From positions 1 to 64,000 of the forward strand of contig JADFOJ010000002.1 in the NCBI GenBank assembly GCA_022562915.1: a stretch of DNA of 64,000 bases, written 5' to 3'. The notes below the pieces were generated by a model that was given only the letters and a program-made list of their open reading frames with translations, was not told the origin of the DNA and searched no databases. Source of the stretch: Planctomycetota bacterium (GTDB lineage: Bacteria > Planctomycetota > Phycisphaerae > Phycisphaerales > SM1A02). Below, piece by piece: positions 1 to 64,000 of this stretch (its first letter is position 1; the number at the start of each line of letters is the position of its first letter). Made by a program: the position numbers and the translations under genes.

Positions 1-8
1 TTGTGCAT

Positions 9-150
9 CTACGAAGCAGGGCAGGCCGTGATCACGGGAAGCCGACGCTCGTCTGGTACGGGCTGCACGATGACTTCCCACGGCTGCTCGCCGCGCCGGC
101 ATTCGATCATCCATCGGCTCTCCAGCACATCTCGATGATACCCGGTCGGG
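9..150 (-). pseudogene. 3' remnant of an unrecognised gene, cut by a palindrome
   Basis: The minus-strand frame ending at 9 reads like real protein for about 45 residues (GYHRDVLESRWMIECRRG, then WEVIVQPVPDERRLPVITA). The W/E/V-rich pattern and 'VITA' ending resemble the C-termini of small DUF4258-like proteins, but this is only an impression. Upstream of about 150 the frame runs into the repeated AGTAAAGGGGACAG motif and the palindrome at 170-260, so the 5' part seems to have been lost. The gene may also continue in another form outside the window. No function is assigned. Confidence 0.3.
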
Positions 151-260
151 GAGTAAAGGGGACAGGGAGTAAAGGGGACAGATCTATTTGTTACACGGAT
201 ACGACCACAGTTGCAGAGCGACGGGTGTCCGCCGTATAACAAATAGATCTGTCCCCTTTA
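149..260. repeat. Inverted repeat with 24-base perfect arms, overlapping the eda stop codon
   Basis: Arms at 170-193 (TAAAGGGGACAGATCTATTT...) and 237-260 are exact reverse complements over 24 bases, and pairing resumes for four bases after one mismatch. The left arm is preceded by a second direct copy of GGAGTAAAGGGGACA at 149-163. The right arm contains the TAA stop of the aldolase gene (258-260), so the element sits exactly on the gene end. The structure recalls REP-like palindromes mobilised by RAYT transposases, but no such transposase is visible here. Confidence 0.85.
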
Positions 261-902
261 GACCGGCGACGCGACGCTTCCGACGGCGTTCAGCAAGGTC
301 CGGGCGCGTTGCTCGATTCGATCGAAGCGCCCGGCCGCGACGTCGTCTGGATCGAACAACGGCGCGACGAAGCCGACGGCGAATGCCCCTGCAGCAAGGT
401 ACTCCGCGGCGTTGGAGTCATCCACGCCGCTGGTGGGAACGATCCGCAGGAACGGCATCGGCCCCATGCACGCCTTGACGTACGGCGCGCCGATACCCGG
501 GGCGGGGAACAGCTTCTGGAGCTGGGCACCCGCCCGGTACGCCCGGAGCATCTCCGTCGGCGTGTGCGTGCCGGGCATCACGGCGACACCCAGGGACTTC
601 GCGGCATCGATGACCAGTTCGTCCACGACCGGTGACACGAGGAACCGCGCGCCCGCCTCCACCGCGCGATCGGCGTCCTCGGTCGTGAGCACCGTCCCGG
701 CCCCGACCACGATGCCCGGCCGCCCGGCGAACTCGCCGATGAGTTCCAACGCCCCCGGCGTGGTGAGGGTGAACTCGATCACCTCGAAGCCGCCGCGCAC
801 GGCGGCCTCCATCGCCGGCTTGGCGGCGTCCGCGATCGGGGTCCGCAGGATCGCGGACGCCCGGCGGGTCTCCAGGAATGCCAGGAACTCTTCTGGACGC
901 AT
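258..902 (-). CDS. eda: 2-dehydro-3-deoxy-phosphogluconate (KDPG/KHG) aldolase
   Basis: Cytosolic class I aldolase that splits 2-keto-3-deoxy-6-phosphogluconate into pyruvate and glyceraldehyde-3-phosphate in the Entner-Doudoroff and uronate pathways. The 214 residues match the usual family length of about 210. Visible signatures are the substrate-loop glutamate in VIEFTLTTP (E43), the glycine-rich VVGAGTVLT (about 66-73), PGTHTPTE (about 110-117) and the Schiff-base lysine in LQKLFPAP (K130). The gene is monocistronic and diverges from the cyclophilin gene. Its stop codon lies inside the right arm of a palindrome. No kinase or dehydratase partner lies nearby, so the exact pathway is open. 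Confidence 0.93.
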   Translation of the reverse strand: MRPEEFLAFLETRRASAILRTPIADAAKPAMEAAVRGGFEVIEFTLTTPGALELIGEFAGRPGIVVGAGTVLTTEDADRAVEAGARFLVSPVVDELVIDAAKSLGVAVMPGTHTPTEMLRAYRAGAQLQKLFPAPGIGAPYVKACMGPMPFLRIVPTSGVDDSNAAEYLAAGAFAVGFVAPLFDPDDVAAGRFDRIEQRARTLLNAVGSVASPV

Positions 903-1039
903 GAGGCGGACTCCTACGTGCGGGGAACGAGGCCGGTCTCATCAATGTAGCGCGCATGATCCACCGTGGCACCCCGTCGGTACCTCCGCGCTATCATGCT
1001 GGCCCGTCGGCACCAACGACCTTGTAACGGAGGCTTCTC

Positions 1040-1699
1040 ATGCTCTTTCTACGACCACGGACCCACGCGGCGGCGCTCTGCCTGCTGCTGACAGCGACCG
1101 CCGCGAACGGGCAGGCCACCCGGCCCGCCTCCCCGCCGGTGCAACCGATCGCCTACGCACTGTTGACCACCAGCATGGGCGACATTCTCATCGAGCTCAA
1201 CGGTCTGAAGGCGCCGATCACCGTCGCCAACTTCCTGTCCTACGCGGACAAGGGGTTCTACGACGGCACGATCTTCCATCGCGTCATGTCGAACTTCATG
1301 ATCCAGGGCGGCGGCATGACGCCGGACTTGACCAAGAAGACCACCGATCCGCCCATCAAGAACGAGTGGCGCAACGGCCTCAAGAACACCCGGGGCACGA
1401 TCGCCATGGCACGGACTAGTGCGCCCGACTCGGCGACGGCGCAGTTCTTCATCAACGTCAACGACAACGCCAACCTCGACATGCCCAGTGGCGGCGCCGC
1501 CTACGCCGTCTTCGGGAAGGTCGTCGCCGGCATGGACGTCGTCGAGAAGATCAGGACCGTGGATACCGGCATGAAGAACGGCCGCGCTAACGTTCCCATC
1601 GAGACCATCGTGATCGAGAAGGTCCGGCAGATCAGTAAGGATGACGCGCGCAAGCGAATCAGGGCCGCGAAGAAGCCGCCGACGAGCCGGCCGGGATAA
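1040..1699 (+). CDS. Secreted cyclophilin-type peptidyl-prolyl cis-trans isomerase
   Basis: Catalyses proline cis-trans isomerisation, probably in the periplasm. Residues 1-25 form a signal peptide (basic start, AAALCLLLTATAANG, cleavage near GQA). The cyclophilin fold follows: TTSMGDILIELNG, FYDGTIFHRVMSNFMIQGGG with the catalytic arginine in FHRV, then ARTSAPDSATAQFFINV and FGKVVAGMDVV. A basic tail of about 25 residues (KKPPTSRPG) extends beyond the fold. ATG at 1040 is preceded by GGAGG about 7 bases upstream. The gene is alone and is followed by a repeat-family palindrome. The family is certain; the client proteins are unknown. Confidence 0.95.
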   Translation: MLFLRPRTHAAALCLLLTATAANGQATRPASPPVQPIAYALLTTSMGDILIELNGLKAPITVANFLSYADKGFYDGTIFHRVMSNFMIQGGGMTPDLTKKTTDPPIKNEWRNGLKNTRGTIAMARTSAPDSATAQFFINVNDNANLDMPSGGAAYAVFGKVVAGMDVVEKIRTVDTGMKNGRANVPIETIVIEKVRQISKDDARKRIRAAKKPPTSRPG

Positions 1700-1731
1700 G
1701 TCGCCACGTTCTTGAAGAGCTGTCTCGAGCT

Positions 1732-1816
1732 GGGTGGCACGGTCGAGGGCGCGAAGCGACCTCGCCCGTGGTGCGACGTACGAAGACACGGTCGAGCAAG
1801 CTCGACCGTGCCACCC
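1732..1816. repeat. GTGGCACGGTYGA palindrome family, copy 1 (long form)
   Basis: Outer arms GGGTGGCACGGTCGAG (1732-1747) and CTCGACCGTGCCACCC (1801-1816) are perfect reverse complements. The interior CTCGCCCGTGGTGCGACG and GAAGACACGG is shared with the copy at 59630-59722. This copy lies between two convergent genes, so it could end transcription from both sides. Five other copies lie in this window. Confidence 0.9.
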
Positions 1817-1827
1817 ACCATTAGAGG

Positions 1828-2451
1828 CTACGCCGCGATGGCGGGTTGCGCGACGGGTGCGCCGCATTCGGAGCAGACGCCCGTGGTGTTGCCGGTCAGG
1901 TCGTACCGGCACTCGGTGCAGTTGGGCGCAACGATCCCCGTGAACACCGGGTGATCGGCGTACTTTCGCAGGACGACCCGGGTGCCGGCCCAGCCGTCAC
2001 CGATCCTGTGCCCGCGGCCCAGCGAGAAGGCCACGATCAGCGGCATGGGCGGCACCAGCAGAACCAGGTTGCGCTTCAGCGACATGACAAAGCCGGCCGG
2101 GCGTTCCGTGGCCAGGTCGATCACCCGCACGCCGCAGATCATCTTGCCGGGTGAGTACCCGCCGAAGCCGTCCTTCATGAACAGCACCAGCGGCGCCAGG
2201 ACGTAGATGCCCACGACCAGGACCGTCGTGACGACCGGCTGCGGCGCCCGCCACCAGGCGAGCAGGAGTATCGCGGCAACTGCGGCGACGGACGAGACCA
2301 GGTACCACACGGCCCAATCGAGGATGAATGCGAGCTGTCGCCGGCTCGCGAAGCCGTTGCGACAACGCCGGCAGACCATCACACCGTAGAGAGGCTTGAA
2401 CGCTCGAGGTTTGCCGAACCGGCGGCACAGCGGGCAGACGGTGCTGGTCAT
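1828..2451 (-). CDS. RDD-family membrane protein with zinc-ribbon ends
   Basis: A 207-residue integral membrane protein. The N-terminus carries a CPLCRRF...CRRC zinc-ribbon-like motif (residues 5-30). An RDD domain follows with three hydrophobic segments (VWYLVSSVAAVAAILLLAWW; VVTTVLVVGIYVLAPLVLF; LVLLVPPMPLIVAFSL), the family-typical GKMICGVRVID and a late arginine-rich stretch. The C-terminus holds a second ribbon, CTECRYDLTGNTTGVCSECG. That C-terminal ribbon is common in planctomycete proteins (known of the group). The open frame continues far upstream, but only as antisense of otsA; ATG at 2451 puts the cysteine ribbon at the start. Function is unknown; transport or envelope roles are proposed for RDD proteins. 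Confidence 0.85.
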   Translation of the reverse strand: MTSTVCPLCRRFGKPRAFKPLYGVMVCRRCRNGFASRRQLAFILDWAVWYLVSSVAAVAAILLLAWWRAPQPVVTTVLVVGIYVLAPLVLFMKDGFGGYSPGKMICGVRVIDLATERPAGFVMSLKRNLVLLVPPMPLIVAFSLGRGHRIGDGWAGTRVVLRKYADHPVFTGIVAPNCTECRYDLTGNTTGVCSECGAPVAQPAIAA

Positions 2452-2601
2452 GACAGGGCCTCCGAGACTCCAACTCCATCGGTGCCGGGCCGGGATCGCT
2501 GGAGGACGCGGTCCTCGCGGGGAGGACTCTTTAAGGAAACCCGGGCGAGAAACCCTCGTGTGGTGCCGATAAAGTGGGACCCCCCCACGGATAGAGAGCC
2601 C

Positions 2602-3984
2602 GTGCCAAAGAAGAGCCAGATCGTCATCGTTGCCAACAGGCTGCCGTTCCACCGCGTCCGGCGCGGCGGTACGTCCGAGTGGGCGACGAGCCCCGGCGGA
2701 CTGGTGTCGGCCCTGACGCCGGTGCTCAAGAATCGGACCAGTTGCTGGATCGGCTGGGCAGGCGCCGCCGGGGCGGCCCCGGACCCCTTCGAGCACGAGG
2801 GCATTCACAACCACCCCGTGCGCCTGAGCCGGGACGAGTTGGAGACCTTCTACGAGGGATTCTGCAACCGGACGCTGTGGCCGCTGTACCACGATGCCGT
2901 GCGCACGCCGGAGTACCGGCGGCGGTGGTGGCGGCCGTACGTGGAGGTGAACCGCCGGTTCGCCGAGGCCGCAGCCGGCCAGGTCGCCCGTGGCGGGACG
3001 GTGTGGATCCACGACTACCACCTTCAGCTTGTCCCGGCCATCATTCGAGAGCTGCGCCCCGACGTCCGGGTCGGGTTCTTCCTGCACATCCCCTTTCCGC
3101 CGCAGGAACTCTTCTCGCAGCTCCCGTGGCGGCAGCCGATCCTGGCGGGCCTGCTCGGCGCGGACGTGGTGGGTTTCCAGACCAGGGGCGGCGCCCAGAA
3201 CTTCTCCAGGCTCTGCCGGCGGTACGCCGGGGCCGAGGGCACGCGCGACGAGCTGTCGTTCGACGGGCGAACGATCCACCCCGGCGCGTACCCGGTGTCC
3301 ATCGACGTGGACCGGTTCGAGGCGCTGGCCGCGTCCGAGGCGGTCCAGCGGCGCACCGCGGAGTTCCGCCAGCGCCTCGGCACCGACCGCAAGATCATCC
3401 TGGGCGTCGATCGCATGGACTACACCAAGGGAATCGACATCCGGCTGCACGCCTACCGCGGGCTGCTGCGATCCGAGCGGATCACACTCGATGAGTGCGT
3501 GTTCGTCCAGGTCGCGGTCCCCAGCCGCGAGCGGGTGGAGCAATACGGTGAGCTGCGATCGCACGTCGAGCGCCTCGTCGGCGAGATCAACGGGGAGTTC
3601 GGCGAGCTGGGTCGCACGCCCATCCACTACCTGCACCGCAGCCTGCCCGTCGAAGAGCTGGTGGCGCTGTACCTGGCGGCCGACGTCATGCTGGTCACGC
3701 CGCTTCGCGACGGGATGAACCTCGTGGCCAAGGAGTACGTCGCGGCCCGCACCGACAACACCGGCGTGCTCGTGCTCAGCGAGTTCACCGGCTCGGCGCA
3801 GGAGCTGCAGTCGGCGCTGCTGGTGAATCCACACGACATCGACGGGCTCGAAGCCGCGCTGTACACGGCGCTGCACATGCCGCCGCGCGAGCAGCAGGAT
3901 CGCATGAAGACGCTCCGCCGGGCGCTGCGTCGCAACGACGTCTTTCACTGGGCGAACCGGTTCCTGGACACGCTGGCGGCATGA
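2602..3984 (+). CDS. otsA: Trehalose-6-phosphate synthase (GT20)
   Basis: Makes trehalose-6-phosphate from UDP-glucose and glucose-6-phosphate in the cytosol. Hallmarks include VIVANRLPF at the start, GGLVSAL, WIHDYHLQLVP, FFLHIPFPP, GVDRMDYTKGID, and the nucleotide-sugar site LVTPLRDGMNLVAKEYVAA. I chose the GTG at 2602, which places VIVANRLPF at residue 8 as in the family and gives 460 residues. The ATG at 2482 would add 40 low-complexity residues. The stop overlaps the next start (ATGA at 3981-3984), so synthase and phosphatase are translationally coupled. Confidence 0.95.
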   Translation: MPKKSQIVIVANRLPFHRVRRGGTSEWATSPGGLVSALTPVLKNRTSCWIGWAGAAGAAPDPFEHEGIHNHPVRLSRDELETFYEGFCNRTLWPLYHDAVRTPEYRRRWWRPYVEVNRRFAEAAAGQVARGGTVWIHDYHLQLVPAIIRELRPDVRVGFFLHIPFPPQELFSQLPWRQPILAGLLGADVVGFQTRGGAQNFSRLCRRYAGAEGTRDELSFDGRTIHPGAYPVSIDVDRFEALAASEAVQRRTAEFRQRLGTDRKIILGVDRMDYTKGIDIRLHAYRGLLRSERITLDECVFVQVAVPSRERVEQYGELRSHVERLVGEINGEFGELGRTPIHYLHRSLPVEELVALYLAADVMLVTPLRDGMNLVAKEYVAARTDNTGVLVLSEFTGSAQELQSALLVNPHDIDGLEAALYTALHMPPREQQDRMKTLRRALRRNDVFHWANRFLDTLAA

Positions 3985-6509
3985 ACGACATCGACCGCCA
4001 TCTCCAGCGGATCGCCCGGGTGCCCGTGCTCCTGGTGGCGTCCGACTACGACGGCACGATCGCGCCCATCGTGGCGGACCCGGACCGGGCCCGGCCGCAG
4101 CGGGAGTCGATCGTGGCGCTGCGACGCCTCTCGGCGTTGCCGCAGACGCACGTGGCAGTCATCTCCGGGCGGGCGCTGGTGGACCTGGCCCGCCTCACCG
4201 GGCTGCCGGAGGACGTTCACCTGGTGGGCAGCCACGGCAGCGAGTTCGATCTCGACTTCGCCACGAACCTGCCGCCGGAAGCCGCCGCGCTGCGCGAGCG
4301 CATCGCGTCGGAGCTCACCGCCGTCGCCGCCGACGTGGACGGTCTGCTCATCGAGACCAAGCCGGCGAGCGTCGCGTTCCACTACCGCAACGCGGACCCG
4401 CTCAAGGCAGCCGACGCGCTCAAGGCCGTGCTCGACGGCCCGGCGTCCCTGGAGGGCGTGTTCACCAAGCACGGCAAGAAGGTTGTCGAGCTCGGCGTGG
4501 TCGCGACGAACAAGGGCCGCGCCCTGGAGACGATGCGTCACCGCTCCGGAGCCTCGGCGGTCATCTTCTTCGGCGACGACCGGACGGACGAAGACGCCTT
4601 CGCCACGCTGGCCGGCCCCGACATCGGGATCAAGGTCGGCGACGGCGACACGGCCGCGGCGCACCGCGTGGACGGCCCCGGCGACGTCGCGAAGATCCTG
4701 GCGAGGCTCTGTGAGCTGCGGACGCAATGGCTGGACGGCGCCCAGGCCGTCGGGATCGAGCAGCACTCGATGCTCTCCGATCAACGCACGGTCGCGCTGG
4801 TGACGCCCGGCGCCCGGGTCGTGTGGATGTGCGTGCCCAGGCTCGATTCGCCGGCGCTGTTCGCCGAACTGCTCGGCGGCCCGGCGGCCGGGCATTTCTC
4901 GATTCGTCCGGCGGACGGGAGTCCGCCGCGCGAGCAGTGCTACCGGGACGGCTCGCTCGTACTGGAGACGCGCTTCGACGGTTTTGCGGTCACGGATTTC
5001 CTGGACTGCTCGCTGGGGCGACCGCGACGTCGCGCGGGGCGGTGTGAACTCGTGCGTCTCGTCGATGGTCGCGGCCGGTTCATCGTCGAGTTCGCGCCGC
5101 GGCTGGACTTCGGACGCGTGCCGACGAGGCTCTCGCAGCGCGACGGCGGGCTCGAGATCCAGGGCACGCTCGACCCCATCGTGCTCCGCTCCCCCGGCGT
5201 CCAGTGGTCGATCCACGTCGAGGGCGATCACCACACCGCCCGGGCCGAGGTCGAACTCTCCGGCACGACGCAGGTGTTCGAGCTGCGTCACGGCACCGGA
5301 AGCCTGCGCGACCCCGGCACCCCGGCGGTCGACCGGTGCCGGTTGACCGAGCGTTTCTGGTCGTCGTGGGCGGCGGGGCTTCGCATCCCGGAGATCCAGG
5401 CCGACCTGGTGCGCACCAGCGCGCTCGTTCTGAAAGGTCTGTGCTACGGCCCCACCGGCGCGATCGCCGCCGCCGCGACCACGAGCCTGCCGGAGCACAT
5501 CGGCGGCGTGCGCAACTGGGACTACCGTTTCTGCTGGTTCCGCGACGGGGCCATGGCCGCGAGCGCGCTCGTCAAGCTCGGCTCGATCGCCGAGGCGATG
5601 CAGCACCTGGACTGGGTGCTGGGCGTGCTTGACAACTGCCCGTCGCCGCAGCGGCTGCAGCCGGTGTATACGGTGACGGGCGAACCGCTGGGCCCGGAGG
5701 CGGAGATCGGGGAGTTGTCGGGGTACCGCGGCAGCCGGCCGGTACGCGTCGGCAACATGGCGTCACGCCAGATCCAACTCGACGTCTTCGGTCCGATCGT
5801 CGAGCTGGTGGCGCTCCTGCTGGAACTCGATGCGCCGCTGTCCAGCCAGCACTGGCGGCTCGTGGAGGCGATGGTGTCGGCGGTCTCGCTGCGATGGAAC
5901 GAGCCCGATCACGGCATCTGGGAGATCCGCCGGTCGCCGCGACACCACGTGCACTCCAAGGTCATGTGCTGGTTGACCGTCGATCGCGCGATCACCGTGG
6001 CATGCCGGTTCCTCGACCAGGATCGCGACGACTGGAAGGCGTTGCGCGACCGCATCGGGGCCGATGTCATCGAGCACGGGTTTAAACCGGAACTCAACGC
6101 GTTCACCGCTGCATACGACGGCACCGACATCGACGCCGCGGCGTTGTACGTCGGGCTCAGCGGCCTGCTGGAGCCGGACGACCCGCGGTTTGCGGGCACG
6201 GTCGAGGCGGTCGAGCGGACGCTCAGGAGCGGGCCGACCGTGTACCGCTACCGCGCCGACGACGGTCTGCCGGGGTTCGAGGGCGGCTTTCACATCTGCG
6301 CGTCGTGGCTCGTCGACGCCTACGCGCTGCTGGGCCGCCACGAAGACGCCCGGCAGTTGTTCGAGCAGATCGCCGCCCTGGCGGGCCCGACCGGGATTCT
6401 CTCGGAGCAGTATGGTCCCAGAACGAAACGGGCGCTGGGCAACGTCCCCCAGGCGTACTCCCATATCGGGATCATCGAGAACGCGGTGCGCTTGGCCCGG
6501 ACGGGCTGA
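3981..6509 (+). CDS. Fusion of trehalose-6-phosphate phosphatase and GH15 glycosidase
   Basis: One 842-residue protein with two enzymes. Residues 1-245 are a HAD-type OtsB phosphatase: nucleophile motif DYDGT (22-26), SGR at 62-64, SHGSE at 84-88, and acidic motif GDDRTDED (198-205), which removes phosphate from trehalose-6-phosphate. From about 255 to the end is a GH15 glucoamylase/trehalase-type (alpha/alpha)6 enzyme with its beta-sandwich N-part, then RNWDYRFCWFRDG (511-523), a conserved GH15 block, and the C-terminal GILSEQY...GNVPQAYSH block. Family knowledge: GH15 members include glucoamylases and actinobacterial trehalases. So the protein could make and also split trehalose, or trim another glucan. 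Which substrate the GH15 half uses cannot be read from sequence. Confidence 0.92.
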   Translation: MNDIDRHLQRIARVPVLLVASDYDGTIAPIVADPDRARPQRESIVALRRLSALPQTHVAVISGRALVDLARLTGLPEDVHLVGSHGSEFDLDFATNLPPEAAALRERIASELTAVAADVDGLLIETKPASVAFHYRNADPLKAADALKAVLDGPASLEGVFTKHGKKVVELGVVATNKGRALETMRHRSGASAVIFFGDDRTDEDAFATLAGPDIGIKVGDGDTAAAHRVDGPGDVAKILARLCELRTQWLDGAQAVGIEQHSMLSDQRTVALVTPGARVVWMCVPRLDSPALFAELLGGPAAGHFSIRPADGSPPREQCYRDGSLVLETRFDGFAVTDFLDCSLGRPRRRAGRCELVRLVDGRGRFIVEFAPRLDFGRVPTRLSQRDGGLEIQGTLDPIVLRSPGVQWSIHVEGDHHTARAEVELSGTTQVFELRHGTGSLRDPGTPAVDRCRLTERFWSSWAAGLRIPEIQADLVRTSALVLKGLCYGPTGAIAAAATTSLPEHIGGVRNWDYRFCWFRDGAMAASALVKLGSIAEAMQHLDWVLGVLDNCPSPQRLQPVYTVTGEPLGPEAEIGELSGYRGSRPVRVGNMASRQIQLDVFGPIVELVALLLELDAPLSSQHWRLVEAMVSAVSLRWNEPDHGIWEIRRSPRHHVHSKVMCWLTVDRAITVACRFLDQDRDDWKALRDRIGADVIEHGFKPELNAFTAAYDGTDIDAAALYVGLSGLLEPDDPRFAGTVEAVERTLRSGPTVYRYRADDGLPGFEGGFHICASWLVDAYALLGRHEDARQLFEQIAALAGPTGILSEQYGPRTKRALGNVPQAYSHIGIIENAVRLARTG

Positions 6510-6653
6510 CGCGCCCCCTCAACCGGGCTTTCCTTTGGGTCGATACTCGTTGGATGCCGTTCGGTCCGTTCGACCGGCGACCGATAACGCTGCGCCGCCA
6601 CGGGAAACGCACACCAGGAGGATGGATCCACAGGCCCCGGATCCGTAAGAGGC

Positions 6654-9600
6654 ATGCCCGAACATCACTATGACATCGACGTGGCCAGGACCCGGATCGG
6701 CCGCATCTTCCGGTACCTCCAGGAACTCCATCGGGTCAAGACGCCGCCGATCGTGGACCTGGAGAAGTACCAGTGGGGCCTGCGCCTGGAAGCGCTGCCG
6801 AACTACGAGACGATTCAACGGGGCCACGCGTTCGGGAACCTCAGGACGCTCAAGGAAGGCGCCGAGCTGCACGACGGCAACTTCCTGTTCAAGGTCGGCC
6901 GCCCCAAGGAGACCGAGTGCCCGCCGCCTTCGGTCGTCATCGAGCAATGGCTCAAGCCCGGCTGGCAGTGCGCCACCGCCGAGCCGCAGGTCCACGAACA
7001 GCGCCGCAGCAAGGCGACGGGCAAGCAGGAGGACTTCGACGCGTCCATCGAGCGCGTGCTTGCGCTGGAGGACTGGCAGGCAACCCGCAACGAGTGGGCC
7101 GCCTCGGAAAAGCACGTCCAGAGGGCGCTGGGCGTCTTCTCCAATCTCTTTGACCTGTGGGGCCGGTTCGCCCGCGAGTCGGAGAAGTACCAACTCCTAC
7201 TGGCCGACGGCATCCTGTCCCTGGACGGGCCGGAAGGGCGCATCCGCCATCCGATACTGCTGCAGCGCGTGCAGTTGTCGTTCAACCCGCGGGTGCCGGA
7301 GTTCATCCTGAGGGAGTCGCGCGACAACCCCTCGCTCTACTCGCCGCTGCTGCGCTACCTGGCCGTGGACGGCAAGGACATCCACGAACTCAGCGAGATG
7401 CTGGAGCGGGACCACGTGCACCCCCTCGGCGGCGACGCCACCAGCCAGTTCTACAGGACGTTCGTGCAGCGGCTCTGGCCCGACGGCCGGTACTTCGACA
7501 ACCACGACGAGATCAGGGCGCCGGAAGGCCCCTACATCTATCGCCAGCCGATGCTCTTGCTGGGACGATCCAACCAGGGATTCGCCGAGGCGATCGACCG
7601 GTACCTCCAGGTGCTGCCCACGCTGGACGAGCTGCCCGAAGCGCTGCTGCGCATCGTCGGCATCGAAACGGGCCGCGAGGCGAACGCGGGCGAGCACGAG
7701 CCCGGCGCCATCGACCTGCTGCTCACCAACGACGCCAACCCCGAGCAGGAACTGGTCATCCACCGGTTGGAGGAGACCGGCGCCGTGCTCGTGCAGGGCC
7801 CGCCGGGAACCGGCAAGACCCACACGATCGCCAACCTGATCGGTCACCTGCTCGCCCAGAAGAAGAGCATCCTGGTCACGAGCCATGCCTCCAAGGCCCT
7901 GCGGATCGTTCGCGAGAAGGTGGCCGGACCGCTGCAATCCTTGTGCGTGAGCGTGTTGCACAGTGACGAGGACAGTTCCAAGCAGCTCGAGGAGTCGATC
8001 ACCGGCATTATCAATTACATCTCCTCGACGAGCGCGCGCAAGCTCAACCGGGAGATCGAGGTGTTCTCCGAGAAGCGCGACGGGCTCAAGCAGACCCACG
8101 AGGAGCTTCGCGGCGCCCTGCTCAAGGCGATGGCGGACGAGTACCGGCTGCTGGAGGTGATGGGCGAGTCGATCGCCCCGGCGGTCGCCGCCCGCACGCT
8201 CGTCGATCAGAAGGGGCTGCACGACTGGATTCCCGGCCCGGTGTCCGGCGGCGCCGAGATTCCGCTCACCCCGCAGGAACTCCGCGACGCCTATACGCTG
8301 GGCGTGACGGTCTCGGCCGAGGACGAGAAGATGCTGACCTCGGAGTTGCCGGACATCGAGCAGCTCCCGACGCCGAAGGAATTCGCGGCGCTGTTCGATG
8401 ACATCAACCAGCTCGAGCGCAAGAAGCTCAAGGCCGGCTCGGAGTTCTGGGTTCACGACACCCAGACCCCCGAAATGCTCACCGAGCTCATCCAGACGAT
8501 CGCCGAGACCGTCGAGGTCCTGGAGACCTCCGACGACTGGCTGCTGGAGTGCATCGATGCCGGCTCCGGCGGGCAGGGCGAGCGGGAATCGTGGATGGGG
8601 CTCGTGGACCTCATCGGCGAGTGCTGCCGGATGATCCCCGAACGCGAGGAGCTGATCCTTGCCCACGGCCCGAAGATCAAGCCCGATGCCGACTCCACCG
8701 AGTTCATGCGCATCTGCCAGCAGATCCTCGATCACCTCGGGGAGGGCAAGAAGCTCAAGAAGCTCTCGACGATGCTCAAGCCCGAGTGGCAGACCGTCAT
8801 CGATTCGTGCAACGTCGATGCGGGCCCGCCGTCGCGCCGCGAGCACTTCCACGCGATCCTGAACTTCCTGGAAGTCCGCGCGATGCGCGAGGGCCTCATG
8901 CGCCGCTGGGACCGCCAGATGGGCGCGCTGGACGCGCTGAGGTCATCGGAACTGGGCCGCAAGCCCGAGAAAACCGCCAGGCAGTTCGCCGACAAGATCC
9001 AGCTCGCCCTGAAGTGGCACGATGAATGCTGGACGAAATGCCGGCGGGCCTTCGACGTCGTCGGCATCGACTTCGACCGGCTGGCCAACAAGGTTCCCGT
9101 CCAGAAATCGACGCACGGGCACATCCTCAGGATCCGCGAGGTCCTGCTGAACCACCTGCCGCCGATCCTCGACGCGCGCAAGCAGTTCGTCGAGTGGAAG
9201 CATTCGCACGGTCGGCGCGAGACGTGGCTGACCTACCTCAACGGGTTCTCGAAGAAGCAGGGCGCGCAGGAGCTCCTGAAGAACCTCAAGCTCGCCATCA
9301 AGAAGCCGCACTACGACCTGTTCGTGCAGGCGTGGACCAGGCTCAAGGAGCTGGCCGACCTGCGGCCGAGCCACGATGCCCGCATCGGGCTGCTGGCACA
9401 ACTGGAGACGGTGGCCCCGGCATGGGCGCAGGCACTGCGCGACCGCACCGCGCCGCACAATGCCGGCGAGGTGCCGGGAGACGTCAAGGCGGCGTGGAAG
9501 TACCGTCAGCTCCAGCAGATGCTGGACACCATCGGCAAGACCGATCTCGACGGGCTTCAGCACCAGCTCACCGCGGTGCGGGACCAGCTTCACGAGGTCA

Positions 9601-10967
9601 CGGCCCAGTTCGTCGAGGCGCTTGCCTGGCTCGCCCAGCTCGAGCGCACCGGCCTCAAGCAGCAGCAGGCACTCAACGGGTGGCTCGGGCTTCACAAGAA
9701 GATGGGCAAGGGAACCGGCAAGCAGGTGGGGCGCCTGCGCGAGGAGGCCCGCAAGACGCTCGCCGAATGTCGCGGCGCCGTCCCGGTGTGGATCATGCCC
9801 ATGTCGCGCGTCATCGAGAGCTTCGACCTGGCGACGACGCGTTTCGACGTGGTCATCGTCGACGAGGCGAGCCAGTCCGACGTGCTCGGCCTCGTGGCGT
9901 TCGCACTGGGCAAAGAGGTCGTGGTGGTCGGCGACCACGAGCAGGTCAGCCCCTACGCCGTCGGGTACAACACCGACACGATCCAGGGGCTCATCGACGA
10001 GATGCTCGAGGACATCCCCAACAAGCAGCTGTATGACGGCCGCACGAGCGTGTACGACCTTGCCCGGCAGTCCTTCGGCGGGACGATCCGCCTGCTGGAA
10101 CACTTCCGCTGCGTTCCGGACATCATCCAGTTCAGCAACCAGCTCTGCTACAACGGCGAGATCCGTGCGTTGCGCGAGGCCTCGGCGAGCCTGATCGAGC
10201 CGCATCTGATCGCCCACGCCGTCAAAGGCTGCAAGGCGGTCAACAAGGTCAACAAGGACGAAGCGATCGAGATCGCGACGATCGTCTCGGCGATGTGCCG
10301 GCTGGAGGAATACGAGGACTGCACCATCGGCGTGATCTCGATGGTCGGGACCGAGCAGGCGCTGTACATCGACTCGATCCTGCGCCAGCGACTGACCGTC
10401 TCGGAGTACCAGAAACGCCGTCTGCTGTGCGGCAACGCCTCGCAGTTCCAGGGCGACGAGCGCGACGTCATCATCCTGTCGATGGTCGATTCGCCGTCCC
10501 CCAGGGGCAAGGCGCTGCCGCGGCGGCAGCGCGAGGACGCCGTGAAGGTCTTCAACGTCGCGGCGAGCCGGGCCCGCGACCAGTTGTGGGTCGTCCACTC
10601 GCTGCAACCGGGGCGCGACCTGAAGCACGGTGACCTGAGACTCAAGCTCATCAACCACGCCATGGACCCCAAGGGGCTGCGCAAGGACGTGATCGAGCCC
10701 ACCGGCGGGTTCGAGAGCGAGTTCGAGGAGCTTGTCTACAACGGCCTGGTCAAGGCGAACTTCCGCACGGTGCTGCAGTGCCAGGTCGGCGAGTACGTCA
10801 TCGATCTCGTCGTCGAGGGCGACGGCGGCAAGCGCGTCGCCATCCAGTGCGACGGCGACCGCCACCAGCCCGTCCTGTTCCAGAACTCGATCGAGCGTTC
10901 ATGCCGCTTCTCGGTGATAATGACTGAGGAGTCCGCCGAGCCGCGGCCGTCGGACGACCCGGCCTGA
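6654..10967 (+). CDS. Giant SF1 (DNA2/NAM7-like) helicase, C-terminal nuclease domain truncated by an IS
   Basis: ATP-dependent helicase of about 1400 native residues. A unique N-terminal region (1-370) precedes Walker [15 protein letters not shown] (about 381-394). Some 680 charged, probably helical residues follow before Walker [11 protein letters not shown] (about 1067-1076). Then come [24 protein letters not shown] (about 1147), [13 protein letters not shown] (about 1263) and [16 protein letters not shown] (about 1298). From about 1345 a Vsr/DUF559-like PD-(D/E)XK nuclease fold begins (YVIDLVVE, then VAIQCDGDR) but stops where the insertion sequence starts (10871). The last 32 residues are IS sequence, so the nuclease lacks its distal half. 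Helicases of this design often belong to phage defence (family knowledge). No partner gene is visible. Confidence 0.85.
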
Positions 10968-12083
10968 CGTCAGTTCTGGAACGCCCTCGATCAGCCGATT
11001 GCCGAGACCCTGATGGGTTCGCTCGTGGTGATAGTGCTCCACGTACTCCGCGATCGCTCGCCGGAGGTGGTGCTCACCGAGGATTACCAATCGACTCAGG
11101 CACTCGGATTTGATCGAGAGCACAAATCGCTCGGCGAAGGCGTTCAGATTCGGGCTTCGCGGCGGCAGCCTGATCGAGATGACGCCGGCACTTTGCAGCA
11201 GCTCGCGGAATCCTCTTGTGAACAGGGGATCTCGGTCGTGGATGAAGTGCGTCTTTCCTCGAAGGAACCCAGCCATCTCGTCCACGAGATTCCGCGCGAT
11301 CTGTTCCATCCAAGGACCGTTGGGCACCAGACTGATCCCGGCGATCTCCACTCGACGTGTCGGCAGATCGATCACAAACAACACCATGTAGCGAATGAGA
11401 CCGACTTTCGTCCACACCTCGATCGTGAAGAAGTCCGCTGCCGCCAGACCCTCCCAGTGCACCTTCAGGAACTTCGACCACGGCATGTGCTTCAGCCGCT
11501 CCGGAGCCGGCTCGATCCCATGACCCTTCAGGATCCGCCGCACACTCGACCGCGAAATCGTGCGTCTCAGCTTTGACAGCTCGCCAACTATTCGTGTGTA
11601 ACCCCAACCCTCGTTCTCCGTGGCCATTCGCACGACAAGCGCCCGAATCTCATCAACAACACGCGGGCGGCCGGGCCGTCGCTTGCCGCTCCCGTCGTAC
11701 TTCCTCGCGATCAGTTCTCGGTGCCAACGAAGAATCGTATCGGGTGTGACGATCGCCCCGAGCTCTCGCAGGACCTTCCGCCCAAGTCGTTTGCCTTTTG
11801 CCGCGAGCCGGCGCCGCTGGTCATTGGTGAACCGGAGGCGCCTCTGACCATTCAGTTCCTGGAGCACTCGTACCTGCTCCTGCAGGAACTCGATCTTCTG
11901 TCGTTGGTCCTCGTTGAGCCATCCGGCGATGGCGAACAGCAACATCCGCATTGGCATCGTCAACATGGCGACCAGTCTACCGTTCCAATTCGAGGCTCTT
12001 CAGCGCAATCCATGCCGTCCACCGTGCCCGTATCTTCTGATCTGCCACCGACTTTCACGTCGGCTGAGAATTGGAATAGGACG
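10871..12083 (-). mobile_element. Insertion sequence, about 1.21 kb
   Basis: The left end CGTCCTGTTCCAGAACTC (10871) and the right end, read inward on the minus strand, CGTCCTATTCCAATTCTC (ending at 12083), form imperfect terminal inverted repeats around one transposase gene. The left flank is the helicase nuclease domain. The right flank is the start of an unrelated transposase gene, so the two flanks do not join into one gene and no target duplication is visible. This implies a nested insertion or an adjacent deletion. A degenerate left-end copy lies at 15330-15422. Confidence 0.8.
10899..11966 (-). CDS. DDE transposase, integrase-core (rve) type
   Basis: A 355-residue transposase. The N-terminus holds a helix-turn-helix segment ([17 protein letters not shown] to [19 protein letters not shown]), then an IS3/IS481-like HTH_21 region ([23 protein letters not shown]). 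The catalytic core has the expected acidic residues: D in [11 protein letters not shown] in [10 protein letters not shown] and E in [32 protein letters not shown] is the family ending. The reading frame is intact and has both IS ends, so the element may still be active. Start choice among the closely spaced ATGs at 11966, 11957 and 11951 is uncertain. Confidence 0.9.
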
Positions 12084-12178
12084 ACCGCGAGCTGATGGCG
12101 GAGTGCCAGGTTCTCAAGGATCAGAGCTGAGCGGGGGAGCAGGAGCGACCGGAGAAACGTGACGAGCAGCTTGAGCAT
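12084..12178 (-). pseudogene. N-terminal fragment of a second transposase
   Basis: The frame begins MLKLLVTFLRSLLLPRSALI and continues ENLALRHQLAV, a well-known N-terminus of planctomycete integrase-type transposases. It then runs straight into the right end of the IS at 12083. Only about 32 codons survive. The upstream bases to about 12300 are probably the leader of this dead element. It shows that the locus was already a mobile-element target before the intact IS arrived. Confidence 0.7.
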
Positions 12179-12640
12179 CCGTACAGGCTACGGACAGCCG
12201 TCGCACAGACAACCAAGCGGAAGTCTCTGTACAATCAGGAGTACGGAGTTTTCGCCAGAGACAAGACTTGTCAGGGTCTGGAGACATGAAAATCGCGTAA
12301 ACTGATAGGAGCTTTGATTGTGGGCGATCGGTTCTGAACGGTCCGCGGGGCCGGTCCAGGTGGGCCAGCGCCAATGGTGGAGGGTCGCCAAGTGGGTACG
12401 AACCGGCGTGGTCCCGGCTGAGCGGCCTCACAACGTCCGCGCCGGATGGACCGGCCCTCGCACCCGGCGGCAGCCGGGCCGCCCGTCAAGAAGCGAGCGC
12501 ACCGACCGCGCGGGCCGTCGCCGCGGCGTTCGCGGAATCACCCGTGTCGGTCAGTCCGCCGGCCAGACGGGCTCGGCCGGGCCGGGGTCGTGGATGAACT
12601 CGAGATCAGCCGCATTCCGCGGTGCGTGTGAGACCTGAAC
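12179..12640. other. Gene-free region with element debris
   Basis: No convincing gene in these 462 bases. The first 120 bases look like the leader of the dead transposase. A 19-base repeat sits at 12301-12319. A 31-base stretch at 12498-12528 recurs with three mismatches at 40554-40584. The rest is very GC-rich, with small hairpins such as CCCGGCGGCAGCCGGG, and lacks coding periodicity I can recognise. Confidence 0.5.
12301..12319 (+). repeat. 19-base repeat ACTGATAGGAGCTTTGATT, copy 1
   Basis: Identical to 14231-14249, followed in both cases by one variable base and TGGG, then the sequences diverge. At the second copy it marks the exact point where an aminotransferase gene is broken. It could be the end of an unrecognised mobile element or a recombination seam. 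Confidence 0.7.
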
Positions 12641-13558
12641 ATGAACAACGAAATGCAATCCGAGTGGCGGCCGACCGAGACCGGGCTCAAGATGCGGATC
12701 ATCAACTTCGCGGCGGTCACGATTCCGTTCGCGGGCCTCGTGGCCGCGATCATCCTGCTCTGGGGCGTCGCCTTCAACTGGGTCTATCTGGCGTTGCTCG
12801 GCGGCATGTACGTCGCCACTGCGATCGGCATCAACGTGGGCTACCACCGGTTCTTCACGCACCGCAGCTTCAAGACGCCGCGCTTCATAGAGGCGATCCT
12901 CGCGGTGCTCGGTTCGATGGCGGTGGAAGGTCCCGTGATCCAGTGGGCCGCGATGCACCGGTGTCACCACCAGCACAGTGACGAGCACCAGGATCCCCAT
13001 TCCCCCCACTCGCATGACGCGGGTCTCTGGAACATGGTCCGCGGGCTGTGGCACGCGCACATGGGGTGGCTCTTCCGGCCGCACCCGCCCGGCCTGGCGC
13101 GATACGTCAATGATCTTCGCAAGGACCGGCTTGTCTGCCGCATGAGCAAGCTGTTTCCCCTATGGGTGCTTGTGGGTCTTCTCATTCCGGCCGCATTGGG
13201 CGGCCTGTTCACGCTCAGCTGGATGGGCGTGCTCCTGGGCTTCATCTGGGGCGGGCTTGTCCGGATCTTCCTCGTGCACCACGTGACCTGGAGCATCAAC
13301 TCGGTGTGCCACATCTGGGGGACCCGACCCTTCGACACCCACGACGAGAGCCGCAACAACGCCATTTTCGGCGTGCTGGCTCTCGGCGAGGGCTGGCACA
13401 ACAACCACCATGCATTTCCGACATCCGCCCGGCACGGCCTGCGTTGGTGGCAGCTCGACGTGACCTACATGATCATCCGCGGCATGGCGATGGTCGGACT
13501 GGCCCGCGACGTTCGGGTTCCGTCGGCGGATCGGATCGCCGCCAAGCGATGCGCATAG
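12641..13558 (+). CDS. Acyl-CoA/acyl-lipid delta-9-type fatty acid desaturase
   Basis: Membrane di-iron desaturase that puts a double bond into saturated acyl chains, tuning membrane fluidity. The three histidine boxes of the OLE1/SCD-like family are present: HRFFTH (about residues 69-74), HRCHH (about 106-110) and HNNHH (about 248-252). Four hydrophobic segments surround them (for example VTIPFAGLVAAIILLWG and WVYLALLGGMYVATAIG). NNHHAFPTSARHGL is a typical ending block. The 305-residue length is normal. The gene is intact though it lies between damaged genes, so it may have arrived with the accessory region. No reductase or ferredoxin gene is next to it. Confidence 0.93.
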   Translation: MNNEMQSEWRPTETGLKMRIINFAAVTIPFAGLVAAIILLWGVAFNWVYLALLGGMYVATAIGINVGYHRFFTHRSFKTPRFIEAILAVLGSMAVEGPVIQWAAMHRCHHQHSDEHQDPHSPHSHDAGLWNMVRGLWHAHMGWLFRPHPPGLARYVNDLRKDRLVCRMSKLFPLWVLVGLLIPAALGGLFTLSWMGVLLGFIWGGLVRIFLVHHVTWSINSVCHIWGTRPFDTHDESRNNAIFGVLALGEGWHNNHHAFPTSARHGLRWWQLDVTYMIIRGMAMVGLARDVRVPSADRIAAKRCA

Positions 13559-13586
13559 CGGGTTCGCCGATGACTGGCTGACAACG

Positions 13587-14230
13587 TCAGGACGTCAGCC
13601 GCTGGAAACCGCTGTGCCGCACGGGCCCCTTCAGGTGGTCCGTGGCGTCGCCCCTTGCATGCGCGGCGGCGAGGATCGGAAACACATCGGCGACGGCGTC
13701 CGTGTACCGGTCGATGACCTCGTCGGTGTGGGCATAGGTCGAGTAGAACGCGCCGCTGTCGAGGATGCCACGCTCCAGCATGAGTTGGCACAGCAGCGTC
13801 TGCATTGCAGGGCCGTCGGGGCCCCCGAAGTCGAGGTGCGACATGGGCGGCATGTCAGGGTGACCCACGTGGACATCCAGGCCGGCCTTGTCGGCTTCGC
13901 GTTGCCAGAGGTCCTGCACGCGCTTCCCCGCCGCCGACATGCGTTCGTGTACCGAGAGACTGCGATACTTGGCGATCGTGGCGAGCGCGGCCGCAAAACC
14001 CACTCGTTCGGTCCAGTAGGTGCTGCTGATGAACGTCGTCTGGGCGGCTTCCATCGCTGCGGCGGTACCGATGACGGCCGCGATGGGGTAGCCGTTACTC
14101 AGCGCCTTCGAAAAGACCGCGAGATCCGGCGTTACGCCGTAACGAAGATGCACGCCGCCCGGGTTCAGGCGGAAGCCCGAGCTGATCTCGTCGAAGATGA
14201 GCGTCGCGCCGGTTGCGTCGGCCATCGACC
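13587..14230 (-). pseudogene. C-terminal half of a class III (glutamate-1-semialdehyde-type) aminotransferase
   Basis: About 212 residues of a PLP enzyme normally around 430 long. The piece starts inside the conserved ADATGATLIFDEISSGFRL cofactor block and keeps the PLP lysine in VFSKALSNGYPIAAVIG, then continues to a natural stop (HSGFQRLTS). Everything upstream is missing: homology ends exactly at the 19-base repeat at 14231. The fragment lacks the dimer and substrate N-terminal domain and should be inactive. It resembles hemL-like aminotransferases found in surface-sugar clusters, but the specific substrate cannot be told. Confidence 0.82.
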
Positions 14231-14249
14231 ACTGATAGGAGCTTTGATT
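14231..14249 (+). repeat. 19-base repeat ACTGATAGGAGCTTTGATT, copy 2, at a gene break
   Basis: Exact copy of 12301-12319. On its lower side the aminotransferase reading frame begins abruptly; on its upper side lies the short leader of the dockerin-tailed gene. The position suggests that this repeat is the boundary of the event that removed the aminotransferase N-terminus. Confidence 0.7.
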
Positions 14250-14324
14250 CTGGGGATCCCAGGAGTCCTTGATTCCGCTCGCGGGCGGGCGTTAACTTGC
14301 AGGGGTGCCCCAAGGAGTTCGGGC

Positions 14325-15056
14325 ATGTGTGACCTGCGTGTTCTCATGGGCGGTGTGCCGGCGCTGATCGCGACACTGACACTTGGTGAGGTGATCTATG
14401 AGACCGACGACCCGTTCGGCGGTCTGTTCGGTCTGTGGGGAGTGGACGTCTGCATTGATCAGTCGGCGGGCCTGCGATTCACGCCCGGGGCCGATTTCAC
14501 GCTCGACTGCGTCAGCGTCTGGTTCATGAACAACTCAGACACCGTGCACGCACTCGTCGAGGTCACGCTCCGCACGGATGACGACAGCGTCCCGGGTGTG
14601 AGCATTCCAAGCAACGAGATTGTCGAGAGCTGGACGTTCAACGTCTCGGCCGTCGGCTGGAACCCTGTGCTAGAGGTGATGGGCTCGGTGGAGCATCCGT
14701 TGCTCGAGTCCGGGTCCCACTACTGGATCGTCTGTGAGTCGTTCGCGACCTGCGGCATCGACGGTGTCTGGAACTTCGCCGGGATCGGCTCGGGCTTCAT
14801 GGCCTACGGCTCCGGCCCCGGTCTGGGATGGCAGCCCGGGGGGACAGGCGGCGTGGCCGCGACGATTATCGAGGGGACCGCGGCGGCGTCGTGCCCGTGG
14901 GATCTCGATGGCGGCGGCGTCGGCATCACCGACTTCCTGGCGCTGCTGGCAGCGTGGGGCTTGAACCCGGGGCACCCCGCCGACTTCGACGGCGACGGCG
15001 TGGTCGGCATCCTGGACTTCCTGGCGCTGCTCGCCAACTGGGGGCCGTGCTCCTGA
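14325..15056 (+). CDS. Secreted protein with double dockerin-like tail, unknown function
   Basis: A 243-residue exported protein. Start ATG at 14325 has AAGGAG 9 bases upstream; the longer open frame before it is antisense to the aminotransferase. A short hydrophobic signal (VPALIATLTLGEV) is followed by a beta-rich domain (LRFTPGADFTLDCVSVWFMN, VEVTLRTDDDSVPG, SHYWIVCESFATCGID). The C-terminus carries two calcium-loop repeats: DLDGGGVGITDFLALLAAWG and DFDGDGVVGILDFLALLANW, ending GPCS. The middle domain is not recognised; it resembles jelly-roll secreted domains. The same tail is on the proteins at 28510 and 32308, so they probably share an export or assembly route. Confidence 0.82.
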   Translation: MCDLRVLMGGVPALIATLTLGEVIYETDDPFGGLFGLWGVDVCIDQSAGLRFTPGADFTLDCVSVWFMNNSDTVHALVEVTLRTDDDSVPGVSIPSNEIVESWTFNVSAVGWNPVLEVMGSVEHPLLESGSHYWIVCESFATCGIDGVWNFAGIGSGFMAYGSGPGLGWQPGGTGGVAATIIEGTAAASCPWDLDGGGVGITDFLALLAAWGLNPGHPADFDGDGVVGILDFLALLANWGPCS

Positions 15057-15329
15057 CGGGCGTTGTACTCGACGGGTTCGCCTCCGCCGGTCCCGCGTCG
15101 CTGTATTGCCAGACCGATGCCGCCGACCGTGCAGGCACGATTGAGATCCCCGGTTCACTCGCCGGTGCAGCGTCATCCTGCGGGATTTGAGTCAACAGAG
15201 TGTTGCTCCGGCGGAAGATGCAGGGGATAATCCTCCAGCAGCGTGAACACTGATATGGTCGGCGAGGCGACGCGTGTGCATGTCGCGTGAATGAAGATCG
15301 GAGCGGGCAATGGCGTTAACGTGCCCCCC
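15057..15329. other. Gene-free stretch
   Basis: No gene, terminator or palindrome that I can support. With the IS remnant that follows, the gene-free interval is 414 bases. Confidence 0.4.
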
Positions 15330-15422
15330 GTCGTGTTCCAATACTCGATCGAGCGTTCATCCCGCGTCTCGACAGGAGTGATAGAGGAGTCCGCCGAGCC
15401 GCTCGCGTCGGACGACCCGGCC
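15330..15422 (-). mobile_element. Solo left-end remnant of the 10871 IS family
   Basis: Matches 10871-10965 closely: CGTCGTGTTCCA, then CTCGATCGAGCGTTCAT with the same TGA stop, then GAGTCCGCCGAGCCG and GTCGGACGACCCGGCCTG. Read on the minus strand it still encodes the transposase ending GRVVRRERLGGLL. The rest of the element is gone. The remnant lies 49 bases before the methyltransferase start. Confidence 0.85.
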
Positions 15423-15470
15423 TGGCTCTCGTTCCGGGGCGGCCTCCGCAGCAGGTACACTGCCGGCGTC

Positions 15471-16217
15471 ATGACCGAGCCGTGGCACGAGAAGGATCAG
15501 ACCTGGGAGGCCCTGGCGCCGGTGCTGTTCACACGCCGCCGCTGGGAGCGGGCCGAGACCGAAGTCGGCCTGCTTGGCGCCCTGCTTGGGCTTACCGGCG
15601 ACGAGCAGATCCTGGACATGCCCTGCGGGACCGGCCGGCACTCGATCGAGCTTGCGCGGTGCGGGTACCGTGCGACCGGTGTCGATCGCACCGAGGCGTA
15701 CCTCGCCGAGGCACGGCGCCGCGCCGAGGCCGGCGGTGTCACCGTGGAGTGGGTCCGGGCGGACATGCGGTCGTTCTCGCGACCGCGGGCGTTCGACGTC
15801 GTGCTGAACCTGTACACCTCGTTCGGGTATTTCGAGGACACCGCGGACGACAAGCTGGCGGCGCGGGCGTTCTTCGATGCGTTGCGCCCCGGGGGCCGCC
15901 TGCTCATGGAGCTGTTCGGCCGGGAGAATCTCGCCGCCGGGTTTCAATCCCGCGCCTGGACCGAGCTTGACGACGGCCTGTTACTCCTGGAGGAGCGCGC
16001 CATCACAGACCACTGGCGCCGGGTGCACAACCGGTGGATTATGATCCAGGACACCCGCCGGCACGAAATCGAGTTCTCGCTGCGACTGTACTCCGCTGGC
16101 GAGTTGATTGACCTGCTGAGCGATGTCGGGTTCACCGACGTGACTGCCTTCGGCAACCTCGACGGCGACCCCTACGACGAGCACGCCCGGCGGCTCGTCA
16201 TCGTCGCGACGAAGTAA
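15471..16217 (+). CDS. Class I SAM-dependent methyltransferase
   Basis: A 248-residue methyltransferase of the Methyltransf_25 type. Motif I is ILDMPCGTGRHSIELA (about residues 44-59). The acidic ribose-binding position follows in GVDRTEAYLAEA, then VRADMRSF, FDVVLNLYTSFGYF and LRPGGRLLMELF. The C-terminal part (EFSLRLYSAGELIDLLSDVGFTDV) matches small-molecule methyltransferases. ATG at 15471 begins MTEPWHEKDQ; the upstream in-frame ATG at 15291 lies before the IS remnant and is rejected. Substrate unknown. It produces S-adenosylhomocysteine, the substrate of the ahcY product encoded 1.2 kb away, but the genes are convergent and not an operon. Confidence 0.88.
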   Translation: MTEPWHEKDQTWEALAPVLFTRRRWERAETEVGLLGALLGLTGDEQILDMPCGTGRHSIELARCGYRATGVDRTEAYLAEARRRAEAGGVTVEWVRADMRSFSRPRAFDVVLNLYTSFGYFEDTADDKLAARAFFDALRPGGRLLMELFGRENLAAGFQSRAWTELDDGLLLLEERAITDHWRRVHNRWIMIQDTRRHEIEFSLRLYSAGELIDLLSDVGFTDVTAFGNLDGDPYDEHARRLVIVATK

Positions 16218-16307
16218 TGCGCTTGTACCCGAACCCTGATCCACATGGAGGGTGAGTCGATCGGGTAGAGTTCCGTCTCTGTTTGGGTTCGCTCCGGAGC
16301 GCTCAAG

Positions 16308-17288
16308 CTATCTCGCCAAGGCGGTCTCGCGCGAGGCGAACCACATCTTGCACGACGGCGACCGCACGAACCTGGCGTACGCCGGTGCGTCGGCGATGCT
16401 GTCGAGGTTCCATTGGAAGTCGCGCTCCAGGACCGTGAGGCAGTGTGCCACCTCCGCGTAATCCCGCTGCGCCAGCGCCACGCGGAGGCGTACCAGGCGT
16501 GCTTCCTCGAGCATCGGTTCGCCGGAGATCGATCGCTCCGCGGTCTCTGCGGCGCGAACGAAGCTCCCTTGTTCGCAGAGGAAGTACGCCCTGAGCGTGT
16601 CGAGGTACGGGTCGTCGCCGACCGCCTCTTCGATGCGCGTGACGGCCTCTTCCGCGTCGGCCCAGTTCCGTGAACGCATCAACTGATCGAGTCCGGCCAG
16701 GTCGGCTGCCACCGTGCCGGTGCCCGGAGCCGCCGGCGGTGCGGGCCGGTCTGAGTCCATGTGTTCAAGGAGCAGGCGCCGGAGCGTCTGCGACATCATT
16801 TCGCCGCCGGTGAACACGTACAGGTCCACGATGGCGATGCGCCCGGTATCGTCCACGCCGAGCACGGCGTCGTGATAGTCCAGTCCGTCGTCACCGACGA
16901 TTCGATACAGGGCATGCGAACCGCCGCTGTCGTCGCGCACCCTCACCAGCTTGATGTGGCCATCTTCCCCGAGCCGGTGGAGGTATGCCGCCGACCACCG
17001 GGAACGCAGGGCACCGTCGGCGAACTCCCGCCGTTGCTCCGCCGACACGTCGAGCGCCTCGCAGACCAGGTCCATCATCGCGTCCGTGTCCAGTGCGTTG
17101 CTGATCGCACGGGAGTCCCGCTGGTTGACGGCGCGCTCGAAATGCTTGACGAACGCGAAGAGCCGGGCGCCGGCGAGCGACGGCGAGTCTTCCGGAGACG
17201 GCGTGAAGGCAGGCGGTCCCGAGGCGATCGACGGTACCGCGAGCACGGCGAAGAGGATCGGGGCGAGGCAACGCGCGGTCGGCGACAA
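16308..17288 (-). CDS. Exported TPR-like repeat protein, unknown function
   Basis: About 326 residues with an N-terminal signal (LSPTARCLAPILFAVLAVPSIASG). The first domain (residues 40-180) has an NTF2/SnoaL-like feel: AFVKHFERAVNQRDSRAISNALD, then DGLDYHDAVLGVDDTGRIAIVDLYVF. The C-terminal half has TPR-like helical pairs (LDQLMRSRNWADAEEAVTRI, LDTLRAYFLCEQGSFVRAAE, RVALAQRDYAEVAHCLTVLE). I place the start at TTG 17288, preceded by ACGGAG; the open frame extends to 17426 only through the palindrome at 17372-17418. No family name can be given. Confidence 0.75.
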   Translation of the reverse strand: MSPTARCLAPILFAVLAVPSIASGPPAFTPSPEDSPSLAGARLFAFVKHFERAVNQRDSRAISNALDTDAMMDLVCEALDVSAEQRREFADGALRSRWSAAYLHRLGEDGHIKLVRVRDDSGGSHALYRIVGDDGLDYHDAVLGVDDTGRIAIVDLYVFTGGEMMSQTLRRLLLEHMDSDRPAPPAAPGTGTVAADLAGLDQLMRSRNWADAEEAVTRIEEAVGDDPYLDTLRAYFLCEQGSFVRAAETAERSISGEPMLEEARLVRLRVALAQRDYAEVAHCLTVLERDFQWNLDSIADAPAYARFVRSPSCKMWFASRETALAR

Positions 17289-17371
17289 GAGGATGCTCCG
17301 TGGGGTTTGCGGGGCCCCCACGTGAGGATCGGCCGTACTCGGGTGTCGCTGAAGAGGCGCGAGAAAAAGGA

Positions 17372-17418
17372 GGGTGGCACGGTTGAACTCGCGAAGCGAG
17401 CTCAACCGTGCCACACCC
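17372..17418. repeat. GTGGCACGGTYGA palindrome family, copy 2 (short form)
   Basis: GGGTGGCACGGTTGA (17372-17386) pairs with the right arm ending CTCAACCGTGCCACACCC (17418; two extra bases). The loop carries ACTCGCGAAGCGAGCT, itself a hairpin. It lies 4 bases past the ahcY stop, so it could act as its terminator. Confidence 0.88.
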
Positions 17419-17422
17419 GCTC

Positions 17423-18943
17423 TCAATACCGGTAATACTCGGGCTTATACGGTCCCTCGACCGGAACGCCGATGTACTTCGCCTGCTCGGGCGAGAGTGT
17501 CGTGAGCCTTACGCCCAGCTTGTCGAGGTGCAGCCTCGCGACGTCCTCGTCGAGCTTCTTGGGCAGCGTGTACACCTCCAGCTCGTACTTGTCGGTGTGC
17601 GCGTGCAGCTCGATCTGGGCGAGGACCTGGTTCGTGAAGGAGTTGGACATCACGAAGCTGGGGTGACCGGTCGCGCAGCCGAGGTTCAGCAGGCGACCCT
17701 CGGCCAGCACGATGATGGAGTGCGCCTCGTGATCGGCCCCGCCGGGAAATATCCACTCGTCCACCTGGGGCTTGATGATGACTCGCTTGACGCCGGGCAC
17801 GGCGGCCAGGCCGGCCATGTCGATCTCGTTGTCGAAGTGACCGATGTTGCCGACGATCGCGTTGTGCTTCATCCGCTTCATGTGCTCGGCCGTGAGGATG
17901 TTGTAGTTGCCGGTGGCCGTCACGAAGATGTCCGCCGTCTCCAGCGCGTCTTCCAGCCGGACCACCTGGAAACCGTCCATGCACGCCTGCAAGGCGCAGA
18001 TCGGGTCGATCTCCGTGATGAGCACGCGCGCCTGTTGCCCGCGGAGCGACTGGGCGCAGCCCTTGCCGACGTCGCCGTAGCCGCAGACGACGGCGACCTT
18101 GCCGGAGATCATCACGTCCGTGGCACGCATGATGCCGTCGACGAGCGAGTGCCGGACGCCGTAGATGTTGTCGAACTTGCTCTTGGTGACCGAGTTGTTG
18201 ACGTTGATCGCCGGGAACAGCAACGTGCCGGCCTCCTGCATCTGGTACAGGCGGTTCGCGCCGGTGGTGGTTTCCTCGGTGACGCCCCTGATGCCGGTGG
18301 CGAGCCGGTCGAAGAAGCCCGCGTCGTGACTGCGAACGGCCCGGAGCACGTCAAGCACCACGCCGATCTCCTCGTTCTCGGCCCGCGCGGGATCGGGCGC
18401 GGTGCCCGCCCGCTCCAGTTCGGCGCCGTTGTGAACGAGCAGCGTCGCGTCGCCGCCGTCGTCGAGGATCAGGTTCGGGCCCTTGCCGCCCGGCCAGTTG
18501 AGCGCCTGGAACGTGCACCACCAGTACTCGGCGAGGGTCTCGCCCTTCCACGCATAGACCGGCGAGCCCTGCGGGTTGTCCGGGCTGCCCGTGGGGCCCA
18601 CGACGGCCGCGGCGGCGGCGTGGTCCTGGGTGGAAAAGATATTGCAACTGGCCCAGCGGACCTCCGCGCCCAGCTCGACCAGCGTCTCGATGAGGACCGC
18701 GGTCTGGATGGTCATGTGCAGGCTGCCGATGATCCGGGCGCCGTCCAGGGGCCTCTTGCCGGCGTGACGGGCTCTCAGGGCCATGAGGCCGGGCATCTCG
18801 TGTTCGGCGAGCTCGATCTCCTTGCGACCGAAGGCGACGGTCTCGGCGGACAGGTCGGCGACCTTGTACGGCAGGTCGCAGAACAACGGCAGCCCGGTGT
18901 CCAGGAAGTTGGTGGCTTGCGGCACGGCGGCGGTGCTCGTCAT
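17423..18943 (-). CDS. ahcY: Adenosylhomocysteinase (SAH hydrolase)
   Basis: Hydrolyses S-adenosylhomocysteine to adenosine and homocysteine in the methyl cycle, using tightly bound NAD. Hallmarks: [66 protein letters not shown] with the catalytic lysine region, the Rossmann motif [13 protein letters not shown], and the C-terminal KPEYYRY that closes over the partner NAD site. Its 506 residues fit the longer bacterial form. It is the last gene of a leftward cluster with an ArsR-methyltransferase regulator and has its own promoter and a candidate operator at 18970-19024. A repeat palindrome follows the stop. Confidence 0.97.
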
Positions 18944-18969
18944 CGGGAGATCTCCACGGGAATGCTTTT

Positions 18970-18985
18970 ATCCGTTCATCCGGAT
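18970..18985 (-). promoter_or_regulatory. Candidate operator of ahcY (ATCCGGATGAACGGAT)
   Basis: On the coding strand the 16-mer ATCCGGATGAACGGAT begins with the palindrome ATCCGGAT and contains CGGAT twice, spaced by GAA. It lies 10 bases downstream of the -10 box, where a bound repressor would block transcription. ArsR-family proteins bind imperfect palindromes at such sites (family knowledge), and the ArsR-methyltransferase gene lies two genes upstream. A 13-base part recurs before frdA. Confidence 0.5.
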
Positions 18986-18995
18986 TTAGTGATGA

Positions 18996-19024
18996 AGAAT
19001 ATGATACGCGCGTAACATCGTCAA
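18996..19024 (-). promoter_or_regulatory. Sigma-70-type promoter of ahcY
   Basis: On the minus strand, TTGACG (19024-19019) and TATTCT (19001-18996) are separated by exactly 17 bases. Both boxes lie in the gap between the SGNH hydrolase stop and the ahcY start, so ahcY can be transcribed separately from the upstream genes. Confidence 0.55.
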
Positions 19025-19053
19025 GCGCCGCCCCCTTGGATAGCTCTTGGCGC

Positions 19054-19836
19054 CTAAAAAAACCACAAGCCGGTGCCATCGGGCAGCCGGCTGCACGGCT
19101 GGGACCGGCCCATTCGCCGGCCCGCCAGCCACCATTTCTGTGGTGTCGCCGTCCGGAGCCGCAGCCATCGGACCGCCGAGGGGTCCGGCTTCCGCGGCGT
19201 AGCGCCGCCGGCGCCCCACGGGCCGATCGCCTGCTGCCACGCCCGGACCAGGAACCGCCGCCGCGGGTGGATCGGGTCCAGACCGTACCAGCGGCCGTCG
19301 GGCTCGACCAGCGTGACGCCATCTCGGCCGCCAAGCGGCTGCAGCCCTTCGTACAGCGCTCGCAAGCGGTCCATTGCCGTGGTCAGTGACATCCCGCGGC
19401 CCGGAAAGAACAGCGACCTCGCCAGGCCGAACCGCCAGGGCGTGAGCGTCTCGAGGCTCTCCATGGGCGGTAGCGTCACGACGATGCCGGCCCCGGTCTC
19501 GCGAAGCCGGTCCACGCACTCGGTGACCCAGCGCAGGATCGTCTCCACCGGCACGCCGTAGATGACGTCGTTGCCGATATCGGTGATGAGCGCGAATGTC
19601 GGGCCCGATCCCCCCGACCGCTGCCGAAGCGCCGCCCACAGTCCGCACTCGGCGATGCCCGGAAGACTTCGCCCCAGGAGAGTGCTGCGTTGGCCGTACG
19701 ACCGGCCGTGGCCCATGGCGATGAGGAACTCGCTTGGCGCCCCCACGAGCTCGGCGGCCATGCCCACGACGGTCGAGATGCCGCGGGTGAGGTTGCTCGC
19801 CCCCAGGAGAACGATGCGAGGCGTGGCGTCCTGCAC
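19054..19836 (-). CDS. SGNH/GDSL-like hydrolase domain protein
   Basis: A 260-residue cytosolic protein without signal peptide. Block I LLGASNLTRG holds the putative nucleophile serine (S14). ALITDIGNDVIYG supplies the block III asparagine, and LDPIHPRRRF gives the D-x-x-H dyad, so the SGNH esterase residues are in place. The last 50 residues are basic and proline/tryptophan rich. It starts 6 bases after the ArsR-methyltransferase stop, so the two are probably coupled. Substrate unknown. A link to SAH or methyl metabolism is only suggested by the operon. Confidence 0.75.
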   Translation of the reverse strand: MQDATPRIVLLGASNLTRGISTVVGMAAELVGAPSEFLIAMGHGRSYGQRSTLLGRSLPGIAECGLWAALRQRSGGSGPTFALITDIGNDVIYGVPVETILRWVTECVDRLRETGAGIVVTLPPMESLETLTPWRFGLARSLFFPGRGMSLTTAMDRLRALYEGLQPLGGRDGVTLVEPDGRWYGLDPIHPRRRFLVRAWQQAIGPWGAGGATPRKPDPSAVRWLRLRTATPQKWWLAGRRMGRSQPCSRLPDGTGLWFF

Positions 19837-19842
19837 GGCCGT

Positions 19843-20775
19843 TTACCGCCTCTTTGACATCGTCGCCACGAAAAGCCCCGGCCCCTTCGCCGACGTGTCC
19901 GCAGGCAGACGCCGGTAGCGCATGTCGAGAAGGCCGGAGTCTCCAGCCCACTGCCGGACCCGGGCCTCGTCGAATCCCAGGTGCTGGTGCCCCATCGTGT
20001 GCCGGTAGCTCTCGCGGTCGTGGGCCACCATGTCGACGATCAGCGCCCGGCCGCCGGGCTTCATGATGCGGGCGATTTCCGCCATGGCCGCTTCCGGTCG
20101 CGGCACGTAGACCATGACCAGCGACACGATGACCGCATCGACCGTCGCCTCCGCCAGCGACAGCGCGGTGAGATCGTCCTGGAGGTACTCGACGTTGTCG
20201 AACCCCTCCAACCGGTGGCGTGCCGCGGTGAGCATCTGGGGTTCTCGATCGACCGCGATGACCTTCCGGACGACGGCGGCGAGGCTCTCCGCTGTCACGC
20301 CCGTGCCGCAGCCCAGGTCCGCCACGACCCACTCCGGTTCGAGCAGACCGACCAGCGCCGCGGAAGTGAACCTCTCGCCGAACAGTTCACTGCGCAGGCG
20401 GTCCCACTCGCCGACGATGCGACCGAAGAACGTCCTGGAGTCGCCGCGGCGCTGAGCGAGAACCATGGCCAGCCTGTGGTCGTCCTCGGCGAGCGTCGGC
20501 CCGTTGTCGAGCTGCTTGTGCACGACGTTCCAGAGTGCCAGGGCGTTCGCGCCGAGCGCCGCATCGTCCATGCGGTAGAGGCTTGCCGGACCCTCGCTGC
20601 GCAGGGCGATCCAGTCGTTGTCGTGAAGGATCTTGAGGTGACGGCTGACCGTCGACTGCGGCAGTTGCAGGATCTTCGACAGCTCCCCGACACTGAGCTC
20701 CTCCCGCTCGATGAGCCGCAGCAGGCGCAGCCGTACCATGTCGCTGAGCGACGCCAGCGATCGCATCAGCTCCAT
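19843..20775 (-). CDS. ArsR-family regulator fused to a SAM methyltransferase domain
   Basis: A 310-residue two-domain protein. Residues 1-75 are an ArsR winged helix (SLSDMVRLRLLRLIEREELS, VGELSKILQLPQSTVSRHLKIL, then wing YRMDD). From about 110 a class I methyltransferase domain follows with VADLGCGTGVTAES (151-164), VIAVDREPQML, LQDDLTALSLAEATVDAVIVS and MKPGGRALIVDM. Known precedent: SahR-like regulators of SAM recycling belong to the ArsR family and sense S-adenosylhomocysteine, and some carry a methyltransferase-like domain as sensor. The operon with ahcY makes that role likely here. It could instead be an active methyltransferase. ATG at 20775 gives the canonical start. Confidence 0.87.
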   Translation of the reverse strand: MELMRSLASLSDMVRLRLLRLIEREELSVGELSKILQLPQSTVSRHLKILHDNDWIALRSEGPASLYRMDDAALGANALALWNVVHKQLDNGPTLAEDDHRLAMVLAQRRGDSRTFFGRIVGEWDRLRSELFGERFTSAALVGLLEPEWVVADLGCGTGVTAESLAAVVRKVIAVDREPQMLTAARHRLEGFDNVEYLQDDLTALSLAEATVDAVIVSLVMVYVPRPEAAMAEIARIMKPGGRALIVDMVAHDRESYRHTMGHQHLGFDEARVRQWAGDSGLLDMRYRRLPADTSAKGPGLFVATMSKRR

Positions 20776-20800
20776 TGGCGTCTCCAGCGGGGGTGTTCGT

Positions 20801-21457
20801 TCATCGACCGGGAGGAAGTCCGAGCGTCGGGCCGGGCACCTCGCCGAGCTCGCGCAGTTGCCTGTCGACGCGCGGATCTTCGGGATCGATCGTGTACGCC
20901 TGGCGCAGCCGGCGCAGCGCCGCGTCGAGGTCGCCGATCTGCTGGGAGAACAGCGCCGTCTGGACGTACGGCTCGACCGTCCTGCCCGCATCGATTTCGA
21001 TGGCGGTCTCGAAACCCGTCAGGGCCGTATCCGCGTCGCCGAGTTCGGCCGCGTACCGGCCGAGTCGCATCCACGCATGGACGGTCTGCTGGGTCCGGGT
21101 CCGTTGGGTGAGCAACTCGAACAGCGCCGTCTCGTCGGGCTGCCGGAACATCGCCTCGGCCAGCGCGTCCACGACGTCCGTGTTCTCGGGGCGGTTGGCG
21201 TAGGCGATCTCCAGGGCCGTGCGGGCACGGTCGGCGTGGCCCAGCTCCATCTCGCACAGGCCGAGCCGGTACTGCGCCTGCCAGTCACCGGGGACGCGAT
21301 CGACGATCTCGGCGTACTCGGCGGCCGCTGACGGATACTGCTGGTGGTCGAACTTGAAGTCCGCCGTGACGCGGACCGACTCGATGGGCCGTGCCCCGCA
21401 GCCGACCTGGACAAGGGCAACGGCAAGGACTGGCAACAACGCCGCTGGTCGTGACAT
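20801..21457 (-). CDS. TPR lipoprotein
   Basis: A 218-residue exported lipoprotein: MSRPAALLPVLAVALVQVGCG ends in a lipobox (VGCG). Tandem tetratricopeptide repeats follow: DHQQYPSAAAEYAEIVDRVP, QAQYRLGLCEMELGHADRAR, TVHAWMRLGRYAAELGDADT and YVQTALFSQQIGDLDAALRR. These repeats usually make protein-protein scaffolds (family knowledge). The frame extends to 21862, but the hydrophobic signal fixes the start at 21457. The gene ends 25 bases before the ArsR-methyltransferase start and probably heads that operon. No enzymatic motif is visible. Confidence 0.82.
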   Translation of the reverse strand: MSRPAALLPVLAVALVQVGCGARPIESVRVTADFKFDHQQYPSAAAEYAEIVDRVPGDWQAQYRLGLCEMELGHADRARTALEIAYANRPENTDVVDALAEAMFRQPDETALFELLTQRTRTQQTVHAWMRLGRYAAELGDADTALTGFETAIEIDAGRTVEPYVQTALFSQQIGDLDAALRRLRQAYTIDPEDPRVDRQLRELGEVPGPTLGLPPGR

Positions 21458-21553
21458 GTCATGCACTCCATTGCGTGACCGGGAATCCTCTGAGACGCGC
21501 ATCATACCGGCTCGCCCCGGTTCACGGCGGGAACCCCCTACGATCCCGATGAG

Positions 21554-21982
21554 ATGCCCGCGAGCGACACGCCTGACCGGCCGACCGTCCTGCTCCGGCA
21601 CGAGCTCCCCGACGGAACCAGCCACGTGGATTGGATGATCGCCCCCGACGACATGGACGGTCGTGAACTGCTCGTGACGTTCCGGGTCGCCGGCCGGATC
21701 GATGAATTGACCGCGGGCGAGCGGCTCGCCGCCCGGCGGATCGGCGATCACCGGCGGGCGTACCTGACCTTCGAGGGACCGGTTTCCGGCGGCCGCGGCA
21801 CGGTCACGCGGCTGGCCGGCGGCGTGGTCGTCTCCTGGCAGCGGCTCCCGGACCGCTGGCACATGGAGATCGACTGGTTCGCTCCGGACGGCGGCCTTCG
21901 CCGGCAGGCGCTTGATGTCTCCCGGCAGCGGCCGGGCGACTCCTGGGTGATCCGGGTGGTTGACTCGCAGCCGGCCGTATAG
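21554..21982 (+). CDS. Stand-alone LigD 3'-phosphoesterase-like protein
   Basis: A 142-residue protein. The N-terminal LLRHELPDGTSHVDWMI carries H16, H24 and D26 in the H-x7-H-x-D spacing seen in the phosphoesterase domain of bacterial LigD. The block AYLTFEGPVSGGRGTVTRLAGG matches what I know from short planctomycete LigD_N-type proteins. In LigD this domain trims 3' ribonucleotides and 3' phosphates at breaks. Here no ligase, polymerase or Ku gene lies nearby, so a repair role is inference. It diverges from the TPR lipoprotein and lies 29 bases before the next gene. Confidence 0.6.
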   Translation: MPASDTPDRPTVLLRHELPDGTSHVDWMIAPDDMDGRELLVTFRVAGRIDELTAGERLAARRIGDHRRAYLTFEGPVSGGRGTVTRLAGGVVVSWQRLPDRWHMEIDWFAPDGGLRRQALDVSRQRPGDSWVIRVVDSQPAV

Positions 21983-22011
21983 GCTCTAGAGACGAACAAA
22001 GGGGACTCTTC

Positions 22012-22422
22012 ATGCAGACCGATCCGAGTCAATCGGAGGGCGGCGCCGGATCCGGGATCCAGCACAGCAAGCCCGGGATCCGTCCGTCCGCGGCCGCGGC
22101 CGACGCCGACGACACGGCGCCCCTGCCGGTGGCCGAGGGCGTCGGACCCTCCACCGGCGCCAAGCGGATCAGCGCCTTCGGCAAGCCGCAGCGCCACGAG
22201 GATCACTGGAATCGCTCGCCCAACACGACGGGCATCGGCGCGATCCACGTCAAGACCTTCCACGCCAAGCTCACCGGCGACGCGCTGGAGTACATGGACC
22301 AGTGCATCAACGAGTGGCTCGATGCGCACCCCCAGTACGAGGTGAAGTTCGTCAGCTCCACCGTCGGGACCCTCACCGGCAAGATCAAGGAGCCGAACAT
22401 CATCTGCCAGGTCTGGGTCTGA
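22012..22422 (+). CDS. Conserved-looking small protein, unknown function
   Basis: A 136-residue protein with two parts. Residues 1-75 are low complexity and probably disordered (serine, alanine, acidic; ADADDTAPLPVAEGVG). Residues 76-136 look like a compact alpha/beta domain: IHVKTFHAKLTGDALEYMDQ, CINEWLDAHPQYEVKFVSST, VGTLTGKIKEPNIICQVWV. The pattern of strand, long helix and two strands is regular, but I do not recognise the family. GGGGAC lies 7 bases before the ATG. It is 25 bases upstream of the ferredoxin gene and likely cotranscribed with it. Confidence 0.7.
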   Translation: MQTDPSQSEGGAGSGIQHSKPGIRPSAAAADADDTAPLPVAEGVGPSTGAKRISAFGKPQRHEDHWNRSPNTTGIGAIHVKTFHAKLTGDALEYMDQCINEWLDAHPQYEVKFVSSTVGTLTGKIKEPNIICQVWV

Positions 22423-22447
22423 GAGAAAGAGCCGTTCGTCACTGCGC

Positions 22448-22720
22448 ATGAACCAGGACGACCTAGTGTGTCTCTGCCACCGCGTGAGCTTGCGCAAGCT
22501 TGTCAACTACATGAATCGCGAGCGGCCTTCCGTGCCCTCGCAGCTCAGTGAGTGTCTCGGTGCGGGAACCGGCTGCCAGTGGTGCGTGCCGTTCCTGAAG
22601 AAGATCCACACGCAGTGGGGCCGTGGCGAGGAGCCGCACCTGTCCGTCTCGCCGGAGAGCTACGCTGCGCGGCGGGCGAAATACCAACAGGCGCGTGAGG
22701 GTGGTTCGGCCGCTCCGTAG
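22448..22720 (+). CDS. BFD-like [2Fe-2S] protein
   Basis: A 90-residue protein with a bacterioferritin-associated-ferredoxin-like fold. Cluster cysteines are C8 and C10 (DLVCLCHRVS) and C43 and C46 (GTGCQWCVPF), the C-x-C...C-x2-C spacing of the BFD domain. The C-terminal 30 residues (SPESYAARRAKYQQAREGG) are an extra charged helix. BFD proteins pass electrons to bacterioferritin to release iron, and the same fold occurs in nitrite reductases. No ferritin gene is present here, so the partner is unknown. A repeat palindrome follows. Confidence 0.85.
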   Translation: MNQDDLVCLCHRVSLRKLVNYMNRERPSVPSQLSECLGAGTGCQWCVPFLKKIHTQWGRGEEPHLSVSPESYAARRAKYQQAREGGSAAP

Positions 22721-22739
22721 TGGGCCGTGTCCAAAGGGG

Positions 22740-22851
22740 GGGTGGCACGGTCGACGAAGTCCGCCGCAGGCGGACGACGTCGCCCGTGGTGCGACGCCCG
22801 CCCACGGGCGAACTCGTCCGCCTGCGGCGGACTTCGATGACCGTGCCACCC
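22740..22851. repeat. GTGGCACGGTYGA palindrome family, copy 3 (longest form)
   Basis: GGGTGGCACGG (22740-22750) pairs with CCGTGCCACCC (22841-22851). Inside, GAAGTCCGCCGCAGGCGGAC and GTCCGCCTGCGGCGGACTTC form a second large stem, and CGCCCGTGG...CCACGGGCG a third. It lies between convergent genes (the BFD protein and the PilZ protein), a likely bidirectional terminator position. Confidence 0.88.
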
Positions 22852-22865
22852 GAGCGCTCCGTTTG

Positions 22866-23582
22866 CTACGCGGCGTTGCCGGAGGTCTTGGCCAGCAGCG
22901 CTCGCAGCCCATCGATCTCACGCTCGAAGGCGATGCCGATGACGCGGTGCCTCGGGTTGCGGTTGCCGGCGAGACGCGCGATCGTGACCATCCGGTTGAT
23001 GCCGCCGACGGGCGCCGGCAGGTGCACGATCAACCGCACCCGTTCTCCCGGTTGCAGCGGCGGATCGGGGGCGTCGTGCGTGCGTATCTGCATGCCCCCC
23101 TGGCTGAGGTTCTGGACGATGCCGCGGATAGGCTCGTCGCCCGGGCTGCGATAGATCTCGACCTCGCGCGCGAGGTTCAACGTCGAGTTCGCCCGATCGG
23201 ACTCGCGGCGGTCGTCCCGGAAGAGCTCCGCCGGGATCGACAACCGGTAGCCTTGCAACGGCTCCGGGCCGCCGGAGGGGATCTTGCAGCGATCGAGCAC
23301 CTCGGTCCGGCCCGTGACGTTGCCGAGTGCCTTGAGCGAGAAGCTCAGCCGCAGGTGCTCGCCGGTCAGCAGGGGTCGGGAGACACCGCCGATCACCGGC
23401 TGGTGGATCACCAGGTCCTCGCCGACGTGCTCGATCGCGGCGGACATGACCGTGGCGTTGGCGATGCTTGTCTTGATCGGCTCAAGCCTCAGCTTTGCGC
23501 GGGCCTGGTAAGCCGCCGCCAGCGCAGCCCGGGCCTCTTCCTGCGTGCCCTCGCCGACAAGCGCGCGCGTGATTTTCGACAT
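22866..23582 (-). CDS. PilZ-domain protein (YcgR-like)
   Basis: A 238-residue protein. The N-terminal half resembles the YcgR/PilZN beta domain (LEPIKTSIANATVMSAAIEH, VIGGVSRPLLTGEHLRLSF, GRTEVLDRCKIPS). The C-terminal half is PilZ with RRESDRAN and, later, NLSQGGMQIR, a variant of the c-di-GMP motifs RxxxR and (D/N)xSxxG. It should therefore bind c-di-GMP. I use ATG 23582 with GGCAGG upstream; an in-frame ATG at 23654 would add 24 residues and sit 16 bases after the hslV stop. It is the last gene of the sigma/kinase operon. Confidence 0.78.
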   Translation of the reverse strand: MSKITRALVGEGTQEEARAALAAAYQARAKLRLEPIKTSIANATVMSAAIEHVGEDLVIHQPVIGGVSRPLLTGEHLRLSFSLKALGNVTGRTEVLDRCKIPSGGPEPLQGYRLSIPAELFRDDRRESDRANSTLNLAREVEIYRSPGDEPIRGIVQNLSQGGMQIRTHDAPDPPLQPGERVRLIVHLPAPVGGINRMVTIARLAGNRNPRHRVIGIAFEREIDGLRALLAKTSGNAA

Positions 23583-23670
23583 CCAGCCTGCCACAAGGTA
23601 TGAATCGACGATCCGACACGCCGGATTGAGTCCGAACGCCCCACGACCGGGCATTGACCGATAAATCGCC

Positions 23671-24228
23671 TTATCCCGAGTCGAGATCGATGACGGTGAT
23701 CTCGCGGTTGGAGTACACGCAGATCTCGCCGGCGGTGTGCAGCGCTTCACGGCAGACTTCGGTGGGGCTCAGATCCGTGTTGCGCAGAAGTGCCCGGGCG
23801 GCCGCGAGCGCGTAGGGACCACCCGAACCGATCGCACACACGCCGTCCGACGGTTCGATGACGTCGCCCTGGCCGGAGATCATCAGCGTGTGGGCACGGT
23901 CGGCGACGACCAGCAACGACTCCAGCCTGCGGAGCATCCGGTCCGTGCGCCATAATTTGGCCAGCTCGATCGCCGCCCGCGTCAGGTTGCCCGGTGAGTC
24001 CTTGAGCCTGGCCTCGAAGCGCTCCAGCAACGCGAAGGCGTCCGCGGTCGATCCGGCGAACCCCACGAGCACACCCGCCGAGTCGACCCCGAAGCCGTCG
24101 AGCCTGCGCACCTTGACGGCGTCGGCCTTGGCCACGGTTTCGCCGATGGTGACCTGGCCGTCGCCGGCGATCGCGACGCGGTCGTTGCCGCGCACCGAAA
24201 GAATGGTCGTGGATCGGACTCGGGTCAC
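23671..24228 (-). CDS. hslV: HslV, ATP-dependent protease peptidase subunit
   Basis: Threonine peptidase that forms the proteolytic core of the HslUV complex in the cytosol. The sequence [10 protein letters not shown] exposes the N-terminal catalytic threonine after processing. [42 protein letters not shown] and [16 protein letters not shown] are standard HslV blocks. GTG at 24228 overlaps the TGA of the upstream gene (GTGA), so it is coupled to it. The ATPase hslU, normally adjacent, is absent from the operon and from the window. That may mean it sits elsewhere on the chromosome. Confidence 0.95.
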
Positions 24229-24659
24229 GACCTGAGTCTACAGGCATCCGGCTTCGCCGCTGCCGCTACGCCCGGCTTGAGCGGTCCCCGGCAGAGTGCC
24301 CCGAGCCACAGGCGGCCCAGGAGGGCGCCCACTGCGTAGTAGATGAAGTCCGACCATGCGAAGGTCGTCCCGATGAGCGTCCGGCCGAGGAACGTCGAGC
24401 GTATGCGCTGCAGCGGCGGGGGGTTCCACAACTGGAGTACCTCCAGTGCGCACGTCGCGACCAGGACGCCGAAAACGATCCGGTTGATCGCCGACCGCCG
24501 CGGCCACACGGCGAAGAGCACCAGGCACCAGAAAATCTCGTACGCCGTGCCGCCGAGGCTGTTGTTGACCCACGCCCGCATCGGTCCGGGGTAGTACTTG
24601 AGGCCGAAGCCCAGCGGCACGACGAGCAGCAGAGAAACGACGGCGTAGGCGCGGATCAC
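24225..24659 (-). CDS. DUF2809 / VanZ-like membrane protein
   Basis: A 144-residue membrane protein with four hydrophobic segments ([70 protein letters not shown]). The pattern [21 protein letters not shown] followed by [16 protein letters not shown] is diagnostic of DUF2809. No function is known for the family. GTG at 24659 overlaps the previous TGA (GTGA), and its stop overlaps the hslV start, so it is translated as part of the chain. The C-terminal 15 residues are not hydrophobic and lack motifs. Confidence 0.82.
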
Positions 24660-25669
24660 TTCTGCGCGTCGATCTTCTCGAGGAGCCCGGGGTCGTCCGG
24701 GAGTATTCCCGCAGGCACGAGCCGCTCGACGAGATCCGCCCAGACCGGCTCGCGCGCGAAGACCCGCCGGAAGATCGGCAACGACGCCTCGACCTGGTCG
24801 TTGGCGGCCAGTGTCACGGCGTGCCAGAAGGGGATCTCGACGATCTCCGGCGCGAGTGTCTCCGCCGCGGCGTACTCCCGGCTCGCCTGCGCGAACTCGC
24901 CGTGCTCCAGGGCGACATCGCCGGCGTTCATGTGCAGGTAGGCCCGTTGCAGGCGCACGAGGCGTTTCAGCTCCTCGATGGGCCGCGGGTGGTCCTCGAT
25001 GCGCAGGTCGAAGGTCCGGTCGATCCACGGTCGCCCGGTCGAGGTCCCCGACACGATGACCAGCGCCGCGGACTGCCGACCCCGGATATCGCCGCCGGCG
25101 GACTGGGCCGCTTCCAGTGCGGCGATGAGCCGGTCGGCGAGGTCGCCGCCGGACTCGCGGTACGCCTGCGCCATCGCGGGCCAGATCGTGTCGTCCGTCA
25201 TCAGGTTCGCCTGCACCGAGAACTGGTGCTCCTGGTCCACGACGTGGCCGGCGGCGGCGATGCACTTCTCGCCCGTGTGCGCCGCGACGCGACCCAGCGC
25301 GTCGATCATCGCGACCTGGCGCACCTCGCGGCCCTCGTCGCCGGCCAGCAGTGACCGCAGCGCGTCGGGGCCGCTGCGCCCGGCGCGCATGAGATCGAGC
25401 CCCAGCGGCCCGTACGCCGGATCGACCAGCGACTGTGTCGCCACGGCGCCGACGCCCGCCTGGGCCCAGGAGACGACGCTGCCCACCGAGAACCAGTGCG
25501 ACTGCACGGCGACGCCCATCTCACCGGTGTGGGGATCCCGCGCCACGATCGAGTACGTGGCAACCGGTCGTTGGAAGCGCGGGCGGTCGGACGCTCCGGC
25601 CGTACCCGGTGAAGCCATGAGTGTCATGATTGAAATGCCTGTCATGATCGAAAGCACTCTGCCGGACAT
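24656..25669 (-). CDS. Secreted DUF1028 (Ntn-hydrolase-like) protein
   Basis: A 337-residue exported protein. The signal MSGRVLSIMTGISIMTLMAS is followed by a DUF1028 domain: ATYSIVARDPHTGEMGVAVQ, FSVGSVVSWAQAGVGAVATQ, YGPLGLDLMRAG, QVAMIDALGRVAAHTGEKC, then QFSVQANLM. DUF1028 has the Ntn-hydrolase fold of proteasome subunits and HslV (family knowledge), which is notable beside hslV. The C-terminal 130 residues (LVRLQRAYLHMNAGDVALEH onward) are helical repeats. Start ATG 25669 lies 2 bases after the kinase stop. Confidence 0.85.
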   Translation of the reverse strand: MSGRVLSIMTGISIMTLMASPGTAGASDRPRFQRPVATYSIVARDPHTGEMGVAVQSHWFSVGSVVSWAQAGVGAVATQSLVDPAYGPLGLDLMRAGRSGPDALRSLLAGDEGREVRQVAMIDALGRVAAHTGEKCIAAAGHVVDQEHQFSVQANLMTDDTIWPAMAQAYRESGGDLADRLIAALEAAQSAGGDIRGRQSAALVIVSGTSTGRPWIDRTFDLRIEDHPRPIEELKRLVRLQRAYLHMNAGDVALEHGEFAQASREYAAAETLAPEIVEIPFWHAVTLAANDQVEASLPIFRRVFAREPVWADLVERLVPAGILPDDPGLLEKIDAQK

Positions 25670-25671
25670 GT

Positions 25672-27738
<2,067 letters not shown>

Positions 27739-28329
27739 TCACGCAACCTCGTAGAGGTGCTTGAGATGGCCGAGGATCTCGCGGAGCCGCTTGAGGCACC
27801 GGTGCTTGGCGAGGTACACATCGTTGACGGAGATGCTCAGCTCCTTGGCGACCTCGGCGGGGGTGCGACCGTCGAAGGCGAGCATCTCGAACGCCCGGAT
27901 CGTCCCCTCCTCGGTCCTGGTCTGTTGCCGCAACTCGCTGATCCCCTGGCGAAGGATCTCGTGCTCGCACTCCTCGTCCCACATGGCGTTGATCGTCGAC
28001 TCGTCGGGTAGCTCCGAGATCGCCGACATGCCTCGCTTGGGGTCGGTGGCGCGGCGCTGGTGGATGTCGTAGACGCAGTGCCGGGCGATGCCGATGATCC
28101 ATGATCGCAACCGGCCGCGGTCGCGGTCGTACTTGCCGTCGCGATAGGACCGGACGAACCTCGTGAGCGTCTCCTGGGCGGCGTCGGCGGCGTCCTCGGC
28201 GGGCAGGCCGAGCCGCCGGGCGAATGCAACCAGGATGGGCCGATAGCGGTGGTCGAAGTCCCGCCAGACCTCGTCGTCGGCGGGATCCAGCAGCGCCTCC
28301 AGCATGGCGGTGGTGGTCCGTGTCAGCAT
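27739..28329 (-). CDS. ECF-type RNA polymerase sigma factor
   Basis: A 196-residue sigma factor. Region 2 is DFDHRYRPILVAFARRLGL to ETLTRFVRSYRDG and RGRLRSWIIGIARHCVYD. Region 4 is GTIRAFEMLAFDGRTPAEVA with VAKELSISVNDVYLAKHRCL as the DNA-binding helix. A lengthened linker (ATDPKRGMSAISELPDEST) separates them. It is typical of planctomycete ECF groups linked to Ser/Thr kinases instead of classical anti-sigma factors (group knowledge). The kinase gene follows with zero spacing. It is the first gene of a six-gene leftward operon. Confidence 0.92.
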   Translation of the reverse strand: MLTRTTTAMLEALLDPADDEVWRDFDHRYRPILVAFARRLGLPAEDAADAAQETLTRFVRSYRDGKYDRDRGRLRSWIIGIARHCVYDIHQRRATDPKRGMSAISELPDESTINAMWDEECEHEILRQGISELRQQTRTEEGTIRAFEMLAFDGRTPAEVAKELSISVNDVYLAKHRCLKRLREILGHLKHLYEVA

Positions 28330-28509
28330 GCGGGTCGCTCCCGAAGGGCGCGTGTGCTCAGGCGAAGATCTCTCACTTTATGGCCGCTGGTGGGCCGTGC
28401 GGCGGGTCGCAGTGCCCGGATATCAAAAAAGGCGGCCCTTCCCTGACAGATTCGATGCCGGGCCGGGGAAGTCATAGAGGACGAATGTCCAACTTCAGAA
28501 AGGTCCATC

Positions 28510-31281
28510 ATGACACACACAACGTTCTACAACCACTCAATCTGCTCGGTGATCCTGGCCGCAGGCGTCATCTGCCTGTCCGCGACAGCGGCGTCAGGAC
28601 GGGACCTGCAACCCCGGCCGGCGGTGCTCAAGCCCGACCGGACCGAGCTGCACGGATACCACCGGCTCGACGTCATCAAGGTCAAGTTCCACGACGACGG
28701 CCCGGTCCGCGCCCGCGATGGCGCCCTGACCGACTTCGGAACCGGTGAGCTCACGGCGGCCCGGGACGTGCTGGCGATGCTTGACGGCGCCGAGTGGCGG
28801 CCGCTGGTCGACCTGCCGGACGCCGACATGCAGAACATCCGGCAACTGGCGCAGAACAACCTCGGCAAGGCGATCGCCGACTTCCGCGTCTGGTTCCACG
28901 TGTTCCTGCCCGAGACAGTAGACGCCGCACGCGCGATCGACGCGCTCAATGCGCTCGAGTGCGTCGAGCTCGCCGAGCCGGTGCAGGGCGCCTCGACGCC
29001 GACGCCGCCGCCCTACGGCGGCATCGAACGGCACCTCAACGCCGGGCCCGTCGGCCTAGGCGCCCTGGCTACCTGGGAGCACCACGGCATCACGGGCGGC
29101 GCCGCCGCTATCGTCGACATCGAGTTCGGCTACGACTTCCACCAGGACCTGCCAAGCGTCAGCCAGATCGGGCCGCCCGGCGACCCGACGACGCAGGGCA
29201 ATCGCGACCACGGGACGGCAACGCTCGGCGTGATCGCCGCGCTGCACAACGGCTGGGGAACGTCCGGGATCGCGCCGGACGTCGCGCTGGGCTTCGCCGC
29301 GGTAAGGTCCGGCGGCGTCGTGAACATCCCGGCCGCGATCATCAACGCGGTCAACGCGACCGGTACCGCGATTGGAGCGATCATCCTCATCGAGCTGCAG
29401 ATCGCCGGGCCGGCCGTCTGCGGCGCCGACCCATGCACGCCGCTGGGTCTGCCACCCTGCGATTGCAGCGCCGGGACGTCGTGGGTGCCCGTCGAGTGGG
29501 ACCTGTCAACGTACAACGCGATCCTGGCGGCCGTCGGCGCCGGCAAGATCGTGATCGAGCCCGCCGGCAACGGCGCGCAGAACCTCGACGCGGCGATCTA
29601 CTCGACCGGCAACAACGGCCACTGGCCGTTCCTCGCCCAGAACGACTCCGGTGCGATCATGGTCGGCGCGGGCCGCGGCTTCGACTACGTCGACCTCGTC
29701 GGCGCGCGGATCTGCTGCTCCAACTACGGCTCGCGGCTGGACGTGTCCGGCCACGGCACGGCAGTGCGCACGACCGGCTACGGCGACCTTTACAACGCCG
29801 AGGGTCCGAGCCTCCACTACACCAACGTGTTTGGCGGTACGTCATCGGCTTCGGCCACGATCGCTGGGACCGCGGCGCTGGTCCAGTCCGCCTACTTCGT
29901 CGCCTTCAGCGGCCCGAACGGGCCCGCGTACATGGGGCCGGCGGCCATGCGGTCGGTGCTCGTCCAGAGCGGATCGTCGCAGCCGTCATCGGTCTCCTTT
30001 CCCTTCCCGTCCACGCAGAACATCGGCCCGATGCCGGACGCGTCGATCGCCGTCCTGTTGGCCGTCGGCGGCTGCCTGCCGCTGTACGACACCTCGATCG
30101 GCAACCCGGGCCTCAACAACCAGGTCAATGACATGCTGAGCTTCGACGACGGCAACGGAGCGAAGCTGTACGCCGGCGGGTTCTTCACCAATGCCGTGGC
30201 TGCCTGGGACGGGTCGAGCTGGGCGTCGCTGGCGGTCGGGCCCGCAGTCGGCTTCATCCACGACCTGCAGGTCTTTGACGACGGCAACGGCGCGGCGTTG
30301 TACGCGGCGGGCGGAGCGTTCAACTTCGGCGCCGTCGAGCGTTGGAACGGCAGCAGCTGGACAACGCTGGGCACCGGTTTCGACGGGCCTGTCATTTCGC
30401 TGAGCGTCTTCAACGGGACGCTGTACGCCGGGGGTAGCTTCTCAAACGCCGGCGGTACGGCCGCGAGTAACATCGCCGGCTGGAACGGCAGCAGCTGGAG
30501 CGCCGTCGGCGGCGGGACCGATGCGACCGTGCACACGCTGCAGGCGTACAACGACGGGTCCGGCGTCGACCTCTACGCCGGCGGCGATTTCACCAACGCC
30601 GGCGGGAACGCGGCGTCGTACATTGCACGCTGGAACGGATCGAGCTGGTCGGCGCTGAGCACCGGCGTCACCAATTCCGTGCGCAGCCTCGCTGTCTACT
30701 ACGACGGCACGTCGCTCGATCTCTACGTCGGCGGGTACTTCTACTTTGGCACGGGCGCGTTCAACTACATCGCGCGGTGGGACGGACAGCAGTTCTCCGC
30801 GCTGGGCGGTCTGCTCTACAACGGCACGGCCAACGGCGTCGAGACGATGACCGTCTACGACGACGGGACCGGCCCGGCGCTCTTCGTCGGTGGCCTCTTC
30901 GAGCAGGTGTCGGACGCCTGGTCGCTGAAGGTCGCCAAGTGGGACGGCACGCGCTGGTGGCCGCTGGGCGACGGGGTCGGAACCGACGTCTATGCGTTGG
31001 TCGTCCACGACGATGGCAGCGGGCCGTCGCTGTACATCGGCGGCAGCTTCAGCGCCGCCTACGACCTGCCCGCCAGCAAGGTCGTCGAGTGGCCCGGCTG
31101 CCCGTTCGCGGCCTGCCCCGGTGACATCGACGGCGACGGGACCGTGGGGATCACCGACTTCCTCGCCCTGCTGGCGGCATGGGGACCCAACCCCGGTCAC
31201 CCGGCGGACATCGACGGCGACGGGATCGTCGGGATCACCGATTTCCTTGCCCTGCTGGGGGGCTGGGGCGTGTGCCCCTGA
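28510..31281 (+). CDS. Secreted subtilisin-like (S8) protein with propeller-type repeats and double dockerin-like tail
   Basis: A 923-residue exported protein. The signal peptide SVILAAGVICLSATAASG is followed by a propeptide-like region and an S8 domain: D in AAIVDIEFGY (about 202), H in RDHGTATLGVIAA (about 233), S in FGGTSSASATIAGTAAL (about 443). From about 560 to 870 there are seven or so repeats of roughly 45 residues with LYAGGxF, NAGG and WNGSSWSALG-type blocks, likely a beta-propeller. The tail has DIDGDGTVGITDFLALLAAW and DIDGDGIVGITDFLALLGGW loops. It probably cleaves or binds extracellular protein or glycan. GAAAGG precedes ATG 28510. A strong terminator follows. Confidence 0.92.
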   Translation: MTHTTFYNHSICSVILAAGVICLSATAASGRDLQPRPAVLKPDRTELHGYHRLDVIKVKFHDDGPVRARDGALTDFGTGELTAARDVLAMLDGAEWRPLVDLPDADMQNIRQLAQNNLGKAIADFRVWFHVFLPETVDAARAIDALNALECVELAEPVQGASTPTPPPYGGIERHLNAGPVGLGALATWEHHGITGGAAAIVDIEFGYDFHQDLPSVSQIGPPGDPTTQGNRDHGTATLGVIAALHNGWGTSGIAPDVALGFAAVRSGGVVNIPAAIINAVNATGTAIGAIILIELQIAGPAVCGADPCTPLGLPPCDCSAGTSWVPVEWDLSTYNAILAAVGAGKIVIEPAGNGAQNLDAAIYSTGNNGHWPFLAQNDSGAIMVGAGRGFDYVDLVGARICCSNYGSRLDVSGHGTAVRTTGYGDLYNAEGPSLHYTNVFGGTSSASATIAGTAALVQSAYFVAFSGPNGPAYMGPAAMRSVLVQSGSSQPSSVSFPFPSTQNIGPMPDASIAVLLAVGGCLPLYDTSIGNPGLNNQVNDMLSFDDGNGAKLYAGGFFTNAVAAWDGSSWASLAVGPAVGFIHDLQVFDDGNGAALYAAGGAFNFGAVERWNGSSWTTLGTGFDGPVISLSVFNGTLYAGGSFSNAGGTAASNIAGWNGSSWSAVGGGTDATVHTLQAYNDGSGVDLYAGGDFTNAGGNAASYIARWNGSSWSALSTGVTNSVRSLAVYYDGTSLDLYVGGYFYFGTGAFNYIARWDGQQFSALGGLLYNGTANGVETMTVYDDGTGPALFVGGLFEQVSDAWSLKVAKWDGTRWWPLGDGVGTDVYALVVHDDGSGPSLYIGGSFSAAYDLPASKVVEWPGCPFAACPGDIDGDGTVGITDFLALLAAWGPNPGHPADIDGDGIVGITDFLALLGGWGVCP

Positions 31282-31302
31282 ACCGGTCGGCCCCCCTGGC
31301 AC

Positions 31303-31352
31303 GAGCCCGGGGTTGGTTTTCTCCGGAAAACCAGCCCCGGGCTCTTTTTTTT
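31303..31352 (+). terminator. Rho-independent terminator of the subtilase gene
   Basis: GAGCCCGGGG and TGGTTTT pair with AAAACCA and CCCCGGGCTC around a short CTCCGG loop, followed by a run of eight or more T. It is 20 bases past the stop codon. Confidence 0.92.
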
Positions 31353-31689
31353 CTTTTAGCTGACAGATTCGCCGTGGGCGGGGGTAATGCATTGTGGGGG
31401 ATGCCCCAGGGTTCCTGGGGCGGAGTTCGTGCAGCTGATTTACCCGCACGGCGGGACCTTCAAAGGAACCGGGCTCCCCTTCGCCTATGGAGGGGAGCCC
31501 GTGTCCGAAAAAGGACCCTGGGTCCTTTTTCTCTCGCCTCTGAAAGCACGGCCCATGCGCCTGGCGGCGCGGCGGCACAACGGTGTGACCCGGTCATCGT
31601 GTATCGGTGACGCCTCGGCGACGAGCCTCCGGCCTCGCCGGGCCGACACGACGAAGCCTGGCAACGGCCACCGCCGACAGCGCCGTCCA
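31353..31689. other. Gene-free stretch with hairpins
   Basis: No gene I can support. It holds the two hairpins listed at 31473-31532 and sequence probably left from a decayed blaR1 gene: in another minus-strand frame WDVVTAWTALSAVAVARLRR looks like a membrane helix. Confidence 0.4.
31473..31532. terminator. Two adjacent hairpins, the second usable in both directions
   Basis: GGGCTCCCC (31473-31481) pairs with GGGGAGCCC (31494-31502). Directly after, AAAAAGGACCC (31510-31520) and GGGTCCTTTTT (31522-31532) form a palindrome with A and T runs on both sides, so it can terminate either strand. It would end a leftward blaI-blaR1 transcript. Confidence 0.7.
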
Positions 31690-31804
31690 CGCCGTCACGA
31701 CGTCCCAGAAGCGCTGTCGCCGTAAGCCCGATGACCAGCCACGCCGAGGACTGCCAGAGGGTCGTCCAGAGAACGTCCCGTATCCAGTCCGTGCCGGGGC
31801 TCAT
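31690..31804 (-). pseudogene. 5' stub of blaR1/M56 peptidase gene
   Basis: The ATG at 31804 overlaps the blaI stop (ATGA), as expected of a blaI-blaR1 pair. The first 36 residues (DVLWTTLWQSSAWLVIGLTA, TALLGRR) match the first membrane helix of BlaR1-type M56 metallopeptidases, a family of 300 or more residues. After that the frame loses membrane character and homology. The HExxH protease and sensor are absent, so the signalling partner of BlaI is gone or replaced elsewhere. Confidence 0.65.
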
Positions 31805-32196
31805 TGTCTTTCCTTCCGCTTGTCGTCGATCATCTTGCGCAGCGCGCCGAGTTCAGCATCGTCGAGCCGGTCACCGTCGATCAGGTGCTCGAACAGACGG
31901 AGCGGGTCGCCCCGGAACACGCCGTCGACGAACTTCCACAGGGCGCTGGCCCTGGCCTGCTCGCGCGACCGCGTCGCCGAGTACACGTAGGCCCGGCCCT
32001 CGGAGCGGTGGCCGACCCAGCCGGACTTCTCCAGCTTCTGAAGCACCGACAGTATGGTCGTGTACGCCGGGTTCCTTGAACCGCCCAGCGACGCCCGGAC
32101 CCGCTCGACAGTGCCCTCGCCGCTTGACCACAGGACCGCCATGACGGCCTGCTGTAGGCTGCCGAGCTCGTCGAGGCGCCTGGGGCTGGGGGTCAT
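31801..32196 (-). CDS. blaI: BlaI/MecI-family transcriptional repressor
   Basis: A 131-residue winged-helix repressor: LGSLQQAVMAVLWSSGEGTV, ERVRASLGGSRNPAYTTILS, VLQKLEKSGWVGHRSEGRAY and VYSATRSREQARASALWKFV form the canonical BlaI fold, with a C-terminal dimer region (LFEHLIDGDRLDDAELGALR). ATG 32196 gives the normal N-terminus; the ORF to 32289 runs through the operator. Family knowledge: BlaI represses its own operon until BlaR1 cleaves it. Here BlaR1 is a stub. Palindromic sites 40-60 bases upstream suggest autoregulation. Confidence 0.92.
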   Translation of the reverse strand: MTPSPRRLDELGSLQQAVMAVLWSSGEGTVERVRASLGGSRNPAYTTILSVLQKLEKSGWVGHRSEGRAYVYSATRSREQARASALWKFVDGVFRGDPLRLFEHLIDGDRLDDAELGALRKMIDDKRKERQ

Positions 32197-32224
32197 GGAC
32201 GAAGCTCCGGTGCCTGGTGGACGA

Positions 32225-32265
32225 TCACTACTACCAACCGTAGTACTACGTGCCATAGTACTAAG
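32225..32265 (-). promoter_or_regulatory. BlaI operator sites
   Basis: Two nested palindromes lie just upstream of blaI: CGTAGTACTACG (32239-32250, perfect 12-mer) and TAGTACTA (32256-32263, perfect 8-mer). A further CACTACTACC half lies at 32227. BlaI/MecI proteins bind TAC/GTA-rich dyads of this kind (family knowledge). The spacing of 17 bases between dyad starts allows two dimers side by side. Confidence 0.75.
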
Positions 32266-32307
32266 CGGATGCATGGCGTCAAGCGGCAATTGGAAAAAAA
32301 TCCCGGC

Positions 32308-34248
32308 TTACGTCCAATTCGCCAGCAGGACCAGCATGTCGAGGATGCCGACCGAGCAGTCGCCGTCGAAGTCTGCCGGGCACGCCTGCGGCGTGCCGCA
32401 GTCTGAACATGAACCCCAGGCACCGAACAGGGAGAGGTAGTCCACGATGCCCACGATGCCGTCACCGTTCAGATCGCAGTCCGGCGTGCAGTCGGGGATC
32501 GTGACGCAGATCTCCGTGGTGCAGCAGAAGCCGCCGTCGTTGACGAGGGCAGTGAAGCACAGTTGCTCGCCCACGGCACCACCCGATGCAGTGAACGTGA
32601 CCTGTGTCGTGCCGCCGGTGCAGGCGTTGAGACCCTCGATGTTGACGGTGAACGTGGTGCCGTCAGCGTGGCAGACGACCTCCTGGCTTGTAACGGCAAG
32701 GCAGCCACCACCGAGCGACTCAAAGGCTCCCATGTCCACGATGGGCAGCGTGCCGTTGCCGGTGTCGGGTGTCTCCGGGATCTCAAGGAAACGCGGGTTG
32801 CCGTCGAGGTCGGTCGTGATGTCCCCCGGCACGGCGGTGTTGTCCCCGGCGTCGATGCAGGGTGAGCCGGGCTGCAGACGGAGGTCGCCGTTGTCTGGAT
32901 CGACGAACAGCGGGTCGGCGTCGATGTTGCCGATGCCGGGAAACCCGCCTTGGACGTTGCTGAACGTGACACTTGGATCGCTGCTGCCCCCGATGAAGAT
33001 CTCGTCCGGGCTGTCATCCCACAGGATGCAGTTGGTCACCGTCGGGCTGCTGCTGTTGTTGTCCATTCCGCCGCCGCCTGTGGTGGCCGAGTTCCCACTG
33101 AACGTGCAGTTGATCACCGTCGGGCTACTGGCGTCGTTTCTCATCCCGCCGCCACGGTGGGCCGAGTTCGCGCTGAACGTGCAGTTGGTCAACGTCGGGC
33201 TGCTGCTGAGTTGGTTCAACATCCCGCCGCCGGCGTTGCTGGCCGCATTGTCGATGAACGTGCAGTTGATCACCGTCGGGCTGCTGGTGTGGTTGCCCAT
33301 CCCGCCGCCGATGACCACCGAGTTCTCGTTGAACGTGCAACCAGTTACCGTCGGACTACTCTCGACGTTGAACATCCCTCCACCGGCGCCGAACGAGTTC
33401 CCACTGAACGTGCAGTTGGTCACCGTCGGGCTGCTGAACGTGTTGGCCATCCCGCCGCCGAAGGCAGCAGCGTTCGCGATAAAGGTGCAGTCAGTCACGG
33501 TCGGACTGCTGTTGACGTTGCGCACCCCGCCGCCGCGGTCGCCGGCCGTGTTGCCGCTGAACGTGCAGTTGATCAACGCCGGGTTGCTGTTGTTGGAGTT
33601 GAACATCCCGCCGCCGCCGTCGGGGCCGACAAAGCTGCCGACAGCCAGATTGCCGGTGAACGTGCAGTTGGTCACCGTCGGGCTGCTGTCGTAGTTCTCC
33701 ATTCCGGCGCCGCCGGCCATCGCGGTGTTCCCGCTGAAGGTGCAGTTGGACAGCGTGGGATCGCTTCCTCCATTCCACATCCCGCCTCCGCCGAAGGCCG
33801 AGTTCCCGGTGAACGTGCAGTTGATCACCGTCGGGCTGCTGCCGCTGTTGTACATCCCGCCCCCTCGCGGCAGAGGAAACCCCGTTCCCGATCCCCCCGT
33901 GATCGCGAACCCCTCCAACACCGTATCCGACCCCTCGCCGCTCTCGCAGGTCACGACGCTACCCGCCCCCAGATCCCCTCCAGCGTCGATCGTCGTCACC
34001 TCAGCCCAGCTTGAACTGTGCAGCCAGATCGCCTTGCCGAGGAAGTTGATCGTCTCGAAGTAGGTGCCGGGTGCGACAACGATCTCGTCCGTGTCCACGG
34101 CGTGGTCGATGGCCGTCTGGATCGAGCAGTACGGGTCGCCGATGGTCCCGTTGCCGGGGCCGGGGCAGTTGGCGGCATCGACGTAAATGACGTCTGCCTG
34201 GGCGATCGAGACGGCCAGGACGGTCACGGCACAGATCAGCTGCTTCAT
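32308..34248 (-). CDS. Secreted right-handed beta-helix repeat protein with dockerin-like tail
   Basis: A 646-residue exported protein. Signal MKQLICAVTVLAVSIAQA. The N-terminal block (IYVDAANCPGPGNGTIGDPY, CSIQTAIDHAVDTDEIVVAP) is the pectate-lyase-like start of many secreted beta-helix proteins. Eleven or so rungs of about 23 residues follow, with the consensus SSPTVxNCTFSGNSAxxGGG and GMxN. A cysteine-rich HYR-like domain (TSQEVVCHADGTTFTVNIEG) comes next, then dockerin-like loops DLNGDGIVGIVDYLSLFGAW and DFDGDCSVGILDMLVLLANW. The start is ATG 34248. No catalytic residues can be assigned. Repeats at DNA level make it prone to recombination. Confidence 0.88.
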   Translation of the reverse strand: MKQLICAVTVLAVSIAQADVIYVDAANCPGPGNGTIGDPYCSIQTAIDHAVDTDEIVVAPGTYFETINFLGKAIWLHSSSWAEVTTIDAGGDLGAGSVVTCESGEGSDTVLEGFAITGGSGTGFPLPRGGGMYNSGSSPTVINCTFTGNSAFGGGGMWNGGSDPTLSNCTFSGNTAMAGGAGMENYDSSPTVTNCTFTGNLAVGSFVGPDGGGGMFNSNNSNPALINCTFSGNTAGDRGGGVRNVNSSPTVTDCTFIANAAAFGGGMANTFSSPTVTNCTFSGNSFGAGGGMFNVESSPTVTGCTFNENSVVIGGGMGNHTSSPTVINCTFIDNAASNAGGGMLNQLSSSPTLTNCTFSANSAHRGGGMRNDASSPTVINCTFSGNSATTGGGGMDNNSSSPTVTNCILWDDSPDEIFIGGSSDPSVTFSNVQGGFPGIGNIDADPLFVDPDNGDLRLQPGSPCIDAGDNTAVPGDITTDLDGNPRFLEIPETPDTGNGTLPIVDMGAFESLGGGCLAVTSQEVVCHADGTTFTVNIEGLNACTGGTTQVTFTASGGAVGEQLCFTALVNDGGFCCTTEICVTIPDCTPDCDLNGDGIVGIVDYLSLFGAWGSCSDCGTPQACPADFDGDCSVGILDMLVLLANWT

Positions 34249-34460
34249 TGGGCACCTACCCGATGGCATTGTCACACCGGGAGGTGGCTGGGCCTAGCCC
34301 TTTCCCCGAACTTCCGTAGAGGCCGCCCGCTGTGACCGCAGGCGGGATCGTCTACGGCCTCCGTGGCCGAATCATGTACGTGTGGCCCTCGTGGCATCGT
34401 CGACCTCGCCGTCGCTCCGGGGTTCACTCATGTGCGTCGAGACATTCGTCCGTCCATCTG

Positions 34461-34473
34461 CGGATGAACGGAT
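34461..34473 (+). promoter_or_regulatory. CGGATGAACGGAT motif shared with the ahcY operator
   Basis: A 13-base exact match to the central part of the candidate ahcY operator (18970-18985). It lies about 195 bases before frdA and is flanked by CCATC and GATGG, which can pair. It may be a second site of the same regulator. Confidence 0.35.
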
Positions 34474-34482
34474 GGGCTCTAC

Positions 34483-34498
34483 TGATACGCCCGTATCA
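34483..34498. promoter_or_regulatory. Perfect dyad TGATACG-CC-CGTATCA
   Basis: A 7-2-7 inverted repeat of operator size, lying 10 bases after the CGGATGAACGGAT motif and 32 bases before the tandem repeats. The regulator is unknown. Confidence 0.4.
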
Positions 34499-34529
34499 AG
34501 CCGGCCGGCGACTTGACTCGTGTGCAGCT

Positions 34530-34589
34530 AAGGAACACGCGGGTGATTCAAGGAACACGCGGGTCGTCCAGGGAACAGGCGGGTCGGCC
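34530..34589 (+). repeat. Three 20-base tandem repeats upstream of frdA
   Basis: Units AAGGAACACGCGGGTGATTC (34530-34549), AAGGAACACGCGGGTCGTCC (34550-34569) and AGGGAACAGGCGGGTCGGCC (34570-34589). The last unit ends 79 bases before the frdA start. The spacing of two helical turns per unit suggests a row of protein-binding sites. Confidence 0.8.
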
Positions 34590-34668
34590 GTGACGGTCGC
34601 CGGTCTCCCGGTCCGGTGGTCCGGCGGTTCGACCAGGATTCCGTCGCCATGGTATCGTGGCAGTCGCC

Positions 34669-36462
34669 ATGGCGGACGCGATTCAGCACGACATCCTGAT
34701 CATCGGCGGCGGCGGCGCGGGCCTGCGGGCGGCGATCGCCGTGGCCGAGAACGACCCGGACCTGTCGGTGGCGCTGGTCTCGAAGGTCTACCCGATGCGC
34801 AGCCACACCGTGGCCGCCGAGGGCGGGGCGGCGGGCGTCGTCAAGGACAACGACAGCTTCGCGGCGCACTGCTCCGACACGATCAGCGGGGCGGACTGGC
34901 TGGCGGACCAGGACGCGGTCGAGGTGTTCGTGGCGGAGGCGCCCGGGGAGCTCACCCAACTGGAGCACTGGGGCTGCCCGTGGAGCCGCGAGCCGTCGGG
35001 CCACGTGGCGGTGCGGCCCTTCGGCGGCATGGAGCAGGAGCGCACCTGGTTCGCCGCGGACAAGACCGGCTTCCACATGCTGCACGCGCTCTACCAGACC
35101 TCGCTCAAGTACGAGGGCCGGATCAGGTTCTACGACGAGTGGTTCGCGACGAAGCTCCTGGTCGAGGACGGCCGTTGCCAGGGCGTGGTCGCCATCGAGC
35201 TGCGCACCGGCCTGATGCACACGCTGGCGGCCAGGGCGGTGATCATGTGCACCGGCGGCGCGGGGCGCATCTTCGCCTTCACCACCAACGGCGCGATCAA
35301 GACCGGCGACGGCATGGCGCTGGCGTACCGCGCGGGCGTGCCGCTGAAGGACATGGAGTTCGTCCAGTACCACCCGACGGGTCTGCCGGGGACGGGCATC
35401 CTGATCACGGAGGCGGCCCGGAGCGAAGGCGGCATTCTCGTCAACAAGCACGGGGACCGCTACCTCAAGGACTACGACCTCGGTTCGCCGCTGGACGTCA
35501 CCGACCCGCGCCACCCGCAGAAGCGGGCGATGGAGCTCGGCCCGCGCGACAGGCTCTCCCAGGCGTTCGTCAAGGAGCACGAGAAAGGCAACACGATCGA
35601 CAGCCCGTTCGGCGACGTCGTGCACCTGGACATCCGCCACCTCAGTGCCAAGAAGATCCGCCTGAAATTGCCCTTCGTGCGCGAGCTTGCGATGAACTAC
35701 GCGGGCATCGATCCGATTCGCGAGCCGATTCCCGTGCGGCCGGTGGTGCACTACATGATGGGTGGGATACACACGGACATTCACGGCGCCACGCCGCTGC
35801 CGGGGCTCTTCGCCGCCGGGGAGTGCGCGTGCGTCAGCATCAACGGGGCGAATCGCCTGGGCTCCAACTCGCTGACCGAACTGCTCGTCTTCGGCGCCCG
35901 GGCCGGCGCCTCGGCGGCCGCGTTCGCCCGCGAGCACGAGACGGTCCACATCGCCGCCCTGGACACCCAGGCCGACGACGAGCGCCGCCGGATCCGCGAG
36001 GAGTTCCTCACCAAGGACGGCGGCACCGAGCGGCTCGCCGCGCTGCGGTCGGAGCTCTTCAACGCCATGGAGCAGGGCGCCGGCATCTACCGGACCGAAG
36101 AGTCGCTGCGGCAGACCTACCGGACGGTCGAGAGCCTGCACGAGCGGTACCGGAACCTACAGATCGACGACCACAGCAACTGTTACAACACCGAGCTCAC
36201 GGCGGCGCTGGAGTTGCGGAACATGCTGGACGTGGCGGAGGCATTGCTGCACTCGGCCCTGGAGCGCAAGGAATCACGCGGTTCGCACCAGCGGACCGAT
36301 CATCCCGCCCGGGATGACTCGAAGTACCTCAAGCACACGCTGGCGTACCGCAGGGATGACGGGCCGCCGCGTATCAAGTACCAGGACGTGGTCATCACCA
36401 AGTGGCCGCCGGGCAAGCGCGTCTACGGCGCCGAGGCGTCCGAGGCCGCGACCGGCTGTTAG
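34669..36462 (+). CDS. frdA: Succinate dehydrogenase/fumarate reductase flavoprotein subunit
   Basis: Catalytic FAD subunit of complex II on the inner face of the cytoplasmic membrane; it interconverts succinate and fumarate. FAD motif [16 protein letters not shown] is at the start, the flavin-linking histidine is in [14 protein letters not shown], and the active-site block is [40 protein letters not shown] is the second dinucleotide block. C-terminal [14 protein letters not shown] is standard. ATG 34669 is preferred to the in-frame GTG 34657. The subunit types of frdC and frdD place the complex in the four-subunit Frd class; direction of use cannot be told. Confidence 0.93.
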
Positions 36463-36505
36463 CTGAGTCATCGTTTCTTCGAAAGTCCCTTCGCCGAGTA
36501 CCCGC

Positions 36506-37273
36506 ATGCCCGACACCACCATCACGCTGGACGTCTTCCGCTTCCAGCCCGACGGCGGCGGTCACGCCCGGCGATCGACGGACGGGCCCACCTTCAAGGC
36601 GTACAGGGTGCCGTACCACGAGCACTGGGTCGTGCTTGACGCATTGAACTGGATCAAGGACGAGCTCGACGGCACGCTGTCGTATCGCTGGAGTTGCCGC
36701 ATGGGCGTGTGCGGAAGCTGCGGCATGATGGTCAACGGCGTGCCGAAGCTCACCTGCGCCGCGTTCCTCAAGGATTACTATCCAGGCACGATCCGCGTCG
36801 AGCCGTTGACGTACTTCGCCGTCGAGCGGGATCTCATCGTCGACATGGACGGCTTCCTCGGCAAGCTCAAGTCAGTCAAGCCGTGGCTGATCCGCGAGAA
36901 CGAGAAGCCCGTGGACGAAGGCGAGTACCTCCAGAGCCCCAACGAACTCGCGTCGTTCAAGCAGTACTCGATGTGCATCAACTGCCTGCTGTGCTATGCG
37001 GCGTGTCCGGTCGTCGGCGCCGAGGAGGACTTCATCGGTCCTGCGGCGCTGGCGATCGCGCAGCGATACAACCTCGACTCCCGCGACCAGGGGGCCGCCG
37101 AGCGGGCCGACGCGCTCTCGGCCGACGAAGGCGCCTGGGGCTGCACCTTCGTGGGCGAGTGCTCCGAGGTGTGCCCGAAGAACGTGGATCCCGCCGGTGC
37201 GATCCAGCGTGTGAAGGTCGACAACGTCAAGGACTGGTACAGGAAACTCCTCATGCCCTGGGGACACCGATGA
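36506..37273 (+). CDS. frdB: Succinate dehydrogenase/fumarate reductase iron-sulfur subunit
   Basis: A 255-residue electron-transfer subunit. [2Fe-2S] cysteines lie in [17 protein letters not shown] with the fourth in LTCAAF. The second domain has [16 protein letters not shown] for [4Fe-4S], then [19 protein letters not shown] for the [3Fe-4S] and remaining ligands. It passes electrons between FAD and the quinone site. The gene follows frdA by 43 bases, and its TGA overlaps the frdC ATG (ATGA at 37270-37273), so translation is coupled. Confidence 0.96.
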
Positions 37274-37665
37274 AGCAGCGATACGGGACGCCGCTGGGGC
37301 CGACGTGGTTCCTGGGCCGGGCCGCCTATCGGCGGTTCATGGCCAGGGAGGCGACCGCGTTCGCCATGGCGGTCTTCCTGGTGTACCTGCTGCTCTGGCT
37401 GCGGAGTCTCGGCCAGGGGTACACGGCGTACGGGCAGATGATCGAGCTGGCAAAACACCCGATCTCGGTCTTCGTGCACGGTCTCATCTTCGGCGCGGTG
37501 CTGTACCACTCGGCGACGTGGTTCAACCTGACGCCGAAGATCATGCCGATGTACGTCGCCGAGGAGAAGGTGCCCGACTTCTGGGCTGCGATCATCATGG
37601 GGTACCTGCCGTGCGTCGCGGTGACGACGGTGGTCCTGTGGGCGGTGCTGCGTTCGGCGGGATAA
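37270..37665 (+). CDS. frdC: Fumarate reductase membrane anchor, subunit C
   Basis: A 131-residue membrane anchor. It has the FrdC layout: a short N-terminal part ([20 protein letters not shown]) and three membrane helices ([59 protein letters not shown]). The [21 protein letters not shown] block matches E. coli-type FrdC. It binds quinone together with FrdD and carries no haem in that class (family knowledge). Confidence 0.9.
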
Positions 37666-37670
37666 GCGCG

Positions 37671-38045
37671 ATGACCTTCAAGAAATCCAACGAGGCGTTC
37701 TGGTGGTCGCTGTTCTCGGCCGGCGGCGTGCTGTCGGCGATGTTCCTGCCCGCCTTTGTCGTGATCTCCGGATACGTCCTGCCCAACCAGAGCAGCGCCG
37801 ACCCCGGCCGCGCCCCGTACGAGCACATCCACGGGATCGTCTCATGGTGGCCCGTGCGCGTCCTGCTGTTCGGCGTGATCGCGTTCACGTTCTTTCACGT
37901 GGCGCACCGCATCCGCCACGTCGTGAATGACCTTGGCTGGCGGCACCACACCGCCCCGCTGAGCCTGGTGTGCTATGGAGGCGCGTTTGCCGGCGCCGGC
38001 ACCGCGGCGTGGCTGCTGCTGACGCTGCCGTCCGTGGCTCAGTAG
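37671..38045 (+). CDS. frdD: Fumarate reductase membrane anchor, subunit D
   Basis: A 124-residue anchor with KKSNEAFWWSLFSAGGVLSA at the start and three helices (SAMFLPAFVVISGYVLP; VRVLLFGVIAFTFFHVAHRI; LVCYGGAFAGAGTAAWLLLT). FHVAHRIRHVVNDLG is the conserved FrdD loop. It lies 5 bases after frdC and ends the operon. Together with frdABC it completes a four-subunit quinone-linked complex. Confidence 0.9.
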   Translation: MTFKKSNEAFWWSLFSAGGVLSAMFLPAFVVISGYVLPNQSSADPGRAPYEHIHGIVSWWPVRVLLFGVIAFTFFHVAHRIRHVVNDLGWRHHTAPLSLVCYGGAFAGAGTAAWLLLTLPSVAQ

Positions 38046-38224
38046 CCCGGCCCGCGCGCGGCGGCCCACGGAGCCGCCGCGCCTGTCACGATTCCACGCC
38101 GAAAAGGTCAACACGGAGACCGGTCTGTTCTGCTACGGTGCGCTCGATGAGGCGGTGTGGCTGACCGATTCCGGTGCAGCCGAGCGGAGGTCGAATGGGG
38201 AAACTCGGATCAAGGAGAACGCGA

Positions 38225-40525
38225 ATGAGCATCATGCGGACGGGAATCATGATCGCCTCGAGCACAGCGGTCATGGCAGCAGTGCTGGCGACCCACGCAA
38301 CTGCCCAGGGCCGGGAGTTCGGTGGAAAGATTGCCCGTTCCTACGAGGACTCGGTCGAGTGGTGGCCGGAAGCGGTTCGCCCCCATCGGGATGCACCGAA
38401 TATCCTCATCCTGCTCCTGGACGATGTTGGATTCGCCCAACTCGGCCAGTCCTTCGGCGGCCTGATCGAGACCCCGAACATCGATCGCCTCGCCGCGAAC
38501 GGCCTGCGATTCAACAACTTCCACACGACCGCGTTGTGTTCGCCGTCGCGCGCGTCTCTGATGGCCGGTCGCTATCCGCACCATATCGGCCTGGGCAGCC
38601 ACGCGCTGACGGCGATGGGCTTCCCGGGATACAACGCGATGGTGCCGGAGACGTGCAAGTCGGTTGCCAACTACCTGCAGGACGCGGGCTACATCAACTA
38701 CGCGCTGGGCAAGTGGGACCACACCCCTGTCTACGAAATCTCGCAGGTCGGCCCGTTCAACCGGTGGCCCAGCGGCGAGGGCTTCCAGCACTCCTACTGC
38801 TTCATGGCGGCGGATATCCACCAGTTCATCCCGGTGATGTGGAATGACCACACGCCGGAGCCGTATCGCAAGACGTATCACCTCGACAAGGACCTCGCCG
38901 ATCGGGCCATTCATTGGATCACCGGGCACAAGTCGCTCAAGCCGGAGGACCCGTTCATGATGCTGTGGGCATCGGGTTCCATGCACTCGCCGCACCACGC
39001 CCCGAGCGAGTACATCGAAAAGTACAAGGGCCGGTTTGACATGGGCTGGGATCGTGCCCGCGAGATCATCATCGACAACCAGAAGAGGCTCGGCATCATC
39101 CCCTCCAACACCAGCCTCACCGAGCGGATCGATGAGATCCCGGCGTGGGACTCGCTCGACACCGATCACAAGCGGCTGTACGCGAGACAGATGGAGGTCT
39201 TCGCGGCCCAGATGGAGCACGTGGACCACCAGATCGGCCGAATCGTTGCCGCGTTGGAGCGCATAGGCGAACTGGACAATACGCTCATCTTCGTCACCTC
39301 CGACAATGGCGCGAGCGGCGAAGGAGGTCTCGCCGGAACGTTCAACGAGACCTACGTGCTGAACGGGTTGCAGACGCCGTTCGATGCCAGCATGCGTCAT
39401 TTCGACGCGTGGGGCGACGCCACGACCTACCCGCATTACCACGCGGGTTGGGCGATGGCCGGCAACACGCCGTTCCGGTACTTCAAGCAGAGCGAGCATC
39501 GCGGCGGGCAGCACGATGCGTTGATCGTTCACTGGCCCGACGGCATCAAGGCCAGGGGTGAGATCCGAAACCAGTATCACCACATCGCCGACATCGCACC
39601 GACGATCCTGGAGGTTGCGCACGTGACCGTCCCGGAGACCTATCACGGCGTGAAACAACAGCCGATGGACGGGACGTCGATGGCGTACGCCTTTGACAAC
39701 GCCGATGCGCCGAACCGAAAGACACGCCAGTACTACGAGATGTTCGGCAACCGCGCGATCTGGGCCGACGGCTGGAAAGCCGTGACGTTGCATGCCAATC
39801 GAATGCCGTGGGAACTGAACAAGGTTCTTCCGTTCGAGGATGACGAGTGGGAGCTGTACCACGTTGCCGTGGACTTCTCGGAGAGCACCGACGTCGCCGC
39901 TCAGCATCCCCGGAAGCTCCAGGAACTCATCGAGATGTTCGATGAAGAGGCGTGGAGGTACAACGTCTATCCGCTGTACGACGACATGATCAAGCGGATC
40001 ATGGTGCAGCAGGATCGGTTGTTCGGCGATCAGAAGCAGTACGTCTACTATGCGCCTGGTGCAATCCGGATCGCGGAGAAGGCGTCGGCCCCCGTCAAGA
40101 ACCGCTCGCACGACATTGTCACGACGATCGATCTCACCGGCGACGAGCACGGTGTCATCGTCGCGGTGGGCGGCATGACCGGCGGCTTCTCGATGTACAT
40201 CAAGGGCGGTCGCCTGCACTACGACTACAACTACCTCGACGGCGTGCACTACCACCTGGCGTCGCCGAAGCTTCGTCGTGGCAGGACGGAGCTGAAGTTC
40301 ACGTTCACCAGGACGAGGGAGTTCGGCGGCACCGGCGAGTTGTTCGTCAACGGCCGCAAGGTGGACGAGGTCGACATGCCCACGATGCACATCAGCACGT
40401 ATTCGCTCGCCGAGACGTTTGACGTCGGTCGCGACACGGGAACGCAGGTCGATTCGGCGTACGAGGGCGGCCCGTTCGTCTTCAACGGCGCCCTGGACCG
40501 TGTGATCATCACGCTTACGGATTGA
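38225..40525 (+). CDS. Secreted formylglycine-dependent arylsulfatase
   Basis: A 766-residue exported sulfatase. After signal RTGIMIASSTAVMAAVLATH comes the metal-binding start NILILLLDDVGFAQLG. The formylglycine motif is ALCSPSRASLMAGRYPHHIG, where the cysteine (about 104) is converted to the catalytic aldehyde by an FGE enzyme. ALGKWDHTP, LWASGSMHSPHHAP and VTSDNGASGEGG carry further active-site residues. Its length and the C-terminal beta domain (GDEHGVIVAVGGMTGGFSMY) match the large arylsulfatase A class. The natural substrate is not visible. AAGGAG 7 bases before ATG 38225 fixes the start. Confidence 0.94.
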   Translation: MSIMRTGIMIASSTAVMAAVLATHATAQGREFGGKIARSYEDSVEWWPEAVRPHRDAPNILILLLDDVGFAQLGQSFGGLIETPNIDRLAANGLRFNNFHTTALCSPSRASLMAGRYPHHIGLGSHALTAMGFPGYNAMVPETCKSVANYLQDAGYINYALGKWDHTPVYEISQVGPFNRWPSGEGFQHSYCFMAADIHQFIPVMWNDHTPEPYRKTYHLDKDLADRAIHWITGHKSLKPEDPFMMLWASGSMHSPHHAPSEYIEKYKGRFDMGWDRAREIIIDNQKRLGIIPSNTSLTERIDEIPAWDSLDTDHKRLYARQMEVFAAQMEHVDHQIGRIVAALERIGELDNTLIFVTSDNGASGEGGLAGTFNETYVLNGLQTPFDASMRHFDAWGDATTYPHYHAGWAMAGNTPFRYFKQSEHRGGQHDALIVHWPDGIKARGEIRNQYHHIADIAPTILEVAHVTVPETYHGVKQQPMDGTSMAYAFDNADAPNRKTRQYYEMFGNRAIWADGWKAVTLHANRMPWELNKVLPFEDDEWELYHVAVDFSESTDVAAQHPRKLQELIEMFDEEAWRYNVYPLYDDMIKRIMVQQDRLFGDQKQYVYYAPGAIRIAEKASAPVKNRSHDIVTTIDLTGDEHGVIVAVGGMTGGFSMYIKGGRLHYDYNYLDGVHYHLASPKLRRGRTELKFTFTRTREFGGTGELFVNGRKVDEVDMPTMHISTYSLAETFDVGRDTGTQVDSAYEGGPFVFNGALDRVIITLTD

Positions 40526-40664
40526 TCCGACGCGGATGGACCGATGGTTGGTTCGCACCGGCCGCGCGGGCCGTCACCGCGGCGCGTACGAAGTCCACGG
40601 CCCTGATCAGCGGATCAGACAGGGACCGGCGTTGGGGGCTCTACGAGAGATCGAGTTCCGGCCG
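40526..40664. other. Gene-free stretch carrying a short dispersed repeat
   Basis: 40554-40584 (CGCACCGGCCGCGCGGGCCG and on) matches 12498-12528 with three mismatches in 31 bases. Nothing else is recognised. Confidence 0.5.
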
Positions 40665-40820
40665 GTGAGGGTCGCAGTCATCACATCGTCGAGAGCGGAT
40701 TTCGGCGACCTGCACTGGCCGCTGCGGCACGTGCCGGCGCATCCGCGGATCGAGCCGAAGCTGATCGTCATGGGCGCCCATCCGTCGCCCGAATTAGGCT
40801 CGACCGCCGACGAAATCCGG
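40665..40820 (+). pseudogene. 5' fragment of a NeuC-type UDP-GlcNAc 2-epimerase gene
   Basis: From GTG 40665 the frame reads RVAVITSSRADFGDLHWPLR, then IEPKLIVMGAHPSPELGSTA, DEIR. This is the characteristic N-terminus of NeuC-like hydrolysing epimerases (SRADFG; IVMGAH; E-GST-DEI). Only about 52 codons remain of roughly 380, after which the match is lost. The gene would have served sialic or related nonulosonic acid synthesis. The hemL-like aminotransferase fragment at 13.6 kb may come from a similar sugar cluster. Confidence 0.72.
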
Positions 40821-40860
40821 CGTTCACGGCGAGCCTGCGCCCGGCTGCGACCTCCCCGAT

Positions 40861-42120
40861 TCAGTGCGAGAAACGTGATGCCGGCGCCATGGGCCGTGCC
40901 GGCGGGTTCTTCTCGAAGAACGCGATGCCTTCCCGAATGCCATCGAGCAGCTCGCCTGCAAGGTCGCGGCTGAAGCCCTCGCGAACCACGACGCGCAGCA
41001 CGGCCACGTCCTGGGCAGCCTCCGGCATGGTGTAGGCCGGTACCTGCCAACCCCTCAGGCGCAGTCGCTCCGAGAGGTCGTAGACGCTGTATGGCACGCC
41101 TTCCCGCATCGTGAACGTCAAGACCGGAATGGCGGTACCGTCCGAGAGCAGCTCGAAGGGACCGAGCTTCGCGATCTCGCCGGAGAGCCAGGTGGCGATG
41201 TCCCGGAGGGTGGTCATGACGTCCGTGTATCCGGCACGGCCCAGGCGCAGGAAGTTGTAGTACTGGCCGACCACCTGGTTGCCTGGGCGCGAGAAGTTCA
41301 GTGTGAAGGTCGGCATGTCGCCGCCCAGGTAGTTCACGTGGAAGATGAGCTCGTCAGGCAGGTCCTCGTGGCTGCGCCACATGATCCAACCGACGCCCGG
41401 GTACACGAGACCGTACTTGTGTCCCGAGGCGTTGATCGACTTCACCAGGGGCAGCCGAAAGTCCCACTCGAGGTCCGGCTGCAGGAAGGGAGCGACGAAG
41501 GCCCCGCTCGCGCCGTCGACGTGGAGCGGGACGTCCCAGTCCTTCTCCGCGTTGAGCTTGACGAGCGCATCGTGGATGTCCTTGATCGGCTCATACTCAC
41601 CCGTGTAGGTGGTACCCAGGATCGCCACGACCCCGATCGTGTTCTCGTCGCACGCGTTCACGACCTGTTCGGACGTGATCACGTACCGTCCGCGCTCCAT
41701 CGGCAGATACCGGGGCTCGACGTCCCAATAGCGGCAGAACTTCTCCCAGACGACTTGGACGTTCGAGCCCATGATCATGTTCGGCCGGTCGCCGGCCTTG
41801 TTCTGCGTCTTCATCCGTGTGCGCGACCGCCATTTCAGGGCGAGGCCCGCAAGCATCACGGCCTCGGACGAGCCGATGGTGGAGACGCCCGCACCCGATC
41901 CGTCGACGTCGCAGGAGCCCGCGCTGCCCCACTGTGCCAGGAGGGCCGGGAAGTCACTGATGCCGACGTTTCCGTCGGGTACCGGCTCGCAGTCCCAGGG
42001 GCACGCTGCGCCGATCACCAGCCTCACGAGTCCAGAGCGCGTCACCGTATTCACAGACGCACTTCGGCCCGGACGTCGTGAGGTCCTGACATGCCCGGAA
42101 TGAAGCATGGCTCGCGCCAC
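40861..42120 (-). pseudogene. Glutamate decarboxylase lacking its N-terminus, fused in frame to a dockerin-like piece
   Basis: The C-terminal 330 residues are a GadB-type PLP decarboxylase: STIGSSEAVMLAGLALKWRS, NMIMGSNVQVVWEKFCRYWD, VPLHVDGASGAFVAPFLQPD, the PLP lysine in NASGHKYGLVYPGVGW, and FTLNFSRPGNQVVGQYYN. About 110 N-terminal residues are missing. In their place the same frame reads CPWDCEPVPDGNVGISDFPA, LLAQWGSAGSCDVDGSG, a dockerin-like tail that belongs at the end of a secreted protein. The junction is near 41885. The chimera has no gap or stop but lacks part of the decarboxylase dimer interface, so it is probably inactive. Confidence 0.8.
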
Positions 42121-42472
42121 GACACGGCGAGGATGACGCCGGGTCGGACCTCAACGGGCCCGACGGTCGCCCGGTTGGCGAACTGACAGCCCAGACCGGC
42201 CCAGTTCACGAAGATGATGAGGCCGTCGTCGTTCGCGTCCGACGGTACCGTCGGCATCACCGACTTCCTCCAGCTGCTCGGAGCCTGGGGCGCTTGTCCG
42301 TAATCCCCCCCTTTACTGACCGATCCAAGGGACCCGCATCTCGGTGACCCCGGTCCTCCCGGGCCGGGGTTCGTTGACGGTGCTCCGGGCCCAGGTAGCC
42401 CGACCGGCAACCGGCGTCATTCGCCTCCGTCCTGTCCCTCTCCGTCGTTGACTCCGAGCGTGTACGACAAGA
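42121..42472. other. Gene-free region with a dockerin relic
   Basis: Apart from the relic at 42241-42303, it contains a GC stem ACCCCGG...CCGGGGT at 42347-42371 without a T run. No complete gene. Confidence 0.5.
42241..42303 (+). pseudogene. Orphan dockerin-like gene end
   Basis: On the plus strand the frame reads DGTVGITDFLQLLGAWGACP and then TAA, the standard end of the dockerin-tailed proteins. Upstream the frame dissolves into unrelated sequence, so the body of the gene is gone. Confidence 0.75.
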
Positions 42473-43735
42473 TCAGAGCGCGTGCAGCGTGCCCGTGCTA
42501 GCCTTGGCGACCATCGCGGCCAGGCGATCGAGACCCGTGACCACTTCGTCGCGCGGTGAGCCGAACGAGAAACGGACGTACCCGGCCAGCGCGCTCGGCC
42601 CGCGTCGCTCGTGGCGGGGGTCCACGTCGAAGTACGCGCCGGGGACGGTCAGGACCTTGACGCCGAACCCCGCGCGCATGAAACGCTCGCCATCGTCGAG
42701 GGGACGCGGCAAGTCCTCGATCGATCCGAACGCATAGAAGGTGCCCTGGGGACTCTGGGGGAACCGTACGCCCATGGCGCCGAGACGTTCAAGGGTGATG
42801 CGCTGCTTGGCGGCGAACTCCTGCCGGACCGCGTCGCACTCCTGGTCGGCGCGGGCCGGTTCGAGCACGTCGATGGCCGCCCGCTGGATCGGGCGCGACG
42901 GCCCGCCGTCGAGGAAGCTCCCGGCCGCCGTCATGGTCTGAATGATCTCGCGCGGGGCGACGACCCAGCCCACGCGCCAGCCCGGGTATCGAAAGCACTT
43001 GGTGAGCCCGTCCACGATCACGACCGGGTCGCGCTCGACATCTTCCACGAACGCCGCGGCGCTGACCGGCACGGCCCCTTCGGAGCCGTAGACGTAGTGG
43101 GAGTAGTACTCGTCGAGGACCAGCGTGCATGATGACCGCCGGGCGATCTCGAGCCATGCGTGCAGCTCATCGCCGCGGATGACCACACCGGTGGGGTTGC
43201 ATGGGTTGCTGACGATGAGCGTATCGAGCCGATCGGAGTCAACGATCTTTGCGAGACGCGAAGGCTCGATGCGAAACCCCTCGTCGGCCGCGAGCTCGAT
43301 GCGACGGGTTCGAACCTGCGCGAAAGTGCGAAGCAGGTCTTCGTACGCCGTGTAGTCCGGTGTGAAGTGGCCCAGCCGGGTCGTGCCCAGCGCGGCCCCG
43401 CAACGGGTGAGGCCGCTGCGGCCGCCCGGCGAGATCATCACGTTCTCGACGGCGTATTGTGAGGCCTTGCCCTTGCGGTACAGCCGGTTGTAGTGCGCGG
43501 CAACGGCCTCGCGCAGCTCGGGCAGCCCCTCGACCGGACCGTAGGCGTGATCGGCGGTCTCGATCTTCAAGTGCGCAACCCGCGGCGGCGCGCCGGACAA
43601 CTCACCGACCTCGGGCTGCCCCTGGCCCAGATTGATCCACTCGGGGTCACCGTGGGTGAACCCGAGGCGTGCGGCCATCTCGTTGACCCGGATCACGCCC
43701 ATGAAGGGCAGCGATCGAAATGACGCGTTCAGCAT
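42473..43735 (-). CDS. Class I/II PLP aminotransferase
   Basis: A 420-residue fold-type I enzyme. Blocks: WINLGQGQPEVGELSG, DHAYGPVEGLPELREAVAAH, NVMISPGGRSGLTRCGAALG, VSNPCNPTGVVIRGDELHAW, TLVLDEYYSHYVYG, the Schiff-base lysine in IVDGLTKCFRYPGWRVGWVV, and YVRFSFGSPRDEVV with the substrate-carboxylate arginine. It is related to aspartate and aromatic aminotransferases, but the amino-acid substrate is unclear. Start ATG 43735 (MLNASFRSLP) is better than 43843, which would add a proline-rich stretch. The gene is intact and stands alone between scarred regions. Confidence 0.92.
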   Translation of the reverse strand: MLNASFRSLPFMGVIRVNEMAARLGFTHGDPEWINLGQGQPEVGELSGAPPRVAHLKIETADHAYGPVEGLPELREAVAAHYNRLYRKGKASQYAVENVMISPGGRSGLTRCGAALGTTRLGHFTPDYTAYEDLLRTFAQVRTRRIELAADEGFRIEPSRLAKIVDSDRLDTLIVSNPCNPTGVVIRGDELHAWLEIARRSSCTLVLDEYYSHYVYGSEGAVPVSAAAFVEDVERDPVVIVDGLTKCFRYPGWRVGWVVAPREIIQTMTAAGSFLDGGPSRPIQRAAIDVLEPARADQECDAVRQEFAAKQRITLERLGAMGVRFPQSPQGTFYAFGSIEDLPRPLDDGERFMRAGFGVKVLTVPGAYFDVDPRHERRGPSALAGYVRFSFGSPRDEVVTGLDRLAAMVAKASTGTLHAL

Positions 43736-43866
43736 TGCACCGTGCAAGGTAGCACAAAGAATGCCCCGTCGAAGCGAGCCCTGTTCGGTGCTCCGCAAGG
43801 GCGGCGGGAAATCAGTCGGCGGGTGCCCCGGCGGGCGCAGCACGGCCCTTTCCGCCGACGCGATGC

Positions 43867-44028
43867 TAGAGCGGGTTCACTCCATCTGTAGCGTTCTGAG
43901 CACGATCATCTCCGCTGTGGTGACGTCGCCGAATCTCGGAATATCAGCAATATGCCGTCGATCCGGCGGCGCCACCACAGCGAAGAGCATCGCACTCAGA
44001 ACGCTACACCTGGAGTGAATCCGCTCTA
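43867..44028. mobile_element. MITE-like long imperfect palindrome
   Basis: TAGAGCGGGTTCACTCCA (43867-43884) pairs with TGGAGTGAATCCGCTCTA (44011-44028). Pairing goes on through GTAGCGTTCTGAG/CTCAGAACGCTAC and CGCTGTGGTG/CACCACAGCG, so almost the whole 162 bases fold into one stem of about 75 pairs with mismatches. It has no coding capacity. It ends 13 bases before the MNT start codon, so it forms the leader of the toxin-antitoxin pair. Confidence 0.88.
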
Positions 44029-44041
44029 TCCTTGGGATGTC

Positions 44042-44482
44042 ATGGAGCTTGAGACACAGACGCTCGAAAGGCGGGTTGCCTCCGTTGTCCGCGACCGGAG
44101 CGAGGTCGTCGTGGCCTGGGTATTCGGTTCCGCGGTGCGGGGCCGGCGGCGGCGGGACTCGGACGTCGACGTGGCTGTTCTCTTCGATGCCGGGCTTGTC
44201 AACACTGACAAGTTCCGCATCCGATGTGAGCTTGCGGGTGCGGTGGCCGCGGCCGCCGGTGTCGAGTTCGCCGATGTCGTTGACCTGGAGGCAGCGCCGC
44301 CGATGCTCGCGCATCAGATCCTCGGAACCGGGCACCTCCTGTTCTCCCGCGACGAGCGTCGCCGGGTGCTCGTGACGGCACGCCAGGTCATGCGGTTCAT
44401 CGACACGCGCCCGCTTCGACGGGTCCTGGACGAGGCGACGTTCAGGCGACTGAGAGAAGGGTCCTTCGGTCATATCGCGTGA
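44042..44482 (+). CDS. MNT-type nucleotidyltransferase (antitoxin of HEPN/MNT pair)
   Basis: A 146-residue protein with the minimal nucleotidyltransferase motif VFGSAVRGRRRRDSDVDVAV (GS at 29-30, metal aspartates D41 and D43). C-terminal helices (AHQILGTGHLLFSRDERRRV) are typical of MntA. In characterised pairs MntA adenylylates the HEPN toxin and silences it (family knowledge). The start at 44042 lies directly after the palindrome. The stop at 44480-44482 lies within the reading frame of the HEPN gene. Confidence 0.88.
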   Translation: MELETQTLERRVASVVRDRSEVVVAWVFGSAVRGRRRRDSDVDVAVLFDAGLVNTDKFRIRCELAGAVAAAAGVEFADVVDLEAAPPMLAHQILGTGHLLFSRDERRRVLVTARQVMRFIDTRPLRRVLDEATFRRLREGSFGHIA

Positions 44483-44546
44483 GATTGCGGCAAACCGGCT
44501 GCGACGCCTCGAGCAGAGCGTCAATCGACTCACGCAGCGTGCCGCA

Positions 44547-44918
44547 ATGCCCCTTGGTAAGTACCTGGCCGACAGCGATGCCCGGGTGATCGCGGAGCGC
44601 CACTTCCAGATTGCCGTGCAATGCCCGCTTGACATCGGTAACCACATCGTGGCCGAGCAAGGCCTTGGAACCCCCGATGATGCCGGTGGCATTCTCGACT
44701 GCCTCGAGCGCGCCGGTGTCGTAACCCAGGATCTTCATGAGCGGACGCGCGGCCTGGCCGGTTTCCGCAATGTCCTGGTTCACGACTACCTCGACATCGA
44801 TCACCACACGGTTCACGCACTCCTGCAGCGGGTCAGCGATCTCGTCGAACTCGGACGGGTACTTGGCGACTATGTTGATCGTCCGGATCGGCACTCCGGC
44901 GACCCTCCGCGGCACTGA
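44547..44918 (+). CDS. HEPN-domain ribonuclease (DUF86 toxin), N-terminus lost or differently started
   Basis: From ATG 44547 the protein has 123 residues: VIAERHFQIAVQCPLDIGNH, IVAEQGLGTPDDAGGILDCL, and the catalytic R-x4-H in AGFRNVLVHDYLDIDHHTVH. In-frame homology extends upstream to about 44469 (VISREIAANRLRRLEQSVNR), as in full-length DUF86 proteins, but the codons there are GTC ATA TCG and no ATG, GTG or TTG is available. Either a start codon has mutated or a shorter protein is made. The MNT gene overlaps this upstream part. Confidence 0.8.
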   Translation: MPLGKYLADSDARVIAERHFQIAVQCPLDIGNHIVAEQGLGTPDDAGGILDCLERAGVVTQDLHERTRGLAGFRNVLVHDYLDIDHHTVHALLQRVSDLVELGRVLGDYVDRPDRHSGDPPRH

Positions 44919-44950
44919 GGGATCCGTCGAGAGCCCGGTGCCGCGGGGCT

Positions 44951-46093
44951 TCAGCGGGAATTCGTCCTGGGGGGCGATGGATGCCGCGGCCGCTCGCGCA
45001 GCAGTGTCTTGATGGCGCGCTCGAGCTTCATGTAGTCGTCGTTTTCGACGGCGAACGCGGGATCGTCCGACTGGAAGAAGACCGGGCCGGGGTGAACGAA
45101 CCGGATGACGCCGCCGGCGTCGACGAGGAACGTGGCGCTCGTCGCGCGGCGCTCGCCCGTGGACAGGTACAGCGCGTTGAGCGCCGACCAGTCCTCGTCG
45201 ACGGCGATGACGCCGCCGTAGCCGAACTGCCGTGCCGCGGCCCGCACCGCGAGGTCGTCAACGGTGCGCGGCGGCTTGGGGTGATACACGCCGACGACGT
45301 CGAGGCCCTTCGATCCGTATTTACGGCGAAGCATCTCGATCGCGGGCAGGCTGTCGCGGCAGTACGGGCACGTGTCGGTCCACCACCGGTAGAGCGTCGC
45401 CTTCGCCTTTGCCGGCCGGTCCGCGGTACCGTCGATCCAGCGGTCGAACGCGGGTTCGCCGAACCGCGTGCCCACGAGGTCCTGGCCGCCGCGTTCCGGC
45501 GGAAGCGTCTCGAAGACCCGCGGCGTGCCGGGCTTGCCTCGCAGTGCGTCGATGATCGTGCGGGCGCGCTCGGCGCGTATGTGAAACGCGTTGAACCGCA
45601 CGATCCCCTGCTTGTCGATGATGACGACCCACGGCGTCCCGCCGGTCCTGTATCGCTGCATGAAAAGGGAGCGACGACCGGCGGTGCCGTCGTGGCCGAC
45701 GGGGATGTCGAGTTCGTACTCCCGGGCGGTCTCCCATGCGCGCCGCGCGGTGTTGGTCGAGAATCCCTCGAAGACCGTCTGCACGGCAACGAACGACACG
45801 TCGTCGACGCCCGCATAGGTCTTGATGAGCTGCTTGAGCGTGGGGAATCCCCGCGAGTGGCATCCGGGACACCACGACTGGAATCCCAGCATGAAGACGA
45901 CGGTGCCCTTGAGGTCCGTCACGTCGAGCGTGAGGCTCCCCTCGGGGAGATTGATCCACTCCGAGACGCCCCAGCTCGGCGCCGGACGACCGGCGATGCC
46001 CGGTGGAACCCGCTGTGCGTGCGCCGGCCGGGCGAGCAGGGCGACCAGGCCGATCATGGCGAGCCCGACGGCGGTGGTTTTCGTGTTGGTCAT
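44951..46093 (-). CDS. Exported protein with two thioredoxin-fold domains
   Basis: A 380-residue periplasmic protein. Signal TTAVGLAMIGLVALLARPAH, A. Domain 1 (about 35-185) is TlpA/AhpC-like with the redox pair in FQSWCPGCHSRGFPTLK and GTPWVVIIDKQGIVRF. Domain 2 (about 215-360) has WWTDTCPYCRDSLPAIEML and ATFLVDAGGVIRFVHPGP. Each domain holds a C-P-x-C pair, an unusual double arrangement. It likely reduces or transfers disulfides outside the cytoplasm. ATG 46093 is preceded by GGGAG. The open frame continues upstream only as antisense of der. Confidence 0.88.
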   Translation of the reverse strand: MTNTKTTAVGLAMIGLVALLARPAHAQRVPPGIAGRPAPSWGVSEWINLPEGSLTLDVTDLKGTVVFMLGFQSWCPGCHSRGFPTLKQLIKTYAGVDDVSFVAVQTVFEGFSTNTARRAWETAREYELDIPVGHDGTAGRRSLFMQRYRTGGTPWVVIIDKQGIVRFNAFHIRAERARTIIDALRGKPGTPRVFETLPPERGGQDLVGTRFGEPAFDRWIDGTADRPAKAKATLYRWWTDTCPYCRDSLPAIEMLRRKYGSKGLDVVGVYHPKPPRTVDDLAVRAAARQFGYGGVIAVDEDWSALNALYLSTGERRATSATFLVDAGGVIRFVHPGPVFFQSDDPAFAVENDDYMKLERAIKTLLRERPRHPSPPRTNSR

Positions 46094-46171
46094 GAACAAT
46101 ACTCCCGTGTACTGCCAACACCCCTGGTCGTCATTGTATTTCGTGCCCCGCCGCTGCGCTACAATCGGCCC

Positions 46172-47623
46172 ATGGTATTGCCGCAGATTGCCATCGTGGG
46201 ACGGCCCAATGTGGGCAAATCGAGCCTGCTGAACCGCCTGGCGCGCAAGCGGATCTCGATCGTCGCCGCCGAGCCGGGGGTGACGCGTGACCGCGTCTCG
46301 GCAATCATCGAGGTGGACTCGCCCCAGGACCGCCCCCGCGAGACGCCGGCGCGGCTGGTCGAGGTCGTCGATACGGGCGGCTTCGGCGCCTACACCGCCC
46401 TGGGAAAACGGTTTGACGACGTCGGCGCCGATCTTGCCACGCTCAGCCCGGACATCGAGGCGCAGATCGCGATCGCCGCCGAGCAGGCCGACCTGATCCT
46501 GCTTGTGGTAGACGTGCAGGAAGGACTCAGCAGCCTCGATACCAGTATCGCGACGCTGCTGCGGCACAACGGCCTGGCGGGCAAGGTCCTGCTCGTCGCC
46601 AACAAGACCGACAGCGCCGAGTGGCTCGCCGAGGGCGCGGCCGCGGCGACCCTGGGCTTCGGCGAGCCGGTGGGCGTCAGCGCGACGAGCGGTTTCGGGG
46701 TTCGCGGTCTGCTGGCCGCGATCCGGCATCGCCTGCCGGAATCGGGAGCCGGCCCGGACCTGGCCCTCGACGACGAGATGAAGATCGCGATCGTCGCCAA
46801 GCGCAACGCCGGCAAGTCGACGCTGATCAACGCCCTTGCCGGCGAGCCCAGGGTCATCGTCTCGGAGATCGCCGGAACGACGCGGGACTCGATCGACGTG
46901 CGCTTCGAGATAGGAGGCCGCCGGATGCTCGCGATCGACACCGCCGGGGTCCGCAAGCGCAAGAGCTTCGCGGACGACATCGAGCTGTACGCCTACCAGC
47001 GGATGCTCGCCTCGATCCGCCGGGCCGACGTGGTCGTCCTGATGATCGACGCGACGGTCGAGGTCTCCCAGGTCGACAAGAAGCTGACCCTGGAGTTGCA
47101 GGCGCTGCACAAGCCGACGGTCATCGCCGTCAACAAGTGGGATCTCGTCGAGGATCGCGTCAAGACCGGCGACTACCTGGACTATCTCACCGAGCAGCTT
47201 CGCGGCCTGAGCTATGCGCCGATCGTCTTTCTCAGTGCCAGTGCCGGGCAGGGGCTGGGCGATCTCACGGCCATGGCGTTTAATCTATACCGGCAGGCCG
47301 GGCACTTCGAGACCACGGGACGGCTCAACCAGGTCGTCGAGTCCATCCTGCGGCGGCGCGGTCCCTCGCCGCGGCTCGGCCGGCAGGCCAAGGTGTACTA
47401 CGTCAGCCAGATCGACGCGCACCCGCCGACGATCGCGCTGGTGGTCAACGACCCGGCGCTCTTCGAGGGAAGCTACGAGCGGTACCTTCTCAACCGGCTT
47501 CGCGAGGAGCTCTCGTACAGCGAGGTGCCGATCAAGCTGCTGTTCCGCCCGCGAAAACGCATGACCCTGGATGAACTCAAGACGCAGGGGCGCGCGAAGC
47601 GCAGTAGAGCAGTAGAGCAGTAG
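46172..47623 (+). CDS. der: Ribosome-assembly GTPase Der (EngA)
   Basis: Essential double GTPase for 50S subunit maturation. G domain 1: VGRPNVGKSSLLNRLA (G1), DTGGF (G3), NKTD (G4). G domain 2: VAKRNAGKSTLINALAGEPR (G1), DTAGV (G3), NKWD (G4). The KH-like C-terminal domain follows (ILRRRGPSPRLGRQAKVYYV). At 483 residues it is of normal size. In the second G1 motif the usual first glycine is alanine (AKRNAGKS). Domain 1 has an insertion after IIEVD (SPQDRPRETPARL). The gene diverges from the thioredoxin-fold gene. Confidence 0.95.
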   Translation: MVLPQIAIVGRPNVGKSSLLNRLARKRISIVAAEPGVTRDRVSAIIEVDSPQDRPRETPARLVEVVDTGGFGAYTALGKRFDDVGADLATLSPDIEAQIAIAAEQADLILLVVDVQEGLSSLDTSIATLLRHNGLAGKVLLVANKTDSAEWLAEGAAAATLGFGEPVGVSATSGFGVRGLLAAIRHRLPESGAGPDLALDDEMKIAIVAKRNAGKSTLINALAGEPRVIVSEIAGTTRDSIDVRFEIGGRRMLAIDTAGVRKRKSFADDIELYAYQRMLASIRRADVVVLMIDATVEVSQVDKKLTLELQALHKPTVIAVNKWDLVEDRVKTGDYLDYLTEQLRGLSYAPIVFLSASAGQGLGDLTAMAFNLYRQAGHFETTGRLNQVVESILRRRGPSPRLGRQAKVYYVSQIDAHPPTIALVVNDPALFEGSYERYLLNRLREELSYSEVPIKLLFRPRKRMTLDELKTQGRAKRSRAVEQ

Positions 47624-47660
47624 ACCGCAGACGAGCAGGGAGCCTGCCCGCCTGCTCTCT

Positions 47661-47692
47661 AAACGACCGTGCACATTCGTGCACGGTCGTTT
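47661..47692. terminator. Perfect 14-bp hairpin between convergent der and kinase genes
   Basis: AAACGACCGTGCAC (47661-47674) and GTGCACGGTCGTTT (47679-47692) pair fully around ATTC. It has AAA and TTT at the base, so it can act for both genes. The kinase stop codon (47691-47693) is inside it. Confidence 0.8.
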
Positions 47693-48581
47693 AGAACGTC
47701 GTATCCTCGTCCCCCACGATCGGCGGCGGGGGCTGGCTCGGGTTCTCCAGCAGTTCGCCGATGAGCTCGAGGCGGTTGGCGACGACCGCCATGGACTCCG
47801 GGCGGTCGTCGGGGTGCAGGCGGACGCAGTCGAGGATCTGCCGGGACAACAGCGGGTGGATGCTGGCGTCCTTCTCCTGCGGCGGGACCGGCGGCTTGAC
47901 GTGGTCCGGGTCCAGCGCCCCGGTGTACAGGCTGTCGCTGTCGTCCTTGGGCGGCAGTGCCGTGGGAATGACCTCGCCCACGAGCACCCAGTACATCGTG
48001 GCGCCGAGGTTGTAGATGTCGGTTTTTTCCGTGATCGCCTGGCGGTGTGCCTGCTCCGGCGCCATGTACCCCGGCGTGCCCTGGATCCGCTTCTTCACCG
48101 TGCCGGTCGCGCAGCCCTGGCCGAGATCGATGATCTTCACCTTCTCCTGCTCGGTCACGAGGATGTTGTTGGGCTTGATGTCCGCGTGAATGAAGCCGCG
48201 GGAGTGCATGTGGACCAGGCCCCGGGCCACCTGCAGGAAGATCCGGACGGCCTCGGCGTGGGTCTGCGGGAGCCGTTGATCGAGCGTGGTGGCGTCGACC
48301 AGTTCCATGATGAGGGTGACCGCACGAACCTTGAATCCCTTGCGGTGCTTGATGAACCGGCACACGCCGCGCACGTTGGGGTGGTCGAGCTTGGAGCCGA
48401 CGAGGTACTCCGTCTGGACCTGATCGATGAACCGCTGGTCTTTCTCGTTCTCCTTGATGACGTGCTTCAGGGCCCAGACCTGCTTGGTCTTGGGGTCCTG
48501 TACCGCGTACAGCTCCGACGCCGCGCCCCGGCCGACCCTGGCAAGGATGCGATAGCCGGCAATCTGCAACTGGTGAGACAT
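47691..48581 (-). CDS. Soluble Ser/Thr protein kinase
   Basis: A 296-residue protein that is almost only a Hanks-type kinase domain: GRGAASELYAVQD (glycine loop variant), VWALKHVIKEN with the ATP lysine, HADIKPNNILV as catalytic loop, IIDLGQGCATG in place of DFG, GTPGYMAPEQA and TDIYNLGATMYWVLVGEVIP. The canonical HRD is HAD, so activation-loop control may differ. There is no membrane helix or sensor domain, and the C-terminus is short and acidic. No partner gene lies beside it. Confidence 0.92.
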   Translation of the reverse strand: MSHQLQIAGYRILARVGRGAASELYAVQDPKTKQVWALKHVIKENEKDQRFIDQVQTEYLVGSKLDHPNVRGVCRFIKHRKGFKVRAVTLIMELVDATTLDQRLPQTHAEAVRIFLQVARGLVHMHSRGFIHADIKPNNILVTEQEKVKIIDLGQGCATGTVKKRIQGTPGYMAPEQAHRQAITEKTDIYNLGATMYWVLVGEVIPTALPPKDDSDSLYTGALDPDHVKPPVPPQEKDASIHPLLSRQILDCVRLHPDDRPESMAVVANRLELIGELLENPSQPPPPIVGDEDTTF

Positions 48582-48716
48582 GGTGGCCTGTGACGCCCGC
48601 GGTGCCTCTCGCCGACGTCGGCAGAGGAGGCGACCTCGGAGATGGTGATCAGAGGGGACGAACTCAGCCCTGGTGTCGAACTGACCCGCGTAGCGTAGTT
48701 GCTTGCCCGCCGGGTT

Positions 48717-49478
48717 TCAACGCAGCGAACGGAGCAGTTGCTGGTCGAGAAGCGTCGTCGGGAAGAAGCGGCCGGGGCTGCTGGTGAGCCCGTCCGCGAT
48801 GTCCCGGTGGAGCCGCACGGCGCTGGGGAGGATGCCGAGTTCCCGCTGGAGCCGTTTTACGAGGCTGATCAACTGTGCCGTCTGGCGGTCCGTGAACGTC
48901 CGGCGATCGCCGTTGCCCACGAGACAGATGGCGATGGCGTGCTGGTTGTAGAAGTCGGCGTCCGGACCGACGGCGTGCCATCCGGGCAATTGCCGGATCC
49001 ACCGCTCGCCGACGTGGACGACGCCGTCGCCCATCTGGTTGCCGTTGCCGATGACGAAGTGATAGCCCATCATCCGGGCGCCGTTGGCCATGTGCAGCCG
49101 TCGGATGGTCTGGGGGTTCCCGGCAAGCTCGCCGGAATGGTGGATGATCACGGACTGCCAGCGCTGCCGGTCCAGCGGGGCATCGGTTCTGAACACCGGA
49201 TTCCGGCCGCGCGTGTCGGAGACGAGGCTGGTATTGGCTGCGGGGAACCGGAAACCGGAGCCCGCCCCGCGATCGCTCAGCGCGAGCACCCCCGTCACCA
49301 TCGCCATGGAGGCGAGAAAGCTGCTCCAGACGATGCGTGTTCGTCTCGAGACGCGCTGACCCCGGGTTGTGCCGGTCCGTGGCACCTGTCTGTGCAACCT
49401 CAACAGCCCTGCGTGAATCTCTATGGAACTGGTCTCGGAACCCCCGGTGGCAGGAGCTTCGCTCAAAGCCGTGACCAC
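48717..49478 (-). CDS. Membrane-anchored N-acetylmuramoyl-L-alanine amidase (Amidase_2)
   Basis: A 253-residue protein. An N-terminal membrane helix (IVWSSFLASMAMVTGVLALS, about 48-67) follows a 45-residue cytosolic tail. The amidase domain has WQSVIIHHSGELAGN with the first zinc histidine, GYHFVIGNGNQMGDG, IAICLVGNGDRRTFTDRQ and AVRLHRDIADGLTSSPGRFF for the later zinc ligands. It should cut the bond between MurNAc and L-alanine in peptidoglycan or in muropeptides. The variant LHRDI and the C-terminal PGRFFP are standard. The start could be shorter if the cytosolic tail is not used. Confidence 0.88.
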   Translation of the reverse strand: MVTALSEAPATGGSETSSIEIHAGLLRLHRQVPRTGTTRGQRVSRRTRIVWSSFLASMAMVTGVLALSDRGAGSGFRFPAANTSLVSDTRGRNPVFRTDAPLDRQRWQSVIIHHSGELAGNPQTIRRLHMANGARMMGYHFVIGNGNQMGDGVVHVGERWIRQLPGWHAVGPDADFYNQHAIAICLVGNGDRRTFTDRQTAQLISLVKRLQRELGILPSAVRLHRDIADGLTSSPGRFFPTTLLDQQLLRSLR

Positions 49479-49546
49479 GGGCCCCCATAACTATCGGCCG
49501 CGCCGACGTGGGACTGAAAAAAGAGATGGGCAGGACCCGGCCTCTG

Positions 49547-49777
49547 CTATTGAGGCTGCGTCAGGCGCTCGCGCAGGGCCGGTTGAGGGTTGCCGAAGAC
49601 GTCCGGCTCCTCGAGAGGGACGAAGCCGCGTCGCAGCCGATCATTCGTCTCGAACTGCGTGCGTGTCTCGCCCTGCGGGAACAGTGCCTTCTGGCAGCCT
49701 GCCAGAACTGCCGCGCAGGTCCCGGCCAGCACGAGTCCTCTGACCGCTGCACGATCAATGGTGGCGTGTCGGCGCAT
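49547..49777 (-). CDS. Small lipoprotein, unknown function
   Basis: A 76-residue protein with a lipoprotein signal (VRGLVLAGTCAAVLAGCQKA, cysteine in LAGC). The mature part has a regular polar stretch, RTQFETNDRLRRGFVPLEEP, DVFGNPQPALRERLTQPQ. I recall such short lipoproteins from planctomycete genomes but cannot name a family. It lies downstream of the next gene on the same strand, with a MITE-like element in between. Confidence 0.65.
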   Translation of the reverse strand: MRRHATIDRAAVRGLVLAGTCAAVLAGCQKALFPQGETRTQFETNDRLRRGFVPLEEPDVFGNPQPALRERLTQPQ

Positions 49778-49806
49778 GGCGCCGGCAGTATATGCCTGGA
49801 TGCTGG

Positions 49807-49965
49807 CAGCCTGTTGAAGAAGTGCTTCGATGGCGAGAGCGCGACCAGATTCGTCAGATCAAGGAGCCGGATCGAAGGCATATCCCGGAGATACGTCGAG
49901 ATTCGGCGACGCCGAGCTGGCGGATCTGGGCCGCTCGCAGCTCGAATGACTTCTTCAACGGGCTG
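49807..49965. mobile_element. MITE-like element with about 50-base imperfect terminal inverted repeats
   Basis: The left end CAGCCTGTTGAAGAAGTGCT (49807) matches the inverted right end CAGCCCGTTGAAGAAGTCAT (ending 49965). Similarity continues inward through TTCGA, GAG, CCAGAT and CAG. The total is 159 bases with no gene. The right end abuts the stop codon of the lipoprotein gene (49966), so the insertion just spared it. Confidence 0.85.
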
Positions 49966-50577
49966 CTAAGGATCGAGGACAAGCGATAGTTCCCGCTGGT
50001 CGGTGACACGACGGCCGTCGTAGCCGTCGAGAAACTCCGCCCGGACGGTGCAACCGGTCGCGTGCAGCTCGCCGGGAATTGAGATCGGCATCGTGATCGT
50101 GTAGTGCGTGCCCAGGAACGTGGAACGGTATGCGGCGCGGAGTTCGCGGGGCCCCAGCCGTATCCGGCCGATCGAGACCGCGTCACTGTCGGTGGGGAGC
50201 ATCGCCATGTGGACCGACAGGTCCCCCACCATCTGCACGAAGCGTCCCAGGCCGTCACTGGGGGTGACGTAGAGCACCAGCGTGTCCGGCCGCCCGTCGC
50301 CGTCGTCGTCGAGGACGTGACTGATCGCGTCAATCGAGATGGTCGCGACGTGCGGCGTGGCGTCCCGGACGTCCGGGGCAACCCCGCTGTCGTTGCCGGC
50401 CCGCAGGAGTCGTGCCTCAAGTTCGGCCGTCAGGTTAGTGAGGTCCTCGTTCTCCTGCTGGAGGTCCATCACCAGGGCCCGCAGCCGATCGTTCTCATGG
50501 GAGACTCTCTTGAAGGAGCCGCATCCGCTTGCGAGTGCCGCGCACAGTGCCGCGGCCATGACCATTGGCATGTTCAC
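49966..50577 (-). CDS. Coiled-coil lipoprotein, unknown function
   Basis: A 203-residue lipoprotein: signal MNMPMVMAAALCAALASGCG with lipobox ASGC. A coiled coil follows (HENDRLRALVMDLQQENEDL, TNLTAELEARLLRAG). The remaining 130 residues form a beta-rich domain starting TISIDAISHVLDDDGDGRPD, with one calcium-loop-like DDDGDG, and ending YDGRRVTDQRELSLVLDP. The domain is not recognised. Together with the small lipoprotein downstream it may form an envelope unit. Confidence 0.8.
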   Translation of the reverse strand: MNMPMVMAAALCAALASGCGSFKRVSHENDRLRALVMDLQQENEDLTNLTAELEARLLRAGNDSGVAPDVRDATPHVATISIDAISHVLDDDGDGRPDTLVLYVTPSDGLGRFVQMVGDLSVHMAMLPTDSDAVSIGRIRLGPRELRAAYRSTFLGTHYTITMPISIPGELHATGCTVRAEFLDGYDGRRVTDQRELSLVLDP

Positions 50578-50627
50578 CGGCGCAGTCTAGCCCAGTTTGC
50601 GCCGCAGCGCTGCGGCCCGGAGCGAGT

Positions 50628-50667
50628 GTGTGGCACGGTTGAACTCGCGAAGCGAGTTCGGCCGTGT
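50628..50667. repeat. GTGGCACGGTYGA palindrome family, copy 4 (decayed right arm)
   Basis: GTGTGGCACGGTTGAACTCG and CGAAGCGAGTTCGGCCGTGT: inner stem GAACTCGC/GCGAGTTC is perfect, but the right arm CGGCCGTGTC has lost the GCCACCC end. It lies just past the clpP1 stop. Confidence 0.8.
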
Positions 50668-50669
50668 CT

Positions 50670-51293
50670 TCAGTCGTCGCCGTTGTCGGTCTTGTCCGGC
50701 GTCACCGGCGGGCGTTCGAGGATTTCGTCCGCCAGGCCGTACTCGACCATTTCCGTGGCGTTGAGCCAGTTGTTCCGCTCGAGGTCCTCGGTGATCGTCT
50801 CGAGCGACTGGCCCGTCCGGTCCACGTAGAGGCCGTAGAGGATGTTCCGGAGTCGCAGCATCTCGCGGGCCTCGATCTCCAGGTCGGTGGCCTGGCCCTC
50901 CAGGACGCCCGCCAGCATCGGCTGGTGCATGAGGTTCTTGGCGTTGGGCAGTGTGTACCGCTTGCCCGTGGTACCGGAGCACGCGATGAGCGACGCCATT
51001 GAGGCGGCCTGGCCGATGATGTACGTCGCCACTTCGCAGGGGATGTACCGCAGCGTGTCGATGATGCCCAGCCCCGCCGTGACGCTGCCGCCCGGGGAGT
51101 TGATGTACAGGCTCACATCGGCCTTGGCGTCCTCGTTCGTCAGGAAAAGCATCTGGGCCACGACGATGTTGGCGACCTCGTCGGTGATGGTCCCGCCGAG
51201 GAAGATGATGCGATCGCTGAGCAGCCGGGAGAAAATGTCGTAGGCACGCTCCCCGCGGCCGGTCTTCTCTATGACGATCGGGATCAGGGTCAT
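50670..51293 (-). CDS. clpP: ClpP-family protease subunit, catalytic Asp replaced by Asn
   Basis: A 207-residue Clp peptidase subunit. [16 protein letters not shown], the nucleophile S98 in [12 protein letters not shown] and H123 in [10 protein letters not shown] are in place. The third residue, normally Asp in DRDxxxSAxEAxxYG, reads [15 protein letters not shown], so Asn174 replaces it. It may be weakly active, or a ClpR-like partner of the intact subunit encoded 6 bases upstream. A heteromeric ClpP1P2 core is common in bacteria with two genes (family knowledge). Confidence 0.93.
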
Positions 51294-51299
51294 GGCGGC

Positions 51300-52040
51300 C
51301 TACGAGTCCTTGGAATCCTTGGAATCCTTCGAGTCCTTCTTGCCTGGGGGCTTCGCCTTGCCCTTGTCCTTGCCCTTGTCCTTGTCCTTGCCCTTGCCTT
51401 TGGTCCTCCTGTCCTGGGGAGTGAAGACCTCGTCCACCAGGCCGTACTCCTTGGCCTCCTGGGCGGAGAAGTAATGATCACGCTCACCGTCCCTGGTCAC
51501 CCGCTCCACGCTCTGGCCGGTGTGGTCGGCGATGATCTCGTTGAGCGTCTTCTTGGCCTGGAGGATCTGCTCGGCCTGGATCAGGATGTCCGTCGTCTGC
51601 CCGCTCACGCCGCCGTACGGCTGGTGGATCATGACCCTGGCGTGCGGCAGAATGTGCCGCTTGCCGGGGGAACCGGCGGACAGGAGCACCGCCGCGCCGG
51701 AGTACGCCCTGCCGATGCAGAACGTCGCCACCTCCGAACTCAGGAACTGCATGGTGTCGTAGACGGCCAGGGTGTCGTCGACCGACCCGCCGGGCGAGTT
51801 GATGTACAGGTTTATGTCCTGTCCGCGACCTTGATCCTCCAGGTAGAGCATCTGCATCATGACGCGGGCCGCCGAGACGTGCGTGATCTCGCCCACCAGG
51901 AAGACGACCCGGTTCTCCAGCAGCAACTCATCGATCGTCATCTCGCGAGTGCGCTGGTACTGCACCGCGTCGCGCGGGTCGGGAAAGTGCCGTTCGACCC
52001 GGTGGGAGGTCGTGAGATGAGGCGGATAGGCGAATTCCAT
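51300..52040 (-). CDS. clpP: ClpP protease subunit with lysine/aspartate repeat tail
   Basis: A 246-residue ClpP with full triad: S114 in IGRAYSGAAVLLSA, H139 in VMIHQPYGG, D188 in RDGERDHYFSAQEAKEYG. It lacks a classical propeptide but has a 30-residue N-terminal lead (YPPHLTTSHRVERHFPDPRD). After residue 212 a tail of about 34 residues follows: KGKGKDKDKGKDKGKAKPPG and DSKDSKDSKDS, encoded by 12-base and 9-base tandem repeats. Such tails are absent from ordinary ClpP. It is first in the clpP pair; degradation needs ClpX or ClpC, not found here. Confidence 0.93.
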   Translation of the reverse strand: MEFAYPPHLTTSHRVERHFPDPRDAVQYQRTREMTIDELLLENRVVFLVGEITHVSAARVMMQMLYLEDQGRGQDINLYINSPGGSVDDTLAVYDTMQFLSSEVATFCIGRAYSGAAVLLSAGSPGKRHILPHARVMIHQPYGGVSGQTTDILIQAEQILQAKKTLNEIIADHTGQSVERVTRDGERDHYFSAQEAKEYGLVDEVFTPQDRRTKGKGKDKDKGKDKGKAKPPGKKDSKDSKDSKDS

Positions 52041-52176
52041 GATCGTCTGACGTTCCTGATCGGCTGACCGGCGGGGACGCATCATACTCGCGCGGTGACT
52101 TCGGGCAAGCCGGTCTCAGCGACCTCGGACCACCTCTCTATCGGCCGGTGCGGGAGGGCAATCCTCGAATGACTTC

Positions 52177-53856
52177 TCAGAAATCGTCGTCGAACTCCGC
52201 CGTCGGCTGCGGTCGCGGCAGCTCCGTGTCCGCCGACCCGAGCTTCGCCCTGTCGCTGGGCAGCGAAATGATGAACGCGGCGCCCTGGCCGACCGTGGAC
52301 TCCAGCGTGACCTCGCCGCCGTGTTCCTGGACGATCTTGCGCGTCACCGCGAGCCCCAGCCCCGTTCCCCGCCGGCCCTTCGTGGACCAGAAGGCCTCGA
52401 AGACCTGCTCGCGGCGGTCCTCGGGTATGCCCGGCCCGTTGTCGCTGACGGTGATCTGAGCCTGGTGACGCTCCGGCAGGTAGCGCGAACGGACCGTGAT
52501 GACGCCCGTCCTGGCCGGGACCGCCTCCAGGGCGTTGACCAGGAGGTTCACCAGCGCCTGGTGGACCGCGTCGGGATCCATCGGGATCGGCGGGACGTCC
52601 TCGGCGAGATCCAGCACGAGCCCGACCCGCTTGCGGTCGCACTGGTCCTGCACGAGCTGGGCTGCCTCGCCGACGAGACGGCTGACGGGGGTCATCTCGA
52701 TCTCCAGCTCGCGCCGCTTGGAGTACGCCAGCATGTTCAGCGTCAGCCCGTAGATGCGGTCGAGATTGCGGGTCAGGATCGGCCAGCCCTCGTTGGCGAG
52801 CTTCAGGTCGCCCTTCTTGAGCGCCAGCTCGACCGCGTCGGCGCCGCCGCGCAGCCCCTGCAGGATGTTCTTGATGGAGTGGCTCAGCCACGCCACGGTC
52901 TGGCCGATGGCGGCCAGCCGCTCGGTCTGCATGCGCGAACTGAACAGCTCGGCACTGGTCAGGGCCAGCCCGGTGTGCTGGCCGATGGCGTTGAGCAGGT
53001 GAAGCTGCGACTCGGTGAAGGTAAAGTTCGCCAGCGACGAGTCGATGCAGATCACGCCCGCGACGTGCGGCCCGACGGAGACCGGCACGCAGATCGCCGA
53101 GCGAATGCCGTACGCCTGCACCGAGTCGCCCGCCTGGAACCGCGTGTCGCTCATGGCGTTGGTCGACAGGATTCCCTCGCCCCGGCTCATGGTGTGCTGG
53201 ATGATGGTCCGGCTGACGGGGATCTTCCCGGCGTCCTTGCGTGCCGGGCGGTCCTTGTACCGCACCACGATCGGGTCGAGCGAGCTGCGCGGATCCGCCA
53301 CGTCCGCCTTGAGCAGGATGAACCCGTGATCCGGCCGGAACTCCGCGAAGATCAGGTCCATCACGCCGTCGAGCAACTGCTGACGTTCGATCGAGCGCGC
53401 GGTGAGGCTCGTCAACTCATAAATCACTCGCAGGTGGTCACTTGCGGCTCTCACCGGGTCGGGAACGGCCAGGATCATCGAGTCCTCGTTGGCGTTGACG
53501 CGGTGCTCGACCGTGACGTCCATGTCCCCGGCATCCACGACCTGCACGAGGCCGGCCTTGCCGTCGTCGGGGGTGACGCCGAAGACCATCAACGTGGAGC
53601 CGCAGCGGACCTGGTCGCCCGGTGTGAGCTCGATCGGGTCTCCGCTCACGCGCTCGCCGTTGACGAACGTGCCGTTGGCGGAGTCGAGGTCGCGCAGGAA
53701 CCATCGGCCGTCGTCCGGTGTCAGCTCTGCGTGGCGGCGGCTCACCGTCGTGTCCGTCAGCGGCAGAGCCTCGGAGGAACGCCCGATCAGCTGCGGCTCG
53801 TCGGCGGGCAGCGTGAACTTCTTGCCCCGGTCGGGGCCCTGCAGCACGTCCAGCAT
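52177..53856 (-). CDS. FHA-GAF sensor histidine kinase
   Basis: A 559-residue cytosolic kinase. FHA domain at 1-95: PQLIGRSSEALPLTDTTVSR, RHAEL, LRDLDSANGTFVNGERV. GAF domain at about 150-300 (HGFILLKADVADPRS to GPHVAGVICIDSSLANF). The dimerisation box AWLSHSIKNILQGLRGGADA carries the phospho-accepting histidine. The ATPase domain has HQALVNLLVNALEA (N box), VSDNGPGIPEDRREQVFEAF (G1) and STKGRRGTGLGLAVTRKIVQ (G2). It has no membrane helix, so it reads cytosolic phosphothreonine and small-ligand signals. No response regulator is adjacent. ATG 53856 starts LDVLQGPDRGKKF as in related proteins. Confidence 0.92.
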   Translation of the reverse strand: MLDVLQGPDRGKKFTLPADEPQLIGRSSEALPLTDTTVSRRHAELTPDDGRWFLRDLDSANGTFVNGERVSGDPIELTPGDQVRCGSTLMVFGVTPDDGKAGLVQVVDAGDMDVTVEHRVNANEDSMILAVPDPVRAASDHLRVIYELTSLTARSIERQQLLDGVMDLIFAEFRPDHGFILLKADVADPRSSLDPIVVRYKDRPARKDAGKIPVSRTIIQHTMSRGEGILSTNAMSDTRFQAGDSVQAYGIRSAICVPVSVGPHVAGVICIDSSLANFTFTESQLHLLNAIGQHTGLALTSAELFSSRMQTERLAAIGQTVAWLSHSIKNILQGLRGGADAVELALKKGDLKLANEGWPILTRNLDRIYGLTLNMLAYSKRRELEIEMTPVSRLVGEAAQLVQDQCDRKRVGLVLDLAEDVPPIPMDPDAVHQALVNLLVNALEAVPARTGVITVRSRYLPERHQAQITVSDNGPGIPEDRREQVFEAFWSTKGRRGTGLGLAVTRKIVQEHGGEVTLESTVGQGAAFIISLPSDRAKLGSADTELPRPQPTAEFDDDF

Positions 53857-53921
53857 GAGCACGGGTGAATCGTAGGAGCGGACGCGACCGGACAGGCGAC
53901 CGTTTGCAGTACGATCTGTCC

Positions 53922-54962
53922 ATGGCCGGCAGGGCACCATCCCCCGACAGGATCAGCGCGGCCATGCGCATCCTGGTACTGCACGGCAAGGAGCCGTATC
54001 TCATCGCCTCGGCCTCGAAGCGCTATGAGAACCTGCTGCGAGAGGAGTTCGGGGACGTCGCCCGCGTCGAGCTTGACGGCGAGACGGCCGAACTCGCCGC
54101 CGTCCTGGACGAGCTGCGCAGCTTCGCCCTCTTCGAGCCGCACAAGCTCGTCATCGTGGACGCCGCGGACAAGTTCCTGGCCTCACCGGCTCGCGACGAT
54201 GACGGCAAGAAGGCCGCCGGGAGCCCTCGCCGTCGGGCCCTGGAGGCGTATGCCGAGAACCCCGTGGCCCAGGCGTCCCTGCTCCTGCGGGCGGACACCT
54301 GGAGGCCGGGCAAGCTCGACAAGATCGTTGCCGGGATCGGCGGACTTGTCATCAAGTTCGAGCCGCTGAAGGAGGCCCAGGCCGTCGCGTGGTGCGTGCA
54401 GGCGTGTCCGCGGCACGGCGCGACCATCGAGCAGTCGGCGGCCGGGCTGCTCGTGCAGCGGGTGGGAACGGGGCTTGCCCGGCTGGACAACGAGCTGGCG
54501 AAACTGGTCGCATTCGCCGGTTCGCGATCGATCGCGCCCGACGACGTCCGGGAGCTGGTCGGTTACAGCCGCCAGGAGCAGGCGTGGGACCTGCAGAGCG
54601 CGATCATGTCGGGTTCGGCGGCGCAGGCGTGCACGAAGTTGCGCGAACTGCTGGAGATCTCGCGGCTGGACGAGGCGCTGGTGACGTGGGCGATCACCGA
54701 TCTGCTGCGCCGCATCCACACGGCCGGCCAGTTGCTGCGCCGCGGCGAGCCCGAACAGAGCTTCCGGCATTCTCTGCGCCTGAACTTTCCGCCCGGCGAC
54801 CGCATGCTCCAGGTCGCTCGAAACGTCGAGCCGTCGCGGGTCGCCCGGCTCTTTGACGAAACCATGCGCACCGTTCACCGCACGAGGTCGGGGCTGGGAG
54901 ATTCGGTGAGGAACCTTGAAGTCCTGACCGTGCGGGTGACCGATACCATCAAGTGCTTCTGA
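53922..54962 (+). CDS. holA: DNA polymerase III delta subunit
   Basis: Part of the clamp loader that opens the beta sliding clamp. A 346-residue protein with the expected weakly conserved layout: ILVLHGKEPYLIASASKRYE at the start, LRSFALFEPHKLVIVDAADK, ASLLLRADTWRPGKLDKIVA, LARLDNELAKLVAFAG, and the C-terminal collar helices (WAITDLLRRIHTAGQLLRRG). ATG 53922 is used; it lies 64 bases from the divergent kinase. The next gene starts inside its last codons. Confidence 0.85.
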   Translation: MAGRAPSPDRISAAMRILVLHGKEPYLIASASKRYENLLREEFGDVARVELDGETAELAAVLDELRSFALFEPHKLVIVDAADKFLASPARDDDGKKAAGSPRRRALEAYAENPVAQASLLLRADTWRPGKLDKIVAGIGGLVIKFEPLKEAQAVAWCVQACPRHGATIEQSAAGLLVQRVGTGLARLDNELAKLVAFAGSRSIAPDDVRELVGYSRQEQAWDLQSAIMSGSAAQACTKLRELLEISRLDEALVTWAITDLLRRIHTAGQLLRRGEPEQSFRHSLRLNFPPGDRMLQVARNVEPSRVARLFDETMRTVHRTRSGLGDSVRNLEVLTVRVTDTIKCF

Positions 54963-56155
54963 TACAACGAGCCCTGCTCGCGGTGGCGATCGCGCCGGCC
55001 ATGACGGTGCTGTCGGCGGGGTGCGCGGCCCGCTCGCACTCGATGTCGAAGCACCTGGCTTCTGCGGAGTCTCTTCCAGAGACATCCGAACTCGCCGAGC
55101 AGGCTCGTCGCGACGTCGAGCAGCTCCGCCTGCTGGAACCCTTCGGCGACCGGCGGGCGTCTGCCGAGCCGGCTCACGACGTGCCACCGGAGATCCAGTG
55201 GATACTCCCGCGGACCGACTCGCCCGCCGTCGAGGCGGACCTTGCAGAGGCCGCGCCGCGAGGTGAGCCCGTACAGACGGCGCTTCACAGCGACGGCCTG
55301 CCCGGTCCCTCGACGACCGAGTTTCCCCTGCCGATGCCCACCGAGCTTCCGGGTGGCAGCGTGGTCGCGGACCCGGACCCCCCCGACCCCCGGGACCCCC
55401 CGCACCCGGGCGCGGCCCCCGAGACGCTTCGCCGCCTCATCGTGGATCTCTCCGCCGAGCTGTACCGCCGCGGCGCCTACAGCGACATGCCGTTGCGCGA
55501 GCTCCTGCTGATTGGCGCGACCACGATGGTGACGCCGGATCGCGCGCTGATCCCGGAAGCGCTGCCCGGCCTCACGCAGCGCGAGCGCGAGATCGTCGGA
55601 CTCATGCAGGACTTCTTTCGGCGACTCGGCCAGGAACTCGACGCCACCGGCGATCCGGAGGTTGTCGTGACGGCGATCATCGAGCTGGCCGCGGCCCTGC
55701 AGAAGCAGTCGAGCCTCGTCCTGCCGACGGTGTCGCTGTGCACGCGGGTCGGAGGCTTCGGTGACTACGACGAGTTCCCCCGCACCGAGCAGGGCCGATA
55801 CACGTTCCTGGCCCACAGCGACCAGCAGGCGGTCGTGTACGTCGAGGTCGATGACTTCGTCAGCGAGCTCAACGACAAGGGCCAATGGGTCACCGAGCTC
55901 TCCCAGCAACTCGTGGTGTTCAGCGACCGCGACGGCATCCCCGTCTGGCGGGAAGACTGGCAGCTCGGCACCGACACGAGCAAGAACCGGCGCGCGGACT
56001 TCTTCATCGTGCAGATCATCACGCTGCCGGAGCGACTGTCCGTCGGCCTGTACCAGCTCAAGATCCATGTCCGCGACAAGCGGTCGGGTGCGGAGGCCGA
56101 GGCGATCGTCGAGTTCGAGATGGTGGCGGATCCCCGGATGGTCGACTCGCGCTAA
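54953..56155 (+). CDS. Lipoprotein, unknown function
   Basis: A 400-residue lipoprotein: signal ALLAVAIAPAMTVLSAGCAA, lipobox SAGC. After a disordered proline/aspartate stretch (VADPDPPDPRDPPHPG) comes a helical segment (LIVDLSAELYRRGAYSDMPL, FFRRLGQELDATGDPEVVVT), then a beta-domain (QGRYTFLAHSDQQAVVYVEV, QLVVFSDRDGIPVWREDWQL, LSVGLYQLKIHVRDKRSGAE). GTG 54953 overlaps the holA end by 10 bases. The C-terminal domain looks like an immunoglobulin-type fold. No family name is known to me. Confidence 0.8.
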   Translation: MLLIQRALLAVAIAPAMTVLSAGCAARSHSMSKHLASAESLPETSELAEQARRDVEQLRLLEPFGDRRASAEPAHDVPPEIQWILPRTDSPAVEADLAEAAPRGEPVQTALHSDGLPGPSTTEFPLPMPTELPGGSVVADPDPPDPRDPPHPGAAPETLRRLIVDLSAELYRRGAYSDMPLRELLLIGATTMVTPDRALIPEALPGLTQREREIVGLMQDFFRRLGQELDATGDPEVVVTAIIELAAALQKQSSLVLPTVSLCTRVGGFGDYDEFPRTEQGRYTFLAHSDQQAVVYVEVDDFVSELNDKGQWVTELSQQLVVFSDRDGIPVWREDWQLGTDTSKNRRADFFIVQIITLPERLSVGLYQLKIHVRDKRSGAEAEAIVEFEMVADPRMVDSR

Positions 56156-56167
56156 GATCCATCGCTG

Positions 56168-57112
56168 ATGGCGCAGACCACCACCGGGCGCTTCGATCTG
56201 CTGGGGCTCGACGGCATGTCCGCCGACGAGCTGGGATCGCTGCTGGATGAGGCCGAGGGCTTCGTCGGGGCCGTCGAGCGAGGCGAGTCGTCGGAGCGTC
56301 TTGCCGGAAAGATAGTCGCCAACCTGTTCTTCGAGGACTCCACGCGGACCCGGTGCAGCTTCACCGTCGCCGCGGTCCGTCTCGGGGCTGCCACGCTCGA
56401 CCTGACCGGGGCCGGATCGAGCCTGAGCAAGGGCGAGTCGATGCTGGACACGGCGCTCAACGTCGAGGCGATGGGCGTCGACGCGATGGTCGTGCGCAGC
56501 GGGCGGTCCGGGACGCCGCACCTGGTCGCGCGGTCGGTCGGCTGCCCGGTCATCAATGCCGGAGACGGCCGGCACGAGCATCCCACGCAGGGGCTGCTGG
56601 ACATCCTGACACTGCGCCGGCGCTGGGGCGACGTCGCCGGACGTACCGTCGTGATCGTCGGCGACATCGCCAACAGCCGGGTGGCGCGCTCCAACGTGCA
56701 CGGGCTCACCACGCTCGGGGCGGACGTCCTGCTCGTCGGTCCGCCCGCACTGGTGCCGCACTCGTTCACGCAGATCGCGGCGGGTCCCGGCCGCGTCACC
56801 GTGAGCCACGACCTGGACGACGCGCTGCCGCGCGCCGACGCCGTCATGATGCTGCGCATCCAGTTGGAGCGGCACGACGACGGCGGGAGCGGTGCGATAC
56901 CGCCGGACTACCGCCGCCAGTACGGCCTGACCGTGGATCGCGCCGCCGGGCTCGAGGCCGACGTACCGGTCATGCACCCCGGACCCATGAACCGCGGCGT
57001 CGAGATCGATTCGGAGGTCGCCGACGACCCCGCCCGCAGCGTGATCATGCAGCAGGTCACCCACGGCGTCGCGGTGCGCATGGCGGTTCTGAACAGGGCG
57101 ATCGCGGGCTAG
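56168..57112 (+). CDS. pyrB: Aspartate carbamoyltransferase catalytic subunit
   Basis: Joins carbamoyl phosphate and aspartate in pyrimidine synthesis. FEDSTRTRCSFTVAAVRLGA is the carbamoyl-phosphate signature, followed by SLSKGESMLDTALNVEAMGV (mobile 80s loop), HEHPTQGLLDILTLRR, GDIANSRVARSNVHGL, MMLRIQLERHD and VMHPGPMNRGVEID. At 314 residues it matches the family. pyrC and the regulatory subunit are not adjacent. The stop is followed at once by a 30-base-arm palindrome. Confidence 0.96.
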   Translation: MAQTTTGRFDLLGLDGMSADELGSLLDEAEGFVGAVERGESSERLAGKIVANLFFEDSTRTRCSFTVAAVRLGAATLDLTGAGSSLSKGESMLDTALNVEAMGVDAMVVRSGRSGTPHLVARSVGCPVINAGDGRHEHPTQGLLDILTLRRRWGDVAGRTVVIVGDIANSRVARSNVHGLTTLGADVLLVGPPALVPHSFTQIAAGPGRVTVSHDLDDALPRADAVMMLRIQLERHDDGGSGAIPPDYRRQYGLTVDRAAGLEADVPVMHPGPMNRGVEIDSEVADDPARSVIMQQVTHGVAVRMAVLNRAIAG

Positions 57113-57204
57113 GAGAGAAAATAGACCGGGACTAATTTCCAGGCTGCCGTCACCGCGTTGCAGTGGGCCACCGGCTGGAAATTAGTCCCGGTCTATTTTC
57201 TCTC
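57113..57204. repeat. Inverted repeat with 30-base perfect arms after pyrB
   Basis: GAGAGAAAATAGACCGGGAC... (57113-57142) and its exact reverse complement (57175-57204) enclose 32 bases. The core AGACCGGGACTAATTTCC resembles AGACCGGGACTCATTTTC of the palindrome at 62711-62865, so the two belong together. It begins directly after the pyrB TAG. Confidence 0.9.
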
Positions 57205-57222
57205 GCTCAACCGTGCCACACA
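57205..57222. repeat. GTGGCACGGTYGA palindrome family, half copy (copy 5)
   Basis: GCTCAACCGTGCCACACA equals the right arm of the copy at 17372-17418. The left arm is missing: the other palindrome occupies its place, which suggests one element inserted into the other. Confidence 0.75.
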
Positions 57223-57309
57223 GAGATTCTGCCGAGGGCGCCGAAGTACGCAAGGATGGCACAATTGACGCCGTCGCGACCTGGCACCGCAGGGGGGTAC
57301 ACTTCCGCC

Positions 57310-57894
57310 ATGGGCGCACAAGGTCTGCTTCTGGTCATCTCCGGACCGTCGGGCTCCGGCAAGACGAGCATTGCCCGGGCCGTCGAGAAGCGCCTCGGCG
57401 CCGTTTTCAGTGTCTCGGCAACGACGCGGCCCAGGTTCCTCAACGAGCGCCGCGGCCGTGATTATGAATACCTCTCCGAGCAGGCGTTCGAGGAACTGGT
57501 CGAGCGCGGGGCGTTCCTGGAGCACGCGCGGGTCTACGGCCGGCACCGGTACGGCACGCCGCGCGAGCCGGTCCGGCGTTCTCTCGACGAGGGGCGGCTG
57601 GTGATCCTCGACATCGACGTGCAGGGAGCACTCCAGGTCAGACAGGCGATGCCTGACGCCCTGCTGGTGTTCGTCATGCCTCCCGGTGACGAGGAACTCG
57701 AACAGAGGTTGCGCGCCCGCGGTCGCGACGACGAGCAGAGCATTCAGTTCAGGCTCGCCGAGGCGCGGCGGGAGATCGAGGTGGGGCTGCACAGCGGGGC
57801 GTACGACGAGCAGATCGTCAACGACGACCTCGACCGCGCCGTTGACGAGGCGTGCCGGATGGCGCAACAGCGCCGTGCGGCCGGGGGTGCGTGA
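57310..57894 (+). CDS. gmk: Guanylate kinase
   Basis: Phosphorylates GMP to GDP. ISGPSGSGKTSIARAV is the P-loop, VSATTRPRFLNERRGRDYEY the GMP-binding block, FLEHARVYGRHRYGTPREPV and LDIDVQGALQVRQAMPDALL the family core, and LRARGRDDEQSIQFRLAEAR the lid. Compared with E. coli it has RPRFLNERRGRDY in place of RxPRPGExxGxxY. ATG 57310 gives 194 residues. Its stop overlaps the next GTG start (GTGA). Confidence 0.94.
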   Translation: MGAQGLLLVISGPSGSGKTSIARAVEKRLGAVFSVSATTRPRFLNERRGRDYEYLSEQAFEELVERGAFLEHARVYGRHRYGTPREPVRRSLDEGRLVILDIDVQGALQVRQAMPDALLVFVMPPGDEELEQRLRARGRDDEQSIQFRLAEARREIEVGLHSGAYDEQIVNDDLDRAVDEACRMAQQRRAAGGA

Positions 57895-59609
57895 CAGTGC
57901 ACGGCTCGCTCGGTGCAGTCCGGCTGGTCGTGCTGTCCTGCGTGTACGGGTGCTTCCCGGTCGAGGCCGGGGCGGGGCCGATGCACGGCCCGCGCTGCGC
58001 GGTGCCCGACCCGCTGGCGGTCCGCGGCGGCGTGCTGATGGTCCCGCTGGTTGCGGACCGGCCGGGCAGCGACTGGCCGCGGACACTCGTCCTGATCGCC
58101 GACGACGGCCGGCGGCTGCCCGGCATCGTCTCCTGGGTGCACCCGCAGACGGGTGACGCTGCCGCCGGGTGGACCTCGGATCCGCGCGGCCTGGCGGTGC
58201 GCCGGATCGAACCATCCGACGACACGAACGTCGAGTCCGGCAGCAGGCCGTTCCTGCTGACGCCGCTGCCCATCGATTGCCGCGGAACACTTCGTCTCGG
58301 TCGCCAACGGATCGAGCCGCGGTGGCTCGATGCCGTGGACCGGGCTGTTCCGGATGGGCCCGTACTGGAATTGTCGGACTCGCTGAACCGCCCGGACCCG
58401 GTCTCGCCCCTGGAGTACTGGCGGTGGGTTCAACTGGCGGGGCGCCTCGACACGGCGCCTCCGCCGGCGGAACTGTACGGTGAGGTGGGATCCCTGGTGG
58501 CGCGGCACTACTCGGATCTCTGGCGCATAGGCCTGTTGCGGTTGGGCCGCGCCGATCCCGATGCACTGCACCGCTGCCTGAACCTGCTATTGCGCATCTG
58601 CTACGACGGACCGCAGGCGTTCGCGGCGTGGGTCGTCGATCCGGGTGAAATCGGCAGCCTGCTGCAGGTCCTGGTCGACCTCGATCGGTCCGACGGGGAG
58701 CTCGTCGAGGCCGTCGAGCAGTGGGCCGGTCGCCAGGGGCCGCTGGTGCTGCGCGTCGTGCCCCGGGACCCGTTCGCCGTGGCGGTGGCCGTCGCCAACC
58801 GCAGCCGTCTTGTCATCGAGGCGAGCTTCCAATGGCTGGGGTCGTCCGAGGTCGCCGCGACCATGTCCCTGGCGCCCGGCGTCCTGCACCGGGTGGAGGT
58901 GCCCAGGTCCGCCCGCTGGAACCGGCCGGGTGGGGTGGACCTCGCCCGGGCTCGGGCCCGGGGTCATGGCGACGTGCAGGTGCTGCTGGTGGAAGCCGCC
59001 GGCAAAGTGACGCAGATGACCTTTCCGACGGGGCCGTTGCAGGCCGAACCGCCCGGCGTGGGTTTCGAGCTGCGGCCGCCGCTGACGCTCGCGGAGGTAC
59101 AGTCGGGCCGGCGCTCCGGCGGCGCGGGCCGGCGTACGACGTTCCTCCAGCTTCGACGGAGGCATTCCCGGTGGGAGATCTTCCTGGAGTGCCGTCGCCC
59201 CGGCCGGCTTCCGCGCGCGGCTGATCTTGCGGGACTTCGCGACGCCGCGGAGATGCGCGGACGCGAAGCGATCACGCTCCTGCTCGGTGCCACGCCGGCG
59301 TCGGTGGTGCTGGCCGTGCCGGAGACGGGTGACTACCGGCTCTTTCGGGGGTCCGACGACGGGACCCTGGAGATCCATCGGCAGTCGTATGCCGACCGGT
59401 GGTACTGCCGCATCGTCGTGCCGCAGCGCTGGCTGCCCACGGAGGCCGAATACCTGTTGATCGGGGCGACCCGCACGCACGATGACAGCGACCTCATGGA
59501 GACCGGACCGTTCGCGTCGTTGCCGTGGCGCCCCGATCCCGGCCGGGCGGTGATCGATCTGCGAAGCTGGACGGACATCACGCCGGACGGCAACTCGAGC
59601 GCTCCGTAG
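57891..59609 (+). CDS. Large protein of unknown function coupled to gmk
   Basis: A 572-residue protein starting at GTG 57891, which overlaps the gmk stop. The N-terminus is hydrophobic (SLGAVRLVVLSCVYGCFPVE), possibly a signal. The body is rich in beta strands and arginine (LVVPL-like VLMVPLVADRPGSDWPRTLV, VLELSDSLNRPDPVSPLEYW, EIGSLLQVLVDLDRSDGELV, FAVAVAVANRSRLVIEASFQ). No catalytic or binding motif is apparent. Codon use and G+C at third positions are as in its neighbours. It may be specific to this lineage. Confidence 0.75.
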   Translation: MTVHGSLGAVRLVVLSCVYGCFPVEAGAGPMHGPRCAVPDPLAVRGGVLMVPLVADRPGSDWPRTLVLIADDGRRLPGIVSWVHPQTGDAAAGWTSDPRGLAVRRIEPSDDTNVESGSRPFLLTPLPIDCRGTLRLGRQRIEPRWLDAVDRAVPDGPVLELSDSLNRPDPVSPLEYWRWVQLAGRLDTAPPPAELYGEVGSLVARHYSDLWRIGLLRLGRADPDALHRCLNLLLRICYDGPQAFAAWVVDPGEIGSLLQVLVDLDRSDGELVEAVEQWAGRQGPLVLRVVPRDPFAVAVAVANRSRLVIEASFQWLGSSEVAATMSLAPGVLHRVEVPRSARWNRPGGVDLARARARGHGDVQVLLVEAAGKVTQMTFPTGPLQAEPPGVGFELRPPLTLAEVQSGRRSGGAGRRTTFLQLRRRHSRWEIFLECRRPGRLPRAADLAGLRDAAEMRGREAITLLLGATPASVVLAVPETGDYRLFRGSDDGTLEIHRQSYADRWYCRIVVPQRWLPTEAEYLLIGATRTHDDSDLMETGPFASLPWRPDPGRAVIDLRSWTDITPDGNSSAP

Positions 59610-59629
59610 CGGTCCTTTGGGAAAAGACG

Positions 59630-59722
59630 GGGTGGCACGGTCGACCGAGTCATCCCGGCGACGAGGTCGCCCGTGGAGCGACGATCGAAGACACGGGCGA
59701 GCAAGCTCGACCGTGCCACCCC
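59630..59722. repeat. GTGGCACGGTYGA palindrome family, copy 6 (long form)
   Basis: GGGTGGCACGGTCGA (59630-59644) pairs with TCGACCGTGCCACCC (59707-59721). The interior GAGGTCGCCCGTGGAGCGAC and GAAGACACGGGCGAGCAAG follow the copy at 1732-1816. It lies between two convergent genes. Confidence 0.9.
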
Positions 59723-59727
59723 TCATT

Positions 59728-60690
59728 TTAGAAATTCACGCGAACCGTGAAGGCGACCGTCGGAGCGAGGTCGGTGTCGTCACTGCCGAGCCGTCTGCCG
59801 CGGGAATTGTCGAGCTCGAACGAGGTCCCTGCAACGAACCCGGCGTAGAGATCCGCGGAGATTCGGTCGTTGAAGCGGTAGGACAACCGGACCCACATGG
59901 GGAAGCTGGAATCCTCGCCGACGCCGCCCGGCGCGACACCGGTGTCGTCGAGGCGGAAGCGGCGGAACTCGTACCGGAAGCCCGCCGCCGCTTCGTACTG
60001 CTCGGCGAACGCCCACACGAACTCGAGGCCGGTGAAGGCGAGGCCCACCGGTCCGGCCACCGAGGTCAGCTTCATGTCGTCGGTGATCGTCCAGTCCAGG
60101 AACAGCACCGGGTACACCAGCACACTGTCCTCGAGCTGTGACGAGACGCCGATGCCGCCGCCCCAGGCAAGGTTGTCGCCGGAGCGGATCAGGACACCGG
60201 CGAACCCGCCGCCGGTGACGGCATCGTTCCAGGACGCGCCGCTCTCACGCGACCACATGACGAACGGGCCGAAGATCACCGCGAGGTCGCTGTTCACCCA
60301 CCACTGGAACCGGGCGTCCATCTCCAGCGTGGTGATGTCGCTCCACGGATCGCCGCCCAGCTTCACGGCGTTCGAGAAGTCGTAGTCATCGAAGAGGTAC
60401 CGGAGGTTGAGGTCCAGTCGCCAGTCGGCGGCGATCTCCGTCTGCGCATTCAGTTCCAGGCCGACCCGGTCGACGCTGAAGTCGCCCCCGCCGTCGATGT
60501 CGGTCTCGAAGAGGCCCTGGTACCCGGCGGAGATCGAGAACCGCAGATCGTTGCCGCCGGAAGACGCGTCCAGCGGCGTGGTGAGCTGCGCCGTCTCTCC
60601 GATGTTCCGGGCCGTGCACGGCACGGCAGCCGCAACGGTCAGTGCGACGATGATGGCGGCCGGTCGTGTTCCGTTGGCTGGTGTGTTCAC
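59728..60690 (-). CDS. Outer-membrane beta-barrel-like protein
   Basis: A 320-residue exported protein. Signal TRPAAIIVALTVAAAVPCTA. The mature part alternates polar and aromatic residues in many amphipathic strands (DWRLDLNLRYLFDDYDFSNA, LEMDARFQWWVNSDLAVIFG, SVLVYPVLFLDWTITDDMKL, AAAGFRYEFRRFRLDDTGVA, MWVRLSYRFNDRISADLYAG) and ends in VAFTVRVNF with a terminal phenylalanine, as in outer-membrane barrels. Start GTG 60690 follows GGGAG; GTG 60702 is also possible. The substrate or role is unknown. Confidence 0.82.
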   Translation of the reverse strand: MNTPANGTRPAAIIVALTVAAAVPCTARNIGETAQLTTPLDASSGGNDLRFSISAGYQGLFETDIDGGGDFSVDRVGLELNAQTEIAADWRLDLNLRYLFDDYDFSNAVKLGGDPWSDITTLEMDARFQWWVNSDLAVIFGPFVMWSRESGASWNDAVTGGGFAGVLIRSGDNLAWGGGIGVSSQLEDSVLVYPVLFLDWTITDDMKLTSVAGPVGLAFTGLEFVWAFAEQYEAAAGFRYEFRRFRLDDTGVAPGGVGEDSSFPMWVRLSYRFNDRISADLYAGFVAGTSFELDNSRGRRLGSDDTDLAPTVAFTVRVNF

Positions 60691-60775
60691 GGCAACTCCC
60701 ACACAAGATCCCTCTGGAAGGCTCCATCGGTATCGCCCTGTTGGAGGAGGTACTTTTGTTGGAATCGGCTCTCGG

Positions 60776-62725
60776 TCACGTGCCGCGGATGCGCATGCAG
60801 TAGACCACCCACTCCGCCAGCAGAAGGGCCAGGGCGATGGCGACGAGGGCCGGCCACAGTTCCAGCGGGGCCGCGTCGCCGACCGCTCCCGCCGTGGTCT
60901 CGATGGCGTTGACGCGCACCGACCGCCGCGGCCGGATGTCCGATTCCTGGTCGCTGAGCATGCTGACGGCGACCCGGTCCATCGGCGGCCGGGCTCCGCG
61001 GACGCGATACAGCCCCACGCGGCGCAATGGCGGCAGCGTGGCCAGGCCCCCCGGCGTCACCTCGACGGTCGCTGTCAGCGGGCCCTCGATGACCATCTCG
61101 GTGACGTCCGGTCCGGCCCGGGCCGTGATCGCGTCGCCGGGACGAAACGAGATCGCGGCTTCACCCGCCGCGCCGAGCAGGTGGTCCAGCACGTTCTGGA
61201 GGAACACCGTGATGCTGACGTCCATCGGCCAGTTGCTCCGGGTCATTTCGAAACCGACCGCCACGTGACGGTCCGGCCCGCCGTCCCTGGAGGCGATCAC
61301 CGGCCCGCCCGGACCGAACGCCAGGGCCGTCCATTGCTCCGGAAGGTCATAGCCTCCGAAGCCCGCGTACACCAGGCCGTCCAGCGACACGTGCCGCATG
61401 ACCGGGTGCAGCCGGTCCCAGCTCAGCACGCGCACGGCGCCGGTGGCGGGGGGCTCGTGCAACCGTAGTCCCGGCGGCACCGCGCCGAGCGTGAGCGTGG
61501 GCAGCGGTGGTAGTACCGGCGGGGCCACGCGGTCGAAGATGACCAGGTCGAGGTCGCCGGCCGACCAGGGGAGTTCCAGTTCGCCGTCGCCCGTCCCGGC
61601 GGGAATCACCACGAGCCGCTGCGGCTCCATCGCCTCCAGCAGCCCGACCAGGAAACGATCCGGCGCGGACCCCGCGTGGACCACACCGATGCGCGGCGAG
61701 GCAGGCGGTCGTATGACAAGTGCCGCGGTATTGTCGGCAGCCAGATCGTCCGGACGGCCGCAGGTCAGCGACAGTACCGCCGACGACGGGATGTCCTGCG
61801 AGGCCGTGTATGCCGCCTCGCCGGGACCCTGCGCCGTCGCACCAGGCACGGTCAGCGACGTGGTCTGGACGGGTCTCCCGTCGACACGCAGGGTCACCGC
61901 GGTGTCGATGGTCGCCGGGCCGGCGTTGACCAGCCGCGCAAAGACCAGGAGCCGGCCGGGTTGGCGGTAATCGCGCCTGGCGCTGAAGGCCGCGATACCC
62001 AGATTGTCCACGGGCGTCCCCTCCGGCGGGCCGATTCCGACGAACCGCAACGCCCCGGCGGGAAGCAGGAAGCCGCGGTCGCTCTGCGCGCCGGTGCCGA
62101 GGTCGCCATCGGAAAACAACACGATGTCCGGCGGCGCCTCGTCGACCGTCTCGTCGCGCACCGCAAAAGCAGCCGCGAGGTCAAGGGCGGCCTCGAGGTC
62201 CGCCTGCTCATCGGTCGGCTCGATCGCGTCGATCGCATCCAGAAGCAGTCGCCGGTTCGACTCGAAGCCGCTGTACAGTCGCGGCGTGGCCGCGAAGGCG
62301 ACCACCATCAGTTGCGCAGGCTCGCTGCGGCGCACCAGGCGGTCGACGGTCTCGCGCGCGGCGTCCCTCGCCGCGTCGAGGCGGCTGCGGTGTGTTGCCC
62401 CCACCCCGGCCGGCGCGTTCATCGACGCGCTGCGGTCGATGAGCAGGATGATCCGCGACGCGGCGCCGCGACCGGTCTGCACGACCGGCCGTGCCAGTGC
62501 CGCGAGCAGTACGGCGACGAGCAACATCTGCAGGAGCAGGAGCAATGACCACCGCAGTCGCTGGAAGGGGACGTTGGCCTGGAGATCCTCGGTGGCGGTG
62601 CGCCACAGGATCGTGCTCGCCATCCGCAAGGTCTGCCGCCGCAGCTTGAGGAAGTACAGCAGCACCAGCAACGGCACCGCGACGGCGGCCCCGAGCAGCG
62701 CGGACCATGGCGTGAGAAAAGACAC
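60776..62725 (-). CDS. BatA/VWA-type membrane protein
   Basis: A 649-residue membrane protein. The N-terminal block FLTPWSALLGAAVAVPLLVL, LYFLKLRRQTLRMAST is the BatA domain, then a second membrane helix (SLLLLLQMLLVAVLLAALAR). The von Willebrand A domain has the metal site LLIDRSASMNAP and DIVLFSDGDLGTG. A long beta-rich region and a C-terminal helix (LELWPALVAIALALLLAEWV) follow. It usually works with a MoxR ATPase, whose gene lies directly upstream. The usual DUF58 gene between them is missing. GTG 62725 starts inside a long inverted repeat. Confidence 0.9.
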   Translation of the reverse strand: MSFLTPWSALLGAAVAVPLLVLLYFLKLRRQTLRMASTILWRTATEDLQANVPFQRLRWSLLLLLQMLLVAVLLAALARPVVQTGRGAASRIILLIDRSASMNAPAGVGATHRSRLDAARDAARETVDRLVRRSEPAQLMVVAFAATPRLYSGFESNRRLLLDAIDAIEPTDEQADLEAALDLAAAFAVRDETVDEAPPDIVLFSDGDLGTGAQSDRGFLLPAGALRFVGIGPPEGTPVDNLGIAAFSARRDYRQPGRLLVFARLVNAGPATIDTAVTLRVDGRPVQTTSLTVPGATAQGPGEAAYTASQDIPSSAVLSLTCGRPDDLAADNTAALVIRPPASPRIGVVHAGSAPDRFLVGLLEAMEPQRLVVIPAGTGDGELELPWSAGDLDLVIFDRVAPPVLPPLPTLTLGAVPPGLRLHEPPATGAVRVLSWDRLHPVMRHVSLDGLVYAGFGGYDLPEQWTALAFGPGGPVIASRDGGPDRHVAVGFEMTRSNWPMDVSITVFLQNVLDHLLGAAGEAAISFRPGDAITARAGPDVTEMVIEGPLTATVEVTPGGLATLPPLRRVGLYRVRGARPPMDRVAVSMLSDQESDIRPRRSVRVNAIETTAGAVGDAAPLELWPALVAIALALLLAEWVVYCMRIRGT

Positions 62726-62860
62726 GGGAGAAAAAACTCCGGGGGAAAAAGAGACCGGGTCTCATTTTCTACGGCGATGTTCGCCGACCAAAGTAAGACC
62801 CACGCCGAAAATGAGTCCCGGTCTCTTTTTCCCCCGGAGTTTTTTCTCCCGTGTCTTTTC

Positions 62861-62865
<5 letters not shown>
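62711..62865. repeat. Inverted repeat with 59-base arms (one mismatch) bridging moxR and batA
   Basis: Arms 62711-62769 (CGTGAGAAAAGACACGGGAG...) and 62807-62865 are reverse complements except one base; a 37-base loop separates them. The left arm covers the first five batA codons and the start codon (62723-62725). The right arm includes the moxR stop (62861-62863). The inner part AGACCGGGACTCATTTTC matches the palindrome at 57113-57204. Transcribed, it would fold into a stem that hides the batA start. Confidence 0.92.
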
Positions 62866-63877
<1,012 letters not shown>

Positions 63878-64000
63878 GGGGTTCTCCCGATGATGGACGA
63901 GCCATCGTATCAGGAAAGCCCCTGGTTATTGGTGTGAGCGCTGCGTGCCGGGCTCCGAGCCAGTTCCACCGCCGTTCGCCGTCTCTTCTCACCTTGGTTC
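63878..64000. other. Window end, no gene visible
   Basis: These 123 bases precede moxR and contain its ribosome-binding site (GGGAG) near 63885. No open frame in them looks coding. Confidence 0.4.

Follow-up and report, generated by a model that had tools for sequence, protein, structure and literature searches.

A probable SahR-type, SAH-responsive repressor at ahcY and metE in a planctomycete of the Phycisphaerales

Nearly all methyltransferases are inhibited by their product S-adenosylhomocysteine (SAH). SahR, an ArsR-family repressor that responds to SAH, is known from Desulfovibrio alaskensis, from rhizobia and from Pseudomonas (PA0547), and Novichkov, in 2014, reportedly described a methyltransferase-like sensor domain for SahR itself. 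The SAH riboswitch, found in the ahcY and metF leaders of beta- and gammaproteobacteria, does the same job, turning ahcY on when SAH rises, but does so through an RNA mechanism. The SahR repressor of D. alaskensis is freed by SAH and the SAM cycle is turned on (cited in PMC4239095 and PMC8877191); the published sahR gene of E. aridi is 1023 bp long (PMC8877191). SamR of the Xanthomonadales is a distant homologue of SahR, with a 24-bp palindrome containing ATC-10-GAT; it controls metK and methionine synthase genes, and SAM has been suggested as its ligand (PMC4239095). McbR of Corynebacterium is also a protein repressor reported to be SAH-responsive, but it is TetR-type and so belongs to an unrelated family (PMC4239095), and its regulon is wider, taking in methionine and cysteine. 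Within the open-licence literature searched, there is no relevant report of SahR in Planctomycetes and no description of SAH sensing in most non-proteobacterial phyla.

The window considered here is a stretch of 64,000 nucleotides of DNA from contig C91 of a 3.59-Mb draft assembly in 153 contigs, a MAG that is 93% complete. With a probability of about 0.88, the regulator encoded in the window (Table 1) is a SahR-type repressor of ahcY and metE that acts via a 24-bp operator and is released by SAH. The support that is seen consists of the architecture of the protein, the covariation of its recognition helix with the operator, the position of the operator overlapping or abutting the promoter, and three class-wide patterns, namely the linkage of the genes, the operator at SAM-cycle genes and the co-occurrence of regulator and operator. 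The SahR-type circuit of regulator and ahcY that had been proposed in an earlier note on this DNA is supported. In such a circuit, a dimer of the regulator would bind the palindrome at the start of the ahcY (and metE) promoter, excluding RNA polymerase. As SAH accumulated, it would bind to the methyltransferase-like domain and the regulator would leave the DNA; the resulting derepression would allow expression both of ahcY, for the removal of SAH, and of the methionine synthase gene, for the reloading of the methyl group. We infer that the regulator binds as a dimer, that it represses and does not activate, and that its ligand is SAH and not SAM or the ratio of the two; the last two points are drawn from the family and the promoter geometry.

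Table 1. Features of the ahcY locus, with positions in the window
Feature	Position	Strand	Remark
TPR lipoprotein-like gene	20801-21457	-	25 bp upstream of regulator
Regulator, 310 aa	19843-20775	-	ArsR-HTH + Methyltransf_11
260-aa ORF between regulator and ahcY	19054-19836	-	without Pfam/NCBIfam match
ahcY promoter, TTGACG-17-TATTCT	18996-19024	-	geometry matches relatives
24-bp putative operator, ATCACTAAATCCGGATGAACGGAT, imperfect palindrome	18970-18993	-	rank 1 in window by matrix
ahcY, S-adenosylhomocysteine hydrolase, 506 aa, putative regulated gene	17423-18943	-	PF05221 E 3.8e-139; TIGR00936 above cut-off
Terminator-like hairpin + T tail, 3' of ahcY	17374-17414	-	19 pairs

The gene order that the earlier note had read on the minus strand (TPR lipoprotein, ArsR-methyltransferase protein, an ORF and then ahcY) agrees with both the coordinates and the domain matches. 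Its label of SGNH hydrolase for the intervening ORF finds no backing in Pfam (E up to 1) or NCBIfam; no relative of this ORF is encoded in the regulator neighbourhoods of 40 relatives, and the ORF is particular to the host genome and lies outside the conserved unit. The TPR lipoprotein-like gene, unlinked in function, is a frequent neighbour in relatives.

The promoter that had been proposed for ahcY is the sole promoter-like match on either strand of positions 17000-22000, a region for which shuffled sequences give an average of 0.4. The 16-mer dyad described with it, ATCCGGATGAACGGAT, is present exactly, at 18970-18985 on the minus strand, but it is too short, being the right-hand 16 bp of a 24-bp palindrome. 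This putative operator has the form ATC-N5-ATCCGGAT-N5-GAT, with nAACGGAT as its right arm. When scored with a matrix of 32 sites, all taken from other families (leave-family-out), the ahcY site in the window reaches 35.4 bits and ranks first, while the next unrelated place reaches 9.1; the site is beyond chance. Lying 2 bp beyond the -10 box, the operator covers the expected +1 of ahcY. In relatives, the operator mostly abuts or overlaps the -10 box, and its left arm often doubles as the -10 hexamer (TATCAT, TACACT), with TTGACA at 16-17 bp. As judged from the sequences, this arrangement of operator and promoter would suit a repressor.

In an unbiased search, exact ATCCGGATNAACGGAT turns up 33 times across 29 order genomes, at 32 distinct sites, against zero for the reversed control; 30 of the 32 sites lie directly before regulator-ahcY, ahcY alone, metH, metK or metE. 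The earlier note had staked its proposal in advance on the motif recurring before other methyl-cycle genes, and it does recur: before metE in the host genome, and before metH, metK and metF in relatives. A site is found at the start of metH in all 20 genomes read (17-36 bits), at metK in 8 of 28 relatives (above 24 bits) and at metF in 2 of 29; in two genomes, metF follows regulator-ahcY in the gene run. In the host genome, metE has the operator, the exact 16-mer lying 43 bp upstream of the start of the gene, and a matrix scan of metK and metF finds no operator at either. MetH (PF02965), which is present in 28 of the 29 order genomes, was not found in the host genome, an absence that is not certain because the MAG is 93% complete, and a full-length MetE occurs in none of the 29 but the host genome. 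Of the SahR core regulon (ahcY, metH/metE, metF and metK), ahcY and metE have the operator in the host genome, and metH, metK and metF have it in relatives; metE as the target where metH is not found is a feature of the present regulator, unlike SahR.

The same regulator and operator could serve a circuit that senses SAM, or the SAM/SAH ratio, and in which SAM is a co-repressor of methionine and SAM synthesis genes. The operator is equal in length, at 24 bp, to that of SamR (PMC4239095), about one relative in three has metK among the targets, and the binding motif in the protein is common to SAM and SAH. However, the most constant partner of the regulator is ahcY, whereas SamR regulons hold metK and no other SAM-cycle genes (PMC4239095); in a comparison made by description, those regulons are without ahcY and include metB, metX and hom, and targets of the metX/metB type are not found among the 32 exact sites. 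SAM as the ligand is considered unlikely, and release by SAH is preferred.

The candidate SAH-released repressor consists of an N-terminal ArsR winged helix (PF01022, E 4e-12), whose recognition helix is PQSTVSRHLK, and a C-terminal class I methyltransferase fold (PF08241, Methyltransf_11, E 3e-22), both domain matches being above cut-off. The SAM/SAH motif DLGCGTG is intact, and its residues D153, G155 and G157 are invariant among the 22 sequences aligned. The AlphaFold model of the two-domain protein is confident (pLDDT 90.9), and the folds nearest to it are those of true methyltransferases. The top Foldseek match is Rv2258c-SAH, with a poor full-length alignment (TM 0.47); a full-length ArsR-methyltransferase fusion was not found in the PDB, in which ArsR and methyltransferase relatives match separately.

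The fused methyltransferase domain had been put forward as the sensor in the earlier note. The fusion is indeed present, but it is no departure from SahR, as the rhizobial counterpart of sahR is also fused. This Sinorhizobium ArsR-methyltransferase gene, through which SahR homology was judged as a stand-in for Desulfovibrio SahR, adjoins metF, has the 1023-bp length of E. aridi sahR, and encodes a protein 31.6% identical to the regulator (E 2e-16). The alphaproteobacterial homologues are ArsR-methyltransferase fusions with 29-36% identity to the regulator; when those of Leptospira are included, the range is about 27-36%. The regulator is of a kind already known, because SahR itself has the ArsR-methyltransferase architecture. 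The likeness extends from the ArsR winged helix with its methyltransferase-like domain, as seen in the homologues of Sinorhizobium, Rhizobium, Methylobacterium and Leptospira, to the palindromic operator, to ahcY, metH, metK and metF as targets (joined in most of the class by the regulator gene) and to the adjoining ahcY or metF. It could be argued that the regulator is instead an active methyltransferase, for example one with a small molecule or a protein as its substrate, in which the DNA-binding domain is accessory and control of ahcY is secondary. Such an enzyme would agree with the wholly conserved SAM motif and with the true methyltransferases among the nearest folds, but a conserved substrate gene was not seen near the regulator, and the link to a SAM-cycle operator is constant across phyla. 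This possibility is judged to be quite improbable.

The regulator has its closest named relatives in MAGs of uncultured Planctomycetota, Phycisphaerales and Phycisphaeraceae, which points to an uncultured, Phycisphaerales-like planctomycete as the most likely host. In a tree built by a quick method, with SH-aLRT as its only support, the window protein lies in a starred clade of 26 rows that contains Planctomycetota, Acidobacteria, Gemmatimonadetes and Myxococcales, and the alphaproteobacterial homologues form a separate starred clade. Because the regulator falls outside the latter, it is placed in a SahR-like sister clade and not with proteobacterial SahR.

Of 150 class genomes, 74 have the regulator gene, in single copy, and in 32 of the 40 neighbourhoods read it is followed by ahcY on the same strand within about 1.1 kb. 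The operator stands before the regulator in regulator-ahcY operons, or before ahcY where the two genes are separate, and it retains at least 12 of 14 fixed positions in 33 of the 40 loci and at least 11 in 37. The sequence ATCCGGATNNACGGAT is present in 48 of the 74 class genomes with the regulator versus 6 of the 76 without it (Fisher p = 8e-14 over the 150 genomes, a value that is only a guide because related genomes are not independent). The same pair of regulator and ahcY, together with the site, is seen in MAGs named Acidobacteria, Gemmatimonadetes, Myxococcales and Kiritimatiellae. Autoregulation, a core feature of SahR, is shared by most of the class, in that most other loci have an operator before the regulator gene, but it is not shared by the host's family: neither the host genome nor four further members of its family have an operator before the regulator gene, and so this feature is absent from the host genome. 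From the sequences, autoregulation appears to have been lost in the family, with the site kept at ahcY.

The recognition helix varies together with the type of operator. PQSTVSRHLK pairs with a CCGG-core operator in Planctomycetota, Acidobacteria, Gemmatimonadetes, Myxococcales and Kiritimatiellae. (It should be noted that the set of named relatives was picked partly by a peptide pattern containing PQST, and that its sampling is biased toward this helix because one search pattern favoured PQST.) QSRVSNHLK pairs with an AT-core 24-mer; QPRISRHLK pairs with ACATAAAGATATCTTTATGT in alphaproteobacteria (rhizobia, Methylobacterium); and in Leptospira the helix is GQSRVSRHLK and the operator is a perfect 24-bp palindrome, GGATATCAAGATATCTTGATATCC. 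The regulator differs from SahR in its operator, which is 24 bp with a ATCCGGAT / CCGG core rather than the proteobacterial 20-bp ACATAAAGATATCTTTATGT type, and in its recognition helix, PQSTVSRHLK, in contrast to the QPRISRHLK of alphaproteobacterial SahR. In Leptospira interrogans (replicon L311, 6950-9245), the genes for an ArsR-methyltransferase, ahcY and metH form one run behind GGATATCAAGATATCTTGATATCC, and from its sequence the fusion protein is likely to be the spirochaete version of the regulator.

If some different DNA-binding protein were the reader of the operator, the ArsR-methyltransferase would be merely a linked neighbour, and the partial uncoupling of regulator and ahcY in the host's family, in which the site stays at ahcY, could be understood in this way. 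Such a reader is very hard to credit, given that the operator tracks the regulator across the 150 genomes, that it precedes the regulator in the regulator-ahcY operons, and that the recognition helix covaries with the type of operator across phyla. The dyad could instead act once transcription has begun, as a hairpin or riboswitch in the RNA leader of ahcY, given that ATCCG-N6-CGGAT is able to pair and that the predicted start lies upstream of part of the site. This reading can be set aside: Rfam gives no match (E up to 1, positions 16000-22500), the orientation of the site flips relative to the metE and metH targets, and in many relatives the left arm of the dyad reaches into the -10 box, so that the dyad would not be wholly transcribed.

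For the SahR-type repressor, the lineage, the operator code and the metE rewiring appear to be new within the open-licence literature searched. The odds are about even that control of the methyl cycle by SahR-type regulators is an ancient system of several phyla (Planctomycetota, Acidobacteriota, Gemmatimonadota, Myxococcota, Kiritimatiellota, Spirochaetota and Pseudomonadota), with at least three operator codes that can be predicted from the recognition helix and with an operator that moves with the job of remethylation (metE replacing metH); this control may also extend to a DNA-methylase gene of a prophage and to a gene with a cobalamin riboswitch. The helix-to-operator code is testable, and a simple operator pattern predicts a SAM-cycle regulon in several largely uncultured phyla. 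For annotation, proteins labelled 'metalloregulator ArsR/methyltransferase' that are encoded beside ahcY are probably SAH sensors, not metal sensors.

The remaining two of the 32 exact sites lie at the prophage ParB_N/DNA-methylase gene and at the cobalamin riboswitch with a PEP-CTERM-type gene. In the first case (L189 1501-1524 / L304 8203-9612, G066:C1), an operator of 29.8 bits precedes a gene for a ParB_N/N6_N4 DNA methylase, in surroundings that resemble a prophage and include a terminase-like gene; this is a single case and may be due to chance. In the second (L303 2956-2979, G131:C16), an operator of 33.5 bits lies 35 bp before the cobalamin riboswitch (3014-3259), upstream of the PEP-CTERM-type ORF, and double control of this ORF by SAH and B12 is possible from the sequence. 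Phages were also considered as users of the operator and rejected: 16 viral contigs match a 17-base pattern, half of them intra-coding or redundant, and the genes concerned show no convincing recurrent type.

Elsewhere in the host genome, sequences close to the 16-mer were likewise rejected as operators. The one at C127:6893 lies within ribosomal-protein genes and is attributed to chance, and those on C44 and C106 adjoin parS-like sites, away from methyl-cycle genes. On these two contigs (L006, about 6008-6057, on C44; L007, about 5838-5886, on C106), the parS-like sequence TGTTTCACGTGAAACA, of which there are 8 in the host genome, stands next to an operator-like palindrome of 24 bp, ATCCGTTCATCCGGCTGAACGGAT. 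A palindrome-like TTACGCGCGTATC / GWTACGCGCGTATC element is located at 19003-19015 (minus strand), within the ahcY promoter spacer, 9 bp ahead of the operator, and the same element is present in the metE promoter at an identical distance to the operator. It is seen in 0 of 20 relatives and at five places in the host genome, one of them beside a parS-like site.
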